Part shown: positions 1 through 64,000 of the stretch, piece by piece | Position numbering within the stretch: position 1 is the first letter of the stretch | How the letters are laid out: every line of letters starts with the position of its first letter | NCBI GenBank assembly: GCA_947488655.1 | Contig: CANKZZ010000001.1 | Location: 186,001 to 250,000 of the forward strand | Reading direction: 5' to 3' | From: an uncultured Psychroserpens sp. | GTDB taxonomy: Bacteria > Bacteroidota > Bacteroidia > Flavobacteriales > Flavobacteriaceae | DNA length: 64,000 nt | Translations under genes and position numbers: made by a program | Notes under the pieces: model-generated | What the model saw: only the letters and a program-made list of their open reading frames with translations | Database searches by the model: none | Told to the model about the DNA's origin: nothing

Positions 1-645
1 TTGCTCTACGATTTCAACTTTAGAAGGCTCAAAAATGTAATCTGCATTAACATTTACTTCTCCTTCGATAGGAACAATTGGTAAAAATTGCTCAGTCATT
101 ATAATTTGTGTCGCAGCATTTTTAAATTTATTGTAAACGATTTCAATTTTATCAAACTCGCCTTCAATAAATTTATCCATTAACATTTCTGCAATTTCAG
201 AAACATTATCAAAAGTTAAATCGTCAAAAATTTCACTCTTATTAGCAATAACACTATTTGTCTTTTTAAATGCATCGTTTGCTTTCTTACCAATCGCTAA
301 ATAAGAAACTTCTTGATTAGCATATTTATTATTAGCAAGACTGGTAACTGCTTTTATTATATTAGAATTAAAAGCGCCTGCAAGACCTCTATTTGAGGTT
401 ATAGCTACAATTAATACTTTTTTAACTTCGCGTTGCGTTGCAAATTTACTTCCAGAATCACCATCTAAAGTTGCACTTAAACTTTGTAAAAGTTCTGTCA
501 ACTTATCTGAATATGGACGCATTGCTGTAATTGCATCTTGAGCCTTCTTCAATTTTGCAGCAGATACCATTTTCATGGCACTGGTAATCTGCATCGTTGA
601 TGATACTGAAGATATTCTATTACGTATTTCTTTAAGATTTGCCAT
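1..645 (-). CDS. atpG: ATP synthase F1 gamma subunit, 3' part missing
   Basis: The gene begins at the ATG at 645 and reads off the left edge of the window, so about 215 N-terminal codons are visible and no stop is seen. The predicted protein opens with MANLKEIRNRI and continues with ITSAMKMVSAAKLKKAQ, the classic N-terminal helix of the gamma subunit that forms the rotor shaft inside the alpha3-beta3 hexamer. A second family motif, TSNRGLAGAFN, follows around residues 130-140. It lies directly downstream of atpA in the same direction, the usual operon order. Identity is clear; only the C-terminal part is outside the window. Confidence 0.96.
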   Translation of the reverse strand, partial: MANLKEIRNRISSVSSTMQITSAMKMVSAAKLKKAQDAITAMRPYSDKLTELLQSLSATLDGDSGSKFATQREVKKVLIVAITSNRGLAGAFNSNIIKAVTSLANNKYANQEVSYLAIGKKANDAFKKTNSVIANKSEIFDDLTFDNVSEIAEMLMDKFIEGEFDKIEIVYNKFKNAATQIIMTEQFLPIVPIEGEVNVNADYIFEPSKVEIVEQ

Positions 646-696
646 ATTTCAAAATATGAAAATATTCCTGCTATTATAACATAGCAGGAATGTTAA

Positions 697-2277
697 TTAT
701 GCTCTATATTTACCAGATAAGTCTTTAGCTACAACCGTTAGCGTATCTATAACCTCATCAGTTAATTTTCCTGCTTTTAAAGTGCTTAAAACATCTGCAT
801 GTTTTGCTCTTAAGAATTCTAAGTAATCTCTTTCAAATTCTTTTACTTTTTCTACAGGAACGTCTTTTAGTAAGTTTTTAGATCCAGCATAAATAATTGC
901 TACTTGATCTTCTACTGTAAATGGATCGTTTTGACCTTGCTTTAAAATCTCAACGTTACGTTTTCCTTTTTCAATTACGTTTAAAGTTACCGCATCTAAA
1001 TCTGAACCAAATTTAGCAAAGGCTTCTAACTCACGATATTGAGCTTGATCTAGTTTTAATGTACCAGATACTTTCTTCATTGATTTAATTTGTGCGTTAC
1101 CACCAACACGAGATACTGAAATACCTACGTTAATTGCTGGACGAACACCAGAGTTAAATAAATCTCCATCTAAGAAAATTTGACCATCTGTAATAGAAAT
1201 AACGTTTGTTGGAATATAAGCCGAAACGTCACCTGCTTGTGTTTCAATAATTGGTAATGCAGTTAATGAACCACCACCTTTTACAATTGGTTTTAATGAA
1301 TCTGGTAAATCATTCATTTCTCTTGCAATAGCATCATTGTTGATGATTTTTGCAGAACGCTCTAACAATCTAGAGTGTAAATAAAATACATCACCAGGAT
1401 AAGCCTCACGTCCTGGAGGACGTCTTAATAATAAAGATACCTCACGGTAAGCAACTGCTTGTTTTGATAAATCATCAAATACAATTAAAGCTGGTCTACC
1501 AGTATCTCTAAAGTACTCTCCAATAGATGCTCCAGTCATTGGCGCGTATACTTGCATTGCAGCAGGATCTGATGCATTTGCAGCTACTATTGTTGTATAT
1601 GCTAAAGCACCTTTTTCTTCTAGTGTTTTAGCAATTAAAGCTACTGTTGAAGCCTTTTGACCAACAGCAACATATATACAATATACAGGGTTACCTGCAT
1701 CGTAAAATTCTTTTTGATTTAAAATGGCATCAATACATACAGTAGTTTTACCAGTTTGACGGTCACCAATTACCAACTCACGTTGACCTCTACCAACTGG
1801 AATCATAGCATCAATAGCTTTAATACCTGTTTGTAATGGCTCAGTTACTGGTTCTCTATAAATAACACCAGGAGCTTTACGCTCTAAAGGCATTTCATAA
1901 GTTTCTCCAGTAATAGGTCCTTTACCATCAATTGGGTTACCTAAAGTATCAACAACACGACCAACTATACCTTCACCTACTTTAACAGATGCGATACGCT
2001 CAGTACGTTTTACTGTAGATCCTTCTTTTACTCCTACCGAAGTTCCTAACAAAACAATACCAACGTTATCTTCTTCAAGGTTAAGTACAATACCTTCTGT
2101 ACCACCTTCAAATTCTACTAACTCACCATATTGCGCGTTAGCTAATCCGTAAGCACGTACAATACCATCACCTACTGTTAATACTGTTCCAACTTCGTCT
2201 AATGAAGCGCTTGCTTCATAACCTGATAGTTGTTGTTTTAAGATTGCTGATATTTCAGCTGGTTTTACTTCTGCCAT
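697..2277 (-). CDS. atpA: ATP synthase F1 alpha subunit
   Basis: This 526-residue protein is full length for the family. The P-loop GDRQTGKTT lies at residues 171-179, and the alpha-subunit segment [17 protein letters not shown] follows. The alpha subunit carries the non-catalytic nucleotide sites of the F1 headpiece and alternates with beta. The gene is the penultimate visible member of the minus-strand atp operon, between a small exported-protein gene and atpG. No beta (atpD) or epsilon (atpC) gene is present in the window, consistent with the split atp organisation common in Bacteroidota. An AAGGAG-like sequence lies about 30 bases upstream of the ATG, too far to act as an ordinary ribosome binding site. 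Confidence 0.98.
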
Positions 2278-2317
2278 CTTATTATTTATTTAATTTTTAG
2301 GATAAACTCCTTGTATT

Positions 2318-2791
2318 CTAATTTGTTATTATTACTGTTGGCCTGTTTCCAGAAATATCTCTATGATACTTCCTTGCAAACTTCTCAGCATTTTCTTTAT
2401 TAACGCTTCCGTCTTTATTAAAAACTTCAGACTTATATAATGCTTTTATTAATTTCTTTTTTGAAAGTTGAATTTCACACTCTAATTCTAAATCTAAAAA
2501 TCTTAACTCTGCATAACTTTCCTTAACCATAGATTGATAAGGAGCTTTAGATTTTGGATTTCTAGGTGAAGGATTAGGCTTATCAAAACTTTGATATTGT
2601 AAAATGATTACATCATCATCATTAAGATTCATAATTGTACATGACACCGAAAATGCACCACAGTCGTCAAATTTTAAATATTCAACCTTATCAACAAATG
2701 CCACATCCTTTTTGATTTTAACTTTTTGTGCACTCACACTAAAAGTTAAAAGGATAATAGTTATTGATAAAATTAATTTTAAAATTTTCAT
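2318..2791 (-). CDS. Small exported protein of unknown function within the atp operon
   Basis: I do not recognise a family for this 157-residue protein. It starts with a typical signal peptide: MKILK, a hydrophobic stretch, then VSAQ with probable cleavage after Ala21 (no lipobox Cys). The mature part is small, Lys-rich and probably periplasmic or surface-located. The start codon is at 2791, one base beyond the atpH stop codon (2793-2795), and the stop precedes atpA by about 40 bases, so it is almost certainly co-transcribed and possibly translationally coupled with ATP synthase. An exported non-subunit protein between delta and alpha is unusual. It could be a recent insertion into the operon or an accessory factor; the sequence alone does not decide. 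Confidence 0.8.
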   Translation of the reverse strand: MKILKLILSITIILLTFSVSAQKVKIKKDVAFVDKVEYLKFDDCGAFSVSCTIMNLNDDDVIILQYQSFDKPNPSPRNPKSKAPYQSMVKESYAELRFLDLELECEIQLSKKKLIKALYKSEVFNKDGSVNKENAEKFARKYHRDISGNRPTVIITN

Positions 2792-2792
2792 A

Positions 2793-3329
2793 TTAATTTA
2801 ATGTAAGCTCTCTTCTTAATGTACTTAATTTATTTGCAACACTTGCATTGTACTGTATATCTCCAACACGTAAAATGAAGCCTCCTAAAATGGATTCATC
2901 TATAATATTTTCAACTTCAGCATCTTTTCCTGTAAGCTCTTTAACTTTAGCTAAAACTTTTACTCTTAACTCGTCTGACAAAGGTACTGCAGTAGTTACT
3001 TTTGCCACTTGTGTTCCCTTTAAATGGTCATACAAGTTATTATAACTTGTTGCTACTTCACTTAAAAGTGTTAGTCTTTTATTAGTGATTAAAGTATCTA
3101 TCAAATTCGCAGTCATTTTATTAGAATCTTTAAAAACTTCTAACAAAACAGCTTTTTTATCTGATGATCTTACTACAGGACTTTGAAGCATATCATTCAA
3201 ATCTTTGCTAGATGCAATTGTAGAAGCTATTAACTTCATATCATTATTTACAGTCTCTGCTGCATTTTGATCTGATGCCAAGCTTAAAACTGCTTTTGCG
3301 TAACGTATTGCTGCTCTTGCTCCTGCCAT
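2793..3329 (-). CDS. atpH: ATP synthase F1 delta subunit (OSCP)
   Basis: This 178-residue protein has the delta/OSCP layout. It has an N-terminal helical domain (RAAIRYAKAVLSLA near the start, SPVVRSSDKKAVL around residues 65-77) and a C-terminal part ending in ILRVGDIQYNASVANKLSTL, the family signature of a conserved Gly followed by D.SV...L. Delta links the b-subunit stalk to the top of F1. The gene follows atpF with a 6-base gap and precedes the small exported-protein gene by one base. Confidence 0.96.
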   Translation of the reverse strand: MAGARAAIRYAKAVLSLASDQNAAETVNNDMKLIASTIASSKDLNDMLQSPVVRSSDKKAVLLEVFKDSNKMTANLIDTLITNKRLTLLSEVATSYNNLYDHLKGTQVAKVTTAVPLSDELRVKVLAKVKELTGKDAEVENIIDESILGGFILRVGDIQYNASVANKLSTLRRELTLN

Positions 3330-3335
3330 TTTTTC

Positions 3336-3836
3336 TTAGTTTAGTTTTGCTTCATTTAACATAGACTCAACTAATTCTAGTTGTTTGTCTTTGTTAGATA
3401 ACTCTTGACGCACTACTTTTTCTGCAATATCAATTGATAAGCCTGCAACGTGATTTTTTAATTCTGCCATAGCAGATTTCTTTTCACTCTCAATAGCTAA
3501 TTGCGCTTTCTCAATAATACTATTTGCTTGATTTTTTGCTTCTTCTTCGGCATCTGCAATCATTTGAGACTTTATTTCTCTTGCTTCTTTAAGCATCGTC
3601 TCTCTTTCTAATCTTGCTTCTTGTAGTAACTTTTGGTTATCTGCTTGAAGGTTTTCCATTTCACGCTTTGCTTTTTCAGCAGCATCTAATGCACCTTGAA
3701 TTCCTTCTTCTCTTTCATTTAATGAATTAAGAATTGGTTTCCATGCAAATTTAACCATGATAAAAATCAACAATAAAAGTAGTAATGTTTGTACTACAAA
3801 AAGTCCCGGTGAAAAATCGTTTAGTAACTTCTCCAT
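3336..3836 (-). CDS. atpF: ATP synthase Fo b subunit
   Basis: This 166-residue protein has one N-terminal membrane segment (about residues 8-28, LFVVQTLLLLLLIFIMVKF) followed by KPILNSLNEREEGIQ and a long charged helical region rich in Ala, Glu and Lys. That is the peripheral stalk architecture of subunit b. It is preceded by atpE and an intercistronic stem-loop and followed closely by atpH. Only one b-type gene is seen, so the stalk is presumably a homodimer. Confidence 0.96.
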   Translation of the reverse strand: MEKLLNDFSPGLFVVQTLLLLLLIFIMVKFAWKPILNSLNEREEGIQGALDAAEKAKREMENLQADNQKLLQEARLERETMLKEAREIKSQMIADAEEEAKNQANSIIEKAQLAIESEKKSAMAELKNHVAGLSIDIAEKVVRQELSNKDKQLELVESMLNEAKLN

Positions 3837-3876
3837 ATTAGATATACTTAGTGTTCTTTTTTTTTTAATTTAAAAC

Positions 3877-3905
3877 CTATCCTGCAACCAACCGTTACAG
3901 GATAG
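3877..3905 (-). other. Intercistronic stem-loop between atpE and atpF
   Basis: CTATCCTG (3877-3884) and CAGGATAG (3898-3905) form a perfect 8-bp inverted repeat. After one mismatch, AAC and GTT extend the stem by three more pairs around a CAACC loop. It starts 24 bases after the atpE stop. No run of U follows on the minus strand, so it does not look like a full intrinsic terminator. A 3' stem-loop that stabilises the atpE message, or partially attenuates readthrough, would fit the need for many c subunits per complex. That role is inferred. Confidence 0.6.
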
Positions 3906-3928
3906 AGTTTTGTAAGTTGATTTGGTTC

Positions 3929-5334
<1,406 letters not shown>

Positions 5335-5373
5335 TGTTATAAAATCAAAAAACTACTCTTTCTAAATTCGGTG

Positions 5374-5402
5374 CAAAAGTACGTAAAATATTAAAATAAC
5401 AA
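5374..5402 (-). promoter_or_regulatory. Predicted Bacteroidota-type promoter of the atpB operon
   Basis: Read on the minus strand, TACTTTTG (5381-5374) matches the -7 element TAnnTTTG exactly. TTG (5402-5400) lies 18 bases upstream, at a suitable distance for the -33 element. The -7 box ends 40 bases before the atpB start codon. Both elements and their spacing fit, making this the best-supported promoter in the window, although short AT-rich motifs can occur by chance. Confidence 0.6.
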
Positions 5403-5442
5403 TATGTTTTTTTACCATATTATTTTGAAGTCAACAAGCGCT

Positions 5443-5838
5443 TTAGTTTACTGGCTTTTCCTTGAGAATTAGAGTAATAAAAAAGACTTCTAATGCGAGA
5501 AATAAAAGTAGTGGAATTAACAAATTTAAACGCTCAATAGTTTTTAACGTTTCGGCTTCAAAAATAGAAGACTTAAATAGTATAAAAAATAAAATCCCTT
5601 TTATAAAAAGAGTGGGTAAGTATATAAACCCTAATTGTGGTTGTAATGCTTTTATATGTGAGAAAATCTCAAAATGAATACATATTATTAGTGACGATAA
5701 CGCAAAAAATATGTTAGTATCATAATTATTGAATCTTATTTTTTGTGATGTTTGACCCAATATTGCATCTTGGGTAAAATGTATAATTGCGAATAGAATT
5801 GCAAAAGATAAAGTGTAAACAATTAATTTTTTAATCAT
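5443..5838 (-). CDS. Four-helix membrane protein, DUF6168-like, in the AtpI position
   Basis: This 131-residue protein has four hydrophobic segments (about residues 5-24, 44-60, 72-92 and 105-125) and short polar loops. It resembles the flavobacterial DUF6168 family as I recall it; no biochemical function is known to me. Its stop is 104 bases upstream of the atpB start codon and its start overlaps the end of atpZ by 8 bases. The position and four-helix topology match those of AtpI, which helps assemble the c-ring in other bacteria, so an analogous assembly role is a reasonable but unproven guess. Confidence 0.7.
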   Translation of the reverse strand: MIKKLIVYTLSFAILFAIIHFTQDAILGQTSQKIRFNNYDTNIFFALSSLIICIHFEIFSHIKALQPQLGFIYLPTLFIKGILFFILFKSSIFEAETLKTIERLNLLIPLLLFLALEVFFITLILKEKPVN

Positions 5839-6082
5839 CTTCTTTAGAGACTTTAATAACTTGCATAATTACCAAGTACATTGCCATAAATACAGCGAGT
5901 AGTGTTACCGTAGATTCTAAAAAATCTTTATCAAATTTAGTGTCTAGCCATTTTCCGAAGAGATTACCCAACCAGATAGTTGCTCCCATTTGAAAAGCTA
6001 CAGATGTAAATCTTATGTATTTACTGGGCGATTTGCCCTTTTTCTGGTCGTTGCGTTTGTTGCTGTGCTGTTGGTTTGCCAT
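5831..6082 (-). CDS. atpZ: AtpZ/AtpI family ATP synthase accessory protein
   Basis: This 83-residue protein has a basic N-terminus (NKRNDQKKGK) and two membrane helices: residues about 27-44 (FQMGATIWLGNLFGKWLD) and 56-76 (VTLLAVFMAMYLVIMQVI). The G.W.G...GKWLD pattern in helix 1 is typical of AtpZ-type proteins, which act with AtpI in assembly and possibly Mg2+/Ca2+ handling. The ATG at 6082 is 62 bases inside the bactofilin gene. The only other in-frame Met would remove half of helix 1, so the overlapping start is preferred. Confidence 0.85.
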   Translation of the reverse strand: MANQQHSNKRNDQKKGKSPSKYIRFTSVAFQMGATIWLGNLFGKWLDTKFDKDFLESTVTLLAVFMAMYLVIMQVIKVSKEDD

Positions 6083-6458
6083 TGTTTGATTCTTTTAAAG
6101 CACCTTTCATAGAACAAGTAGCATTAAAGTTAGCTCCAGGTTCTACCGCAAGTTTACCAACCATAACTTCTCCCTCAACGTGTGCTGTAGATTTTAATGA
6201 TAACGTGTCTGATAATAATAATTTACCAGAAAACTTGCCTTCTATATCTGCATTAGCACTTTTTAAAGTTCCATTAATAACTCCTGTTTTGCCAATAACA
6301 ACTTTGCCAGGAGTTTTAACATTACCTTGTATTGTACCTTCAATTCTAAAATCGCCTTCACTTATAATATCACCAGTTATTACAGTGCCTTTAGCAATTG
6401 TGTTTTGTTGAGATGTTGTTTCTGAAGCCATACGTCCTGTTTTTTTATCTGAAAACAT
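6021..6458 (-). CDS. Bactofilin (polymer-forming cytoskeletal protein)
   Basis: This 145-residue protein has the bactofilin core at about residues 22-110, with repeated short beta-helix turns: IAKGTVITGDIISEGDFRI, GKVVIGKTGVINGTLKS, DIEGKFSG, AHVEGEVMVGKL. The ends are polar and disordered, as is usual for these self-assembling filament proteins. The C-terminal tail is rich in Gln and Lys and overlaps atpZ by 62 bases in another frame. It follows sprE by 9 bases and precedes atpZ, placing a cytoskeletal gene in the same transcription unit as a gliding/secretion gene and ATP synthase assembly genes. Confidence 0.92.
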   Translation of the reverse strand: MFSDKKTGRMASETTSQQNTIAKGTVITGDIISEGDFRIEGTIQGNVKTPGKVVIGKTGVINGTLKSANADIEGKFSGKLLLSDTLSLKSTAHVEGEVMVGKLAVEPGANFNATCSMKGALKESNNGKPTAQQQTQRPEKGQIAQ

Positions 6459-6467
6459 AGGTTAAAT

Positions 6468-9053
6468 TTATTGAGATTCTAGGTATTCGTTTAAGTTTTT
6501 ATGTCGCTGTATAATTTCGTAGTTAGGTGAAGAAATTGAATAAAAATTTCGATCTATTTTATCTTTATTTTCTTTAAGTATTTCTGCAAAACCAGATGCT
6601 CCTTGTATACTTTTAAGACCATGTACTACAACAAAAGTAGTATTGGCATCATAAAAATCTATAGAGGTTGATAAGTTAAAATAGTTTATTTTAGAAATAG
6701 CATTTTCTAACTTTTTTACAAACTCGTCGATGTTATCTTTTTCATCATTATTAAAAGGGTACAACACATTAAATCGTGTACCTGTATCATTACTTACAAA
6801 TTCTTTTTTAGCTAATAAAGGGATTACTGTCTCTAAAATCTCTTTAGCTTTTTTTCCTTCTTCGGAATTTGGATATGTAAGTGCTATATAATTAACACCT
6901 TTTTTATAAGCTTCAAAACCTTGTAGTCTACCATTGGCAGATGCTTTTAAAATTTCAAACTTAGGTACTAATGGATCGCCTTCAAACTGTATGATATATT
7001 GATCTGCTTTTGCGACAACCTCTGCATATTGTTGGTCTCCAAATTGTTTAAACAAATTATTATATAAACTTTCTGGGCTATTTTCGTCTTTAGAAAATTC
7101 AGATTTTGGATTGAGTAATATTTTGGCGTACCTAGAATCTGGATAGCTATTTACTATATCTTCTTTCATGGCAGAAGCCTTACTACTCAGGCCTAACTCC
7201 ATATAAATTTTATATAAATTATATTTAGAAGGTAATATTAAGCGGTCTTCAGGATTGTTTTGTAGAAGAGTTTCTAATTTTACTTTAGCTAATTCGTACT
7301 CCTTAAATTTTTCTTTATAGATTACACCCAATTGATAATAGGCATAATTTCTATCTTTTGCCAAACTGTCTATTACTATTTGATTTGATGGTATTTTAGA
7401 TATGTAAAACTCAGGATCAAAACGTTCTTCTTGAGATGCATTGGCTGCTACGTCTACAGTTTGTGAGTTGCTCATGCCTTTTCCTTTTGCGTTAGATAAT
7501 CTCCAATTATCTTTTAATTCTCTGCCTCCCCAAACTTTCAAAAACTCACTTTTACCGTAAGCTACTGTTGTAGGATTATAAAAATAAAATTGGTTTTCTT
7601 GATCGTTATTGATTGCTCCTGGTGTGGCTCTAACAGATTTACCTGCTAACTTAGCGTTTGATGACTTATTAATATTATCACCATTTTTAAATCCAGTACC
7701 TGCTGCATTTCTTCGCTCTTCGGCTTCAGCTTTTTCTTTTTCGGCTTCTGCCAAAATTTTTAACTCTTCGGTATACGTGGTAAAATAGGTAAGTCTATCT
7801 GCTTCATTAAGATTAACTAATCTCAAAATACTATCATTTGCCTTCGCGATATCTTCGTAATAAATAACATCTTCGAGATTTTCTCGTTTTCTAAGAACAA
7901 TACGATATGGCTTAGAGTTAAGCTTCATATTGGTCATTGTACTATCATAATATGCTCCTGCAATTTTATATTCTGCTTGATCAAAACTCATATCACCAAG
8001 CGTTAAATAATCTTTAGATTTTAAATCTTTATCACCTGTGTTGGTACGTAAAGATTTATTGTAGTAAGCAACTGCCATAGAATCTCTTTCATTTGCTCTA
8101 TGAAACTCTGCAATACGAAAATAAACCTTATCCAAATACGGACGGTTTTCTCTATCCTCTTCCAAATCTGTTAAGTATTCTAAAAACTCGATCTGGTTGC
8201 CATTATCCATATCAAAATTGTAAGACTTGGCTAAATGTGCATTGATATAATAAGGTCTCGGGATTTTGCGGTGCATATCAATCACCTTATCGAAAGCAAG
8301 GTTTGCACTGTCTTTTTTCCCAAATTCATTATACAACTGACCAATAATATAATTAAAGCGTGCTTTTTCTTTATTCTTTTTGGTGAAATCTGCTGCGATT
8401 GCTAATTGTGTTAAAGCACTGTCTTTAGCTTTAATATTAATATAACCTTGCGCTAAAATAGATGTAGCATCTGCTAAATCTTGATCTTCCAATTCTTCTT
8501 GCTCTAATAAACGCTTAAGGTTTTTAATAGCAAGCTCATTGTTTTCTAATCTAATATTTGCTTTCTCTCTCCAAACCTTTGCTGTATTAATCTTATCACT
8601 TGCTGGATATTTGTATAAAATGTAATTAAATGCTTCTAAGGCAGGTACAAAACGTTGATCAAAGTAACGTGCTTGACCCAATAATAAATAGGCTTCATCA
8701 ATTTGAGGATTATATTCTTTACCCTTTATATTCATACCATGTTTTTGAACCGCTTTAATTGCTTTTTCTTCGGCACGTTCAAAATCTTGGTTTTTAGACT
8801 GTCCTGGTAGAATTATCTCTTCTGAGACTTGCATACGCTCTATTGGTAAAAGCTCCCAATAGTTATCTGTTGCAGCATTATCAACTGTTTCTCGACCTTT
8901 TTCTAAAGCTATATTACCATTATACAAAATATTGTATTTGGTACCTAATGCATGAAAATTTCGATTAACAAAAGTGTCTTTCTTACGAGAACAACTTGTG
9001 AAAATCATTGTTACGCAAAAGACTGATATAAAGACTTTAAAAGATGTATTCAA
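6468..9053 (-). CDS. sprE: TPR lipoprotein of type IX secretion and gliding, SprE (PorW)
   Basis: This 861-residue protein has a lipoprotein signal peptide with Cys21 in IFTSC, followed by CSRKKDTFVNRNFHALGTKYN, the N-terminal signature I associate with SprE/PorW. Multiple TPR-like helical repeats follow (for example EKAIKAVQKHG, AYLLLGQARYFDQRF, ALEAFNYILYKYP). A charged low-complexity stretch (EAEKEKAEAEERR) lies near the middle, and a second TPR region is near the C-terminus. SprE is needed for type IX secretion and gliding in Flavobacterium johnsoniae, and PorW is the Porphyromonas homologue. Length matches the family. The bactofilin gene begins 9 bases after its stop. Confidence 0.87.
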   Translation of the reverse strand: MNTSFKVFISVFCVTMIFTSCSRKKDTFVNRNFHALGTKYNILYNGNIALEKGRETVDNAATDNYWELLPIERMQVSEEIILPGQSKNQDFERAEEKAIKAVQKHGMNIKGKEYNPQIDEAYLLLGQARYFDQRFVPALEAFNYILYKYPASDKINTAKVWREKANIRLENNELAIKNLKRLLEQEELEDQDLADATSILAQGYINIKAKDSALTQLAIAADFTKKNKEKARFNYIIGQLYNEFGKKDSANLAFDKVIDMHRKIPRPYYINAHLAKSYNFDMDNGNQIEFLEYLTDLEEDRENRPYLDKVYFRIAEFHRANERDSMAVAYYNKSLRTNTGDKDLKSKDYLTLGDMSFDQAEYKIAGAYYDSTMTNMKLNSKPYRIVLRKRENLEDVIYYEDIAKANDSILRLVNLNEADRLTYFTTYTEELKILAEAEKEKAEAEERRNAAGTGFKNGDNINKSSNAKLAGKSVRATPGAINNDQENQFYFYNPTTVAYGKSEFLKVWGGRELKDNWRLSNAKGKGMSNSQTVDVAANASQEERFDPEFYISKIPSNQIVIDSLAKDRNYAYYQLGVIYKEKFKEYELAKVKLETLLQNNPEDRLILPSKYNLYKIYMELGLSSKASAMKEDIVNSYPDSRYAKILLNPKSEFSKDENSPESLYNNLFKQFGDQQYAEVVAKADQYIIQFEGDPLVPKFEILKASANGRLQGFEAYKKGVNYIALTYPNSEEGKKAKEILETVIPLLAKKEFVSNDTGTRFNVLYPFNNDEKDNIDEFVKKLENAISKINYFNLSTSIDFYDANTTFVVVHGLKSIQGASGFAEILKENKDKIDRNFYSISSPNYEIIQRHKNLNEYLESQ

Positions 9054-9178
9054 AAGGTTTAGTTTTTTGTAAATACTATAACTAAAATGGCTTGCATATA
9101 TTATGTAGCGCTGTAAAAATAAGCATCTTTTTGAATTATCGTTGAAAAATGGTGGGTTTTTAGACGTATCGTTAACCT

Positions 9179-9886
9179 TTAAACCAACTCAGAACCAGAA
9201 AAATGTGCCTCTAACTCTTTAAGTGTAGCAGCATTGGTTTCTAAATCTTTAACAATCTCTCCTTTTTCTAGCACCACAATGCGCTCACAAACATCTGTGA
9301 CATGCATTAAATCATGACTAGACACTAATACAGTAACGCCCTGTTTCTCTGCTAGGTCTTTAATAATGCCTTTTAAACGAATTTGAGTTGTAGGGTCTAA
9401 ATTTGCAAATGGCTCATCGAGAATAATAACTTCTGGGTTACCTATTAGCGCAGCAACAATTCCTGCTTTTTTCTGGTTTCCTTTACTAAGATCACGTAGA
9501 TACTTTTTTTGACCTAATATTTCGCCATGAAAAAAGTCTTCAAACTGAGATAAAAGCGTATTTACATCGGCTTTATTTTGTCCACGAAGATCGCCAATGA
9601 AATAGAAATACTCTTCTGGTGTTAAATACCCAATAAGAAAGCTTTCATCAATAAAAGAAGATGTAAATGGTTTCCAATCTTCACTTTCATGAACCAAAAC
9701 TTCATTGTTTTTTATATGTCCTGTTGATGGTTGAATAAGATCTAATAGCAAACTAAAATAAGTTGTTTTACCTGCACCATTATTACCAACAAGACCAAAA
9801 CTTTGCCCTTTTGGAATCTCTAAGTTATCGATGTTTAAAACGGTTTTGTTTCCGTATTTTTTTGAAAGGTTTGATGTGATTATCAT
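9179..9886 (-). CDS. ABC transporter ATP-binding protein
   Basis: This 235-residue ATPase has all ABC motifs: Walker A GNNGAGKTT (residues 35-43), signature LSKGNQKK, Walker B VIILDEPF and the switch His in SSHD. It should energise the adjacent DUF5687 permease (12-base gap), making an exporter-like or stress-response transporter of unknown substrate. The operon starts with a PadR regulator, so expression is probably ligand- or stress-controlled. There is nothing to link it to the polysaccharide locus 10 kb away. Confidence 0.93.
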   Translation of the reverse strand: MIITSNLSKKYGNKTVLNIDNLEIPKGQSFGLVGNNGAGKTTYFSLLLDLIQPSTGHIKNNEVLVHESEDWKPFTSSFIDESFLIGYLTPEEYFYFIGDLRGQNKADVNTLLSQFEDFFHGEILGQKKYLRDLSKGNQKKAGIVAALIGNPEVIILDEPFANLDPTTQIRLKGIIKDLAEKQGVTVLVSSHDLMHVTDVCERIVVLEKGEIVKDLETNAATLKELEAHFSGSELV

Positions 9887-9898
9887 GAGCTTATTGTT

Positions 9899-11368
9899 TT
9901 AATTTTGTTCTTTAAATCCAGCGACCATTGCATACTTTTTAGATCTATATATTTCTGTGATTTTGTTTAATATTATATTTCTAAATAGAATACCTATAAC
10001 ACCTACAGATCCTAAAACTATAGTTGCAATAATAGCATTAGATAATAAATACGGTATTAAATAAATTACAACTGGTAATCCCAGAAAAGGAAATATGATA
10101 ATCCATTGTGCTGCACTCATGCCTTGAGTGTTCATCATTGGGCTTTTTTCTAAATCAATTCTTTTTTTATTCATTGAAGAGATTAATAAAACCATTGGCA
10201 TATTAACGCCAATATTATAAAGTGCACAGGCTAAATTTAGTGCTAAAACCTCCCAACCAAAATAAGCATAAGGCATAGACAGTAGAAATAAAACTACAAC
10301 GCTAAACGTAATAAGACCTGCTTTAGAATCTAAATATTTACGCAAAGGAATATTTTGAGACATCATCATACTGTAATAGGAACTGTCCCAAGATGGTATA
10401 AACTGCCCAAAGTTTGATAGAAACATTCCTGTGATAAAAATTCCTGCGAAAACCAGTACTACTGGCATCTCAATCATTTTATCATTAGTGTAAAAATAAA
10501 GTCCGTAAAACAAAAACAATATTGACAAAAAGACGGTCATTCTAGGTCTTTTGTTTCTCCAAATTAGTTTTAAATCTAATTGTAAAAAAGGAGCAATATC
10601 TCCAAAACGATTAGTCCAAGTAAGGTCTTGCGTTTTAGCTTCTTCTGTTTTTTGTTTTAATGATGCATCTAAAAATAGTAAACCTCTAAGATTTTTATAG
10701 TTTAAATAGTATACCAATGCTAAAAGTACTATTGGCACAATAGCTAATATAGGAGTATTGTAAAGTACATTAAACACCTTACCAAAAACTGCAGAAACCT
10801 CAAATATACTGTAGTACTCTAAACCTATAGCCAGCATTAAAACAGCTAATATAGAATAGAAATAAACATTTTTTTTATTGATTAAAAAGTTTAAAAAATT
10901 AATAATTAAAACAATACATGATAAAGAGATAAACCACGACAATACATTAACTACAGGATATTCATTAACAAGAAGCGTGATGCAAAAAGGGATGATCCAG
11001 AACAAGGACATTACATTAAAAAATGATAATGCCGACTTTGTTAACACATAATTTGTGATTTTATGTCTAGAAATGGCTAAGGTTAATAATGGTTTAATAT
11101 TTAATACTGGTAATTTCTGCATGAAATACCTAATTACTAACTCTATCAAAATCCAATAAATTAGATAATTATTTACCACAACTATTGGATCTAATTCTGG
11201 AAAAAACTTCTTTAAAGCTTTAAATAAAAAAATACCAGTAAATAAAAATGCGCTTATCATATAAAGCGCCATAAAACCCATAAATATTTTAATAGCTATA
11301 CTCTTTCCAAAATTTGCTGAACGAAAAAACTGTTTCCATTCTAGACTAACAAATTGTTTTATCTTCAT
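9899..11368 (-). CDS. DUF5687-type ABC transporter membrane protein
   Basis: This 489-residue protein has about ten to twelve hydrophobic segments and no signal peptide. It opens with MKIKQFVSLEWKQFFRSANFGKS, matching the Bacteroidota DUF5687 family of ABC-2-like permeases as I recall it. A polar stretch around residues 235-265 separates two membrane halves, suggesting an internally fused two-domain permease. The gene directly precedes its ATPase and follows two small membrane proteins. The substrate is unknown. Confidence 0.8.
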   Translation of the reverse strand: MKIKQFVSLEWKQFFRSANFGKSIAIKIFMGFMALYMISAFLFTGIFLFKALKKFFPELDPIVVVNNYLIYWILIELVIRYFMQKLPVLNIKPLLTLAISRHKITNYVLTKSALSFFNVMSLFWIIPFCITLLVNEYPVVNVLSWFISLSCIVLIINFLNFLINKKNVYFYSILAVLMLAIGLEYYSIFEVSAVFGKVFNVLYNTPILAIVPIVLLALVYYLNYKNLRGLLFLDASLKQKTEEAKTQDLTWTNRFGDIAPFLQLDLKLIWRNKRPRMTVFLSILFLFYGLYFYTNDKMIEMPVVLVFAGIFITGMFLSNFGQFIPSWDSSYYSMMMSQNIPLRKYLDSKAGLITFSVVVLFLLSMPYAYFGWEVLALNLACALYNIGVNMPMVLLISSMNKKRIDLEKSPMMNTQGMSAAQWIIIFPFLGLPVVIYLIPYLLSNAIIATIVLGSVGVIGILFRNIILNKITEIYRSKKYAMVAGFKEQN

Positions 11369-11422
11369 ATTGGTTGGTTGATTTTTTATTCTGAAATATT
11401 AGTAGAAGGAAACTGTGTTTTG

Positions 11423-12112
11423 TTACAAAGAAAATTCTGGATAGGTTTCTTTTAATAGGTCTTCAGCCTTTTTTGGAAGGTATTCAAAGCTTACATACAT
11501 CCAAATAATAAATAATGTAATAGTTGAAGACCACACTATAATCATAACCTGAGATAAAAACAACTCGTCTAGAAATCTAAACAACGACGGAAATTGAGAT
11601 ATCAAAATTAAACCTGAAACTCCTGCTTGTTTAAATATGATTTCCTCAAGCATCCATTTCTTTTTTGAGACTGTTTTTCGCCTTTTAAATTGTCTTTTTA
11701 GCAGTATACTTTTAAATAAACACCAAATGAAAATTAAGCCAAAAGTAATCCCTAATACATATGATGCAAAACTAAAAGAGAGTAAAGTATAAAACCCAAA
11801 AAATATTGAAAGCGTTATTAATAACTTCGGAAATGTAACCCACTGTTTAAATTCTTGCCATAAGTATTTATTATAGCGCTTACCCATTGCTTTTTGACGT
11901 TGACTCACCACATCCATAAACCCGAAAATTCCAAACTTTTTAAACGCCTTATCACGAGCTTCTATGTAACTTAAGTTTGGCTGCTCAACCCAAATCGTTT
12001 CTATATCATTAGCCAAATGATCTACAAGTTCGGTTTGTAAATCAAAGTGTTCTACAAAATGTTGTCTTGTAAATTTGTAGAGGTCTTCTATTTGGTCTTT
12101 GGAGATGTTCAT
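11423..12112 (-). CDS. Membrane protein with HAAS-like N-terminal helical domain (first copy)
   Basis: This 229-residue protein has a soluble N-terminus (residues about 1-80) with DLYKFTRQHFVEHFDLQTELVDHLANDIE, which looks like the short helical HAAS/permease-prefix type domain that recurs beside PadR regulators. Four hydrophobic segments follow (about 93-112, 114-134, 163-180 and 186-208). It sits 2 bases after a related gene and 54 bases before the permease. The likely role is signal sensing or modulation in the PadR-ABC system. The HAAS assignment is by pattern and is moderately certain. Confidence 0.65.
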   Translation of the reverse strand: MNISKDQIEDLYKFTRQHFVEHFDLQTELVDHLANDIETIWVEQPNLSYIEARDKAFKKFGIFGFMDVVSQRQKAMGKRYNKYLWQEFKQWVTFPKLLITLSIFFGFYTLLSFSFASYVLGITFGLIFIWCLFKSILLKRQFKRRKTVSKKKWMLEEIIFKQAGVSGLILISQFPSLFRFLDELFLSQVMIIVWSSTITLFIIWMYVSFEYLPKKAEDLLKETYPEFSL

Positions 12113-12114
12113 TA

Positions 12115-12768
12115 CTAAGATTTGATGTACTTATAATTTTTTCGATACTGGTTGATAATCATTATAGTTATTTTTATAATAAGTAAGCTTAGAGTTGCTA
12201 TAATTGACATCACAATGGCTACAATATAAAAGTTACTCCTACTTTGAATATATAGCCCTGAGAACGAGCTCATAAAATTTAACAGCTGAAAACAAAACAT
12301 ATATAAAAATGCTAATCGTTCAATACCAGAAAATCTAGGTAGCTTAAACATTTTTAAAGCAACAACATATACTGTACAAAATGGGACAATTGACACTACT
12401 GGAAATAAGGCCATATAATGTCTTAGACTCTCAACCTCAATAGTAGACAACCATTTATAACTTATAAAAAAGATTAAACTAAAAACGAGTAATGTTGGTA
12501 ACTTAACCAGTTCTACCCATAATCTTCTTAATATAGACTTATCTGCTCCTCTAATATACCTCTTGTTGTTGTCTAACAATATAGATTTGTTACTTAGCAT
12601 ATAAGATTTAAACGTGTCGTAAAATTCTGTTTGGTCAGAGTCCATGAGTAGTTCAATTTCCGAAGCAACATGATCTGTCATTTCCATGCGAATGTCTGCA
12701 TAAAATATTTCTGAATTCTCTAGATAGTTGTCTATAAACTCAATGTCTTCTTCTTCTAATTTAACCAT
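12115..12768 (-). CDS. Membrane protein with HAAS-like N-terminal helical domain (second copy)
   Basis: This 217-residue protein has the same plan as its downstream neighbour. Its acidic helical N-terminus contains IDNYLENSEIFYADIRMEMTDHVASEIE (compare LQTELVDHLANDIE in the neighbour) and is followed by four hydrophobic segments. The shared E(M/L).DH(V/L)A..IE motif suggests the two genes arose by duplication and divergence. It overlaps the padR stop by one base, so it is translationally coupled to the regulator. Function is inferred only from the operon. Confidence 0.65.
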   Translation of the reverse strand: MVKLEEEDIEFIDNYLENSEIFYADIRMEMTDHVASEIELLMDSDQTEFYDTFKSYMLSNKSILLDNNKRYIRGADKSILRRLWVELVKLPTLLVFSLIFFISYKWLSTIEVESLRHYMALFPVVSIVPFCTVYVVALKMFKLPRFSGIERLAFLYMFCFQLLNFMSSFSGLYIQSRSNFYIVAIVMSIIATLSLLIIKITIMIINQYRKNYKYIKS

Positions 12769-13106
12769 TACTCTAAACTCAATTTAGGATTCACCAAAAC
12801 TTGCATTGTTTTAATGTAGTCTTGTAATTCTTGCAATTTACTAACGGTCTCTTTATTACCTTTCTCTGTTAATTTATAATATTTACGTAATCTATTATCA
12901 ACTTTCTTAACCTCAACTTCTAACAAACCTTCGGCTTCTAATTTATGAAGTGCAGGATATAGAGCTCCTTCGGTAATTTTTAATTCACCTTTAGTAAGTT
13001 CTTTAACTTTTTGGGTAATTTCATAACCATACATTTTATCACTTTCATTTAAAAGTTTTAAAATAATAGTCACTAAACTACCTTTATATAATTTTGAATT
13101 CGCCAT
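12768..13106 (-). CDS. PadR family transcriptional regulator
   Basis: This 112-residue winged-helix protein has the PadR signature: ILKLLNESDKMYGYEITQKV, then ITEGALYPALHKLEAEGLL (recognition helix and wing), then LRKYYKLTEKG. It is the first gene of a five-gene minus-strand operon with two HAAS-like membrane proteins and an ABC transporter, so it probably represses this operon until an inducer binds. A -7-like element and a TATGCATA palindrome lie just upstream (13111-13137), compatible with autoregulation. Confidence 0.92.
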   Translation of the reverse strand: MANSKLYKGSLVTIILKLLNESDKMYGYEITQKVKELTKGELKITEGALYPALHKLEAEGLLEVEVKKVDNRLRKYYKLTEKGNKETVSKLQELQDYIKTMQVLVNPKLSLE

Positions 13107-13110
13107 AAAT

Positions 13111-13137
13111 CAAATATACATAATATTCTTATGCATA
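13111..13137 (-). promoter_or_regulatory. Predicted promoter and possible PadR operator
   Basis: On the minus strand TATATTTG (13118-13111) matches the -7 consensus, five bases before the padR ATG. The perfect 8-bp palindrome TATGCATA (13130-13137) lies about 12 bases upstream of it, where a repressor would block the polymerase. The motif match is direct; the operator role is inferred. Confidence 0.4.
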
Positions 13138-13214
13138 TAGTTCTTATATATTATTTTTCTACTAAATAAATGACAAAGTGTTTTAGCTTCATTATTTTTA
13201 CAAAAAAAATTACT

Positions 13215-14270
13215 ATGTCACAATTTCATAAGCTCTCAATTAAACAAGTTACTAAAGAAACTGATAAAGCAGTTACTATAAGTTTTGATGTACCGCAGGA
13301 ATTAAAAGATACTTTTCAATTTAAAGCAGGACAGTATATTACATTAAAAACTGATATTGCTGGTAAAGAAATTAGGCGAGATTACTCTTTATGTTCGTCT
13401 CCAAAAAGTGGAGAACTCAAGGTGGCAGTAAAAGAGGTTGAAGATGGTACTTTCTCTGCTCATGCTAACACAAATTTAAGTGCTGGAGACATTCTTGATG
13501 TTGCACCACCAAAAGGTCGTTTTGTTTTTGAACCTAATGACGCTAAAACTAAAAATATAGGATTATTTGCTGCAGGAAGCGGTATTACACCAATCTTAAG
13601 CATTGTTAAATGTGCTTTAGAAGAAGAAGTTTTAAGTAAAGTTATACTCGTTTATGGGAATAAAACCACAAAAGACACTATGTTTTTAAACGAGTTATTA
13701 GAGCTACAACATCAATATAGTTCTCGCTTATCTATACAATTCGTGTTTAGTCAGGCAGATGAGGAAGATGCTATATTTGGTCGTATTGAGAAAAGCACTG
13801 TGAATTTTGTAATGAAAAATAAATACAAGCATATAGATGTTGATGCGTATTATTTATGTGGTCCAGAAGGGATGATCCATACCGTTAAAGATGTTTTAAC
13901 AGAGCATGGTATTAACCAAGATCGTGTACATTTTGAACTTTTTAAAGCTGCAAAACCTGCTGTTGTTAATGATGATGGTATTGCTAGTGGTAAAACAAAG
14001 GTGAGTGTTCTTGTAGATGATGAAACTTTTACTTTTGAAATGTCTCAAAAACAAACCATTTTAGAAGCTGCCTTAGATGAAGATATAGATGCACCATATT
14101 CTTGCCAAGGTGGTATTTGTAGTAGTTGTATTGCTAAAGTAACCGAAGGTGAAGCTACAATGAGACAAAATAATATTCTCACAGATGGAGAATTAGCAGA
14201 TGGTTTAATATTAACCTGCCAAGCACAACCAATAACATCTACAATAGTAGTAGATTATGATGACGTATAA
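13215..14270 (+). CDS. PaaE-like ferredoxin-NAD(P)H oxidoreductase with C-terminal [2Fe-2S] domain
   Basis: The start is set at the ATG at 13215, giving 351 residues beginning MSQFHKLSI. An in-frame ATG 45 bases upstream would add a hydrophobic non-conserved stretch. Domains in order: FAD-binding barrel with RRDYSLCSSP, NAD(P)-binding domain with GLFAAGSGITPILS, and a plant-type ferredoxin domain with CQGGICSSC and a distant fourth Cys in LTCQAQ. This is the architecture of PaaE, the reductase of phenylacetyl-CoA epoxidase. No paaABCD genes are nearby, so it may instead serve another oxygenase or general electron transfer. It is a single-gene unit followed by a terminator. Confidence 0.88.
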   Translation: MSQFHKLSIKQVTKETDKAVTISFDVPQELKDTFQFKAGQYITLKTDIAGKEIRRDYSLCSSPKSGELKVAVKEVEDGTFSAHANTNLSAGDILDVAPPKGRFVFEPNDAKTKNIGLFAAGSGITPILSIVKCALEEEVLSKVILVYGNKTTKDTMFLNELLELQHQYSSRLSIQFVFSQADEEDAIFGRIEKSTVNFVMKNKYKHIDVDAYYLCGPEGMIHTVKDVLTEHGINQDRVHFELFKAAKPAVVNDDGIASGKTKVSVLVDDETFTFEMSQKQTILEAALDEDIDAPYSCQGGICSSCIAKVTEGEATMRQNNILTDGELADGLILTCQAQPITSTIVVDYDDV

Positions 14271-14431
14271 TTACAATTCATCTAATTTTTTAGCTTTTAA
14301 TCTCTAAAAACGAGCTCTTTATCGAAAAAAATGAATTTATCCCGACGTATTCTTGATAGCTAATTTTAATCAAAATATTTTCGTGCTAGATTAGAATTTA
14401 ATCATAGGGATTATCTAAGATTCTAAATCAT

Positions 14432-14464
14432 GCCTCGTTCTTTTTTTAGAGCGAGGCTTTTTTT
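14432..14464 (+). terminator. Rho-independent terminator after the PaaE-like gene
   Basis: GCCTCG (14432-14437) pairs with CGAGGC (14452-14457) around an AT-rich loop, followed by seven T (14458-14464) on the plus strand. The stem overlaps the last codons of the convergent GT9 gene (stop at 14446-14448), so coding sequence doubles as terminator. Confidence 0.8.
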
Positions 14465-15477
14465 ATGGAGCTCCTTATCTTTAAAATTATTTCATTTGGA
14501 GAGATAGATGCCATCGCGCTTTCATAACCTTTAGGAAAAGTATTACCATAGACAGAAGTCGGAATTTTTGGGTATTGAGTTCTATCAACTACAATTGCCG
14601 ATTTTAATGTATGATTAAATGGTAAAAAACCAGCATAAGGATGTGTAACTCCCCAAACCGTAACAACATCGACACCTAGCATAGCTGCCATGTGCGCATT
14701 ACCAGAGTCCATTGCAAGCATAACATCTAAATTAGAAATAATGTCTAATTCTTCATCTAAAGTAAATTGACCAGCTAAATTTATAACATTTTTAAATTGA
14801 CTTGCAATCTCTGTTAAACGTGTTTTCTCTTCATTACCAGCTCCAAACAACAATATTTTATAGTCTTTTGACAAGGCTTCTATAACAGTTGTCATAAGGT
14901 TTAGAGGGTACATTTTACCATCAAAAGCTGCAAATGGAGCAATACCAACCCATGGTTTTGAGTCGTTGCCAATTACTTGTAAATATTTTTCGTTTAAGTT
15001 TTTTTTCTTCGGAAAAATAGGTTGGCTCAAATCTATAGAATATCCTAATTTTTTAAAAACGTCAGCATAACGTTGATGCGTTGTTTTTAATTGCTTAAAG
15101 GATTGTCCTTTTACTAATGCCTTCTTTTCTGCACGACCTTTATCTAGTTGTACGACACGTTTTCCGAAGAGAAAAAATTTTAAAATCTTACTTCTTAAAA
15201 CATTATGTAAATCGGCAACTGCATCTATATTTAGTGATTTAAGTTGTTTTGATAATTTATACAACCCATAAACACCTTTATGATTATCATTAATCTCTGC
15301 CGAAATTATATCTACATTTATAAGGTCTCTAAAAAATGGTTTAAAAAAAGGTTTGGTTAAAATAGTGAGTTTTAGCTCTGGATACTGATGTTGTAGAGCA
15401 CGCAAAACAGGTACTGTCATAGCAACGTCTCCCATTGCTGAGAGACGAATTACTAAAATATGTTTTGGTTTTGGCAT
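14446..15477 (-). CDS. Glycosyltransferase family 9 (heptosyltransferase-like)
   Basis: This 343-residue protein opens with KHILVIRLSAMGDVAMTVPVLRAL, the hallmark N-terminus of GT9 heptosyltransferases, and has a C-terminal nucleotide-sugar site with AMDSGNAHMAAMLGVDVVTVWG. These enzymes transfer heptose or related sugars onto the lipopolysaccharide core. The neighbour upstream is a DUF4254 gene, a pairing I recall as frequent in Bacteroidota. The donor sugar cannot be read from sequence. The 3' end overlaps a terminator hairpin for the opposing gene. Confidence 0.9.
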   Translation of the reverse strand: MPKPKHILVIRLSAMGDVAMTVPVLRALQHQYPELKLTILTKPFFKPFFRDLINVDIISAEINDNHKGVYGLYKLSKQLKSLNIDAVADLHNVLRSKILKFFLFGKRVVQLDKGRAEKKALVKGQSFKQLKTTHQRYADVFKKLGYSIDLSQPIFPKKKNLNEKYLQVIGNDSKPWVGIAPFAAFDGKMYPLNLMTTVIEALSKDYKILLFGAGNEEKTRLTEIASQFKNVINLAGQFTLDEELDIISNLDVMLAMDSGNAHMAAMLGVDVVTVWGVTHPYAGFLPFNHTLKSAIVVDRTQYPKIPTSVYGNTFPKGYESAMASISPNEIILKIRSSIKKASL

Positions 15478-15567
15478 AATTGAAAAATCATGTCGTCTTA
15501 AGCCAATTTATAAATATTTAAAATTTTACTCTATTGATGCTCAATATGACATATAAATAATACCAGA

Positions 15568-16176
15568 CTATTTTTGCGAACGTAAGACAGGATTAAGTTC
15601 ATCGTCATTATACATTTTCATCTGCTTATAAACTTTCATGTATTTGTCTCCTTTGCTTATATCTTCTAAAAGTGTGTCTATAGCTGTAGACAAATCAACA
15701 CGTTGTTCTAGTAAAATATCTAATTTTGTTTGACATGCTGCTCTATGAGCATCTGAGGCATCATTACGGGTTGCTTCTTCGTGCATATGATACACTTTAA
15801 GTGCTAGAATAGACAATCTGTCTATTCCCCAAGCAGGACTTTCGGTATTTATAGTTGCATTAGGCTTTGCAGAAACATCTTTATATTTTTCAAGAAAATA
15901 ACTATCTATATACTCTACCATATCTGTCCTGTCTTGGTTAGAAGCATCAATTTGACGCTTTAATTTTAAAGCAGCAACAGGATCTATTTGTGGGTCACGA
16001 ATAATATCTTCATAATGCCATTGTACAGTATCTATCCAACATTTTCTATATAATAAATGCTCTAGTAAGTTGGTGTCTTTATTATAACTATTAGTAAAAG
16101 GTTGATCTACTGCATTAACGACATGGTATTTTGCTATAACGTCTTGAAATATTTTATTGGCTTTTTCTGAAAACAT
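15568..16176 (-). CDS. DUF4254 domain protein
   Basis: The start is set at the ATG at 16176, giving 202 residues beginning MFSEKANKIF. A longer reading from 16245 exists, but a -7 promoter element falls inside that extension. The protein is soluble and helical, with NLLEHLLYRKCWIDTVQWHYEDIIR, IDASNQDRTDMVEYID and WGIDRLSILALKVYHMHEE, all characteristic of DUF4254. Function is unknown; its place beside a GT9 gene suggests a link with lipopolysaccharide core assembly. It is divergent from upp. Confidence 0.85.
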   Translation of the reverse strand: MFSEKANKIFQDVIAKYHVVNAVDQPFTNSYNKDTNLLEHLLYRKCWIDTVQWHYEDIIRDPQIDPVAALKLKRQIDASNQDRTDMVEYIDSYFLEKYKDVSAKPNATINTESPAWGIDRLSILALKVYHMHEEATRNDASDAHRAACQTKLDILLEQRVDLSTAIDTLLEDISKGDKYMKVYKQMKMYNDDELNPVLRSQK

Positions 16177-16195
16177 ATTGTGTAATTTTAGACTA

Positions 16196-16203
16196 CAAAT
16201 ATA
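16196..16203 (-). promoter_or_regulatory. -7 element for the DUF4254 gene
   Basis: TATATTTG on the minus strand (16203-16196) matches TAnnTTTG and lies 20 bases upstream of the ATG at 16176. It decides against the longer in-frame start at 16245. No convincing -33 element is visible. Confidence 0.45.
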
Positions 16204-16247
16204 TGGGTATTTATTAACTTTAGCACTCATAAAATGAACACTCAACT

Positions 16248-16907
16248 ATGCATATTCATAATCTATCATTAGAAGATTCTATCTTAAATTCTTTTATTTC
16301 AGAAATTAGAGACGTCAACATCCAAACAGATCGTATGCGTTTTAGACGAAATATTGAACGTATTGGTGAAGTTTTATGTTATGAAATGAGCAAAACCTTA
16401 GATTTTTCTCCTAAAACCATTACAACTCCTTTAGGAAACAGCGAGACCAAACTCATTAATGATGATATTGTTTTGTGTTCTATTTTAAGAGCTGGTGTAC
16501 CACTTCACAACGGACTCTTAAATTACTTTGATGAAGCAGAAAATGCGTTTATATCTGCCTATAGACATCATAAAGAAAATCCTGAAACTTTTGAAATTAT
16601 TGTTGAGTACTTAGCTTGCCCAAGTTTGGAGGGTAAAACATTAATTCTCGCAGATCCTATGTTGGCAACTGGTCAATCTATGGTGGCAACTTTTGAGGCG
16701 CTAAAACCTTTTGGTACTCCAAAAAACATACATTTGGTGAGTGTGATTGGAGCTCAAGATGGTGTGAATTTTGTTAAAAATCACTTCGGAAAAGATACAC
16801 ACCTATGGATTGCTACTGTAGATAAATCGTTAAGCAAAGAAGGATACATTGTACCTGGTTTGGGTGATGCAGGAGATTTAGCCTTCGGAAAAAAATTACA
16901 ACATTAA
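16248..16907 (+). CDS. upp: Uracil phosphoribosyltransferase
   Basis: This 219-residue type I phosphoribosyltransferase has the PRPP-binding loop LADPMLATGQSMV (about residues 134-146), the ILRAGVPL motif and the C-terminal uracil-binding VPGLGDAGD. It converts uracil and PRPP to UMP in pyrimidine salvage. Absence of an RNA-binding extension argues against PyrR. It overlaps the convergent DUF6427 gene by 12 bases at the 3' end. Confidence 0.95.
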   Translation: MHIHNLSLEDSILNSFISEIRDVNIQTDRMRFRRNIERIGEVLCYEMSKTLDFSPKTITTPLGNSETKLINDDIVLCSILRAGVPLHNGLLNYFDEAENAFISAYRHHKENPETFEIIVEYLACPSLEGKTLILADPMLATGQSMVATFEALKPFGTPKNIHLVSVIGAQDGVNFVKNHFGKDTHLWIATVDKSLSKEGYIVPGLGDAGDLAFGKKLQH

Positions 16908-17819
16908 GAGTCCAATTGGTGTTAGTACAAGCACCCAAAGTAATGTTTCTTTAAACCATTTCTCCTTAATAACCTCTATATAATTAGTCATAATTATAGA
17001 CAGTGGAGCAAATAGAAAAATAAACTCGCTCCCGTTTTTAGATGGCGCAATTGCCAATATTGCTAAGCCTATTATGGCAGATAATATTATTAATTTAAAT
17101 GAAGGTCTATAACTCTTCATTTGTGACTTTATGTTTTTTATATAGTAAAACAAAGACCATAGCCCAAATGATAATAACAATGTAGCACCTATTATTATAC
17201 GCTTTGAATTTAAAGGTGTAAAGTCTAAACTATAATATAATAACCCTTTTACATAGGTTACAATATCTTTGTCTATTATGATAAAATAAGACACAGCAAT
17301 AATAGCTACAGCAGCTACACCTACTACAGGAATTAAATAATTTTTTATATCTGTAATTACATACACAAGCAATGCTGCAAATATTAAAACAAAAAATAAA
17401 ATAGACCAAAAGTAAAAGAGTGTTGCAATTGCAATCCAGATAGATGCATCAAACAATTTCTTTTTTATCTCCTTTTGTGATCTTAAACTTATAATGCGTC
17501 TTAAAGCTAGTAAAACAAAAAAGTTTGCAAATAATAGATTTGTTTGCAACGTGGTTTGAGGTAAAATAGCAAAGTAAAGAACAAACAAAAAAATGTTATA
17601 ACTGTTTTTTTTGGTTAAACTATTACGGGAAACTAAAAAATCTAAGACAAATACAGAAAACATTGCAACTATAAACAAACCAACTTGCTCAGTGAATATA
17701 ACGAGGTGAAAATCTAACGAAAACAACTTAAGTCTAGCTAGAATAAAAACCAACAGCAATATGACACTAACAACGATGTAGTGAATTGGTTTTGATTTGC
17801 TAAAAAAATTTGAAATCAT
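16896..17819 (-). CDS. DUF6427-like multi-pass membrane protein
   Basis: This 307-residue protein is almost entirely hydrophobic, with about nine to ten membrane segments. It begins MISNFFSKSKPIHYIVVS, which resembles the flavobacterial DUF6427 family as I recall it. No catalytic motif is evident; a glycosyltransferase-C or polymerase-like fold is possible but unsupported. The gene lies between upp and a DUF6341-like gene, and its stop overlaps upp by 12 bases. Confidence 0.75.
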   Translation of the reverse strand: MISNFFSKSKPIHYIVVSVILLLVFILARLKLFSLDFHLVIFTEQVGLFIVAMFSVFVLDFLVSRNSLTKKNSYNIFLFVLYFAILPQTTLQTNLLFANFFVLLALRRIISLRSQKEIKKKLFDASIWIAIATLFYFWSILFFVLIFAALLVYVITDIKNYLIPVVGVAAVAIIAVSYFIIIDKDIVTYVKGLLYYSLDFTPLNSKRIIIGATLLLSFGLWSLFYYIKNIKSQMKSYRPSFKLIILSAIIGLAILAIAPSKNGSEFIFLFAPLSIIMTNYIEVIKEKWFKETLLWVLVLTPIGLLML

Positions 17820-17847
17820 TGCAATAGTTTAAAATGAAAAAAATATG

Positions 17848-17855
17848 TAATTTTG
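17848..17855 (+). promoter_or_regulatory. -7 element upstream of the DUF6341-like gene
   Basis: TAATTTTG at 17848-17855 matches TAnnTTTG exactly, about 60 bases before the ATG at 17917. No clear -33 box is present. The predicted leader contains a short hairpin (17882-17900). Confidence 0.4.
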
Positions 17856-17881
17856 CATTGTAAATATATGACTATACCAAC

Positions 17882-17900
17882 GAAGCTCAATATGAGTTTC
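17882..17900 (+). other. Short hairpin in the DUF6341 leader
   Basis: GAAGCTCA (17882-17889) and TGAGTTTC (17893-17900) pair over 8 bp (one G-T) around an ATA loop, 17 bases upstream of the start codon. It could affect translation; it may also be a chance AT-rich fold. Confidence 0.35.
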
Positions 17901-17916
17901 TATAAAATATAACTTA

Positions 17917-18144
17917 ATGAAAGACTTTTTTTACGCTATACAGGATTTATTCGTAGATTTTTTATTTGCTCCATTTGATGCGCTTAGAGCTTTAGAATTA
18001 GAAAACTGGTGGTCTGCAAACTTTTTATCATGGATTTTTATCATCATTGGTATGGTAGCTTTCGTGTATTGGATGTTACAATTAAAAGAGCACAGTAAAA
18101 ATAATGAGGAAGACAAAAGCGTTTCTTCTCATTCTTACTTATAA
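17917..18144 (+). CDS. DUF6341-like small membrane protein
   Basis: This 75-residue protein starts MKDFFYAIQDLFVDFLFAPFDALRALELE, with one clear membrane helix (about residues 36-55) and a polar Lys/Glu/Ser tail. It matches a small conserved flavobacterial family (DUF6341) as I recall it; no function is known. Its stop overlaps that of the convergent purD by 6 bases. Conservation next to upp and DUF6427 suggests a stable gene group rather than a spurious frame. Confidence 0.8.
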   Translation: MKDFFYAIQDLFVDFLFAPFDALRALELENWWSANFLSWIFIIIGMVAFVYWMLQLKEHSKNNEEDKSVSSHSYL

Positions 18145-19410
18145 ATCAAAACCAATATCTTTTCGATAATTCATCTTATCAAAATGTAGTTTATCTATAT
18201 TTTGATAAGATTTTTTTATGGCTTCTTGGTACGTATTACCAAATGATGTTATAGCCATAACACGTCCTCCAGAAGTTACTATTTTATCATCCTTTATTGT
18301 TGCTCCAGCATGAAAAGCAATAGAGTCTTCTACGTTTTCTAATCCTGTAATTTCTTTACCTTTTTCATACGCTTCTGGATAACCTCCAGACACTAACATT
18401 ACTGTAGTTGCTGCTCTTTCGTCTATTTCAATATCAATATCGTTGAGACGCTCATTGGAAATAGCTTTAAATATCTCTACCAAATCGGTTTTTAATCTAG
18501 GTAGAACCACTTCTGTTTCTGGATCTCCCATTCTAACATTATATTCAATCACTTTTGGCTCATCACCAACTTTGATTAAACCAATAAATACAAATCCTTT
18601 GTATGGTAAATTGTCTTTTGCTAAACCAGTTATAGTAGGTTTTACAATTTGCTCTTCAATTTTATTTAAAAACTCATCGGTAGCAAAAGGTACTGGAGAG
18701 ACTGCTCCCATTCCACCAGTATTTAAACCTGTATCACCTTCTCCTATACGTTTGTAATCTTTAGCTGTAGGTAAAATTTTATAGTTCTTACCATCTGTTA
18801 ATACAAAACAGCTTAATTCAATTCCGTCGAGAAATTCTTCAATGACTACTTTAGCACTTGCAGCACCAAACTTAGCATCAACAAGCATACTTTTGAGTTC
18901 TGCTTTAGCTTCGTTTATATCATTAAGAATTAGCACTCCTTTTCCTGCTGCTAAACCATCTGCTTTTAAAACATATGGTGGTTTTAATGTTTCTAAAAAT
19001 TTATAACCATCCTCAACATTATTGGCATCGAAGCTTTCATAAGCAGCAGTTGGTATATTATGTCTAAATAAAAACTCTTTAGCAAATTCTTTACTGCCTT
19101 CTAACTCTGCAGCTGCTTTTTGTGGTCCAATTACAGCAACATGTTTTAATTCTTTATCATCTAAAAAGAAATCATGAATGCCTTGCACCAAAGGATCTTC
19201 TGGTCCAACGACAACCATATCAATTTTATGTTCGAGAACTAAGGTTTTGATAGATTTAAAATCGGTTACTTTGATATCAACATTTGTAGCTATTTGTGCA
19301 GTACCAGAGTTACCTGGAGCTACAAAAATTTTATCGCACAAAGGACTTTGAGCTGTTTTCCATGCAAATGTGTGCTCTCTACCTCCAGAACCAAGAATTA
19401 AAATTGTCAT
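18139..19410 (-). CDS. purD: Phosphoribosylamine-glycine ligase
   Basis: This 423-residue ATP-grasp enzyme has the PurD N-terminus MTILILGSGGREHTFAWK, the ATP-grasp motifs PPYVLKADGLAAGKGVLI and IEEFLDGIELSCFVLTDGK, and EYNVRMGDPETE for metal binding. It catalyses the second step of de novo purine synthesis. It is a single gene, divergent from the polysaccharide locus and convergent with the DUF6341-like gene. Confidence 0.97.
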   Translation of the reverse strand: MTILILGSGGREHTFAWKTAQSPLCDKIFVAPGNSGTAQIATNVDIKVTDFKSIKTLVLEHKIDMVVVGPEDPLVQGIHDFFLDDKELKHVAVIGPQKAAAELEGSKEFAKEFLFRHNIPTAAYESFDANNVEDGYKFLETLKPPYVLKADGLAAGKGVLILNDINEAKAELKSMLVDAKFGAASAKVVIEEFLDGIELSCFVLTDGKNYKILPTAKDYKRIGEGDTGLNTGGMGAVSPVPFATDEFLNKIEEQIVKPTITGLAKDNLPYKGFVFIGLIKVGDEPKVIEYNVRMGDPETEVVLPRLKTDLVEIFKAISNERLNDIDIEIDERAATTVMLVSGGYPEAYEKGKEITGLENVEDSIAFHAGATIKDDKIVTSGGRVMAITSFGNTYQEAIKKSYQNIDKLHFDKMNYRKDIGFDL

Positions 19411-19425
19411 AGTTTCAAATTGTTT

Positions 19426-19449
19426 GCGTAAAAATAATTGTTTTTACGC
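19426..19449. promoter_or_regulatory. Perfect inverted repeat between purD and the polysaccharide locus
   Basis: GCGTAAAAA (19426-19434) and TTTTTACGC (19441-19449) form a 9-bp perfect inverted repeat with a 6-base spacer. It lies 16 bases upstream of the purD ATG and 66 bases upstream of the first polysaccharide gene. It could be an operator for either divergent gene or a hairpin in a leader. No known operator is recognised. Confidence 0.5.
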
Positions 19450-19514
19450 GTTTCGAAGTTTCTAAACAAGACTTTTTTTCTTTACTTTACATCCAACACA
19501 AACCTTATCCTCTT

Positions 19515-20834
19515 TTGAACCTTTTTGATTTTTCTTTGCGATTAAATGGCTACCCTTTAGATAAGGCAAAAAGTGAATTGGCACATATTCAGCAAAAAAA
19601 TGATATTGATTTTAAAACATTTTTAGATGACAAGCTAAACGCCATTGTAAACTATCATCTTACCAATAATGCCTTCTATAAATCATTAGCTCCAAATGCA
19701 AATTCAAAACTATGGTCATCTTTACCTGTAATGACAAAAAAGGATTTGCAACAACCTCTAGAAGACCGATTATCAAAAGGGTTTACAACAAAAAATGTAT
19801 ACGTCAACAAAACTTCTGGTTCCTCTGGAGATCCATTTATATTTGCTAAGGATAAATTTAGTCATGCTATGACTTGGGCAATAATTCAAAATAGGTTTGG
19901 TTGGTATGGATTAGATTTTAACACCTCTCGTCAGGCTCGTTTTTATGGAATTCCGTTAGATAAAAAAGGGTATTATAAGGAGCGCTTTAAGGATCGTTTG
20001 GGTAAACGTTATCGGTTTTCGGTATTTGATTTAAGTGATGCTGCGTTTAACGAACATTTAAAAAAGTTTAAAGCAACTTCGTTTGATTATATCAATGGCT
20101 ATACGAGTTCTATTGTACAATTTGCGAAATATCTTGAGCGACAATCCATTTGTTTAACCTCTATTTGCCCAACACTGAGAGCTTGTGTAGTCACTTCGGA
20201 AATGTTATTTGATAACGATAAAAAGCTAATGGAACAACAATTTGGAGTGCCTGTAATTAACGAATATGGTGCTTCAGAATTAGACTTAATCGCTTTTCAA
20301 AATCCAAATAATGAGTGGCAACTCAATAGTGAAACCTTATATATTGAGATATTAGATGATTATGATAAAATTCTTCCTCATGGTGAAGAAGGACGCATTG
20401 TAATTACCTCTTTATATAACAAAGCTCATCCATTTATTAGATATGATATTGGTGATGTTGGAGCGCTTTCTGAAATGAGCACGCTAAAAAAGCCAATCTT
20501 AAAAACCTTAATTGGTAGAACTAATGATATTGCAATTTTACCTAGCGGAAAAAAGGCTGCAGGTCTTACGTTTTACTATATTACCAAGAGTATTATTGAA
20601 GATGATGGTAACGTAAAGGAATTTATTATAGAACAATTAGAAGCCCATCTTTTTAAAGTTATTTATGTTAGTGAAATGCAAGTTTCCGAAGAAAAAAAGA
20701 CTACCATAACTCAAGAAATGGAACGTTATCTCGAAAAAGGATTGACTATAACTTTTGAAAGACAATCGACATTAAAACGCTCTAAAAGCGGGAAACTTAA
20801 ACAGTTCACATCGCACGTGACCTCAACCATATGA
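19515..20834 (+). CDS. CapK/phenylacetate-CoA ligase-like adenylate-forming enzyme
   Basis: This 439-residue protein has the adenylate-forming P-loop NKTSGSSGDPFIF (about residues 98-110) and the motif NEYGASELD. It resembles CapK-type proteins found in capsule loci, which probably activate an acyl or amino-acid group for transfer to a sugar. The start is a TTG at 19515 (MNLFDFSLRLNG): the first internal ATG is at codon 73 and no in-frame ATG lies just upstream. It overlaps the next glycosyltransferase by ATGA, indicating coupling, and opens the polysaccharide locus. Confidence 0.82.
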   Translation: MNLFDFSLRLNGYPLDKAKSELAHIQQKNDIDFKTFLDDKLNAIVNYHLTNNAFYKSLAPNANSKLWSSLPVMTKKDLQQPLEDRLSKGFTTKNVYVNKTSGSSGDPFIFAKDKFSHAMTWAIIQNRFGWYGLDFNTSRQARFYGIPLDKKGYYKERFKDRLGKRYRFSVFDLSDAAFNEHLKKFKATSFDYINGYTSSIVQFAKYLERQSICLTSICPTLRACVVTSEMLFDNDKKLMEQQFGVPVINEYGASELDLIAFQNPNNEWQLNSETLYIEILDDYDKILPHGEEGRIVITSLYNKAHPFIRYDIGDVGALSEMSTLKKPILKTLIGRTNDIAILPSGKKAAGLTFYYITKSIIEDDGNVKEFIIEQLEAHLFKVIYVSEMQVSEEKKTTITQEMERYLEKGLTITFERQSTLKRSKSGKLKQFTSHVTSTI

Positions 20835-21991
20835 AAAAGGACGTATTAATCATTACTAGCTATTTCCCTCCAGAAATTGGAGCAGCTTCAAACAGAATCT
20901 TTCAGTTGGCAAATGGTTTACAACAAGATTTTAACGTAACTGTGTTAACACCTTTGCCTAATTATCCTACTGGTAAAATTTTTGATGATTATAAGGGTAA
21001 ATTCAGGCACATTTCCGAAGAAAAAAACATGACTATTAATCGTCTTTGGATTTATGCAAGCAACTCAAAAAACAAGCTGTTGCGATTAATTGCAATGTTA
21101 TCTTATAGCTTTAGTTTGGTTTGGTTTTTTATGTGGCATAAAATACCGAAAACGGTAATTGTGCAGTCTCCTCCTCTTTTAGTTGCCTTTACTTCTATGC
21201 TTTTTCTTAGGAAAAAAAACAGAAACCTCATCTTAAATGTGAGTGACCTTTGGCCTATTGCTGGTTTAGAATTGGGTGCTCTTAAAAAGAATTTTAGCTA
21301 CAAAGTGCTTGAAAACATTGAACACTTTAATTATAAAAAGGCGAGTCTTATTTTAGGCCAAAGTGAAGAAATTTTAACTCATGTGAGGTCTTTGTTTCCA
21401 GAGAAAAAGACTTTTTTGTATAGAAATTACCCAGATTTTCAACCACCAAAAATTGAACAATCATCAACTAATGATAAGTTAACACTAGTATATGCTGGTC
21501 TATTGGGTATTGCTCAAGGCATTTATAAATTGTGTACTGAGTTAGATTATACTCATATTGAATTTCATATTTATGGCTCAGGAGCTGAACAGTCTTTAAT
21601 TGAAGATTTTGTGTCTCAACATCCAGATTTACCGGTTTTTTATCATGGTCGAGTGACAAGAGATGAGCTTCATCCACTTTTATTGACATATGATATCGCA
21701 ATTATTCCTTTACTAAATAGAATTTATGGTAGTGTGCCATCAAAAATATTTGAATATGCACGTTTAGGGATGCCAATGCTTTATTTTGGAGGTGGTGAAG
21801 GTGAAGACGTTATAAGAAATAATAATTTGGGCTGGATTGCAACGTCTGGTGATTATAAGGATTTAAATACTGTAATCGCAACTATTAAAAGTGACTCATT
21901 AACAATAGACAAAAAAGAAAAGATACAAAATACTGCAGTGCGAAATTTTGATTTTGACAAGCAATTAGACTCATTAAAAGCTCTTATTTAA
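20831..21991 (+). CDS. Glycosyltransferase family 4 (GT-B fold)
   Basis: This 386-residue protein has an N-terminal acceptor domain beginning VLIITSYFPPEIGAASNRIFQLANGL and a C-terminal donor domain with LTLVYAGLLGIAQG and the late motif YGSVPSKIFEYARLGMPML (E-x7-E-like region). This matches WbuB/GT4-type enzymes of capsule and O-antigen synthesis. It is co-transcribed with the CapK-like gene and convergent with the sugar-phosphate transferase, overlapping its stop by 4 bases. Confidence 0.88.
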   Translation: MKKDVLIITSYFPPEIGAASNRIFQLANGLQQDFNVTVLTPLPNYPTGKIFDDYKGKFRHISEEKNMTINRLWIYASNSKNKLLRLIAMLSYSFSLVWFFMWHKIPKTVIVQSPPLLVAFTSMLFLRKKNRNLILNVSDLWPIAGLELGALKKNFSYKVLENIEHFNYKKASLILGQSEEILTHVRSLFPEKKTFLYRNYPDFQPPKIEQSSTNDKLTLVYAGLLGIAQGIYKLCTELDYTHIEFHIYGSGAEQSLIEDFVSQHPDLPVFYHGRVTRDELHPLLLTYDIAIIPLLNRIYGSVPSKIFEYARLGMPMLYFGGGEGEDVIRNNNLGWIATSGDYKDLNTVIATIKSDSLTIDKKEKIQNTAVRNFDFDKQLDSLKALI

Positions 21992-23346
21992 TAGGCTTTA
22001 TCTTCTCCTCTAACAGCATTCATAAATGTTTTTGTAATGATTTTTAAATCTAAAAGTAAAGACCAGTTTTCTATATAGAATATATCATATTTTACACGTC
22101 CAATGATATCTTTATCAGACTCTATTTCTCCTCTAAAACCACTAATTTGAGCTAAACCAGTTATGCCAGGCTTCACAAAATGACGAACCATAAATTTATC
22201 AATCTTTTTTGCATACATGTTGGTATGACTAACCATATGAGGTCTTGGTCCTACCACAGACATATCTCCAAAAAGCACATTGAAAAACTGAGGTAGCTCG
22301 TCTATACTCGTTTTTCTAATAAACCTACCCATTTTTGTTATACGTTGGTCTCCTCTGGTGGCTTGGTATAAATGAGCGTCTTTATTAGGTGTCATTGATC
22401 TAAATTTATAACAGTCAAATTCTTTATAATTAAAACCATTTCTAGATTGCTTAAAAAACACTGGACCTTTAGATTCTAGTTTTATTAAAATAGCTATTAT
22501 TGGTGTTAACCATGATAAGATAAAAATGATAACTAAACTTGAGAATAGAATGTCAAACATTCTTTTAATAACCATATTAAACGAATCTTCTAATGGTATA
22601 TCTCTAAGAGATAAGATTGGTATATAATCATAATACTCATACTTTAATTTTTTAGAGTATATCTCTTTATTATCTGGAAGAAACTTGAGTATTTTAAGGT
22701 TATTATCTGCAAAATCTGCAATGTCACTAATTTGAAGATTTGTTAACTCTGAAATTGAGCAGTACACTTCGTCTATATTATCGTTTATAATATATTCAAA
22801 GTGTGTTTGTAAATCAATGTTCTTTCTATCTTTTAAGTTAAATGTTTTGACATGAACGTAGCCATACTCTGGGTTTTGATTAAAAAAGGTTTCTAAGGCT
22901 CGCGTTTTTTTATTATCGCCAAAAATGACTGTACGTCTAAAATTTCCGCCGAAAGAAATTCTATATTTTTGTAATAAATAATATACTGTAAACTTAAAAA
23001 ACGTGATAGTTAGAAATACAGCTATTATATATTTAAATATAGTTACAGGGTAAATATTGAGGTTATGATAATATCCAGAAAAAGCAAAAATGATAAGTGA
23101 AAATAAAATCATTTGAGTGAGGATTAAAGAATAAATTTTAACCTCTCTAGTATATCTGTAAACCTCATAAAACTTAGAGTTTATAGATAATGTAATCCAT
23201 GCTGTAGATGTAAAAACGATAAATATGATTGGATCGATATTTATAAAAAAATAAAATATTGCAAAACCGTTTATAATACTTAAATCAATTAAATAAGAAA
23301 TCGGTCTTAAATATCCTGAATATCGTCCTTGTTTAAATAAACTCAA
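21988..23346 (-). CDS. Initiating polyprenyl-phosphate sugar-1-phosphate transferase
   Basis: This 452-residue protein has the WcaJ/WbaP plan: four N-terminal membrane helices, a nucleotide-binding-like domain (RTVIFGDNKKTRAL) and a C-terminal catalytic domain. The catalytic domain has KFRSM, TSIDELPQFFNVLFGDMSVVGPRPH and KPGITGLAQISG. It transfers a hexose-1-phosphate to undecaprenyl phosphate to start each repeat unit. It is the downstream-most gene of a long minus-strand run that includes ugd and the UDP-glucuronate decarboxylase (1-base gap). The sugar is not readable from sequence; glucose or galactose is typical for this subfamily. Confidence 0.93.
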   Translation of the reverse strand: MSLFKQGRYSGYLRPISYLIDLSIINGFAIFYFFINIDPIIFIVFTSTAWITLSINSKFYEVYRYTREVKIYSLILTQMILFSLIIFAFSGYYHNLNIYPVTIFKYIIAVFLTITFFKFTVYYLLQKYRISFGGNFRRTVIFGDNKKTRALETFFNQNPEYGYVHVKTFNLKDRKNIDLQTHFEYIINDNIDEVYCSISELTNLQISDIADFADNNLKILKFLPDNKEIYSKKLKYEYYDYIPILSLRDIPLEDSFNMVIKRMFDILFSSLVIIFILSWLTPIIAILIKLESKGPVFFKQSRNGFNYKEFDCYKFRSMTPNKDAHLYQATRGDQRITKMGRFIRKTSIDELPQFFNVLFGDMSVVGPRPHMVSHTNMYAKKIDKFMVRHFVKPGITGLAQISGFRGEIESDKDIIGRVKYDIFYIENWSLLLDLKIITKTFMNAVRGEDKAY

Positions 23347-23347
23347 A

Positions 23348-24334
23348 TTATGGTTTTATATGTTTAGAAAAATCTCGGTGTTCTCTTTTAAAAAGGTCTT
23401 CTTCAGATAAACTTTTAAAATACTCAAACGTTTTTTTCATACCCTCTTCTCTACCCACTTTAGGCTCCCAATTTAAGAGTTTTTTTGCTAAACTAATATC
23501 TGGTTGTCTTTGCAGTGGATCATCAACAGGAAGATCTTTAAATATAACTTTTTGAGTGGTATTTGTTAATTTAATTATTTCTTGGGCAAAATCGCTTATA
23601 GATATTTCATGCGGATTACCTATGTTAACAGGATAAGCATAATCACTAAGTAATAATCTATAAATACCTTCTACTTGATCATCTATATAACAAAATGATC
23701 TTGTTTGAGAACCATCTCCAAAAACAGTTAAATCTTCTCCTCTTAAAGCTTGACCCATAAATGCTGGGATAACTCTCCCATCATTTAGTCTCATTCTAGG
23801 ACCATAAGTATTAAAAATACGAACGATTCTAGTTTCTAATCCATGAAATCTATGATAAGCCATAGTTATAGATTCTTGAAAACGTTTTGCTTCATCATAA
23901 ACTCCTCTTGGTCCAATGGTATTAACATTACCGTAATAATTTTCTGTTTGAGGATGAACCAGTGGGTCTCCATAAACCTCAGAAGTTGAAGCAATTAATA
24001 ATCTCGCTTTTTTTGCTTTAGCTAAGCCAAGTAAATTATGAGTACCTAACGAGCCTACTTTAAGCGTTTGTATAGGTATTTTTAAGTAGTCTATTGGGCT
24101 AGCTGGAGACGCAAAGTGTAATATGTAGTCTAAATTACTATTAACTGTTATATGCTCTGTAACATCGTGCTCTAAAAACTCAAAATTACTATGATCTTTT
24201 AAATGCTCTAAGTTGCGCTTATCTCCAGTTATAAAATTATCCATACCTATAACTCTAAAGCCTTCATTTATAAAACGATCACATAAGTGTGAGCCTAAAA
24301 AACCTGCAGCTCCAGTTATAAGTATATTTTTCAT
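23348..24334 (-). CDS. UDP-glucuronate decarboxylase (UDP-xylose synthase)
   Basis: This 328-residue extended SDR enzyme has [14 protein letters not shown] (NAD-binding), [14 protein letters not shown] and the catalytic YDEAKRFQE. The pattern [15 protein letters not shown] followed by TSEVYGDP is characteristic of UDP-xylose synthases. It converts UDP-glucuronate to UDP-xylose. Its start overlaps the ugd stop by one base; ugd supplies its substrate. Confidence 0.92.
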
Positions 24335-25644
24335 TAGTTAACTGTATTACGTCCAATTGAAGTGTATGAAAACCCTTCGTTATTAACATCATTTACATCA
24401 TATAAGTTTCTACCATCAAAAATAATTGGTGCTTTCATTTTTGATTTTAACTTATTAAAATCTGGTGTTCTAAATATACTCCATTCTGTACAAATAATCA
24501 ATGCATCTACACCTTCTAATGTATCATACATATTGTCTGCATAGTATAGTTTTTCACCATACTTTTTTTGAACGTTACTCATTGCCTCTGGATCAAACAC
24601 CCTTAAAGTTGCACCTTGACTAAGCAACTCATCTATCATATATAATGCAGGAGCCTCTCTAATATCGTCAGTCTCTGGTTTAAATGCTAGTCCCCAAATT
24701 GCAAACGTTTTCCCTTTTAAAGAGTTGTTAAAGTGTGATTCTATCTTAGGCATTAATATTTTTTTCTGAATATCATTTACTTTAATAACAGATTTTAAAA
24801 TATCAAATTCATAGCCATTATCCTGTCCTGATTTATATAAAGCTTTAACATCTTTAGGAAAACAAGAACCACCATAACCAATTCCTGGAAACAAGAATCG
24901 TTTACCAATACGAGAATCTGTTCCCATACCTGCTCTAACCTTATCTACATCTGCACCTACTTTTTCGCAAAAGTTGGCAATCTCATTCATAAAAGTAATT
25001 TTTGTAGCTAAAAAAGAATTTGCAGCATATTTAGTAAGCTCTGCTGAGCGTTCATCCATTATAATGATTGGGTTACCAGAACGAACAAATGGTTTGTATA
25101 ATCTCTCCATCATTTTTGTAGCTCTGTCTGAACTAGATCCTACGATAATTCTTTCTGGTTTTAAAAAATCATCTACAGCAAAACCTTCTCTCAAAAACTC
25201 AGGGTTAGAAACCACATCAAAATCTACATTAGTTTCATTGGCAATAGTTTCTTTTACTCTATCTGATGTACCAACAGGAACTGTACTCTTATCTACAATA
25301 ACTTTATAGTTTTGCAATTGTTTACCTATGTCTTTTGCAACTCCTAAAACATAGCTTAAATCTGCAGAGCCATCTTCGTCTTCTGGAGTTGGCAAGGCTA
25401 AAAAGATTATTTCTCCATGCTCTAAACCTTCTGCTAAAGATGTTGAAAATTTAAGTCGATTTGCTTTAATATTTCTCTCAAACAATACATCAAGATGCGG
25501 TTCATAAATTGGAACCACTCCATTTTGCATTTGTTCAACCTTATTTTGATCTATATCTATACAAAGTACTTCGTTACCTGTTTCTGCAAGGCATGTTCCT
25601 GTAACTAGACCAACATAACCTGTTCCTATTACTGATATTTTCAT
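24334..25644 (-). CDS. ugd: UDP-glucose 6-dehydrogenase
   Basis: This 436-residue enzyme has the Rossmann start [26 protein letters not shown], and the catalytic motif GGSCFPKD with Cys261. It oxidises UDP-glucose twice to UDP-glucuronate. With the adjacent decarboxylase it provides UDP-GlcA and UDP-Xyl for the polysaccharide. A -7 element lies upstream at 25662-25669. Confidence 0.96.
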
Positions 25645-25661
25645 TTTTAGTTTTTATGAAA

Positions 25662-25669
25662 CAAAAATA
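25662..25669 (-). promoter_or_regulatory. -7 element upstream of ugd
   Basis: TATTTTTG on the minus strand (25669-25662) matches TAnnTTTG and lies 17 bases before the ugd start codon. It suggests a separate transcript for ugd, the decarboxylase and the sugar transferase. No -33 box is clear. Confidence 0.4.
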
Positions 25670-25717
25670 GAAAAATAAAGGCGGTAGTTTCTAATAATTT
25701 AATTTAAAAAGAGGAGT

Positions 25718-26932
25718 TTATAAATCTAGCTCAGCAATAAAGCGATCTAATATATTTTGTTTAGAGTAATTTTTAACGACGTAAGTCTCTGCATTTTCAC
25801 CTAACTCTGTGCAAAGCGCTTTGTTTTCTTTTAAGTTTTTAATGCAATCTACAACTTGTTCTATAAGATTATCGCTATAGTAATAACCACCTTGGGAGTC
25901 TTTATAAACAGTCGCAACCTCAGAGTTTTTATTACCTGTAACTATTGATGGTTTTGAACTAGCCATCATACCCAACAATTTAGATGGCATAACTGTATCT
26001 ATAACATCGCTTTTTTGAAACAAGAAGTGCATATCTGCGCTAGACAAAAGTACTGGCAACTCTTCATAAGGAACTAAATTGAAATGCTTTACAAAATTGT
26101 ATTGCTTTAATCCTTCTACAACTTTTTCTTTTTCGGCACCTTCTCCAACTATAATAACTTCTATATCATTAATCGTATTAAGCTCGTCTAATATTTTAAA
26201 AAAAAAGTCCCAATCTTGTTTTGCTCCAATATTACCCGAATATAAAATTTTAAATTTTTCTGAATTTAAATACGGGTGCGTTTGTTTGGTCTTCACTCTA
26301 AATTTTGACGTGTCTAACCAATTAGTAAGATAATATGTTTTTTTATTTTTTACTTTAGAGTTTAGCTTCTTTAGCATGCCATTACTAATCGTGCTAATTA
26401 CATCTGCTTTATTTAATAATGCACCTTCTAGCCAAAGAATACCTTTAATGAAAAAAGATTTATTACTATTTAAGAGTCCAGAGTCTATAGCTGCATCAAA
26501 CTCAAAATCTTGAATGTGAATCCATAATTTTGATTTGTATCTTAATTTTAAAAACCAACCAAGTAAAATAGAAGATGTAAATGGTACGATACAGATTACA
26601 TAATCTGGTTTAGCTATTTTAAACAGGTTTATAATGTTTCCGAAGGTAAAACTAAGTAAATGTATTATTCGCTTTAAAAATGTAGGGTTTGATGGTACAT
26701 ATTGTTTATATCTATAAACCTTTACGTCGTTAATGGTTTCTGTATACCATCTCTTTTTATTTTTATATTCTTTACGTATAGCCCATTGTGGATAATATGG
26801 AAACCCAGTTACTACTGATACATTGTAACCTTTAGAGACCAGATATTCTGCTTTTTGAGTTGTATATAAACCTATAGCGCTATCTTCTGGAGCATAGTTA
26901 ACTCCTATAATAGTGACGTTATTTTTTTTCAA
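25718..26932 (-). CDS. WcaI-like glycosyltransferase family 4
   Basis: This 404-residue protein begins NVTIIGVNYAPEDSAIGLYTTQKAEYLV, matching WcaI-type colanic acid fucosyltransferase-like enzymes. The C-terminal donor domain has ILYSGNIGAKQDWDFF and MPSKLLGMMASSKPSIV. It overlaps the acetyltransferase gene by 14 bases. Together with the neighbouring WcaF-like enzyme it recalls the colanic acid cluster order, but the donor sugar remains uncertain. Confidence 0.88.
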   Translation of the reverse strand: MKKNNVTIIGVNYAPEDSAIGLYTTQKAEYLVSKGYNVSVVTGFPYYPQWAIRKEYKNKKRWYTETINDVKVYRYKQYVPSNPTFLKRIIHLLSFTFGNIINLFKIAKPDYVICIVPFTSSILLGWFLKLRYKSKLWIHIQDFEFDAAIDSGLLNSNKSFFIKGILWLEGALLNKADVISTISNGMLKKLNSKVKNKKTYYLTNWLDTSKFRVKTKQTHPYLNSEKFKILYSGNIGAKQDWDFFFKILDELNTINDIEVIIVGEGAEKEKVVEGLKQYNFVKHFNLVPYEELPVLLSSADMHFLFQKSDVIDTVMPSKLLGMMASSKPSIVTGNKNSEVATVYKDSQGGYYYSDNLIEQVVDCIKNLKENKALCTELGENAETYVVKNYSKQNILDRFIAELDL

Positions 26933-27473
26933 GTGTTCTCTTTTTTACAGCAGAGGCAGGATTTCCGTAGCAAATAAAACCTTCTGGCATATCTTTAAAA
27001 ACATTACTTCTTGCTCCAATTACGCAACCTTTGCCTATGCGAACTCCTGGTGCTATATAAACGTCATTAGTAATCCAGGCTTCATCTTCTATAATGACTT
27101 CTTTATGACCAATATCAAAACTTTCTTTTGTATAATCATGGAGTCCTGTATTAAAATAAACACCATGAGCTACTGCTACATGTTTACCTATAGTTATGTT
27201 ACCTAGACTATATAAAATGCAATCTTCACCAATCCAGGTGTAATCGTCTATTGATACTTTCCAAGGATAAGTAAATTTTGCCGATGGCCTTATTAATACT
27301 CCTTTTCCAATTTTTGCACCAAATGATCTTAATAAAAACCGTCTCCAACCATAAAAAAATTGTGGTGACCACGCAAAAAGCGTTTTTTCAACAATCCACC
27401 AAAGCTGAACGGTAACTTTAGATTTTCCTCGGAAATCTCCTGGTACTGAAAATGTTTTTAAGTTTTGATACAT
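26919..27473 (-). CDS. WcaF-like left-handed beta-helix O-acetyltransferase
   Basis: This 184-residue protein has hexapeptide repeats (IGKGVLIRPSAKF, ITIGKHVAVAHG, VYIAPGVRIGKGCVIG) and the catalytic His region NTGLHDYT. This is the WcaF/Maa type that O-acetylates sugars. The N-terminus SVPGDFRGKSKVTVQLWWIVE is typical of WcaF. Overlaps at both ends show tight coupling with the glycosyltransferase and the epimerase. The polysaccharide is therefore likely acetylated as well as sulfated. Confidence 0.9.
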   Translation of the reverse strand: MYQNLKTFSVPGDFRGKSKVTVQLWWIVEKTLFAWSPQFFYGWRRFLLRSFGAKIGKGVLIRPSAKFTYPWKVSIDDYTWIGEDCILYSLGNITIGKHVAVAHGVYFNTGLHDYTKESFDIGHKEVIIEDEAWITNDVYIAPGVRIGKGCVIGARSNVFKDMPEGFICYGNPASAVKKRTLEKK

Positions 27474-28438
27474 TAATTGTGAGTTTTATACCAATCATAG
27501 GTTATCGCTGTACCTTCTTCTAGAGAGTATGGTAGTTTACCTACAACCTTCTCAACATTAGATGTATCATAAATCATGTTAGTCATGATATTATCTAACC
27601 TAAATGATGTTATTGGTGGCGATTTATAACCTCCAACCTTTAAAAGGTCTCCAGATATAGCTAATGTTTTTAATACAAATAAAGGTACTGATTTAATATC
27701 CTGACCATGAAATTTATTTGATATAATATTTGCCCATGATTTAACTTCTAGTGATTCAAAATCTGACAGATAAACTGTTTGAGTATTTAATGTGTTATCA
27801 TAAAGCAACTTGTCTAGTATATGTACACTATTACCCACAAAGCCAAACTTTTTATAAATTGTTTTTCCTTTTGGGTGCACGTATACTTTACGTTTTATAG
27901 AATCAAAGAAGTTTTTATAAGGTATGTCAAACCAAGGTCCCCAAAGTGAGGTTGGTCTAACAATAACCCAGTTATTATCTAAGTTTTTAGACTCTCTTAC
28001 AATTTTTTCTCCTATTATTTTGCTTTCGCCATAAACTGTAGATGGTTTGTAATCAAATTCATCTTTAGGAGTATAACCTATTTCGCATACTAACCTACTA
28101 GAAGCAAAAATGACTTTTTCTATAGATTTTGTTTGATGTATTGCGGTAATTATATTTTCTACACCTGCTATATTAGCTGCATAGTCATCTAGAGTTTTAC
28201 CATCTAAATCTGTTCTTGCTGCCATATGCAAAACGTAGTTTGGCTGAAAATCATTAAAAAGCTGTATAGTCTTCTCTTTATCTAATATATCTACGTTTTT
28301 CCAATATATAATTTGCGACTCGTTTCTTGGTTTGGTGTTATCTAAGTTTAACACTTCATAACGATCTTTGTAGTAATCAATAAGATTAGTTCCTATGAAA
28401 CCTGAACCACCAGTAACTAAGATTTTTTTCTTCATCAA
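27473..28438 (-). CDS. NAD(P)-dependent sugar epimerase/dehydratase (extended SDR)
   Basis: This 321-residue protein has GGSGFIGTNLIDYY at the N-terminus and the catalytic STVYGESKIIGE (Tyr and Lys). The substrate-binding half is divergent, so the exact nucleotide sugar cannot be assigned. The start overlaps nothing; the stop shares a base with the WcaF-like start. A -7 element lies 14 bases upstream. It is probably a nucleotide-sugar reductase or epimerase for one residue of the repeat unit. Confidence 0.85.
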   Translation of the reverse strand: MMKKKILVTGGSGFIGTNLIDYYKDRYEVLNLDNTKPRNESQIIYWKNVDILDKEKTIQLFNDFQPNYVLHMAARTDLDGKTLDDYAANIAGVENIITAIHQTKSIEKVIFASSRLVCEIGYTPKDEFDYKPSTVYGESKIIGEKIVRESKNLDNNWVIVRPTSLWGPWFDIPYKNFFDSIKRKVYVHPKGKTIYKKFGFVGNSVHILDKLLYDNTLNTQTVYLSDFESLEVKSWANIISNKFHGQDIKSVPLFVLKTLAISGDLLKVGGYKSPPITSFRLDNIMTNMIYDTSNVEKVVGKLPYSLEEGTAITYDWYKTHN

Positions 28439-28452
28439 ATTTAAAATAATAC

Positions 28453-28460
28453 CAAAGATA
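28453..28460 (-). promoter_or_regulatory. -7 element upstream of the sugar epimerase gene
   Basis: TATCTTTG on the minus strand (28460-28453) matches TAnnTTTG in a 96-base gap, 14 bases before the start codon. No -33 match is visible. Confidence 0.4.
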
Positions 28461-28534
28461 AAATTATCATTTGTTTATCTCTAAAAAATCTAAAAAACTA
28501 GTGTATTATTAGTTGAAAATAAGTAAAAGAAGGC

Positions 28535-29617
28535 CTATTCGTGCATACTTTGATATAGTCTAACCCAATCATTAAATCTATATTGCCATGAATACTCTTT
28601 TAAAACAAAGTTGTGAAGCTTTAAACCATTAGAATTTCTTTGTTCTAAGGTCCAGCTTAAAGCAGTATTTAATGCTGTTTCTATTTCACTCTCATTTGGG
28701 TTAATTAATATACCTCCATTTTGTGACCATTCTTTCTTTAAACCTGTTTGAAAAGTAGTAATAACAGGTGTTTTATAAATTGCTGCTTCTAGATTTACCA
28801 TACCTACGACCTCAGAGTGTGAGGGTGCAACAAAAACAAAGGCATTTTTGAAAGCATTAACTTTTTCTTTTCCTGTGATTAAACCCAAAAATTCAACTTT
28901 ATTCTCGAGACCAAGAGATGTTATTAATTCTTCTAATTCCTTTTTGTAATCATTAAAGTTTCCTGCTATTTTTAACTTAATAGCATCGTGTTTTATGTTT
29001 GCAAATGCTTTAATGAGTAAATCTATTCCTTTTTTAGGATCTAATCTACCAACATATAAAATGTATTTATCTTTACTGTTATATGACTCTTCTACACTAA
29101 AATTTGAATCAATTAGATTTGGTATCTCTATAGTTGGCGTATTAGGAAAAAGCTTTTTTAACTCTCCAACCTCATTATTTGTTATTGCATGTAAGTAGTT
29201 TGCTTTTGAAAATGCAGACTTAACTACTAATTTAAAATATAATTGTTTTTTAAGTGTACCTTGAGACCACAACCATGGTTCATACATACCATGACATGTT
29301 ATCAAAAATGGTATGTTATTTTTTTTTGCAAATTTGGCAGCTGCATATTGTGGGTACATCCACACACCATGAATGTGTATAAGACTTATTTCTCCTTGTT
29401 GAGTTAATTTTTTTAGCGTTTCTACTAATTCTTTAGAATACCTCCAAGGCGTATTCTCTCCTCCAACTTTAATAGCTTTATCACCTTTTTCGGTTCTTGT
29501 TGTAAGAATTTTAGAATTAATATTATTATTTAACAACCGTGTATGAAGGTCTAATACAACGGTCCTAATACCACCACTTTGAAATGAAAAATCTTCTAGT
29601 ACATGAATAATATTCAT
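28535..29617 (-). CDS. Glycosyltransferase family 4
   Basis: This 360-residue GT-B enzyme has an N-terminal SGGIRTVVLDL loop, HIHGVWMYPQYAAAKFA and LITCHGMYEPW. The donor-binding half has YILYVGRLDPKKGIDLLIKAF and APSHSEVVGMVNLEAAIYKTPVI (E-x7-E region). It is typical of capsule and exopolysaccharide assembly. Its start codon shares a base with the stop of the ligase-like gene, so the two are coupled. Confidence 0.9.
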   Translation of the reverse strand: MNIIHVLEDFSFQSGGIRTVVLDLHTRLLNNNINSKILTTRTEKGDKAIKVGGENTPWRYSKELVETLKKLTQQGEISLIHIHGVWMYPQYAAAKFAKKNNIPFLITCHGMYEPWLWSQGTLKKQLYFKLVVKSAFSKANYLHAITNNEVGELKKLFPNTPTIEIPNLIDSNFSVEESYNSKDKYILYVGRLDPKKGIDLLIKAFANIKHDAIKLKIAGNFNDYKKELEELITSLGLENKVEFLGLITGKEKVNAFKNAFVFVAPSHSEVVGMVNLEAAIYKTPVITTFQTGLKKEWSQNGGILINPNESEIETALNTALSWTLEQRNSNGLKLHNFVLKEYSWQYRFNDWVRLYQSMHE

Positions 29618-30873
29618 TATGAAAGTTTATTATTTAACTCTTGGGGTTTTTTACTTGCTCCTATTTTAGGATTAAATAAAAATAGATTAATAAAAAATGA
29701 GTAGAATATTACGCCATCTTCTCGCTCTAAGATATTCTCTGAAAGCATATTTAAACCAAAATACAATAATAGAAAAAACAATAGTTGATTTCTATTATTA
29801 TTTGAAAATTTCAATATAAAATAAAAGTAAAATAAAAATATTGACAACCCAATAATTCCTGTAGATAGTAAAATGCTCAAATATTGATTGTGACTATTGT
29901 AGTTTCTTAATAACAGGTTTGGATTTTTAACTTCATAGCAGTCGTTTAAAACGCCTTTTACATCTCCCCATCCATAACCAAATACTGGAGCTTTTATTGC
30001 TTGCTTTATTGAGCAATCATAAATATTTAACCTAGTGGCTGTTGATGAGTTAGGATTGGTTTTTAAACCTTCGAGATCTATAAGTTCTTTAAATCTGTTG
30101 ATGTTATTAAATTTAGGAATAAATATTAATGACAACACAAAAATGCTGCTAAGTGCTAAAATTGATAGGGCAATTTTAGGTTTAATCTTTGTTTTTAAAA
30201 TATAGAGAAAACCAATTACACCTAAAGAAATTATTGGTCCTCGTTTGTTTAAAATAGCAAGAAAGATTAAAAGAAATAGTAGTATTAATATATGAAAAAC
30301 AACTTTTGTTCTTTTGGTTTTTGAAATGATACTTATTAAAAAAAGTATAGCTACTCCTATATGCATTGATAGGTAAATAGAATGAATCTCGTAGCCTAGA
30401 ATCCTTAAATCTACTAATGTATGGTAATGTATTATGGTACTTTTAAAAGTATAAAAAGGTTCTGTTAAAAAGTAATAAGTAAACGTACTTATTAAAAATA
30501 ATACTAAAGTTAAGATAAATACCTTCTTTAAAATTTCTATAAAACCACTAGTAATTTGCTCTTTACAATTATATAATAGCATAAATATTAATGGGTATGC
30601 AAAAAGAGATAATCCGGTTTCTAGTTTTCTAAAGGCATAACTTATATTTTCTGAATATATAATACTAACCAGTAAGGCAAAAAAGAAACTTGTGCTAACA
30701 AGAAATAATTTAAAGCTAAATTTAGTGTTAGATTTATAAATTATAAAGTACAAAATTGCACTTAACAAAAGACCAATTACAGGTACGCCTTTAAATTTAT
30801 CTGGCACTAAAATAATAGCACTATTTAATACTAAAAAAACCTTAAGTAAAATTATAGACGTTTTATTTGGCAT
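29617..30873 (-). CDS. O-antigen ligase/polymerase family membrane protein
   Basis: This 418-residue protein has about eleven to twelve membrane segments. A large loop before the last helices contains STATRLNIYDCSIKQAIKAPVFGYGWG and YNSHNQYLSILLSTG. That R...G.G.......HN.YL pattern is diagnostic of the WaaL/Wzy superfamily. It could polymerise repeat units or ligate the polymer to lipid A or another acceptor. It overlaps the second polymerase-like gene by 11 bases. Confidence 0.9.
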   Translation of the reverse strand: MPNKTSIILLKVFLVLNSAIILVPDKFKGVPVIGLLLSAILYFIIYKSNTKFSFKLFLVSTSFFFALLVSIIYSENISYAFRKLETGLSLFAYPLIFMLLYNCKEQITSGFIEILKKVFILTLVLFLISTFTYYFLTEPFYTFKSTIIHYHTLVDLRILGYEIHSIYLSMHIGVAILFLISIISKTKRTKVVFHILILLFLLIFLAILNKRGPIISLGVIGFLYILKTKIKPKIALSILALSSIFVLSLIFIPKFNNINRFKELIDLEGLKTNPNSSTATRLNIYDCSIKQAIKAPVFGYGWGDVKGVLNDCYEVKNPNLLLRNYNSHNQYLSILLSTGIIGLSIFLFYFYFILKFSNNNRNQLLFFLLLYFGLNMLSENILEREDGVIFYSFFINLFLFNPKIGASKKPQELNNKLS

Positions 30874-32296
30874 TACTAGACTGTTTTTTCATTGCAGTTC
30901 TAAAGAGGATAAAGTAAATTTTTGGTATAACCAATATGACTACAAAACTCGCCATTAAAAAAGCATAACCATTTGTAAAATCTCCTCTTAAAAAAAATAT
31001 CATGTGCATAGATGCATAAAATCCAGCAGAAATTTTTAATGGGTCTTGACTATTTATCCAAACAGACATCATAAATAAAAAGTAGGCTAAAAGTATTGCA
31101 AACAAGATAATACCAATAATACCAAAATTAATATAACCTTCAGATACTAAAGGGTTTGACAAATTGTTAAAACTCCTTTTGCCTTTTTCGCTGTATTCTC
31201 TTTCTAAATATTCTCCAATGTATTCGCCTGTTGAAATTGGTTTATTTTCCCAAATTTTTCGAGGAATAAAGAAAAATACTCCTCCAGAAAGTTGTCTTCC
31301 GTAGGATAAACCATCTTCTTCAACATGTTCTATGGTTGCAGAAAAATTTATGAATGCATCATAATTTAACGTCGTAAATGTATTAGATACACCATGATTT
31401 CTTAATTGAAAAAGTAATAATTCAGGCTTTGCCCTTAATTGAGTTAATGAATAGCCTGAGTGTGTTATAAGCGATATGGTTGGAAATATAATAACCATTG
31501 CAAAAAACAAAAACAGTAGCGATTTAAAATTTGTATTTAATAATCTTGGGATTAAGAAAAACATTATGGTTAGATAAATAGGTCCTAATGCGTTTCTCTT
31601 CTCGGTTAAAGGATTTTTTATTACTAATAATAGTATTAGCAATAAAATGGAGAATAGTAAAACAATATAAAAATTAGTGTTTTTTTTCTTGGCTTTCTTT
31701 AAGTAATGCACACTTAGTATAAACACAGGAAAAGGCACCATTAATATTATTTTTTCTTTAAAAAGTAAAGCCGATTTTGAGGTTCCTTCTAGTGCTGTAT
31801 AATTGTGTTCTAAGTACTCGGTTTTTATATAATCAAAATTGATTAGAAATATAATAAGACTTATTCCAAATAAAATAATAATGTGTATAGGTAGGTATTT
31901 ATCAAATTTATAAGCTTTTAATTTCGCTTTTCTAGACATAAAGAATCTATATGCCATGAAAAAGACAACATTAAATAAGAAAATATAAATGTTAGTTTTT
32001 ACCATTAAATAATCTTTATAAATCATTTTATTTGGCATTTTTAAATCATTTAATTTATATACATCATGTATTTGAAGCATAGGTGCTAAAATGAAAAACA
32101 GAAAGCTAAATACAATAAAAGCAGCCAAAATTGGAGAAAACCTAGAATCTTTATACAAATACATAACTGTCATTATAAAAAGGACAGAAAAGTTAAGCGT
32201 AAATAATAATTTTAAGTAAATAGGTACTACAGTAAAAATAAGCAATGGTAGAAAAAGCGATACAAAGAGTAATAAAAATATGGTCTTTCCTTTCAT
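30863..32296 (-). CDS. Wzy-like oligosaccharide repeat-unit polymerase (candidate)
   Basis: This 477-residue protein has about twelve membrane segments and a polar loop containing FFFIPRKIWENKPISTGEYIGEYLE, then SNPLVSEGYINFGIIGIILFAI. This resembles O-antigen polymerase (OAG_pol/Wzy-type) proteins, with P-R-x-x-W in the loop and G..G in the next helix. The family is poorly conserved, so the call is moderate. With the WaaL-like gene beside it, one may polymerise and the other ligate. Confidence 0.72.
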   Translation of the reverse strand: MKGKTIFLLLFVSLFLPLLIFTVVPIYLKLLFTLNFSVLFIMTVMYLYKDSRFSPILAAFIVFSFLFFILAPMLQIHDVYKLNDLKMPNKMIYKDYLMVKTNIYIFLFNVVFFMAYRFFMSRKAKLKAYKFDKYLPIHIIILFGISLIIFLINFDYIKTEYLEHNYTALEGTSKSALLFKEKIILMVPFPVFILSVHYLKKAKKKNTNFYIVLLFSILLLILLLVIKNPLTEKRNALGPIYLTIMFFLIPRLLNTNFKSLLFLFFAMVIIFPTISLITHSGYSLTQLRAKPELLLFQLRNHGVSNTFTTLNYDAFINFSATIEHVEEDGLSYGRQLSGGVFFFIPRKIWENKPISTGEYIGEYLEREYSEKGKRSFNNLSNPLVSEGYINFGIIGIILFAILLAYFLFMMSVWINSQDPLKISAGFYASMHMIFFLRGDFTNGYAFLMASFVVILVIPKIYFILFRTAMKKQSSNAK

Positions 32297-32374
32297 TAAA
32301 ATAATGCCTTAAATAGCCTATTATTAAATTTCACTATAGATTCTTAAATGAACAGAGTGATAATAAATATAAAG

Positions 32375-32382
32375 CAAATATA
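32375..32382 (-). promoter_or_regulatory. -7 element in the gap before the Wzy-like gene
   Basis: TATATTTG on the minus strand (32382-32375) matches TAnnTTTG in the 183-base gap between the flippase and polymerase genes, about 78 bases upstream of the start codon. A TTG lies 26 bases further up, too far for an ideal -33 box. The rest of the gap shows no gene or clear structure. Confidence 0.38.
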
Positions 32383-32479
32383 ATATAAACAGAAGATGAA
32401 CGAAATAACAACCAATATTATTAAATGAAAACTAACGTACGTTTACCGTAATATTTTCTGAGATAGCCAAAAGGATTAT

Positions 32480-33787
32480 CTATTTTAAATATTTACTTAA
32501 GATAAATACACCTATTTTATCTTTTCTATAAATATAAATTACGCCTGTTAAATTCCAAAATATCATACTTATTCCGGTTGCTAATGCTGCTCCTAGCATA
32601 CCATGTTTTGGAATTAATAATACATTTAAAACTATGTTTAGAATTAATGCTAGTACTAAAATATATAAGTATACTTTTTGTCTACCAGTCATGTTAAGAT
32701 AAACACCTACAGAACCACAAAATGCATTAAACATTTGAGCTATGATCATTATTAATAATGCAGAGTTTGCCAACACATAATTATCACCAAATAGCGCCAG
32801 AATTTTTTCAGAAAAAATAAAAATAAAGAGTATTGCTGGTATCGTTAAGTAAAAGTTTAACATCGTAGATTTAATAATTAAAGCTTTTAACTCTTTATAC
32901 TGTTTTGAAAAATATAATTTAGAGATATCTGGTGCTATTACTGCATTTATGGTCATTAATATTATGCCTATTCCGGTTGTTATTTTAACAGCTGCTCCAT
33001 AAAAAGCAACTTTTTCAAAAGACCAATATTTCTCTAAAATAAAAACATCAAAGCTCTGCATCATTAATAGCGTTATTAGACTAAATGACATAGGGATTGA
33101 CGTCTTAACAATTTCTTTATAACCAATTTTAACTAATGGTTTATTCTTTTTAAGTTTAAATAATTGAAAAACAATTATAAGTGTTGTGATAATACTTATG
33201 ATATAAAAAATAAGAATATAACCTTCTATTAAGTAAGAATAGTCATCTAAATAGTACAACACCAAACTTAAAATTAGTAAGCCACCAAAGCGAAACAGAT
33301 TAGAGGCTATCTCAGACATATATAATAAATGTAACCCTCTTAATACCTGAAAATTTAATATAGAAATAGTGTAAGGAAATAGTACTAATATGACCTTATT
33401 GAATAAGGTTCTAACATCTTCATCTTGAAAATATGCTAAGCTAAACCAATCACTAACACATTTATAAACTAAAAATAGAATAATAAAATTGGCGACTAAA
33501 ATCACAAACATTCTCCAGTATAACGACACAATTTGATTAAAACTATCTTGCGCTTGTAATTTGCCAGAAAACTGCAAAAAAGAGTTATTCATGCCCAACA
33601 AACAAATTGCGCCACATAAGATTAAAGCGTAACTCATAAAGTTAAACTTACCAAAAAGCACTTCGCTTGCGTTATTAGTTATAATGAAAATTGCAATGAA
33701 TTGTAATACAATTCCAGATACTTTTATAAAGAGTACACTAATGCTCTTCTTAAAAAAAACAGATTTTAATGATTGAAGAGATTTCAC
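32480..33787 (-). CDS. Oligosaccharide flippase, Wzx/MATE-like
   Basis: This 435-residue protein has twelve or more membrane helices spread evenly over its length. It starts with FFKKSISVLFIKVSGIVLQFIAIFII and later has FYGAAVKITTGIGIILMTINAVIAPDIS, typical of the polysaccharide biosynthesis protein family in the MOP superfamily. It should flip undecaprenyl-linked repeat units across the inner membrane, completing a Wzx/Wzy-type system with the polymerase candidates and the initiating transferase. Confidence 0.9.
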   Translation of the reverse strand: MKSLQSLKSVFFKKSISVLFIKVSGIVLQFIAIFIITNNASEVLFGKFNFMSYALILCGAICLLGMNNSFLQFSGKLQAQDSFNQIVSLYWRMFVILVANFIILFLVYKCVSDWFSLAYFQDEDVRTLFNKVILVLFPYTISILNFQVLRGLHLLYMSEIASNLFRFGGLLILSLVLYYLDDYSYLIEGYILIFYIISIITTLIIVFQLFKLKKNKPLVKIGYKEIVKTSIPMSFSLITLLMMQSFDVFILEKYWSFEKVAFYGAAVKITTGIGIILMTINAVIAPDISKLYFSKQYKELKALIIKSTMLNFYLTIPAILFIFIFSEKILALFGDNYVLANSALLIMIIAQMFNAFCGSVGVYLNMTGRQKVYLYILVLALILNIVLNVLLIPKHGMLGAALATGISMIFWNLTGVIYIYRKDKIGVFILSKYLK

Positions 33788-33808
33788 GTATATATAATTA
33801 GTATAATT

Positions 33809-34708
33809 TTATTGCTTCCAAAGAGATAAGTCTTTACCTAAAATATTTTGAAGCTTGTTTATGTCATTATCAAAAACACCATTTAAATAATTAGCCTCAA
33901 CGTCTTTTGTTACAATTGGTTTTAAATTGTTTTTTTGAATTACGTACTTAACTCGCGCACGAAAACTACTAGGTAAAATGTTTTTTAAAATAGTTTTTAC
34001 AAAACTATCTTTTAAAAGTAAGGTATTTAGTAATTGAGATTTAGGTTTTCCTGAAATATTTCTATGAACTTCATTAAATTTATTAGAGTCATTTTTAACT
34101 CCTAAAAACTCTAAAACCTCATTAATAATCTCTTCTTGGTTTTTAATGAACTCTTCAAAAATGATAACTTTTACATTAGTAAAATTCTCTAAAAAAGCCT
34201 TTGTAGAATCGGCATAAAAACTAGCATCTTTATAAGCCCAGATAAACTCATAATCCTCATCCATTCTCTCATCTTCTTTTTTTAAGCCTTCTATATAAGA
34301 TAACGTTTCTCTACCGTCTCTTACCAAATGAGAATACGCCGAAAAAGCCCGTTTTGATGGGTTTCTAAGCATGATAATAATTTTAGGATCTCCTAATACC
34401 TCTTTTATAACAGGTATTGACTTATCATAATAGTATAATAAATCAACACTGGTTTCTCCTTTAAACTGATTGGTTTTTGCTTTTTTAAATAGGTTTTTAT
34501 AACCCTCTAAAGTTTTAATAGCCTTCTTTTTTGTAAAGTCATCTCCTTTACCCTTATAAGCATCTTTTAAAAAACTATACGTTAAATACTTAGGCTCCTT
34601 AGGATTACAAATAAACATGTTTTTATGTTCATTTAAATAATCACCTAAAGAAGTTGTACCACATTTTGCTGCTCCAACTATTAAAAAGTCAGGTAAACCT
34701 TTATTCAT
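33809..34708 (-). CDS. PAPS-dependent polysaccharide sulfotransferase
   Basis: This 299-residue protein has the 5'-phosphosulfate loop FLIVGAAKCGTTSLGDYL (Lys15) and the 3'-phosphate motif IIMLRNPSKRAFSAYSH (Arg115, Ser123), both diagnostic of PAPS-dependent sulfotransferases of the heparan-type superfamily. It transfers sulfate from PAPS to an acceptor, here presumably a sugar hydroxyl of the locus polymer. PAPS synthesis genes (cysN, cysD, cysC) and the PAP phosphatase cysQ follow within 5 kb. It has no signal peptide, so it should act in the cytoplasm on lipid-linked intermediates. Confidence 0.93.
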   Translation of the reverse strand: MNKGLPDFLIVGAAKCGTTSLGDYLNEHKNMFICNPKEPKYLTYSFLKDAYKGKGDDFTKKKAIKTLEGYKNLFKKAKTNQFKGETSVDLLYYYDKSIPVIKEVLGDPKIIIMLRNPSKRAFSAYSHLVRDGRETLSYIEGLKKEDERMDEDYEFIWAYKDASFYADSTKAFLENFTNVKVIIFEEFIKNQEEIINEVLEFLGVKNDSNKFNEVHRNISGKPKSQLLNTLLLKDSFVKTILKNILPSSFRARVKYVIQKNNLKPIVTKDVEANYLNGVFDNDINKLQNILGKDLSLWKQ

Positions 34709-34753
34709 ATTTTTTTAACGTTCTCTTATTAATAGCTTTATTAAATAGCATGC

Positions 34754-35668
34754 TCATTCTCTAATTAAAAAAGGTTCAGTAGCATAGATGTAAGAAAGTC
34801 TTTGAGATTTAGATTCCCAACCTTTAACAGATTTATCTATATCGGTTGGACCTAATACAATCCTCACTTTATTAATATTAGCTTTTACTTTAATCTTACA
34901 TTCATACCACTCCTTGTCAATTATCTTAATAGATGCAACTTCGTTTTCAAAATAACCAGTAGACTTCACATCTTTTAAAATCCCATTTTTTAGGTCGAAA
35001 ATAGCATCTACTCTATTAGGATATACACCTGCAACTCTAAACCCTAACGCATTGTTTTCGCTATTTTTTTTAACATAAACAGTAGCTTCAATAGTTTCTC
35101 CCACAGCTATGGTTTGCATATTCATTCTTAAATAAGCTTGCGCTGTAGTAGAGGCTCTTGTGAGCTTTAAAACCTCATTGTCAAGAAACTGTTTGTTTGT
35201 TTCTTGTATTTTTATGCCAATAGCATCAAACTTAGGTTTTTTTCTAACTATTTGTGAGGTATCAATAGTTCGATTTCCTGCTGTTCTAGATTTTTTTTGC
35301 TGCGTACTTCTCTTTACCTCTTCACTTTCTTTAATAAGAATCTCAATGCGGTCCTTTTCGGATTTAATACGCTCCTCAACTTTTAAATATAAACCATCAT
35401 ACGTTTCAATAGAAGCAGCATAATAATTTAGACTAGCAGCAAACTGCAAGCTATCTACATCATATTTAGTATAAATAAATTGTTCTGGAAAAATACCATT
35501 ATTTTCTAACTCCCTTTTATTAACACCTTTAGCAGCATTTAAAATAGAAGTTTCATAAATAATATCAACCATTTTTTCTTCGGAAATGAGATCTTCAGGC
35601 TTCGATACGTTAGAAGAACAAGACATTGATAAAATTAATATAGAAACAAGAAGCGCCTGAAGTTTCAT
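34754..35668 (-). CDS. DUF4296 lipoprotein fused to a C-terminal beta-rich domain
   Basis: This 304-residue lipoprotein has Cys17 in LSMSC. Residues about 24-105 match DUF4296 (PEDLISEEKMVDIIYE at the start, then FIYTKYDVDSLQF). A charged linker follows (KRSTQQKKSRT). Residues about 171-300 form a separate domain whose core (GFRVAGVYPNRVDAIFDLKNG, then WYEC, then IVLGPT) closely matches the C-terminus of the CotH-like protein at 39711-41549. DUF4296 proteins are normally about half this length, so this is a fusion. It is probably outer-membrane-attached. The domain may bind the locus polysaccharide; that is inference. Confidence 0.8.
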   Translation of the reverse strand: MKLQALLVSILILSMSCSSNVSKPEDLISEEKMVDIIYETSILNAAKGVNKRELENNGIFPEQFIYTKYDVDSLQFAASLNYYAASIETYDGLYLKVEERIKSEKDRIEILIKESEEVKRSTQQKKSRTAGNRTIDTSQIVRKKPKFDAIGIKIQETNKQFLDNEVLKLTRASTTAQAYLRMNMQTIAVGETIEATVYVKKNSENNALGFRVAGVYPNRVDAIFDLKNGILKDVKSTGYFENEVASIKIIDKEWYECKIKVKANINKVRIVLGPTDIDKSVKGWESKSQRLSYIYATEPFLIRE

Positions 35669-35688
35669 TTGTTATTTACAGTTATTAA

Positions 35689-36942
35689 TTAAACAATCAT
35701 TCCTGCAGCAACAGTTTCATTAGTTGTATCATCAATAAGTATAATGCTCCCAGTAGTTCTGTTTTCTCTGTAAGAATCAACCATTAAAGGCTTAGTGGTT
35801 CTTATTTTTACTTTAGAGATATCGTTCATTTTTAGATCCTTATCATCTAAATTACGACCAAGAGTTTCAATATTTATTTTATAAACCACTTCTTTAATCA
35901 TAGCTTTTTGTTCGTTACTTGTGTGGCGAATACTATATTTTGCTCTAGGTTTTGGAGGGTTATTGTGTAACCAACAAAGCATTACCTCTAAGTCTTGTAC
36001 TGGCTCAGGTTTATTGTTTGATCTAACAATCATATCTCCTCTACTAATATCTATATCATCATCTAAGGTGATTGATACAGACATTGGCGCATAAGCTTCT
36101 TCTAAAGCATTCTCATATGCATCTATAGACTTAATTTTTGATGTAAATCCCGAAGGCATAATTGTTACCTCATCGCCAACTCTAAAAACACCACTAGCAA
36201 CTCTACCTGCATAACCTCTATAGTCTCTATGACTTTCATTTTGTGGTCTTAAAACTGTTTGAACTGGAAAACGAGCATCTACTTTATTAATATCACTACT
36301 AATGTGCATTGTTTCTAAGGTATGTAATAATGGAGCACCTTGATACCAATCCATATTTTTAGATCGATTAACTACATTATCTCCATTTAAAGCACTTATT
36401 GGTATAAAACGTATATCATGTACCAATAATTTTGATGAGAATTCTTCAAATTGATTAATGACTTTATTATAAGCCTCTTCAGAGTAATCAACCAAATCCA
36501 TTTTATTAATACATACAATGACATGTGGTATTTGTAATAAAGACGCTATAAATGAGTGTCTTTTTGTTTGTTCAATAACACCATGTCTCGCATCTACTAA
36601 TATAATTGCAGCGTTAGCTGTTGAGGCACCAGTTACCATATTTCTAGTGTACTGTATGTGTCCTGGAGTATCAGCAATTATAAATTTTCGTTTGGGAGTT
36701 GTAAAGTATCTATAAGCTACATCAATAGTAATACCTTGCTCTCTTTCATCTTTTAAGCCATCTGTAAAAAGTGCTAAATCCACACCATCATGACCCTTCT
36801 TTTTACTTGTGTTCTCAATAGCTTGAAGTTGATCTTCAAATATAGATTTAGAATCGTATAACAAACGACCAATTAAGGTGCTTTTACCGTCATCTACACT
36901 ACCTGCTGTTGTAAAACGTAATAATTGATTATTATCTAACAT
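35689..36942 (-). CDS. cysN: Sulfate adenylyltransferase subunit 1 (GTPase)
   Basis: This 417-residue translation-factor-like GTPase has the P-loop GSVDDGKST (residues 14-22), the switch motif DTPGHIQYTRNM and the base motif NKMDLVDYS. It couples GTP hydrolysis to adenosine 5'-phosphosulfate formation by CysD. Unlike many CysN proteins it has no fused APS kinase domain; cysC is a separate gene nearby. cysD ends 17 bases upstream of its start. Confidence 0.96.
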   Translation of the reverse strand: MLDNNQLLRFTTAGSVDDGKSTLIGRLLYDSKSIFEDQLQAIENTSKKKGHDGVDLALFTDGLKDEREQGITIDVAYRYFTTPKRKFIIADTPGHIQYTRNMVTGASTANAAIILVDARHGVIEQTKRHSFIASLLQIPHVIVCINKMDLVDYSEEAYNKVINQFEEFSSKLLVHDIRFIPISALNGDNVVNRSKNMDWYQGAPLLHTLETMHISSDINKVDARFPVQTVLRPQNESHRDYRGYAGRVASGVFRVGDEVTIMPSGFTSKIKSIDAYENALEEAYAPMSVSITLDDDIDISRGDMIVRSNNKPEPVQDLEVMLCWLHNNPPKPRAKYSIRHTSNEQKAMIKEVVYKINIETLGRNLDDKDLKMNDISKVKIRTTKPLMVDSYRENRTTGSIILIDDTTNETVAAGMIV

Positions 36943-36959
36943 TTGCTTAATTTCTCTAA

Positions 36960-37865
36960 TTAAAAGTATCCTTGACGTTTTCTATCTTCCATTGCAGATT
37001 CTGAGCGCTTATCATCACTTCTATTTCCTCTTTCGGTTTGGCGCATACCAGATACCTCATCTGCAATTTTTTCTAAAGTATCAGCATCAGATTCAATGCC
37101 TCCTGTGATTGTTATATCTCCAAGGGTTCTAAATCGTATCTTTTTTGTCACAATTTCTTCATGAGATTCGAGAACTAGAAAATCTGAATTAGGGATCCAG
37201 CTATCTTGCCTCCAAACAACCTCTCTTTCGTGAGCAAAGTAAAGCGATGGTATAGCAATATTTTCTCTTTTTATGTAATTCCAAACATCCATCTCTGTCC
37301 AGTTACTAATTGGAAATGCTCTAAAATGTTCACCTTCAAAATGCTTTCCATTAAAAATATTCCAAAGCTCAGGACGCTGGTTTTTAGGATCCCATTGACC
37401 AAAATCATCTCTATGTGAGAAGAAACGTTCTTTAGCTCTCGCTTTTTCTTCATCACGTCTACCTCCACCAATCGCACAATCAATTTTATTAGACTCAATA
37501 GCATCTAATAATGTTGTTATTTGTAACGCGTTTCTAGTTGCGTTTTTACCACGCTCTTCGGCAACTCTACCCTCATCAATTGATTCTTGTACAGAACCCA
37601 CTATAAGTTTTACACCTAAATCATTAATAATATCATCTCTAAACTGAATTGTTTCAGGGAAATTATGACCAGTATCTACATGCATTAACGGAAATGGAAT
37701 TTTTGCAGGATAAAATGCTTTTTTAGCTAGATGTGTAACTAAAATTGAATCCTTTCCTCCAGAAAATAATATTACTGGGTTATCAAATTGAGCCCAAACT
37801 TCTCGTAATATAAAAATGGCCTCACTCTCTAATTCGTCTAAATAATTTAAATAATACTTACTCAT
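36960..37865 (-). CDS. cysD: Sulfate adenylyltransferase subunit 2
   Basis: This 301-residue PP-loop enzyme has VILFSGGKDSILVTHL (SGGKDS at residues 35-40), VDTGHNFPET, and GGRRDEEKARAKER, all CysD signatures. It forms adenosine 5'-phosphosulfate from ATP and sulfate with CysN. Its start overlaps the cysC stop by 8 bases. No cysH, cysI or cysJ is nearby, so the product is most likely destined for PAPS and sulfation rather than cysteine. Confidence 0.97.
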   Translation of the reverse strand: MSKYYLNYLDELESEAIFILREVWAQFDNPVILFSGGKDSILVTHLAKKAFYPAKIPFPLMHVDTGHNFPETIQFRDDIINDLGVKLIVGSVQESIDEGRVAEERGKNATRNALQITTLLDAIESNKIDCAIGGGRRDEEKARAKERFFSHRDDFGQWDPKNQRPELWNIFNGKHFEGEHFRAFPISNWTEMDVWNYIKRENIAIPSLYFAHEREVVWRQDSWIPNSDFLVLESHEEIVTKKIRFRTLGDITITGGIESDADTLEKIADEVSGMRQTERGNRSDDKRSESAMEDRKRQGYF

Positions 37866-38460
37866 GGTTGAGTTGTAATTTTGGTGTTATAAAATCTACT
37901 ATTCTTTTTACAGAATCTTCTATAGATTCATCTTCGGTTTTTATCTCAATATCAGGTTGCTCTGGAGCCTCGTAAGGTGCCGAAATACCTGTCATATTTT
38001 TAATTTCTCCAGCTCTAGCTTTTTTGTAAAGCCCTTTAACATCTCGTCGTTCACACTCCTCAATACTGGTGTTAATATATACTTCGACAAAGTTAACATC
38101 TTTGACGATAGTTCTTATATTCTCTCTATCTTTTTTATATGGCGACACAAATGCTGCAAAAACAACGAGACCTGCATCTATCATTAAATTAGATATTTCT
38201 GCAATTCTTCTTATGTTCTCTGTTCTATCTTTTGGTGCAAACGTTAAATCGTTATTAATACCCTTTCTAATATTATCTCCATCTAAAGAGTAGGTTTTAA
38301 TACCTGATTTAAACAAGGACTCCTCTACCAAATTAGCTATAGTAGATTTACCAGATCCTGATAAACCCGTAAACCAAATTAAAAACGAATTATGCTTATT
38401 TGACACAACTCTATCTTTTCTTGATACTTGATAATTATGAGGTATAATATTTTCTTTCAT
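37858..38460 (-). CDS. cysC: Adenylylsulfate kinase
   Basis: This 200-residue kinase has the P-loop GLSGSGKST (residues 32-40), DGDNIRKGINNDLTF and FVEVYINTSIEECERRDVKGLYKKA, all typical of APS kinase. It phosphorylates APS at the 3' position to make PAPS, the donor for the sulfotransferase at 33809-34708. It is the first gene of the cysC-cysD-cysN run and overlaps cysD by 8 bases. Confidence 0.96.
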   Translation of the reverse strand: MKENIIPHNYQVSRKDRVVSNKHNSFLIWFTGLSGSGKSTIANLVEESLFKSGIKTYSLDGDNIRKGINNDLTFAPKDRTENIRRIAEISNLMIDAGLVVFAAFVSPYKKDRENIRTIVKDVNFVEVYINTSIEECERRDVKGLYKKARAGEIKNMTGISAPYEAPEQPDIEIKTEDESIEDSVKRIVDFITPKLQLNHE

Positions 38461-38487
38461 GTAATAATTATAAGATATTAAGTGGAA

Positions 38488-38913
38488 TTAAGCATTTCTG
38501 TTTGGTAAACCGTAATTGATTTTATACCAAAAACGCTCATGTAAATAATATAAAAGCATTTTAGTTACCACCTCTGCAAATCCAATTTTTAAACCTGTTA
38601 ACGGATCTCCAGAAATTATCCAAGCTAAAATCATGGTATCTAAGGTACCAATAAATCTCCAGGTAATAGTTTTTGCTATATGTCGTTTACGACTTTCTAG
38701 TACGCGTCCATCTTTAGACAAATTAATTTTAAACCAAACTCTTTCGTGTAAATAATAAAGCAGCATTTTAGTAACAACCTCTGCTAAACCTATTTTTAAA
38801 CCTGTGGTTGGGCTACCAGATATAATCCATGATAAAATTATAGTATCTAAGGTACCTATAAGTCTCCAAGTAATGGTTTTGGCTATATGTCTTTTATGAG
38901 ATGAATCTGCCAT
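38488..38913 (-). CDS. Tandem DUF2061 membrane protein
   Basis: This 141-residue protein consists of two copies of the DUF2061 unit (residues 7-64 and 76-133), joined by an 11-residue linker. The copies are identical at 50 of 58 positions. Each has KRHIAKTITWR, a hydrophobic hairpin and TKMLLYYLHER. DUF2061 is a small predicted membrane domain of unknown function, usually found singly. The gene sits between cysQ (1-base gap) and cysC (27-base gap), inside the sulfation module. A role in sulfate or PAP movement is possible but unsupported by any motif. Confidence 0.88.
   Translation of the reverse strand: MADSSHKRHIAKTITWRLIGTLDTIILSWIISGSPTTGLKIGLAEVVTKMLLYYLHERVWFKINLSKDGRVLESRKRHIAKTITWRFIGTLDTMILAWIISGDPLTGLKIGFAEVVTKMLLYYLHERFWYKINYGLPNRNA
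38515..38688 (-). repeat. Second DUF2061 repeat unit
   Basis: Codons 76-133 of the tandem gene repeat codons 7-64 with 8 amino-acid changes. Many codons differ only at the third base, showing that the duplication is old and the protein sequence has been conserved. Confidence 0.85.
38722..38895 (-). repeat. First DUF2061 repeat unit
   Basis: Codons 7-64 form the first 58-residue unit, from KRHIAK to FKIN, in register with the second copy 207 bases downstream on the minus strand. Confidence 0.85.
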
Positions 38914-38914
38914 T

Positions 38915-39709
38915 TTAGGAGACTAAAAACCATGGGTTTAATAAATTTTCTTTGTTGTATAAAAGTGGTGCATTTGTCTCTTTAGAGATAACATCAACTC
39001 CAACAGCATTACATATGGCCTGACCAGCAGCTGTATCCCACTCCATTGTTGGTGCAAATCTAGGGTAGATGTCGGCATTACCTTCAGCAACGAGACAAAA
39101 CTTTAAAGAGCTTCCTTTAGACACAATTGTTACGTTTTTACCTGTAGATTTTAAATTTTCTACAAAATCTAATGTTTCTTGACTCATGTGCGACCTACTA
39201 CCTACAACTTCTACCTCGTTTGTTTTTTGCTTTGTTTTAAGGGCTTGTGATTGCTCAACAAGGTCTTCTAAGCTTGTATTATGAGATTCTAAATTTGCTT
39301 TGTAAGCTAGATTTGTAGAAACATCTGCAAAATAAAGTGTCTTAGATGCTGGTACATAAATAACGCCTAAAATTGGCTTGCCATTTTCTACTAGAGCTAT
39401 ATTAACAGTAAATTCTCCATTTCTTTTAATAAACTCTTTTGTACCATCTACAGGGTCTACAACCCAGCAAGTTGACCACGTTTTTCTAACATCATAATCG
39501 GTTTGCTTGTTCTCCTCGCTAATTATAGGGATTGTAGTAGGCTCTAAAAACGAATTAATAACATCATTAGCTTTTTTATCTGCCTCTGTAAGTGGTGATT
39601 TGTCGTTTTTATATTCTACATCAAAAGCAGTGTCATACACTTGCATTATAACTTCTCCTGCCTTTAAGCAAGCTTCAATAGCTATCTCTAAATTTCTTTT
39701 TAATTCCAT
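38915..39709 (-). CDS. cysQ: 3'(2'),5'-bisphosphate nucleotidase
   Basis: This 264-residue phosphatase of the inositol monophosphatase superfamily has the metal-binding DPVDGTKEF (from residue 85), SEEN upstream, and WDTAAGQAICNAVG near the C-terminus. CysQ hydrolyses PAP, the inhibitory product of sulfotransferases, to AMP. Its position with cysC, cysD, cysN and the sulfotransferase fits product clearance in polysaccharide sulfation. Confidence 0.95.
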   Translation of the reverse strand: MELKRNLEIAIEACLKAGEVIMQVYDTAFDVEYKNDKSPLTEADKKANDVINSFLEPTTIPIISEENKQTDYDVRKTWSTCWVVDPVDGTKEFIKRNGEFTVNIALVENGKPILGVIYVPASKTLYFADVSTNLAYKANLESHNTSLEDLVEQSQALKTKQKTNEVEVVGSRSHMSQETLDFVENLKSTGKNVTIVSKGSSLKFCLVAEGNADIYPRFAPTMEWDTAAGQAICNAVGVDVISKETNAPLLYNKENLLNPWFLVS

Positions 39710-39710
39710 T

Positions 39711-41549
39711 TTATTTTTCTACTTCTTCAATTTTTAAACTTGAAGGTATTATTAATGCTTCACAGTTTTCTGTAGCTACGCCTTCCCAGTTTTTACTAAT
39801 TTTATCTTTACTGGTTGGCCCTAAGATTATTTTAATAGTGTTAGTTTTAATATTTCCGTAGAGATCACATTGATACCATCCATCTCCCAAAGGAGTCATT
39901 GTGGCTTTAACATTGTCAAAATTACCTCCAGTACTTACTTCTTTAACTGTTCCTTTTTCTAAATTAAATATAGCATCTAATCTATTTGGATATTGACCTT
40001 GAACTCGCAATCCAAAAATGGTACCTGCATCTCCTTTTTTTAATTTAACACTGGTTTTATAATATGCGCCATTATTAACTTTGTTATTAGCAACTACAGC
40101 ATAAGATGACGCTACAGTATTAGTTCTAGATATTCTATAAGCTACTTGTTTATTTAGTACTTGTGATGTTGTAGAGACATTTACTTTATTCTTTACCCAA
40201 AGAGACACATCTGGTATTTTTATATGCTCTATTTTTGGTTCTTCTTCAATAATAATGTCATCTAAGTTATATTTATTTTTGAGACTTATGAGCTCGGTCT
40301 TTAAAAACCCTTGATTAAATTCTAAATTAGCTCTAGAAAACCCATTACTAAAAAATTCTTTTTTAAGTGGCTTCTCAAAGACTGCCATTTCCTTTTTGTA
40401 CTCGGCTATAAGGTTTTGTAAGTACTCTGGTCGTCTCACTTTATCTAATGCATAAGCTAACTCTTTGAGATAGACAGAGTCTTTCTCTTTATCGAGAAAT
40501 AAAAAATGCTCGTACTTTTTTAGTTTTAACCCAGAATTACCATCAAAAGCAATTGGTTCTAATTTTGATGTTATTGGATTGTAGTAAAATCTCAAATTTA
40601 TGATGTAGGTACCATGAGCAGCTCCAAAGAGATTTAAAATAGCATTTTGCATTGCTAATTTTTTTACATCAAATGCTTCATGAATAGGACGTTTATTTTG
40701 ATAAACATCATCTAGTAAATTTCTACTGAGTTTAAAGTATTTAAACATTGTACTGTCTAGAACTACTTTTTCTTCGGAAAATGGTAATATTTGATATTTG
40801 GTCTGAGACACCAAATCGTAATTCATAAATTCTCCCCATTTATAACCTAATGACGAACCCACTTCTATACTCTTACCTACTTCATTCCAAAAATTATCTT
40901 CAGAGAATTTTAAAATGATACTTTCTTTACCACTATTGCTTTCAATGGTTCTTTTATCAAAAGTTTCTTCTAGTGCATAAATGCCAACATTTTTATTGAT
41001 GTCTTGAGATGTTTTTTTGCCTTTAACATGGATTGAGCCTTCTACATAATTATATCTCAAACCCATTAAACCTTCGCGTTTTATAGCTTTTAAATATAGC
41101 CACTCTGCAGTATAGAAAAACCCTCTTGTTTGTGGATGATGAATTGAGAATTTACGCATCCCAAGAATGGTTTCATCCCCTTTGAGTTTAATTCTATAAG
41201 ACCATTTATCGCCTTTAAGATGATCTGTCCAGTCTCCTTTTAGCCTAACCTCAGCATCATAGTTTTTATCTTTATAGGTTACCGTTGCTGGTACATAATC
41301 ATCATCATTGGTTTCTAATATACCTTTACTTAAAGCAGTAAGTCTTTTTTCTTTAATTTTATCAAAAGACTTTTGGTTAAAGGTAAGCTGCAAACCATCT
41401 AAAGTGGTTGTTTTTTCAATCTTAGGTACATTTACAGGATACTTAGGTTGTTTCTTTTCAACAGGGTTAAAAGCAAACAATAGTATAACCAAGCCTAATA
41501 GGCTTAACAAAAAAATTCTAGTAAATGTATTTGAAGATTTAAGCTTCAT
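39711..41549 (-). CDS. CotH-kinase-like protein with C-terminal accessory domain
   Basis: This 612-residue protein has an N-terminal membrane anchor (about residues 10-27). A CotH-like core follows: VRLKGDWTDHLKG (101-113), RKFSIHHPQTRGF (132-144), VGIYALEETFDKRTIES, and the late acidic motif PIAFDGNSG (Asp336). Residues about 475-595 form a domain matching the end of the DUF4296 lipoprotein at 34754-35668 (GLRVQGQYPNRLDAIF, GDGWYQC, IILGPT). CotH-family proteins are atypical kinases known from spore coats. Here the catalytic domain should face the periplasm. The DUF4956 gene ends 3 bases upstream of its start codon, then VTC. The substrate is unknown. Confidence 0.82.
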   Translation of the reverse strand: MKLKSSNTFTRIFLLSLLGLVILLFAFNPVEKKQPKYPVNVPKIEKTTTLDGLQLTFNQKSFDKIKEKRLTALSKGILETNDDDYVPATVTYKDKNYDAEVRLKGDWTDHLKGDKWSYRIKLKGDETILGMRKFSIHHPQTRGFFYTAEWLYLKAIKREGLMGLRYNYVEGSIHVKGKKTSQDINKNVGIYALEETFDKRTIESNSGKESIILKFSEDNFWNEVGKSIEVGSSLGYKWGEFMNYDLVSQTKYQILPFSEEKVVLDSTMFKYFKLSRNLLDDVYQNKRPIHEAFDVKKLAMQNAILNLFGAAHGTYIINLRFYYNPITSKLEPIAFDGNSGLKLKKYEHFLFLDKEKDSVYLKELAYALDKVRRPEYLQNLIAEYKKEMAVFEKPLKKEFFSNGFSRANLEFNQGFLKTELISLKNKYNLDDIIIEEEPKIEHIKIPDVSLWVKNKVNVSTTSQVLNKQVAYRISRTNTVASSYAVVANNKVNNGAYYKTSVKLKKGDAGTIFGLRVQGQYPNRLDAIFNLEKGTVKEVSTGGNFDNVKATMTPLGDGWYQCDLYGNIKTNTIKIILGPTSKDKISKNWEGVATENCEALIIPSSLKIEEVEK

Positions 41550-41552
41550 TTA

Positions 41553-42230
41553 TTAATAGTTTTCGATAAAACTAAATTGTATATCTCCTAAAGTTTTTAA
41601 ATCATTTTTAGCTTTAATAATACTATCAAAATCATTAAACTCAACATTGAGTGAAAGCTCTGTAGAATTATTAGCATCATCTAGTCGTCTCAAATCTATT
41701 TTTGAACAGTGATTTCTAAGTAACTCTAATATTTTGTTTTCATCCAAACCTTTATCTGATGTGTTTGAGATTGTAACAATTAAATTTTGCTGCACTGCTC
41801 TTTTAACAGAATTGTAGTTTTGAATTACTATGTAAAGTATAATTACAATTGCTCCTGTAAGCGTTACAACTCTTTGATTTGCTCCCATACCCAAACCTAG
41901 TGCAATAGCAACAAAAAAGTAAACAAGCTCTTCTGGCTCCTTTATAGCGGTTCTAAATCTTACAATAGATAATGCACCTACAAGTCCTAATGATAATGCT
42001 AATGACGATTTAACAATAGAAATTACTAACATTACCGTTACCGAAATTAACACGAAAGTTTGAATTAATTTTTTTCTATTTGAAAGCGAATTTCCATATT
42101 TAGAATAGACTAAACCAATAATATAGGACAGGATAATTGTTATAAAAATATTAATTAAAAAATCAACAATTGATGATTCTCCAGAACCAAATTGGTTAGC
42201 TAAATCGGTTAAAAAAGATTGTTCTTGCAT
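41553..42230 (-). CDS. DUF4956 membrane protein
   Basis: This 225-residue protein has three to four membrane helices, then the conserved segment LGLVGALSIVRFRTAIKEPEELVYFFVAIALGLG (about residues 83-116). A soluble C-terminal ferredoxin-like part carries VTISNTSDKG and LNVEFND. This is the DUF4956 pattern. Members are recurrently found beside VTC-domain polymerases and CotH-like proteins, as here, and may form the membrane partner of the VTC protein. Function is not established. Confidence 0.88.
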   Translation of the reverse strand: MQEQSFLTDLANQFGSGESSIVDFLINIFITIILSYIIGLVYSKYGNSLSNRKKLIQTFVLISVTVMLVISIVKSSLALSLGLVGALSIVRFRTAIKEPEELVYFFVAIALGLGMGANQRVVTLTGAIVIILYIVIQNYNSVKRAVQQNLIVTISNTSDKGLDENKILELLRNHCSKIDLRRLDDANNSTELSLNVEFNDFDSIIKAKNDLKTLGDIQFSFIENY

Positions 42231-42250
42231 TGTAGTATATTGTTATAGTT

Positions 42251-43009
42251 TTATTGTGGAAATTGTTTTAAAGTATTTATACCGTTTACGTATTTTGAAT
42301 TTTTATTTAATCTAAATGGAAACTGAGTAGATATAGCATACGATTTATCATCATCTAATAAGCCATATTTTAACTCTACAATTTTATTTTCGTCACTTGT
42401 TGGGGCAAAATTAAAATTATTAAATCGTTTATCTATTTTATGATAAAGTAATTTATAATCTAATGTTACTCTAAACTTATTATCTGCAGACATAAAATAT
42501 CGTCTAAAGTATGAATTTAATAAAGTGGGTGTTACCATTCTAGTAGATTCTAAAATAGTTAATGGTAGATTAGATGCTTTAAAAATATTTTGAATTTTTG
42601 TGTTATCAAAATCATTATCTAATACAAACGATTTTAGTTTGTAAGACCACTTATCTCCAACTATCCCTTTTTTAATTTTAATTTCTAATACTGGTTCTTT
42701 TATTTCACCAAAAGTATCTCCATACCAACGTATTCTAACTTTTTTTCTATCAGATACTCCAAGTACATTATCAAAATAGTCGTTATAAGCTGCAGTATCA
42801 AAGTAGATGTTATTAACTTGTCTTAAATGAAAAACCTCTCTAAAAAGAGCTTTATTTCGTTTAATATACTGCTCTATAGTATTTAAAGAAAAGCCATCTG
42901 GTACTGTAAATTTTCTTTCAAACCTATAATTGTTTTTTTCATCAACAAAATGAAGCTCATCGCTATTTGCGATTTCTTTGGCTTGATCTATCAAACTGTT
43001 TTTCATCAT
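42251..43009 (-). CDS. VTC-domain polyphosphate-polymerase-like protein
   Basis: This 252-residue protein has the triphosphate-tunnel (VTC) motifs in order: YRFERKF (28-34), IYFDT (68-72), KVRIRWYG (90-97), EIKIKKG (109-115), VELKY (211-215) and NSKYVNG (237-243). In yeast VTC4 this domain polymerises ATP-derived phosphate into polyphosphate inside the tunnel. There is no membrane helix or SPX domain; the adjacent DUF4956 protein may tether it. It overlaps the beta-helix gene by 4 bases. Activity here is inferred from family; a different NTP-dependent polymer reaction cannot be excluded. Confidence 0.88.
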   Translation of the reverse strand: MMKNSLIDQAKEIANSDELHFVDEKNNYRFERKFTVPDGFSLNTIEQYIKRNKALFREVFHLRQVNNIYFDTAAYNDYFDNVLGVSDRKKVRIRWYGDTFGEIKEPVLEIKIKKGIVGDKWSYKLKSFVLDNDFDNTKIQNIFKASNLPLTILESTRMVTPTLLNSYFRRYFMSADNKFRVTLDYKLLYHKIDKRFNNFNFAPTSDENKIVELKYGLLDDDKSYAISTQFPFRLNKNSKYVNGINTLKQFPQ

Positions 43010-45564
43010 TGTTTTGGTGTATTTCTTGTTTCATCACTACTTACTCCAAACTCAACACCATACATTCTATCTTTTACATTTTGAGTTGTTTCAATCTTTT
43101 TGCTATCAACTATCATTGAAGACGAACTTTCTATCAAATATTTAGTTTCAATTCCTAACATAGAAACATTATTGACCGTTATGTTAGATGGCCCAAATTC
43201 TGGCTTTTTTTGAAATGCAGTAAATCCTAATTTTGTGTTAGAAATTTTTAAGTTTTTAGCTATAACAATTGATAAATCTTTACCTGCAACTGCAATTTCG
43301 CTATTAGAAATATCAACGTTATCAACATCCATTTTACTATTCTCTCCTGCGCTAAGTCCTTTGTCTCCAGCGTTACTTATAGTTACATTTCTTATTATAA
43401 GTGAAGATCCAGAAACATCTATGGCATCGTTGCCTAGCTCATCAAAATTGCAATTTGAGATTGTACCTTGTACATAATCGCCATCAAATGCATCAGATTG
43501 TGTGTTATATAGAGTGACTTGGTCCATTGTAAATTTAGCTCTAACAATATTTAAAGCATCTTCACAGGCATTATTTTTAATAGAGACATTTTGTAAATCT
43601 ACAGGAGATTCATAAAATGTTACAGCACCCGTAACTCCCCAATTAGCATGAGTTGGGTTTCTAAGATGATCAAAAATAACATGTTTTAACTTAGACTTTT
43701 TTTGTTCACTTAGTACTAAAAGCCCTTGCCCTTTTCTGTCTGATGAATATACCTTAATAGGATTTTCTTTAGTACCAATAAATCTTAGTGGCGAATGAGA
43801 AATAATTTTACCTCCTTTTATAATATTGATAATTGTACCTGGTTTAAGTGTAAATGTATAGTTCTTATTTATAACTAAAGGAGAGTCTATTACTATAGAG
43901 TCTTTAGAAAATGATATTTCTTTAGTACTTTCATTTACAATAATATCTCTATGGTTGTTTATATAGGTCTTATTTCTAAAAATATCATCCTCAATATCAT
44001 TATTTTTTTGATACGGAATTATAGAAGATATATGTGTTTTATTTAAGCTGGTTAAGCGATACTTAATTTTTAACTCATTGATATGCTTTGGTAAAACGAA
44101 GCCAATAATTTTTTTCTTTTTACTCACAAAAAGATTTTCAAAACTTCTTGGTAAAGCTATTGTGATGGTGTCCTTTTGTTGACTTTTAATATTAACTACA
44201 GGGTTTAAACTGGTAATTGTTTTATTTCCGAAGTGACTTAATTCTATAATGTCAATAGCATAATTAGAGGTATTAAACACAGATAACACCATCTCTTCAC
44301 TATTTATTGAGATTAATTCAGATTTTAATGCAGACGATGGGTTTAAGCTTTTATTTATAACTCTTTGATTAACTTTTAAAACATCAAAATCGAAGATGTG
44401 ATTAGGATTGCTTTTATTAATGAAAGCAACTTCGTTTTTAAATTGAGCGTTGTTGTTTATAAGAGTTTCGTAAAGATTTATTTTAGACACTTCTTGTAAC
44501 GCTAATCTATAAGATTTTAAATAGTCTTGATTTTCAATTTCTGAAGCTTTTAGATATGATAACGCTTTTTCTCGTGGGCAATTAGACATAGCGTGTAATG
44601 GTTCTAACAGATTAGAATCATCATTAAACACAAAATATTCTATATCTTGGCAATCTTCTACAAACAGTGGTTTTAAAGCATTGTAGTAAGCTAATTTTTC
44701 TTGATTAATAATAGCACCAAATCTCTTCTCGTTGTTTAGATAACTACCTAAAAGCTCTTTAACCATGTTAGATTTCTCGCCATTAAATTCTAATAATTCT
44801 AAAGCAGTATTATCTCTGGTATTAATCTTTTTCCAAAAAATCTTAGGTTTTACAATGGTTATTAAAGTTAAATTTTCCGAAGCAATAAAATCATCAATTG
44901 GTTGGTAGTATCTATTAACCTTTTTATTTTTTTCTTGAAGACTGCTAGGCAAGTATTTTATATCATAAGCATCTAATTGCTTTGTAAATAACGACGTGAA
45001 AAGAAATGGTTCTTTTTCAATCTCATTACTTTTTAACGAGTTAGAAACCTCAACTTTCTCTAATTTTTTAAAAGGTGCATCTAATGTAGATTGCCATGGT
45101 TGATCTATTTTTTTTTGAATCTTGTTTTTAACAATCATTTTCTCTATATCTATAAGAGGTAGTGGCAGTTTGAAAACACCGTAAGTTTTATCATTATTAT
45201 TAAATAAAACTGCATCATTTGTAATATTAAAAGTAAGAAACTCTTTATTTGCCTCTAATAGCGTTTTATTTGATGGGTAAATGTTTACTATAAAATCTGT
45301 ATTAATATGATTATCATCTGGAAAGGTTTTAAAGATTAATAATTTTCTAATAGCATAATCATTTACTGTAGCTGTAAAAAATGTTGAGTCATTTGTTTTT
45401 GCTGTGCCTAAAGCTCTACCGTAATCTAATGGTAATGGGTTTAAGTATTTATTAAAATCTTCATTTAGGTCATGAGTTTTACTGTCTTGGATTGATAAGA
45501 CTAAAGCAACAATTAATAACAAAAATGGAATTCCGATAATGAATTTTGATAGATGTTTTTTCAT
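43006..45564 (-). CDS. Large membrane-anchored protein with C-terminal right-handed beta-helix
   Basis: This 852-residue protein has one N-terminal membrane segment (about residues 8-25). The central region (about 30-520) is unlike any family I recognise. The C-terminal part (about 530-830) shows parallel beta-helix repeats: PLVINKNYTFTLKPGTIINI, SLIIRNVTISNAGDKGL, SKMDVDNVDISNSEIAVAG. Such folds often bind or cleave polysaccharide. It overlaps the VTC gene by 4 bases and is coupled to DUF4956 and CotH-like genes, so it is probably the extracytoplasmic partner of that module. Confidence 0.8.
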   Translation of the reverse strand: MKKHLSKFIIGIPFLLLIVALVLSIQDSKTHDLNEDFNKYLNPLPLDYGRALGTAKTNDSTFFTATVNDYAIRKLLIFKTFPDDNHINTDFIVNIYPSNKTLLEANKEFLTFNITNDAVLFNNNDKTYGVFKLPLPLIDIEKMIVKNKIQKKIDQPWQSTLDAPFKKLEKVEVSNSLKSNEIEKEPFLFTSLFTKQLDAYDIKYLPSSLQEKNKKVNRYYQPIDDFIASENLTLITIVKPKIFWKKINTRDNTALELLEFNGEKSNMVKELLGSYLNNEKRFGAIINQEKLAYYNALKPLFVEDCQDIEYFVFNDDSNLLEPLHAMSNCPREKALSYLKASEIENQDYLKSYRLALQEVSKINLYETLINNNAQFKNEVAFINKSNPNHIFDFDVLKVNQRVINKSLNPSSALKSELISINSEEMVLSVFNTSNYAIDIIELSHFGNKTITSLNPVVNIKSQQKDTITIALPRSFENLFVSKKKKIIGFVLPKHINELKIKYRLTSLNKTHISSIIPYQKNNDIEDDIFRNKTYINNHRDIIVNESTKEISFSKDSIVIDSPLVINKNYTFTLKPGTIINIIKGGKIISHSPLRFIGTKENPIKVYSSDRKGQGLLVLSEQKKSKLKHVIFDHLRNPTHANWGVTGAVTFYESPVDLQNVSIKNNACEDALNIVRAKFTMDQVTLYNTQSDAFDGDYVQGTISNCNFDELGNDAIDVSGSSLIIRNVTISNAGDKGLSAGENSKMDVDNVDISNSEIAVAGKDLSIVIAKNLKISNTKLGFTAFQKKPEFGPSNITVNNVSMLGIETKYLIESSSSMIVDSKKIETTQNVKDRMYGVEFGVSSDETRNTPKQ

Positions 45565-45576
45565 TAAGTATTCTTA

Positions 45577-46452
45577 TTACTTATTTGATTTAAAATTATC
45601 TGTTAACTGTCCTAATCCATTTATATCGTCACCATTTAAATGAATTAATCTAAAACTAACTTGGCCATTTGCCGATATATCAACAATCACAAAATTATCT
45701 CTAACTCCGCCACCCATTCCAGAGCTAACATAAGTTATATTATCATCCTCGTGATAATCATACTCTAAAATATGATCTGCTTTACGTTTTTCTTTAGAAA
45801 ACGCGCCAACGTCTCCTGCAAATAGATAAATTGGTTTATCTATTTCTTTTAACATAGGCTCAATGAGTGTCCAGTAATTAGAATCTGGAGATTTATAATG
45901 TAATGAGTTTGGAAACGGTTTAGGGTAGTTAATATTATGCCACCAAATAACCGGATGTGTAAATATAAATATATTGTCTACGTTGTCTTTTTCTGTTGCA
46001 ATTGCATCTTTAAAAAACTCAAGTTGGTCTCCAGAAATATTCCACTCGTCAATAAGAGGGTCTAATATAATATAAAGGTTCTTTTTATGTACAAAACCTT
46101 TATACGAGTCTCCAAAACGACTTTCAAAATCTTCTAAAACACCATCATGATTTCCTCTTGCAACGTGTATTTTAGGTCTTAACGTGTTTATGTCATTAAC
46201 AACTGCATCCCAAGAAGCAGTTTTTTTAGGGTTCCAAACTAAATCTCCTAACAAAAATCCTAAATCAATAGTACTTTCATTATTGATAGACTCAAATTTA
46301 TCTTTAAATGGTTTGTATAGACCTAAGGGATGGTTTTCGTTATTAGGGTTACCATAAGTATGTCCTGCAATAAAAAAAGAATGCGCTTCTTCTTTTTGTG
46401 TATTGCAACTTATTAAGGTTAACATTAGTACTAATAATACAATTGGTTTCAC
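45577..46452 (-). CDS. Metallophosphoesterase lipoprotein
   Basis: This 291-residue calcineurin-like phosphoesterase has a lipoprotein signal with Cys16 (TLISC). Motifs include LLGDLVWNP (GD motif), ARGNHDG (GNHD motif), FTHPVIWWH and LFAGDVGAF. The first motif is AGHTYG rather than the common D-x-H, so one metal ligand is atypical. It should act in the periplasm or at the outer membrane on a phosphate ester or phosphate polymer. It sits between the beta-helix gene and a pyrophosphatase lipoprotein, in line with phosphate chemistry in the envelope. Confidence 0.85.
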   Translation of the reverse strand: MKPIVLLVLMLTLISCNTQKEEAHSFFIAGHTYGNPNNENHPLGLYKPFKDKFESINNESTIDLGFLLGDLVWNPKKTASWDAVVNDINTLRPKIHVARGNHDGVLEDFESRFGDSYKGFVHKKNLYIILDPLIDEWNISGDQLEFFKDAIATEKDNVDNIFIFTHPVIWWHNINYPKPFPNSLHYKSPDSNYWTLIEPMLKEIDKPIYLFAGDVGAFSKEKRKADHILEYDYHEDDNITYVSSGMGGGVRDNFVIVDISANGQVSFRLIHLNGDDINGLGQLTDNFKSNK

Positions 46453-46454
46453 AA

Positions 46455-47048
46455 CTATTTTAAATTTTTATTTATTTCTGCTATAGCTTCTTTTTCGGTT
46501 GCCCAGCCTTCAATTTGAGTTTCATCGTCTTTATTGTAATTTAAAAACCATATCTCAATTATTGATTTTATCTCTGGATAGTCTCTATTAAACTCAACAT
46601 AACTTTTACAGTTTATTATTTGATGTTCCTTATCACTAGGAATCGCAATAATTTTATAATCTATCTCTCCATCATCAATCAACTTTAACATTGCAATTGG
46701 TGTGCTCTCTATTACAGTACCTGTTTCTAAATACTCTGCCAGGACTAAAATATCTAAAGCATCTCCATCTCCACCTTCTTTTGGGTCAGAGAATGTTGAT
46801 GGTATAAACCCATAATTTCCTAAATAGGGTAAAAAATTAATAACTCTATCCTTACCATTCTTTTTATCAATATTAAAGGTCTTAGTTTTATTATTATATT
46901 CAAACTTCTTGTTGGTTCCTGCAGGAATTTCTACCACTGCGTTTACCTTGTTGTTTTTAGAAAATGTACTAACACCATAATAATCTGTAGTAGTTTTACA
47001 AGATACAAAAAGTAAGCAAAGACAATATATCATTAACACCCTCATCAA
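46455..47048 (-). CDS. Inorganic pyrophosphatase-like lipoprotein
   Basis: This 197-residue protein has a lipoprotein signal peptide with Cys17 (LFVSC) followed by a type I pyrophosphatase fold: VVEIPAGTNKKFEY (38-51), LGNYGFIPSTF (76-86) and the metal site DGDALDILV (94-102). The canonical motif is DxDPxD; Pro is replaced by Ala here, but all three Asp are kept. Normal pyrophosphatases are cytoplasmic. An exported form next to a VTC-like polymerase and a phosphoesterase suggests degradation of pyrophosphate or short polyphosphate in the envelope. Either of two adjacent Met codons could start it. Confidence 0.87.
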   Translation of the reverse strand: MMRVLMIYCLCLLFVSCKTTTDYYGVSTFSKNNKVNAVVEIPAGTNKKFEYNNKTKTFNIDKKNGKDRVINFLPYLGNYGFIPSTFSDPKEGGDGDALDILVLAEYLETGTVIESTPIAMLKLIDDGEIDYKIIAIPSDKEHQIINCKSYVEFNRDYPEIKSIIEIWFLNYNKDDETQIEGWATEKEAIAEINKNLK

Positions 47049-47055
47049 CCGGATT

Positions 47056-48102
47056 TTATTGGTTAATATACCAATTATACATTTCTTTTATTCCATCTTC
47101 CAATTGCATTTTATGCTTCCAGCCTAATGCATTAAGTTTTGTAACATCGGTAAGTTTCCTAAGTGTACCATCTGGCTTTTCTGTATTATAGACAAGGTCT
47201 CCTTTAAAACCTACAATACTGCGTATCGTTTCTGCCAATTCTTTTATAGAAATATCTTGTCCTGTACCAATATTTATATGTGTATTTCTTATTTCTTTAT
47301 TGTCTTCGGAAAACGTATCACTAAAGTTTCTATTCTCCATAATAAACACACATGCGTCTGCCATATCTTTTGACCATAAAAATTCTCTTTTAGGTTTGCC
47401 AGAACCCCAAATTTCTACACTATTTTCTGTTACGCCAAATGATGACAAGTATGTTTTTGCTTCATCTATACTTGTTAAATTTAGATCTTCTAAAACTGCG
47501 TCAATTTTATTCTCATTGAGCAATTTAGCCAAATGAATTTTCCTTATTAATGCAGGTAATACATGTGATTTCTCTAGGTCAAAATTATCATTAGGACCAT
47601 ATAGGTTTGTTGGCATTACAGAGATAAAATTAGTACCATACTGCAAATTATAACTCTCGCACATTTTTATACCTGCAATCTTAGCTATGGCGTAAGGCTC
47701 ATTTGTGTATTCTAGAGTGTCTGTTAAGAGATAATCTTCTTGCATTGGCTGTGGAGCATTTTTAGGATAAATACAAGTACTGCCTAAAAACAATAATTTT
47801 TTGACTCCGTTCTTATAACTCTCATGAATCACATTATTTTGAATCATCATATTAGCATAAATAAAATCGGCTCTATAAACATTATTAGCAATAATACCAC
47901 CAACTTTTGCAGCAGCAAGAAACACGTAATCTGGTTTTTCCGAAGAAAAAAAATCTGCAACCGCTGTTTGATTTGTAAGATCTAATTCATTGTGTGTTCT
48001 CGTAATAATATTAGTGTATCCTTTTTGTTGAAGGTTTTCTAATAATGCGCTACCTACGAGACCACGATGGCCAGCTATGTATATTTTTGAAGTATTATTC
48101 AT
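47056..48102 (-). CDS. fcl: GDP-L-fucose synthase
   Basis: This 348-residue extended SDR enzyme has IAGHRGLVGSALLENL at the N-terminus, GSTCIYPKNAPQPM, and catalytic YAIAKIAGIKMCE. These are WcaG/Fcl signatures. It epimerises and reduces GDP-4-keto-6-deoxymannose to GDP-L-fucose, with gmd supplying the substrate. It contains an inserted stretch of about 25-30 residues (around LLNENKIDAVLEDLNLTSIDEAK) relative to E. coli Fcl, a form I recall from Bacteroidota. An SGNH hydrolase gene lies between it and gmd. Confidence 0.95.
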   Translation of the reverse strand: MNNTSKIYIAGHRGLVGSALLENLQQKGYTNIITRTHNELDLTNQTAVADFFSSEKPDYVFLAAAKVGGIIANNVYRADFIYANMMIQNNVIHESYKNGVKKLLFLGSTCIYPKNAPQPMQEDYLLTDTLEYTNEPYAIAKIAGIKMCESYNLQYGTNFISVMPTNLYGPNDNFDLEKSHVLPALIRKIHLAKLLNENKIDAVLEDLNLTSIDEAKTYLSSFGVTENSVEIWGSGKPKREFLWSKDMADACVFIMENRNFSDTFSEDNKEIRNTHINIGTGQDISIKELAETIRSIVGFKGDLVYNTEKPDGTLRKLTDVTKLNALGWKHKMQLEDGIKEMYNWYINQ

Positions 48103-49465
48103 TGTTTTGTAAATAAGGACTAAAGGCGGTTATTTTTAAAATTTTTCTATCCCCTTTAATTATTTTAAGATCCAATTGATGATTACCAGCTTTAATGTCG
48201 TTAAAAAGAACTTGTCTAGATTTATAGTGTGGTATTACAATTACATCCTTAACGAGTGTCTTAACAGTAAAGCTTATTTCAAAGTTTTTTGGTGTTTCTA
48301 TATTAAATAATTTTTCTGTCTCAAAAATGTGAAAATTATCTTTATTTATAACTATACGATTTGAATTGGATACAAAATTTTTGGTTGAGGACCCATAACC
48401 ATCAAAACCAGTTTTACTACCAACTAATTGAAATTTAAAATTGTTATTAATTCTATCAAGCTCTGTAATTGTTAATGTCCAATCTTCTTCTCTAGGAAAC
48501 GTTTCTCCAAATGAGACTTCTTTAATTGCAGGAGCTATTTTACTACCATAAGTTTTGGTAGATCTTGTTAAATAGTACGAATTTTTATTTAGAGACGGTT
48601 TTTTGTTATCTATTAAAACTTCAATAACTATTGGTCGTTTTTCTTCTTGCGGTTGCATAATTAACTCTAACCTGTTACCGTAGAAATTCAAATTTAATTG
48701 CTTTTCATGCTTTTCTATATCTACAACATCTCTTAACGAATCTTTAAACCGACTATAAACAGTTTGTGGTTTTTCTGTTAATTTAGAATATATTATTTGT
48801 CTAAGTAAAGCATTTCCTTTGGCGTTTGGGTGCACATCAGACTTAACAGTATTACCTATTAACTTATTTGGAGTTAAGTTATTAGTGTCTAAATAATGTT
48901 TCCACTCCTTGCGTACCTTAACAAATCCACAATCGTATTTTTTAGCTATACTTTTTATTGATTCAGAATCTAAATCGTGAGCAGTATTAATTGTTTTAAG
49001 GTTATTTACATTAGTATTCCAAACGTAATGATGATCTAGCAACAATATATCTGATGGCATTTTAGACCTTATTCTTTTAATAAGCTCATCTAATAAACCG
49101 TCTTCTATACCTTCATACGCATGAAATATTATTAAATCAGGGTTTTCATGATATACATCATGCTCTGCTGTTTTAATCAGGTCTGGAACAGTAAAACCAC
49201 CAATTGGCTTATGTTTATATGTTATAGACGTATAAGGATAGTTTTTTTGTAAAGAATCAATTAAAATTTGAGGTTTAATACCTCCAATTATTGACTGTCC
49301 ATAGAACAAAATTTCTAAACTTTGCGGATTCTCTTTAGTGCTACTCTGTAATAATTGAAGCGTCCTGTCAATACCCTTATATTTTATTTTATTTTGAAAG
49401 CCATGAGAATAAAATACAAAGAATAGCGAAATAAAGATAAACGGTATAAGTTTAGAAAAACGCAT
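48095..49465 (-). CDS. SGNH/GDSL-like hydrolase with C-terminal beta-rich domain
   Basis: This 456-residue protein has an N-terminal signal-like segment (about residues 5-22). A GDSL-type start ILFYGQSIIGG carries Ser in GQS. HKPIGGFTVPD and the C-terminal catalytic pair SDVHPNAKGNAL follow (Asp and His about residue 210). The remaining half is beta-rich with no recognised family. It probably removes or transfers acetyl groups on the envelope polysaccharide, complementing the WcaF-like acetyltransferase. It overlaps fcl by 8 bases and shares one base with gmd. Confidence 0.78.
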   Translation of the reverse strand: MRFSKLIPFIFISLFFVFYSHGFQNKIKYKGIDRTLQLLQSSTKENPQSLEILFYGQSIIGGIKPQILIDSLQKNYPYTSITYKHKPIGGFTVPDLIKTAEHDVYHENPDLIIFHAYEGIEDGLLDELIKRIRSKMPSDILLLDHHYVWNTNVNNLKTINTAHDLDSESIKSIAKKYDCGFVKVRKEWKHYLDTNNLTPNKLIGNTVKSDVHPNAKGNALLRQIIYSKLTEKPQTVYSRFKDSLRDVVDIEKHEKQLNLNFYGNRLELIMQPQEEKRPIVIEVLIDNKKPSLNKNSYYLTRSTKTYGSKIAPAIKEVSFGETFPREEDWTLTITELDRINNNFKFQLVGSKTGFDGYGSSTKNFVSNSNRIVINKDNFHIFETEKLFNIETPKNFEISFTVKTLVKDVIVIPHYKSRQVLFNDIKAGNHQLDLKIIKGDRKILKITAFSPYLQNNE

Positions 49466-50583
49466 TACTCAAAGTAATTTTTGATTCTATAACCTCCTTC
49501 TTTAAGGTATTGTTGTTTCTTCATTAAATTAACATCACTAGACATCATGTCTTCTACTAAAGCCTCTAAATCATATTTAGGTACCCATCCTAATTTTTCT
49601 TTAGCTTTTGTTGCATCACCAATGAGCAATTCTACTTCTGTAGGTCTATAGTATTTCTCATCTACAGCAATAACTTCTTTTCCTATTTCTATTTGATGAT
49701 CAGGATTATTACAAGATTTTACATACCCTTTTTCATTAGAACCTTCTCCTTTAAACTCTAACTCAATTCCAACATGGTTAAAACACATTCTAACAAAATC
49801 TCTAACAGTAGTAGTTTTTCCTGTAGCAATTACCCAATCTTCTGGTTCGTCAGCTTGAAGAATCATCCACATCATTCTAATATAATCTTTGGCATGTCCC
49901 CAATCTCGTTGAGCGTCTAGATTACCTAAGTAAATTTTATCCTGCTGGCCAAGTGCTATTTTAGAAGTTGCTCTCGTTATTTTTCTAGTTACAAAAGTTT
50001 CTCCTCTAATTGGAGATTCGTGGTTAAATAATATACCGTTACAAGCATACATACCGTAAGCCTCACGATAATTTACCGTAATCCAATAGGCATACATTTT
50101 TGCAACTGCATAAGGACTTCTTGGGTAAAAAGGAGTAGTCTCGGTTTGTGGTACTTCTTGAACTTTACCATAAAGCTCAGATGTTGATGCTTGATATATT
50201 CTAGTTGTTTTTTCTAACCCTAAAATTCTAATAGCTTCTAAAAGACGTAAAGTACCTATACCATCTGCATTAGCAGTATACTCTGGCATCTCAAAAGACA
50301 CGTGCACATGGCTCATAGCAGCAAGATTGTAAATCTCATCTGGCTTAACTTCTTTAATAATTCTAATTAAATTAGTACTATCTGTTAAATCTCCATAATG
50401 CAAAATAAAATTTTGATCTTCTTCATGAGGATCTTGATATAAATGATCAATTCTATCAGTATTAAAAAGAGATGATCTCCTTTTAACACCATGAACTATG
50501 TATCCTTTTTTTAATAAAAACTCACTTAAATAAGCTCCATCTTGTCCTGTAACTCCAGTAATTAATGCTATTTTTTTTTGCAT
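49465..50583 (-). CDS. gmd: GDP-mannose 4,6-dehydratase
   Basis: This 372-residue enzyme has [34 protein letters not shown] and catalytic [21 protein letters not shown], all specific to Gmd. It makes GDP-4-keto-6-deoxymannose. It heads a transcription unit with the SGNH hydrolase and fcl. A -7 element lies upstream at 50637-50644. Confidence 0.97.
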
Positions 50584-50636
50584 CCTCTATATTTAAAATA
50601 TTAAAGTAACTTTTTTTGAATAGGTTCAATAATTTA

Positions 50637-50644
50637 CAAATGTA
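50637..50644 (-). promoter_or_regulatory. -7 element upstream of gmd
   Basis: TACATTTG on the minus strand (50644-50637) matches TAnnTTTG in the 98-base gap before gmd, 54 bases from the start codon. No -33 box is clear. Confidence 0.4.
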
Positions 50645-50681
50645 TGATTTTTGTTGTTATTTATCATAGGTTTAGACCTAC

Positions 50682-51542
50682 TTACTCTTGAGATAAATTT
50701 TTGAGAACCTCATCAACACTTTCTTGCCAGTTATTGAGCGGTTTTTTAATAAGCTCTTCTACTTTATCATTGCTTAAAACGCTATACATAGGTCGTTTAG
50801 CTTTTGTAGGATAATTTTCAATAGCTGTAACATTTGAAGATTTGCTGAGGTACTTTGCTATTTGCATAGCTAAACCGTACCATGTGGTTTCTCCCTGAGC
50901 AGAAAAATGATAAGTCCCAAAATTTTTAATAGAGTTTGTAATTATAAATAATATAAAATATGATAAATCTATACAACTTGTAGGTGTACCCTTTTGGGAA
51001 GTAATAATCGTTAATTTCTCGTCATTTTTTAATTTGTTAAAAATTGATGTCACAAAGTTTTTCTCAAATTTTGAGTAGAGCCAAGATGTTCTTATAATAA
51101 AATGTGCATCAAGTTGCTCTCTAATGTAGTTTTCTCCCAATAGTTTAGATTGACCATAGACATTGATAGGGTTAGTATCATTAGTTTCTAAATATGGTGT
51201 TTGGTTGGTCCCATCAAAAACATAATCTGTAGATACATGCATAAGACTTGTATGATACAAGCTACACATTTTGGCCAAATTATTAACTGCATTTGCATTA
51301 ACCTCTATGGCTTTCTGGGTTTCAGTTTCAGCTAAATCAACATTTGTATAAGCAGCGCAATTAATACAATAATCAAAAGTATTTGCTTTAAAATATGTAT
51401 CAAGTTCGTTTTGATTGGTTATATCTAACTGAGATTTTTCTACAAAAACAAAGTCGATAGAATTAATAAATTCATTTGAAATTTCTCTTATAGTTTTACC
51501 TAGTTGTCCATTAGCTCCTGTTACTAAAACTTTATTTTTCAT
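50682..51542 (-). CDS. rfbD: dTDP-4-dehydrorhamnose reductase
   Basis: This 286-residue SDR enzyme has KVLVTGANGQLGKTIREI, CAAYTNVDLAETE, STDYVFDGTNQTPYLE and catalytic YGQSKLLGENYI, all RfbD/RmlD signatures. It reduces dTDP-4-keto-rhamnose to dTDP-L-rhamnose. The partner rfbB is nearby but rfbA and rfbC are not in the window. Confidence 0.94.
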   Translation of the reverse strand: MKNKVLVTGANGQLGKTIREISNEFINSIDFVFVEKSQLDITNQNELDTYFKANTFDYCINCAAYTNVDLAETETQKAIEVNANAVNNLAKMCSLYHTSLMHVSTDYVFDGTNQTPYLETNDTNPINVYGQSKLLGENYIREQLDAHFIIRTSWLYSKFEKNFVTSIFNKLKNDEKLTIITSQKGTPTSCIDLSYFILFIITNSIKNFGTYHFSAQGETTWYGLAMQIAKYLSKSSNVTAIENYPTKAKRPMYSVLSNDKVEELIKKPLNNWQESVDEVLKNLSQE

Positions 51543-51674
51543 TTAAAAAATCTAAAAATATTGATAATCTTTACTTAATTATATGTCTTTTTAAGTCGTT
51601 TGTGTGGCTGTATTAATTTTAATCTTTGTTAAAAGTTATAGCATTATCAGAGCCACCAACTAACTCAATTTATG

Positions 51675-52694
51675 TTATTTATTCTTGTATTTTTCTAAAT
51701 ACCAATTAATGGTTTTTTTTATGCCAGTTTCAAAATTTTCATCTGCTATCCAGCCTAACTCCTGCTCTATTTTAGAGGCATCAATTGCATATCTAAAGTC
51801 GTGACCAGGTCTATCATTTACAAATGTTATTTGATTTGTATATGATACGTTTTTGGGTAATAACTCATCTAAAATTGTACAAATTTTATTTGCGATATAC
51901 AGGTTATCTCGTTCATTACGTCCTCCTATATTATAGGTCTCTCCTGAGTTGCCTTGGTTAAACACTAAATCAATTCCTTTACAATGATCTAATACGTATA
52001 ACCAATCTCTAATATTTTTACCGTCTCCATATATTGGAATTTCTTCTCCTTTTACAGCTTTTCTAATAATGGTAGGTATTAGTTTTTCGTCATGCTGTTT
52101 TGGTCCATAATTATTAGAGCAATTTGTTGTCACAACATTCATCCCATACGTATGATAATAGCTTCTTATAATAAAGTCTGAAGATGCTTTAGAGGCACTA
52201 TATGGGCTATTGGGTGCATAAGGGGTTTGTTCTGTAAATAAACCTGTTTTGCCTAAAGTCCCATAGACCTCGTCTGTAGATATATGATGAAAACGTTTAT
52301 GCTCGCAATCTTTTTTAAACACGTTTGGACTATCCATCCAATAGTTTTTAGCAACATCAATTAAATTAAAGGTACCAAATACATTTGTTTTGATAAATTC
52401 ATCTGGGTTTTTAATAGAGTTATCTACGTGAGACTCTGCTGCAAAATGGAAAATGGCATCAAAACTATAAGTATCAAAAAGTTTTTCTAATAGTTCTCGA
52501 TCACAAATATCTCCTTCAATAAATATATAGTTTTTATGAGTTGCAATTTCTTCTAAATTAGAAAGCTCACCTGCATAAGTGAGCTTGTCTAAGTTTATAA
52601 TTTTAATGGTTTTGTAACGATTTAAATAAAAAGGAATAAAATTTGAACCAATAAAGCCTGCGCCTCCAGTAATTAAAATTGTTTTATCCTTCAT
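51675..52694 (-). CDS. rfbB: dTDP-glucose 4,6-dehydratase
   Basis: The start is set at the ATG at 52694 (MKDKTILITGGAGFIG, 339 residues). An upstream ATG would add only MQRS. Motifs: GGAGFIGSNFIPFYL, AAESHVDNSI, STDEVYGTLG and catalytic YSASKASSDF. It makes dTDP-4-keto-6-deoxyglucose. It overlaps the Wzz-like gene by 11 bases. The 132-base gap to rfbD contains no gene remnant or clear signal. Confidence 0.94.
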   Translation of the reverse strand: MKDKTILITGGAGFIGSNFIPFYLNRYKTIKIINLDKLTYAGELSNLEEIATHKNYIFIEGDICDRELLEKLFDTYSFDAIFHFAAESHVDNSIKNPDEFIKTNVFGTFNLIDVAKNYWMDSPNVFKKDCEHKRFHHISTDEVYGTLGKTGLFTEQTPYAPNSPYSASKASSDFIIRSYYHTYGMNVVTTNCSNNYGPKQHDEKLIPTIIRKAVKGEEIPIYGDGKNIRDWLYVLDHCKGIDLVFNQGNSGETYNIGGRNERDNLYIANKICTILDELLPKNVSYTNQITFVNDRPGHDFRYAIDASKIEQELGWIADENFETGIKKTINWYLEKYKNK

Positions 52695-53739
52695 ACTCCT
52701 TTGCAAATTTTATAATCTTAATAGCAAAATACATTAGGAAAAGAGATATTATAGCTAATAAGGGTAAAATCAAGGTGTACTTTTGTTCTATTTTATTTGA
52801 TCTTAGACCAATGTCAGAAAAGTTGGTAATAACGTCATAATAGACACTTTCTTCAATTTTAAGTTCGTCTAAAACACGAATAGAATCTCTAATTGCAATT
52901 TCGTTTCTAAATAAATCAAATTCTTTCGTTTTTGTTCGCTCTTGTGTTAAAGGAAGTAAACCTTCAACTCCAATGGTTACTGCGCCATTTTTAGATTCTT
53001 GATCTAAAATAGCTAAGTAAACCATTTGTAGTGAGTCAATTTTTCTTAAATCTTTTAAATAAGTCGCCTTTTTAATGGCGATTGTGGAGTCTCTAACACG
53101 CATTAACTTTTTAGAGTACTCATTATTAAAAGTTGTATTAAAACCATTAGAGAGGTGTTTAAAAATGTCTCGTTTGGTAGACTCCACCATAATACTAAAA
53201 ACATCACTAGAGTATAAATCTCTATTTTCAACAAAATCTTCAAACGTGAGCTCTTGAGCTCTAATACTATCTATAGATTTTGCATACTCATCATATTCTT
53301 GAATTAATTGATTTTCTGTTTCTGGACCTACATCAATTTCAAATTTCTTTATAGTTTTTATCTCTTCTTCACCTATTTCAAAAATAGTGGCTAAATCTGT
53401 ATAATTTTCACTTTCTAAAAGAGAGTTATAATAATCTATATTAGATACTAATTGATATTTAGAATTAAAATATGGCTTTACCAACATCTCAGAGTAGAAA
53501 ATTGGTGTTTTAGTTTTCTCTAAACCAAAACCAATAATTAACGCTAATAATATTACGATTGAAATAAGCTTGAAATTCTCAATTATCGCCTTAATTAAAA
53601 ACACTATAGAAGAGAAAATAGCCTTAATTATCCCTCCAATAAAATCAAATATCTTATTAAAAAAATTCCCTATGGCATTAAATAATACGCCTAAATCAAC
53701 TTCTTCGTTGGTATTATTATCAGGTAATTTATCACTCAT
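52684..53739 (-). CDS. Wzz-like chain-length determinant protein
   Basis: This 351-residue protein has an amphipathic N-terminus and a membrane helix around residues 56-72 (LISIVILLALIIGFGLE). A polar, helical periplasmic region of about 245 residues follows, then a second membrane helix near the C-terminus (LILPLLAIISLFLMYFAIKII). The two-helix topology with a coiled periplasmic domain is that of the Wzz family. There is no C-terminal tyrosine kinase domain as in Wzc. It probably controls polymer length or export. Sequence similarity to Wzz itself is weak. Confidence 0.65.
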   Translation of the reverse strand: MSDKLPDNNTNEEVDLGVLFNAIGNFFNKIFDFIGGIIKAIFSSIVFLIKAIIENFKLISIVILLALIIGFGLEKTKTPIFYSEMLVKPYFNSKYQLVSNIDYYNSLLESENYTDLATIFEIGEEEIKTIKKFEIDVGPETENQLIQEYDEYAKSIDSIRAQELTFEDFVENRDLYSSDVFSIMVESTKRDIFKHLSNGFNTTFNNEYSKKLMRVRDSTIAIKKATYLKDLRKIDSLQMVYLAILDQESKNGAVTIGVEGLLPLTQERTKTKEFDLFRNEIAIRDSIRVLDELKIEESVYYDVITNFSDIGLRSNKIEQKYTLILPLLAIISLFLMYFAIKIIKFAKEYEG

Positions 53740-53752
53740 GTCTCTTTCTTGT

Positions 53753-55441
53753 TTAATTAAATATCTGTTGTAATATTTTTCTTGTAATCAAATAGGTTGG
53801 TTTAACACCAGATGTTCCCAAACCTCCAGAAGCTAATGTACTTCCTGTCTCCAAAGGATTATCACTAGCATAATAAGCATAGCGTACTTTAACATTAGAG
53901 TTAATACTACCTCTCACTTTTGATGCTGCTTGTATAGCTTTTTGATAATGTGCACCTTCCATTTCTAACCCAATAACATTCCAGGTAGAATTATAAAAGA
54001 ACTTTAAAATCTCTTTATTTTGTAGCGATGTGCCTAGTACACTAATCATAGAGCCTTCATAAACCTCAACACCTTGCCCTTCTAAATCAGACTTACTGAG
54101 CTCATTTTTAAAAGGATAATTATCTGCAGTACCTTCAAAAATATGTGCAGATGGGATCATAATATCTCCTTTACCTCCTTCTAAAATACCTGCCTTACCC
54201 ATTATAGAAACAGATTTTACATTTAAATGTACTTTCTCGCCATTTACTACGTAAGGTTTTAAAAGTTCATCAATTGTTTCATAGGCTTGTTCTCCAAAAG
54301 CATAATCCATAACAAATATCACAGGCTTTTCCTCATTTTTAAATGAGTCTCCAACTTCAATATCTGTTTTAGCAAAATCTATCTTATCGGTATCAAAAAT
54401 TTGAACATCTATATTAGTACCAGAGGTATCTTTAATATAAATCATTCCACTTTGCAACGCTTCCTTTGTTATTTTATTGCGTAAATTTTCATTTTCCTTC
54501 TTACCTATAGACTCATACACCTCAAAAATATCCTTTTTAGATGTCAAAGGCTTTAAGGCAATAGGAGCAAAAATAGAATTCATTACACTATGCATGTTAG
54601 CACTAATAACATGTATAGGTCGACCTAATAATTTTTTGTCTAATAGTGTTTCTTTTATATTATTTGCCCAAATCTCTCCATGAATGTGATGGCCTAAACG
54701 CTCCCTTAAAACAGGGCTAAACGTTACAGTTCTCTTATTATTATGAATAACTTCTTCTATGGCAAGCTTACCTAACCAGTATACAATATGCAGCAGACGC
54801 TCTGGCTTTACTTTAGTGGTAAATTTTGAATGAGCATTAGTAAGCTCTTCAAAAGTTCTACCTAAAATATTTGCAGTGTGCGTTATTGCAATCTCACGTT
54901 CTTGTTGTGTTAATTTCTTTTTAGAAAGTACCGCCTTTTCTAATTTAATCCAGTCACGTGTTGTTCGTCCTTCTTCATCTATCAACACACGTTTACTAAT
55001 TTTGTGAGACTCAATAAATAGAAATGTAAGGTGCGTTAAAATATCGTAGATTTCAGATCGTCCTCTGGTAATTTCAATATTCATTTGCTCGTCATCTATA
55101 CGATAACAGTTACGACGTCTTTTTGGAGGAATTATAGGTTTAAAATGAGAACTTCCATAACCTTCATCACTCGTTAGGTTTATAAATGTACACTCTTCTA
55201 TACCTTCTGGAAGCCTATCAATGACATATAATAATCCTTCTAACTCGGCTTTTTCTTCAGAAATTGAACCATAAATCTCTGGTCGTAATAACAATAAAGA
55301 CTCCCTTAAAGTTTCTCCAGAAACTCCCATGGGCTTATAAAAACCACGATTAAACAAGTGTCGCATCGTGATGTACATTCTTTCAATTGCATTTGAGCTT
55401 TCTTGAGCTCTCGTTCTTTCGTGAATTTTTCTTTTATTCAT
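53753..55441 (-). CDS. DUF6909-like protein with C-terminal nucleoside-phosphorylase-like region
   Basis: This 562-residue soluble protein resembles a Bacteroidota family I recall as DUF6909. The last third carries IMGKAGILEGGKGDIMIPSAHIFE and NVIGLEMEGAHYQKAIQAA. The ME-G-A motif is the ribose-binding signature of the PNP/UDP phosphorylase superfamily and of AMP nucleosidases. The N-terminal part is helical with RKRR-like basic patches and no known catalytic motif. It may be a nucleotide or nucleoside-binding enzyme. It ends 13 bases upstream of the Wzz-like gene but is probably housekeeping rather than part of the polysaccharide locus. Confidence 0.7.
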   Translation of the reverse strand: MNKRKIHERTRAQESSNAIERMYITMRHLFNRGFYKPMGVSGETLRESLLLLRPEIYGSISEEKAELEGLLYVIDRLPEGIEECTFINLTSDEGYGSSHFKPIIPPKRRRNCYRIDDEQMNIEITRGRSEIYDILTHLTFLFIESHKISKRVLIDEEGRTTRDWIKLEKAVLSKKKLTQQEREIAITHTANILGRTFEELTNAHSKFTTKVKPERLLHIVYWLGKLAIEEVIHNNKRTVTFSPVLRERLGHHIHGEIWANNIKETLLDKKLLGRPIHVISANMHSVMNSIFAPIALKPLTSKKDIFEVYESIGKKENENLRNKITKEALQSGMIYIKDTSGTNIDVQIFDTDKIDFAKTDIEVGDSFKNEEKPVIFVMDYAFGEQAYETIDELLKPYVVNGEKVHLNVKSVSIMGKAGILEGGKGDIMIPSAHIFEGTADNYPFKNELSKSDLEGQGVEVYEGSMISVLGTSLQNKEILKFFYNSTWNVIGLEMEGAHYQKAIQAASKVRGSINSNVKVRYAYYASDNPLETGSTLASGGLGTSGVKPTYLITRKILQQIFN

Positions 55442-55470
55442 TCATTATAGGTTTACGGACAAATATAGTA

Positions 55471-56973
55471 CTATTTCAACAATTTTTGAGCGTATAAATC
55501 ATCTGCAATTTTTCGGTCATTTGACAACCTTGGTATCTTATTTTGACCTCCCAATTTACCTATAGATTTCATATACTCTTGAAAACCATTCTTCTTTACC
55601 TTTGAAATTTTTAATGGTTGTAGCACATTTCCGAAGATTAAATCGTAATAATAACTATTTTGTTTTTGCATAGAAGCATCAATAGATTTGGCCAAGTCTA
55701 AGATATTATCAGGTTCATTTTCAAACTCTATAAACCACTCATGAAACGGTAATCCAGACTCAGGATTTATTTGTGGAGCAACCGTAAACTCTGTAACCCT
55801 AACCTCTAAATTTTGGGTAGCTTCTTGCAAAGCATGTTCTACCTCTTTACCTATTACATGTTCTCCAAAGGCTGAAATAAAATGCTTAATACGTCCCGAA
55901 ACAATGACTCTGTATGGCTTTGTTGACGTAAACTCAACCGTATCACCAATATTATAAGCCCAAAGACCTGCGTTTGTAGAAATTATCATTACATAATTAA
56001 TACCTGTTTTTACTTCGGAAATCGTTAGACGTTTAGGATTGTCGTCAAAAAAATGATTTGCTTCAATAAACTCATAAAACATACCAGAGTTTAACTGTAA
56101 TAACATGCCTTTTTCATTCTGTTTATCTTGATATGCAAAAAAGCCTTCACTTGCAGGATATAATTCTATGCTATCTACTTTTCGACCAATAAGACTTTCA
56201 AATTTTGCTCTGTAAGGTTCGTAGTTAACACCTCCAAAAATAAATAGATTGAAGTTTTTAAATACATCTCCAACTTTTTGTCCTGTCTTGGCTGTTATTT
56301 TTTCAAAATACATTTGAACCCATGATGGGATACCAGAAATCACAGACATATCTTCTGGAAGCGTTTCTTCTACAATAGCCTCTACCTTTGTTTCCCAATC
56401 CTCTATACAATTGGTCTCCCAAGAAGGCATTCTGTTTTTTTGTAAGTATTTTGGGACGTAATGCGCTACAATACCAGAGAGTCTCCCAAGTTGCACACCA
56501 TTTTGTTCTTTTAAAATAGGGCTTCCTTGTAAAAATATCATTTTACCATCTACAAATTTGCTATTTCCAGTTTCGGCAATATAAAGTAAGATTGCGTTTC
56601 TAGCAGCTTCAACATGCGTTGGCATACTCTCTTTAGTTAACGGTATGTATTTTGCGCCAGAGGTTGTGCCAGAGGTTTTGGCAAAGTATAAAGGTTTGCC
56701 TTTCCAGAGAATATCTTCTTCGCCTGCAACAACTCTGTCAACGTAAGGTTTTAAATCTTCATAGTCTCTAATTGGAACCCGCTCAATAAAATCTTGATGG
56801 TTGTTTATAGATTTAAAATCGTGATCTTTACCAAATTGGATATTTGTAGCCTCTTTAATTAAGTTTTTGAAAACCTTATTTTGTGTTTCTACAGGTTTAT
56901 TAGACCATTTTAAAACAGATCTTCTAACGTTTTTTGCAAAGAGTTTTGCTAATATAGGTTTTAACGAAATCAT
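55471..56973 (-). CDS. GH3-like adenylate-forming acyl-amido synthetase
   Basis: This 500-residue protein has the ATP-binding motif FAKTSGTTSGAKYIPLT, the ELYPASEG motif and IGDTVEFTS, as in the GH3 family first described for plant auxin conjugation. Bacterial members are common in Bacteroidota with unknown substrates. It shares one base with the M23 peptidase gene upstream and ends 30 bases before the DUF6909-like gene. Confidence 0.9.
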   Translation of the reverse strand: MISLKPILAKLFAKNVRRSVLKWSNKPVETQNKVFKNLIKEATNIQFGKDHDFKSINNHQDFIERVPIRDYEDLKPYVDRVVAGEEDILWKGKPLYFAKTSGTTSGAKYIPLTKESMPTHVEAARNAILLYIAETGNSKFVDGKMIFLQGSPILKEQNGVQLGRLSGIVAHYVPKYLQKNRMPSWETNCIEDWETKVEAIVEETLPEDMSVISGIPSWVQMYFEKITAKTGQKVGDVFKNFNLFIFGGVNYEPYRAKFESLIGRKVDSIELYPASEGFFAYQDKQNEKGMLLQLNSGMFYEFIEANHFFDDNPKRLTISEVKTGINYVMIISTNAGLWAYNIGDTVEFTSTKPYRVIVSGRIKHFISAFGEHVIGKEVEHALQEATQNLEVRVTEFTVAPQINPESGLPFHEWFIEFENEPDNILDLAKSIDASMQKQNSYYYDLIFGNVLQPLKISKVKKNGFQEYMKSIGKLGGQNKIPRLSNDRKIADDLYAQKLLK

Positions 56974-57839
56974 TAATTGAAGTCTATAAAATTGGTTGGA
57001 TTCACTGGGTAACCTCTATTCCAAAGTTCAAAATGCAAATGTGGTCCTGTTGTTAATTCTCCTGTATTACCTGTCATAGCGATTACCTCTCCAGATTTTA
57101 CCAAATCACCTTGCTGCTTGGTAATTGAGGCATTATGTTTATAAACAGATATGAGTTCATAACTATGCTCAATAATAACCACATAACCAGTATCTGCTGT
57201 CCATTCTGCAAAAATAACAGTACCATCTGCGGTGGCTTTAACAGGTGTGTCTTTTGCTACAACAACATCTACTGCATAATGTTTTTCTTTGATATCGTAA
57301 CCTTCAGAAATTGTTCCATTAACAGGCGGAAATAACACAAAGTTAGTTGATGATATCTTAGATTCAAATACATTGTATTTATCTTCTTTATCTACCAATT
57401 CTCTCAATAAAGAATCTTCTTTTGTTGGTTTTAAATCTAGTTTTCCCGCATCAATACTTGCAGCATCTATGATAGAATCCCTATTAAACTCTACAGATGC
57501 CACATCTCCTGTTAGCACTTTTTTAATAGATGAATAATATTGCTCATTAAGATTAATAACTTGTTGTAAAGAATCTGTCTTATAGTTTAAAACTGTCGCT
57601 TGTTTTTTTAAAGCTGTAGATGAGTAACCTGGAATGTATTCTTTTAATGAGGTAAAAGCAATAAGAAATATAGTACCTGCAATAAGTAAGATGGTACCCA
57701 ACGATAAAATTACAAATACATTAAGGCGTGTTAGTTTTATTGCAAAACGCTCCTCAAAAGTATCTTCATTAAGAACCACTAAGCGGTATTTATGAAGTAG
57801 CTTTTTTTTAAATTTTTTCTCTTTCTCTTTTTTTGCCAT
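56973..57839 (-). CDS. M23 family metallopeptidase
   Basis: This 288-residue protein has a Lys-rich cytoplasmic N-terminus, one membrane helix (about residues 40-62), a short coiled-coil region and a LytM domain. The domain has HYAVDVVVAKDTPVKATADG (His and Asp metal ligands) and HLHFELW (HxH). All zinc ligands are present, so it should be an active peptidoglycan endopeptidase involved in cell-wall remodelling or division. It is coupled to the GH3-like gene. Confidence 0.92.
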   Translation of the reverse strand: MAKKEKEKKFKKKLLHKYRLVVLNEDTFEERFAIKLTRLNVFVILSLGTILLIAGTIFLIAFTSLKEYIPGYSSTALKKQATVLNYKTDSLQQVINLNEQYYSSIKKVLTGDVASVEFNRDSIIDAASIDAGKLDLKPTKEDSLLRELVDKEDKYNVFESKISSTNFVLFPPVNGTISEGYDIKEKHYAVDVVVAKDTPVKATADGTVIFAEWTADTGYVVIIEHSYELISVYKHNASITKQQGDLVKSGEVIAMTGNTGELTTGPHLHFELWNRGYPVNPTNFIDFN

Positions 57840-57927
57840 TGTACTACAAAATTAAATAAAATAAGTCCAAGTTTGATTTGCCAATCTTAAAGTTTCACAA
57901 TAAACGTTTAATTTGAAGTATAATTAT

Positions 57928-57935
57928 TAAATTTG
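57928..57935 (+). promoter_or_regulatory. -7 element of tatA
   Basis: TAAATTTG at 57928-57935 matches TAnnTTTG. It supports the ATG at 57955 over a TTG at 57946, giving a short leader. The TTTG at 57912 is only 12 bases upstream and too close to be a -33 box. Confidence 0.42.
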
Positions 57936-57954
57936 CAGTTCAAAATTGTATATT

Positions 57955-58140
57955 ATGATAGCATCAAGCATATTTTTAGCATTTGGAGCATGGCAAATTG
58001 TTTTAATCGTAGTAGTGGTCTTATTATTGTTTGGAGGAAAAAAAATCCCTGAGCTTATGAGAGGACTTGGAAGCGGTATTAAAGAATTTAAAGATGCCAG
58101 TAAAGAAGAAGAGGGAACAACTACAAAAGATAAAGAATAA
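57955..58140 (+). CDS. tatA: Sec-independent translocase component TatA/E
   Basis: This 61-residue protein starts at the ATG at 57955. It has one membrane helix ([19 protein letters not shown]), then the [23 protein letters not shown] amphipathic helix and an acidic tail, the classic TatA layout. TatA forms the pore for folded proteins with TatC. tatC is not in the window. It is a single-gene unit ending in a bidirectional terminator. Confidence 0.94.
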
Positions 58141-58170
58141 TTAATTGTTCTTAAAACTTATAAGTATAAA

Positions 58171-58200
58171 AAAAAGCCAACGATAATCGTTGGCTTTTTT
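58171..58200. terminator. Bidirectional terminator between tatA and the DUF4837 gene
   Basis: GCCAACGA (58176-58183) and TCGTTGGC (58187-58194) form a perfect stem, flanked by A-rich sequence on the left and T-rich on the right. It terminates the plus-strand tatA transcript and the minus-strand transcript ending with DUF4837. Confidence 0.88.
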
Positions 58201-58221
58201 TGTATATAATTTTTAATTGCT

Positions 58222-59196
58222 TTACTTAATTGCAATAGATTTTATAATAGATTCTAGCTCAAATATATAATCTCGCTTAGGTATTGATGGAGCAAACACA
58301 TAACCTTCTGCAATAATATATCTATTATTTACTTTATCTTCAATAGCATAGTTTATAAAAGGACCAGACATAAACGCATTTTTTAAATCCCAGAGACCTC
58401 GAGTTTCAAAAGTTGGTTTATTATCAACAATTACATCACTTATAAATGGTGTAAAGGCAGGCTCTGTTGCCATGTAACTATTTTCTAATGCACCTTCTAT
58501 ATGAATTTTACCGACAGAATCTCTAACTCTTACCACATCTACTACTGCACTATCACCTTTTCTAATAGCTGATAATGGCACTTCATAAACTAGTAAATCA
58601 ACATTTCCTGTTTCTATATCCCTTCTAATCCAAAAGAAATTATCTTCAGATTTAGCAATTCTATAGGCTGTAGGAAATTTTAAAGACACGCCTAAATTCT
58701 CTCTTATTGGTGTATCGTTAAATAACGATTTGCTCGTTCTACGTTGACGTTCGGTTAATTCTGTTTTTTTAAAGACACTAATAATTTTTTCTGAATTAGC
58801 TTTAATTTGCTCAATAATTTCTGCATTGGTTTGGCCAGTAACAATAACTAAAGTTTGTGGTCTTGCATAAGCATCTCGTGCAATTTGAACATCTGCTTCC
58901 TTACCTTTTTCTATTTTTAAAACGGTTCTGTTTTTTCTCGCAAAACCTGTAAAAACCTCTGGAGGCATTTGGCTCATTGTAAATTGTGGCTCATCTTTAG
59001 ATAAACCCTCTACTGATGCTGCTAAACTATCTCTAATTGCTTCTCCAACACCGTTTTCCCATAATAAGTTATCTGCAACAACAACAATACTGTTTATATC
59101 ACCTGAAGATGCAGAAACATATCTCTTATCTTCTTTATCACCACATCCAAAAAATACTGTAGCAATTAATAAAAGGCCTAATACGTTCTTGATCAT
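58222..59196 (-). CDS. DUF4837 lipoprotein
   Basis: This 324-residue protein has a lipoprotein signal with Cys18 (VFFGC) and begins its mature part CGDKEDKRYVSASSGDINSIVVVADNLLWENGVGEAIRD, characteristic of DUF4837 in Bacteroidota. The rest is soluble with no enzymatic motif. Function is unknown. It follows the lytic transglycosylase gene by 26 bases and is probably an envelope protein. Confidence 0.87.
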   Translation of the reverse strand: MIKNVLGLLLIATVFFGCGDKEDKRYVSASSGDINSIVVVADNLLWENGVGEAIRDSLAASVEGLSKDEPQFTMSQMPPEVFTGFARKNRTVLKIEKGKEADVQIARDAYARPQTLVIVTGQTNAEIIEQIKANSEKIISVFKKTELTERQRRTSKSLFNDTPIRENLGVSLKFPTAYRIAKSEDNFFWIRRDIETGNVDLLVYEVPLSAIRKGDSAVVDVVRVRDSVGKIHIEGALENSYMATEPAFTPFISDVIVDNKPTFETRGLWDLKNAFMSGPFINYAIEDKVNNRYIIAEGYVFAPSIPKRDYIFELESIIKSIAIK

Positions 59197-59222
59197 TTTT
59201 TTTTGAGTTTATTGAGTTCTTT

Positions 59223-60830
59223 TTATTTTGAGACCACTAAGGTCATTCCTATCTTTAATTTATTACTGCTAATACCGTTCCATTCTTTAATATTTTGAAC
59301 AGAAACTCCAGGAAATTTTTGAGAAATACTCCAAAGCGAGTCTCCCTCTTTAACTTTATAGGTTGATTTACCTGCTGTATTAACTATTTTTTTAGGTGTG
59401 CTTGATGTTGATTTACCAGAAGATGTATTAGGTGTTCTTGGGTAAATTGTTAACCGTTGACCAATTTTTAAATTGTTACTTCGTAAACCATTCCATTGTT
59501 TAATTTGGCTTACTCGTACTCCAAATTTTCTAGCAATTTTTCCTAAATAATCACCAGAGCGTACGCGATAACGTGTTTTACTTTTTGCATCAAATAACTG
59601 CGGAAGCGGTTTTTCTCGCTTATTCATCTCTGCAGTTACATGAGCATAAATTTCTTTTTCATTGGTTACAAACCTTCCAATAGCTTCTCTAGGAAGTCTT
59701 AAGGTATAATCTTCTCCTTTAACATAAGGTATAATATCTAACTTATAAGATGGGTTTAAAAACTGTAGTTCTTCAATTGGCACCTCAACTAGCTCTGATA
59801 CCTGGTCTAAAGAGATCATCTGTTTTACATGAATCGTATCTGTTTCTACATAATGATATTGAGGTGGTTGAACTTTAAAACCATGTTCTTCGGCAAATTC
59901 AAAAATGTACATAGTTGCTAGAAACGCTGGTAAATATCCTGCTGTTTCACGTGGAAGATGTGGTCTAATATTCCAATAATTTTTATATCCGCCAGATCGT
60001 CTTATAGCTTTAGATACATTACCTGGACCAGAGTTATATGCAGCTAATGCTAAATCCCAGTCACCAAAAATTCTATATAATCTTGCTAAATATTCGCTTG
60101 CAGCTTTACTTGATTTTATTGGGTCGCTACGCTCATCTACATAACTACTTACATCAAGACCATGCTCTTTTCCTGTGCCATACATAAATTGCCATAAACC
60201 TGTTGCACCAACTCTAGATCGTGCTTTTGGTTTTAATGCAGACTCTACAATGGCTAAATATTTTACCTCTAGTGGTATATCATTTTTGTCTAACGACTCT
60301 TCAAACAAAGGAAAATAATAATGACTAAGAGACATTAATCGCGACATAGAATTACGTCGATGTTTCAAATATGATTTAATTACACTCTCTAATGATGGGT
60401 TATATTCTACGTTAAATGGTGTTCTCGCGTTAAGACGTGCCAACCTCGCTTTTAAAGTATCTGTTGTTAACTCAGGATAATCTACTGGATCATATTTTAA
60501 ATTTGTAACAGATTCGTATATACTGTCAAACAATACATTACTGTAAAGCTCTTCTAACCATTTTTCATCTATTTGGGCAGCTTGAGGATGATCTTTTAAT
60601 TTTTGGTCTTGTAAAGAATCTAGTTTAGGTTTAATATTTAAACCTTTTTTGAAGTAGTTTTTACCATCAATTATAGTATCTATTATGTAGGTTTCGCCCT
60701 CTACAAAATCGGCTTCTGTGAGTCTTTTTATTTCTTTATTCTTCGGAATAGAATCCTGTCCAAAAGACATAAAAGCACATAATAGTAAGCTAATAGTTAG
60801 AGTAATAAGCTTGTAGTTCATCGGTTTCAT
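59223..60830 (-). CDS. Lytic transglycosylase with two LysM domains (MltD-like)
   Basis: This 535-residue protein has a signal peptide, an SLT catalytic domain with VEVKYLAIVESALKP-like sequence (catalytic Glu in IVESAL), GATGLWQFM and ALAAYNSGPGNV. Two LysM repeats follow, TRYRVRSGDYLGKIA and STYKVKEGDSLWSIS. It cleaves the glycan strands of peptidoglycan. The start may be Met1 or Met4. It lies downstream of pgk with a 143-base gap that contains an inverted repeat. Confidence 0.93.
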   Translation of the reverse strand: MKPMNYKLITLTISLLLCAFMSFGQDSIPKNKEIKRLTEADFVEGETYIIDTIIDGKNYFKKGLNIKPKLDSLQDQKLKDHPQAAQIDEKWLEELYSNVLFDSIYESVTNLKYDPVDYPELTTDTLKARLARLNARTPFNVEYNPSLESVIKSYLKHRRNSMSRLMSLSHYYFPLFEESLDKNDIPLEVKYLAIVESALKPKARSRVGATGLWQFMYGTGKEHGLDVSSYVDERSDPIKSSKAASEYLARLYRIFGDWDLALAAYNSGPGNVSKAIRRSGGYKNYWNIRPHLPRETAGYLPAFLATMYIFEFAEEHGFKVQPPQYHYVETDTIHVKQMISLDQVSELVEVPIEELQFLNPSYKLDIIPYVKGEDYTLRLPREAIGRFVTNEKEIYAHVTAEMNKREKPLPQLFDAKSKTRYRVRSGDYLGKIARKFGVRVSQIKQWNGLRSNNLKIGQRLTIYPRTPNTSSGKSTSSTPKKIVNTAGKSTYKVKEGDSLWSISQKFPGVSVQNIKEWNGISSNKLKIGMTLVVSK

Positions 60831-60876
60831 TTATGTTAATCGTTGACTATCTCTAGGTATATTCTAACGACAAGTC

Positions 60877-60900
60877 AGCTAAAATCGTACTTTTTTAGCT
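60877..60900. other. Inverted repeat between pgk and the lytic transglycosylase gene
   Basis: AGCTAAAA (60877-60884) and TTTTAGCT (60893-60900) pair over 8 bases around an 8-base loop. No T run follows the stem on the minus strand, so a terminator is unlikely. It may be a leader structure; function unknown. Confidence 0.35.
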
Positions 60901-60973
60901 AAAATGAAAGTTTAACAGTACAAATTAACAGTGTTTGTAAGGTTCTTCCGAAGTAAAATAGAAAAACAAGCGA

Positions 60974-62161
60974 CTAGTTTAAAATAGCAGCAATTCCAGG
61001 TAAGGTTTTACCTTCTAGGCTTTCTAGCATTGCACCACCACCTGTGCTTACATAACTTACTTTATTTTCAAAACCAAATTGCTTAACAGCTGCGACAGAG
61101 TCTCCTCCACCTACGAGTGAAAATGCTCCGTTTTTTGTCGCTTCTGCGATAGAATCTCCAAGTGCAATAGTACCTGCTGCAAAATTTTCCATTTCGAAAA
61201 CACCTAAAGGTCCATTCCATAAAATAGTTTTACTTTGCATCACAACGTCATGAAAAATAGCTTTAGATTTTGGTCCACAATCGAGACCTTGCCAACCATC
61301 TGGTATTACATTAACATCTACAATTTTTGTATCTGCATCGTTAGCAAAATCATTTGCTGCAACAACATCTACTGGCAAATGAATTTGTACGTTTTTAGCT
61401 TTAGCCTGTTTTAAAATTTCAAGTGCTAGGTCCATTTTATCATCTTCGCAAATAGAATCTCCAACACTACCACCTTGAGCTTTTACAAATGTAAAGGTCA
61501 TACCGCCTCCAATAATGAGGTGATCTACTTTATCTAATATGTTTTCTATGATGGTTATTTTTGAAGATACTTTTGCTCCTCCAAGAATTGCTAAAACTGG
61601 TTTTTCTCCAGTTTCCATAACTTTATTGATACTTTCTATTTCTTGAGCTAGCAATGTCCCGAAGCACTTATTATCTGGAAAAAATTGAGCAATAATTGTT
61701 GTAGATGCATGTGCTCTATGCGCAGTACCAAAAGCGTCATTTACATAGATGTCACCTAGTTTTGATAGTTGCTCTGCAAAATCTTTATCTCCTGCAGTTT
61801 CCTCGTCGTGAAAACGTAAATTTTCTAATAATAAAATTTCTCCTGGTTGTAGGTTCGCAGCAGCTTCTTCTGCTTTTGGTCCAACACAGTTCTCCACAAA
61901 TTTTACCTCAACACCTAAAATGTCTTCTATTTTATTAACGATGTGTTTTAAAGAATACTTCTCTTCTTCACCTTTTGGTCTACCTAAATGAGACATCAAA
62001 ATACAGCTACCACCATCTTCTAAAATTTTTATTATTGTTGGCTTTGCAGAGACAATACGCGTGGCATCTGTAACTTTAAAATCATCATCTAATGGCACAT
62101 TAAAATCTACACGAATTAATGCTTTTTTATTGCTAAAATTGAAATCATTTAAAGTTTTCAT
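60974..62161 (-). CDS. pgk: Phosphoglycerate kinase
   Basis: This 395-residue enzyme has [45 protein letters not shown] and GGGDSVAA, all PGK signatures. It transfers phosphate between 1,3-bisphosphoglycerate and ADP in glycolysis. It is monocistronic or leads into the transglycosylase. A -7 element lies at 62189-62196. Confidence 0.98.
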
Positions 62162-62188
62162 CTATTGTATTTTTAGAAAGTTGTTTCA

Positions 62189-62196
62189 CAAATGTA
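62189..62196 (-). promoter_or_regulatory. -7 element of pgk
   Basis: TACATTTG on the minus strand (62196-62189) matches TAnnTTTG, 27 bases before the pgk ATG. It lies in the 129-base divergent gap with holB. Confidence 0.45.
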
Positions 62197-62278
62197 ACTA
62201 ATAAAACCAACTGAAAAAAGGTGTTTTTTTACGAAAACGATTGCAGAGAATAGATATTTAAAGATTTAAATAAAAAAG

Positions 62279-62286
62279 TATATTTG
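62279..62286 (+). promoter_or_regulatory. -7 element of holB
   Basis: TATATTTG at 62279-62286 matches TAnnTTTG and ends 4 bases before the holB ATG at 62291. If used, transcription would begin at or very near the start codon, giving a leaderless message. Confidence 0.42.
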
Positions 62287-62290
62287 CTCT

Positions 62291-63442
62291 ATGCTATTTT
62301 CAGACATTTTAGGACAAGAACATATAAAAAGTCACCTGACAAAAAGTGCCGATTTTGGTCGCATACCTCATGCCCAATTATTTGTTGGACCAGAAGGCTC
62401 TGGAACCTTACCAATGGCAATTGCTTATGCTCAATATTTATTATGTAAAAATACTGATGGTGAGAATTCTAATGGTAATGAAAGCTGTAATTTAAAATTT
62501 AAAAACATATCACATCCTGATCTTCATTTTGTGTTTCCGGTGGCTATAACAGATAAGGTGAAAAAGCATCCTGTGTCTAAACATTTTATGGAAGAATGGC
62601 GAGAACTTGTTGAAAGGCAACCTTATGGAAATCTTTTTGACTGGTATCGTATTTTAGGAATTGATAATAAACAAGGTCAAATAGGTGTTGACGAGGCACT
62701 AGAGATCGTTAAATCATTATCTTTAAAATCTTATGAAGGTGGTCATAAAGTGATGCTCATTTGGATGGCAGAAAAAATGAATACATCTGCTGCAAATAAG
62801 CTATTAAAACTTATTGAGGAGCCACCAAATAAAACGGTTTTTATTCTCATTGCTGAAGATGAAGAACAAATTATAAATACGATTAGATCACGTTGTCAGG
62901 TTTTACATTTTCCGCCATTGGCCGAAAATGTGATTAAGGAGGCGCTTATCAAAAATTATCAAATACCTGAGTCTGATGCTATAAAAATTGCACATCAAGC
63001 CAACGGAAATTATAATAAAGCTTGCGATACTGTATATAGCGATAGTGAAGATACGCAGTTTGAAGATTGGTTTGTATTTTGGATTAGATCTGCTTTTAAA
63101 GCAAAAGGTAACAAAAGTGCTATACATGATTTAATATCATGGAGCGAAACTATTGCTAAAACTGGTCGTGAAACTCAAAAACAGTTTTTAAATTTTTGTT
63201 TAGATTTCTTCCGTCAAGCATTGCTTCTAAATTATAATGCTGATAGTTTGGTTTTTATGGAGCCAAAATCGTCATTTAAACTAGAAAAATTTGCTCCATT
63301 TGTTCACGGTAATAATATCATGGAAATTTCCGAAGAACTACAAGACGCTATTTACCATATTGAAAGAAATGGTAATTCTAAGATTATACTTACCGATTTA
63401 TCTATAAAACTTACACGTTTATTACACAGAAAATCAAACTAG
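62291..63442 (+). CDS. holB: DNA polymerase III delta' subunit
   Basis: This 383-residue AAA+ clamp-loader subunit starts MLFSDILGQEHIKSHL and has GRIPHAQLFVGPEGSGTLPMA, LIWMAEKMNTSAANKLLKLIEEPP and IRSRCQVL (SRC sensor). The P-loop Lys is missing (GSGTL), as expected for delta', which does not hydrolyse ATP. It replaces delta' of the beta-clamp loader. It is convergent with the DUF4249 gene, 33 bases apart. Confidence 0.93.
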   Translation: MLFSDILGQEHIKSHLTKSADFGRIPHAQLFVGPEGSGTLPMAIAYAQYLLCKNTDGENSNGNESCNLKFKNISHPDLHFVFPVAITDKVKKHPVSKHFMEEWRELVERQPYGNLFDWYRILGIDNKQGQIGVDEALEIVKSLSLKSYEGGHKVMLIWMAEKMNTSAANKLLKLIEEPPNKTVFILIAEDEEQIINTIRSRCQVLHFPPLAENVIKEALIKNYQIPESDAIKIAHQANGNYNKACDTVYSDSEDTQFEDWFVFWIRSAFKAKGNKSAIHDLISWSETIAKTGRETQKQFLNFCLDFFRQALLLNYNADSLVFMEPKSSFKLEKFAPFVHGNNIMEISEELQDAIYHIERNGNSKIILTDLSIKLTRLLHRKSN

Positions 63443-63475
63443 TTTGCGGGTTTCTTTGGTGAGAAATTAGTGAGT

Positions 63476-64000
63476 TTATTGAAATGTGTATGATGTCTTT
63501 ACAAACTCTGTTACTCTAAAATAACCGTACGCATAGTTTTCATCATTGGTTTGGTTTATACAATTACCTCTTAACTCTGCTGCTGTAGAAGAGAATGGAT
63601 CTCCTCCACCGTAGTATTGCTCTATGAGTAATCTTGTGAAATTATAATACCTTTCGGAAATTGCAAATAATTGTATATCTACAACGTCACCAGCTTGAAA
63701 AGGTGCTTGGTTATTGTCTTCATCTTCATCTTTCTCGAAAAAATTATGAATTTCATTACCATTTAAAAACTCATCAGACAGGTCTTCTAAATTGGCAAAT
63801 AGATCGCCTTGCTCATAAAAACTAAATAGATAAAAATTGTCTTGGTCTACAGGGTCGTCAAAATAAACATTAACCTCTAATAGCTCGTCGTCAAATCCTC
63901 CTTCTAATGATTGAGTAACGTTATTTATCTCTGGCACAGTTAATAGCGTCTCTGTAGCCACGTAGATTTCTTCATTATATATAACTTCTAAATTGTACGT
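63476..64000 (-). CDS. DUF4249 protein, 5' part missing
   Basis: The frame is open to the right edge of the window, so about 174 C-terminal codons are visible. The first visible residues are TYNLEVIYNEEIYVATETLL, then TVPEINNV, and the end is AAELRGNCINQTNDENYAYGYFRV. These are features of the Bacteroidota DUF4249 lipoproteins, which are commonly encoded next to TonB-dependent receptors. A GTG at 63961 is not the true start, since the conserved beta-strand precedes it. The partner receptor would lie beyond the window. Confidence 0.85.
   Translation of the reverse strand, partial: TYNLEVIYNEEIYVATETLLTVPEINNVTQSLEGGFDDELLEVNVYFDDPVDQDNFYLFSFYEQGDLFANLEDLSDEFLNGNEIHNFFEKDEDEDNNQAPFQAGDVVDIQLFAISERYYNFTRLLIEQYYGGGDPFSSTAAELRGNCINQTNDENYAYGYFRVTEFVKTSYTFQ

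Follow-up and report, generated by a model that had tools for sequence, protein, structure and literature searches.

A VTC, DUF4956, CotH-fold and beta-helix gene set suggests a use of exported polyphosphate in phosphorylating bacterial surface sugar coats

Sequence and fold comparisons establish that a VTC polymerase, a DUF4956 membrane protein, a CotH-fold enzyme and an AlgG-like beta-helix are inherited together among polysaccharide genes, and this gene set suggests, without proving it, that the bacteria carrying it use exported polyphosphate to phosphorylate their surface sugar coats. The phosphate donor for kinases acting outside the cell membrane is an open question, and the source of ATP was called unanswered in the work on the kinase CotH (PMC7821199). 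A polymerase and a membrane protein joined to an outward-facing CotH-fold enzyme would offer a direct and testable answer to this donor problem.

Gene order, inheritance and setting of the locus

In the window, the 64,000-nucleotide stretch of DNA that was analysed, the open reading frames of positions 38488-47048 form an operon-like run, all on the minus strand (as are all features given below with both start and end), with intergenic gaps of 1-20 bases and a single overlap, between the VTC and beta-helix genes (43006-43009). The preliminary description counted seven consecutive genes in this range, but there are eight when the DUF2061 tandem protein (38488-38913) and CysQ (38915-39709), the latter correctly identified (NCBIfam 3e-80), are included. 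These two belong, with cysN, cysD and cysC (35689..39709 for all five genes), to the setting and not to the core. The cysQ gene neighbours the kinase-like gene, whereas the two lipoprotein genes, present but wrongly placed next to cysQ, lie at the opposite, upstream end of the run and adjoin fcl (47056).

The beta-helix was found in 16 of 249 genomes of the family and in all 16 lies within 1 kb of VTC, a linkage that is more than chance, and the strong beta-helix matches of a phylum-level search are also VTC-linked (3/3). The core, in the order DUF4956 - kinase/beta-helix - VTC, occurs in relatives of many phyla, and among 62 well-flanked loci DUF4956 is present in 59 and VTC in 57. Culturable relatives that carry the locus include Dokdonia sinensis, Dokdonia pacifica and Pareuzebyella sediminis. 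The four parts show correlated pairwise distances (r 0.74-0.88), although part of this correlation comes from shared ancestry alone. Adjacency of VTC, DUF4956 and CotH-like genes is seen both in the gene order of the window and in relatives, and the recurrence of this trio in bacteria, named in the preliminary description, is indeed published for Pel loci (PMC7112168, PMC12345266).

The neighbours of these loci are rich in sugar epimerases, Wzy proteins, initiating transferases and glycosyltransferases, a trend that is weaker outside Bacteroidota, and the polysaccharide-synthesis families of the beta-helix loci do not rank with the commonest ones near other VTC-DUF4956 loci. In the window, the annotated genes around the run are Wzx/Wzy-type, nucleotide-sugar and sulfate genes. 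Sulfation was rejected as part of the system: cysDNC is linked in only 4/62 loci, and the four with cysN within 10 kb are all close relatives. The sulfated-polysaccharide setting is a lineage trait, while polysaccharide synthesis is the general setting. A lipoprotein with DUF4296 and a CBM-like domain (34754..35668; NCBIfam NF048003) is possibly associated; its CBM-like domain is of the type found at the C-terminus of the kinase-like protein (35% identity, E 4e-22).

Core and accessory proteins

The VTC-like protein (42251..43009) is a triphosphate-tunnel polyphosphate polymerase domain without a membrane segment, an assignment that stands (PF09359, 1.2e-23, 84.4 bits against a cut-off of 23), and its profile matches the yeast Vtc4 structure 3g3q (E 7.8e-10). 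Loss of tunnel residues, named in the preliminary description as evidence that would count against its model, was not found: K33, R63, R88, K90, R92, R94, E109 and K111, and likewise K120, R169, R180, E212, K214 and K239, are invariant in 48/48 sequences. The genome encodes its own PPK1 and a housekeeping pyrophosphatase elsewhere, so that storage and cytosolic pyrophosphate removal are already covered, and a role of VTC as a storage polyphosphate enzyme is unlikely. The neighbouring integral membrane protein (41553..42230) is DUF4956, as previously assigned (Pfam 2.7e-22), and hydropathy and conservation analysis revealed conserved K74, R91, R93 and K97. It is proposed to be the polyphosphate conduit, and we infer that it may act as a channel.

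The kinase-like protein (39711..41549, 612 aa) consists of a transmembrane helix (residues 8-27), a CotH-like domain (49-424) and a CBM-like domain (440-612), the last resembling CBM-type folds in its model (Z 12-20). Pfam CotH (PF08757) did not match it, and when the whole genome was searched with a threshold of E 10, the sole match was a different gene on contig C4. A search of PDB sequences with the kinase profile was also empty, and homology to CotH was therefore assessed from the fold and by comparing the profile with canonical CotH proteins. The AlphaFold model (pLDDT 94) superimposes on Bacillus cereus CotH 5jd9 with Z 26.2 over 320 aligned residues (rmsd 3.3), and the profile reaches canonical CotH proteins with a best value of 1.6e-16; the hhalign score of the split kinase-like protein of loci L050/L051 (503-515 aa) against CotH was not significant. 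Asp336, the equivalent of the metal-binding Asp251 of CotH, is Asp in 49 and Glu in 5 of 55 sequences. At or beside the position of the catalytic Asp228, in an alignment uncertain by one or two residues, 54/55 sequences carry a histidine (His312). The earlier name of CotH-like kinase is thus borne out by fold and profile homology, but not by Pfam or by an equivalent of Asp228, and as the CotH variant D228Q is inactive (PMC7821199), the protein may not be a kinase.

The fourth core component (43006..45564, 852 aa) had been described as a beta-helix surface protein. It does contain a right-handed beta-helix (about 535-830), but also one N-terminal membrane helix (residues 5-28) and, judging from its model (pLDDT 89) and from alignments to kinase-beta-helix fusions, a decayed CotH C-lobe (about 268-410), and it is more likely anchored in the inner membrane and periplasmic than on the surface. 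Its closest fold is the alginate epimerase AlgG (4ozz; Z 27.6 over 273 residues), and an Asp/Lys ladder is invariant in the helix across phyla. In most relatives, according to kinase and beta-helix profiles built from trimmed seeds, the kinase and the beta-helix are fused in a single protein, which argues that the two parts act together; the beta-helix protein is the derived half of an ancestral fusion of this kind.

Two lipoproteins complete the run. The first (46455..47048) is, as noted before, a family I inorganic pyrophosphatase (PF00719, 1e-32, 113.5 bits against a cut-off of 23.5) with a conserved lipobox, from which export is predicted, and conserved active-site residues (motifs EIPAGTNKK, NYGFIP, DGDALD and DDGEIDYK). 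The second (45577..46452) is a divergent metallophosphoesterase (Pfam Metallophos, 5.6e-6) that retains GD, GNHD and H, but in which the motif-I Asp is replaced by Gly, Ser or Ala and GHxH by GDxG, so that the five metal-ligand motifs of PF00149 are not all present. Their linkage to the VTC/DUF4956/CotH trio, whose absence would have spoken against the preliminary model, is conserved: the pyrophosphatase adjoins VTC in 9/16 beta-helix genomes, is never detached within those nine, and its association is significant (Fisher 2.8e-7). Core status was nevertheless rejected. The pyrophosphatase occurs in only 22/62 loci and the phosphoesterase in 21/62, so that neither can be essential, and the pyrophosphatase is also found where VTC is lacking, in 12 genomes, of which seven have the gene in a miaB-topA neighbourhood. 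On the pyrophosphatase tree, the label 'linked' requires 4 changes. Both are recurrent accessories.

Candidate mechanism and alternatives

We tentatively favour, without calling it probable, a conserved envelope phosphotransfer module in which polyphosphate comes from VTC and DUF4956 and the CotH-like enzyme phosphorylates an envelope polysaccharide. VTC, according to its predicted activity, would make polyphosphate from ATP in the cytoplasm and feed it through DUF4956 across the membrane, by analogy with yeast, in which Vtc4 couples polyphosphate synthesis with translocation (PMC9911596) and passes the chain to the Vtc1 channel. Beyond the membrane, where ATP is not expected, polyphosphate would be the donor with which the CotH-like enzyme acts on an envelope or secreted polysaccharide, held by the beta-helix and, in this genome, by the CBM-like domain. 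In the lineages that have them, the two lipoprotein hydrolases may then remove leftover pyrophosphate and short chains. Against this module, the only deletions tested for the related trio, in Streptococcus intermedius with its canonical-type CotH, do not abolish Pel, and the VTC deletion has no described effect (PMC12345266). The broader proposal of an extracytoplasmic glycan kinase system of many phyla, in which exported polyphosphate replaces ATP and a His-based CotH-fold site works with the AlgG-like beta-helix, is doubtful at present. If true, a function would be assigned to DUF4956, a family seldom named in the literature searched, bacterial VTC proteins would have a use apart from storage, and polyphosphate-driven phosphorylation would join the known bacterial polysaccharide decorations.

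Exported polyphosphate could itself be what the system produces: a polyanion outside the cell, attached to the capsule or mixed into it. The CotH-like and beta-helix proteins would then anchor or terminate the chain, and the hydrolases would trim it. The intact VTC tunnel, the predicted export of the phosphate hydrolases and the linkage to polysaccharide genes all agree with such a product, which however has no need for a CotH-fold enzyme with a conserved metal-binding Asp336 (49/55). Moreover, family I pyrophosphatases leave long polyphosphate chains uncut, and we consider this explanation unlikely. Lower still is the probability of a regulatory role, in which the CotH-like enzyme would control polysaccharide synthesis by phosphorylating a protein of its machinery, as has been suggested for the CotH of Pel loci (PMC7112168). 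Proteins are the known substrates of CotH (PMC7821199), and the amount of Pel shifts in the deletions of the S. intermedius trio (PMC12345266); against a protein substrate, the AlgG-like beta-helix fusion and the CBM-like domain point to a glycan. It is improbable that the enzyme is another transferase, for instance of nucleotidyl groups, which releases pyrophosphate for the linked pyrophosphatase to clear: His312 would suit such a role, as would the pyrophosphatase in roughly a third of loci, but the placing of this residue against Asp228 is uncertain, most loci have no pyrophosphatase and a nucleotide source outside the membrane is not obvious. Least probable is that catalysis lies with the beta-helix, as a polysaccharide lyase or C5-epimerase that VTC, DUF4956 and the kinase-like part control or supply with a phosphate signal, since this leaves an obligate polymerase-like VTC with a full tunnel unexplained, even if the invariant ladder and the AlgG-like fold are in its favour.

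Comparison with known systems

The favoured phosphotransfer module resembles the yeast VTC complex (Vtc4/Vtc1/Vtc3) in having a triphosphate-tunnel polymerase, with its tunnel residues kept, beside a membrane partner, but the VTC of the locus is a separate small protein without an SPX domain, and DUF4956 stands in place of the Vtc1-type membrane domain. With the mannuronan C5-epimerases AlgG and AlgE, the beta-helix protein shares the right-handed beta-helix (Z 25-28) and an expected periplasmic placement, whereas identity is about 10% and most relatives carry the helix and a CotH-like domain in one protein. The fold and the metal-binding Asp equivalent are shared with the spore-coat kinase CotH (5jd9, 5jda), from which the locus protein is set apart by the missing Pfam match, the histidine at or beside the Asp228 position, the membrane anchor, the CBM-like domain and the beta-helix partner. 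Genomes of the same family also contain VTC-DUF4956-barrel-CotH loci, which we call type A (L029-L036, L043, L047, L054), with VTC and DUF4956 homologues about 27% identical to those described here; a canonical CotH adjoins most of them, but, unlike the window locus, they have no beta-helix and their commonest neighbours include no polysaccharide genes.

A close parallel is with the Gram-positive Pel loci, in which VTC (PPP), DUF4956 and CotH also stand side by side near polysaccharide synthesis (PMC7112168), as in S. intermedius SIR_1592-1594 (PMC12345266) and Clostridium perfringens NELoc-2 (PMC2879425). The three-gene synteny has been sought outside Pel loci and not found (PMC12345266), and we found no description of its beta-helix version outside Pel loci in the literature. 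No Pel genes are among those neighbours in the window that were annotated. In contrast to the Pel-linked trio, the locus has a kinase-like protein that diverges from CotH and either shares its chain with an AlgG-like beta-helix or has one as a partner, and it adds a pyrophosphatase and a phosphoesterase that are predicted to be exported.

Composition of the gene run

The minus-strand run consists of tightly packed ORFs, all of whose coordinates were confirmed in the window sequence, with eight genes in a range where the preliminary description had counted seven. Pfam agrees on the VTC protein (42251-43009; 1.2e-23), DUF4956 (41553-42230; 2.7e-22) and the family I pyrophosphatase lipoprotein (46455-47048; 1e-32), and gives a weak Metallophos match for the phosphoesterase lipoprotein (45577-46452; 5.6e-6). 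The 612-aa CotH-like protein (39711-41549) and the 852-aa beta-helix protein (43006-45564), also on the minus strand, found no match in the Pfam search; the former is assigned by model fold and profile, the latter by model fold and sequence alignment. CysQ is backed by NCBIfam, and the lipoprotein genes, previously placed beside cysQ, both lie at the upstream end, distant from it. Within the cys operon, DUF2061 occurs twice in tandem (38488-38913), an arrangement retained in loci L042, L045 and L049 of relatives.

A profile built from 48 VTC relatives matches yeast Vtc4 at 7.8e-10, and charged tunnel residues are invariant in all 48. These include R92 and R94 of the window protein, which align to the HRLRWYG segment of Vtc4 and which, on our reading of the alignment, probably correspond to R264 and R266; the structure of the Vtc4 mutant R264A/R266A/E426N has been solved (PMC9911596). 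The window protein is the sole VTC of its genome, and storage is an unlikely role for the system because PPK1 is encoded elsewhere. In DUF4956 the N-terminal half is hydrophobic and carries the conserved K74, R91, R93 and K97, and the C-terminal part is soluble. The same genome carries, on a contig other than that of the window, a separate canonical CotH (C4:267117-268109; PF08757, 1.5e-69).

CotH-fold and beta-helix proteins

In the confident model of the 612-aa protein (pLDDT 94), residues 49-424 share the fold of B. cereus CotH (Z 26.2 over 320 aligned residues, 3.3 A); a clean profile of this domain retrieves canonical CotH proteins down to 1.6e-16. Across 55 divergent kinase domains, conservation covers Arg102, Lys104, Gly105, Glu194, Glu195, Asn318 and Asp336, and 54 of the domains have His312. 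Asp336 aligns to the metal-binding Asp251 of CotH, whereas His312 falls at, or at most two residues from, the catalytic Asp228, and CotH D228Q is inactive (PMC7821199). The proposed place in the CotH kinase family thus holds for fold and profile kinship but not for the catalytic base; the protein probably works like a kinase. Residues 440-612 fold like a carbohydrate-binding module (Z 12.5 to alginate- and porphyran-binding modules, Z 20 to a phage baseplate protein). A DUF4296 lipoprotein (34754-35668) shares this CBM-like domain (35% identity, E 4e-22), so one glycan may be bound by two exported proteins of the operon. Loci L050 (6608-8119) and L051 (6436-7983) have, between the DUF4956 and beta-helix genes, proteins of 503-515 aa that resemble a very divergent CotH, a likeness not significant in profile comparison.

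In the 852-aa protein (model pLDDT 89), the segment 524-829 is similar in fold to AlgG (Z 27.6) and also to AlgE epimerases, and residues 268-410 align to the C-lobe of the kinase; the N-lobe and active-site His/Asp have been lost. Kinase and beta-helix are fused (~860-1015 aa) in seven of the first 16 Flavobacteriaceae beta-helix loci and in most of 80 wide-collection loci, the commonest order being DUF4956 - kinase/beta-helix - VTC. The 80 loci come from Bacteroidota, Planctomycetota, Poribacteria, Omnitrophota, Latescibacterota, Calditrichota, Krumholzibacteriota, Ignavibacteriota, Neomarinimicrobiota, Pseudomonadota and others, labels that may individually be wrong because many are metagenome bins. 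Ten split rows form a single clade (98/88) whose nearest relatives are fused, and the split form in the window is therefore derived; over the whole tree the split label needs three changes. In this clade the beta-helix persists in the 852-aa gene alongside a kinase that has decayed, and the kinase itself is kept by another gene. Two kinase-beta-helix genes occur in L118, L133 and L061/L093 (loci or genomes), the last pair being one Agaribacillus genome.

Linkage and genomic setting

Among 249 Flavobacteriaceae genomes, 25 have VTC and 16 the beta-helix gene, which lies less than 1 kb from VTC in 16/16 cases (co-occurrence, Fisher 3e-19). In a phylum sample of 392 genomes, all three strong beta-helix genes, including that of the window, adjoin VTC. 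DUF4956 lies near 59 and VTC near 57 of 62 well-flanked loci, which were seeded by VTC or beta-helix and count some genomes twice. Distances of the four parts correlate (r 0.74-0.88), in part through common descent alone.

The lipoprotein pyrophosphatase, which retains its lipobox and active-site motifs and is distinct from the housekeeping pyrophosphatase of contig C7, occurs in 21 of the 249 genomes; nine of these are among the 16 with beta-helix, and in all nine it lies within the cluster (Fisher 2.8e-7). The other 12 sit outside it, seven in a miaB-topA neighbourhood (L158-L161, L166, L167 and L169, VTC-less family members with the gene between miaB and topA). The phosphoesterase is found in 21/62 loci, and cysN near 4/62; the lipoprotein and sulfate parts are lineage-specific additions. 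With its motif-I Asp and final GHxH missing, the phosphoesterase is of uncertain chemistry.

Around the run lie fcl-, gmd-, rmlB- and rmlD-like genes, a Wzz-like protein, a Wzx-like flippase, a sulfotransferase, cysDNC, a UDP-sugar dehydrogenase and glycosyltransferases (names lacking a family match being assigned from reading sequences), a setting that we read as a sulfated-polysaccharide locus. The 118 neighbour proteins of Bacteroidota loci include eight sugar-nucleotide epimerases/dehydratases, five initiating sugar transferases, five of Wzy type and several glycosyltransferases. Glycosyltransferases also head the list in non-Bacteroidota phyla, where ABC transporters are about equally frequent. 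In contrast, loci with VTC and DUF4956 but no beta-helix (L029-L036, L043, L047, L054) do not lie in polysaccharide loci: none of the 25 commonest families among their 119 neighbour proteins is a polysaccharide family. They encode an outer-membrane-barrel-like protein of 230-250 aa, accompanied in most of them by a canonical CotH lipoprotein.

Possible function and relation to Pel loci

With its parts, folds, linkage and setting as observed, the gene set is a real, conserved variant of a known, unexplained gene association. Phosphate-polymer transfer at the envelope, the core of the preliminary description, is plausible. The VTC-type enzyme would synthesize polyphosphate, which might pass through DUF4956, with phosphate then transferred onto a glycan and pyrophosphate cleared. 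ATP is not expected outside, where the CotH-fold enzyme would act, and both the beta-helix and the CBM-like domain suggest a polysaccharide. An extracytoplasmic family I pyrophosphatase makes sense here because polyphosphate, if used stepwise, ends at pyrophosphate.

In line with the preliminary description, VTC, DUF4956 and CotH recur together in bacteria, in print as Pel accessory genes (PMC7112168). The trio is also present in C. perfringens NELoc-2 (PMC2879425), where the size and position of the '226-aa tubulin/FtsZ' gene lead us to read it as DUF4956. Deletion of trio genes in S. intermedius does not abolish Pel production; loss of DUF4956 increases Pel, loss of CotH decreases it, and either lowers aggregation (PMC12345266). 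The kinase-beta-helix version is apparently undescribed, no account of it having turned up in the open-access papers searched. The S. intermedius study states that it did not detect synteny of the three genes beyond Pel loci (PMC12345266); here, with no Pel genes seen among annotated neighbours, a form of it is widespread.
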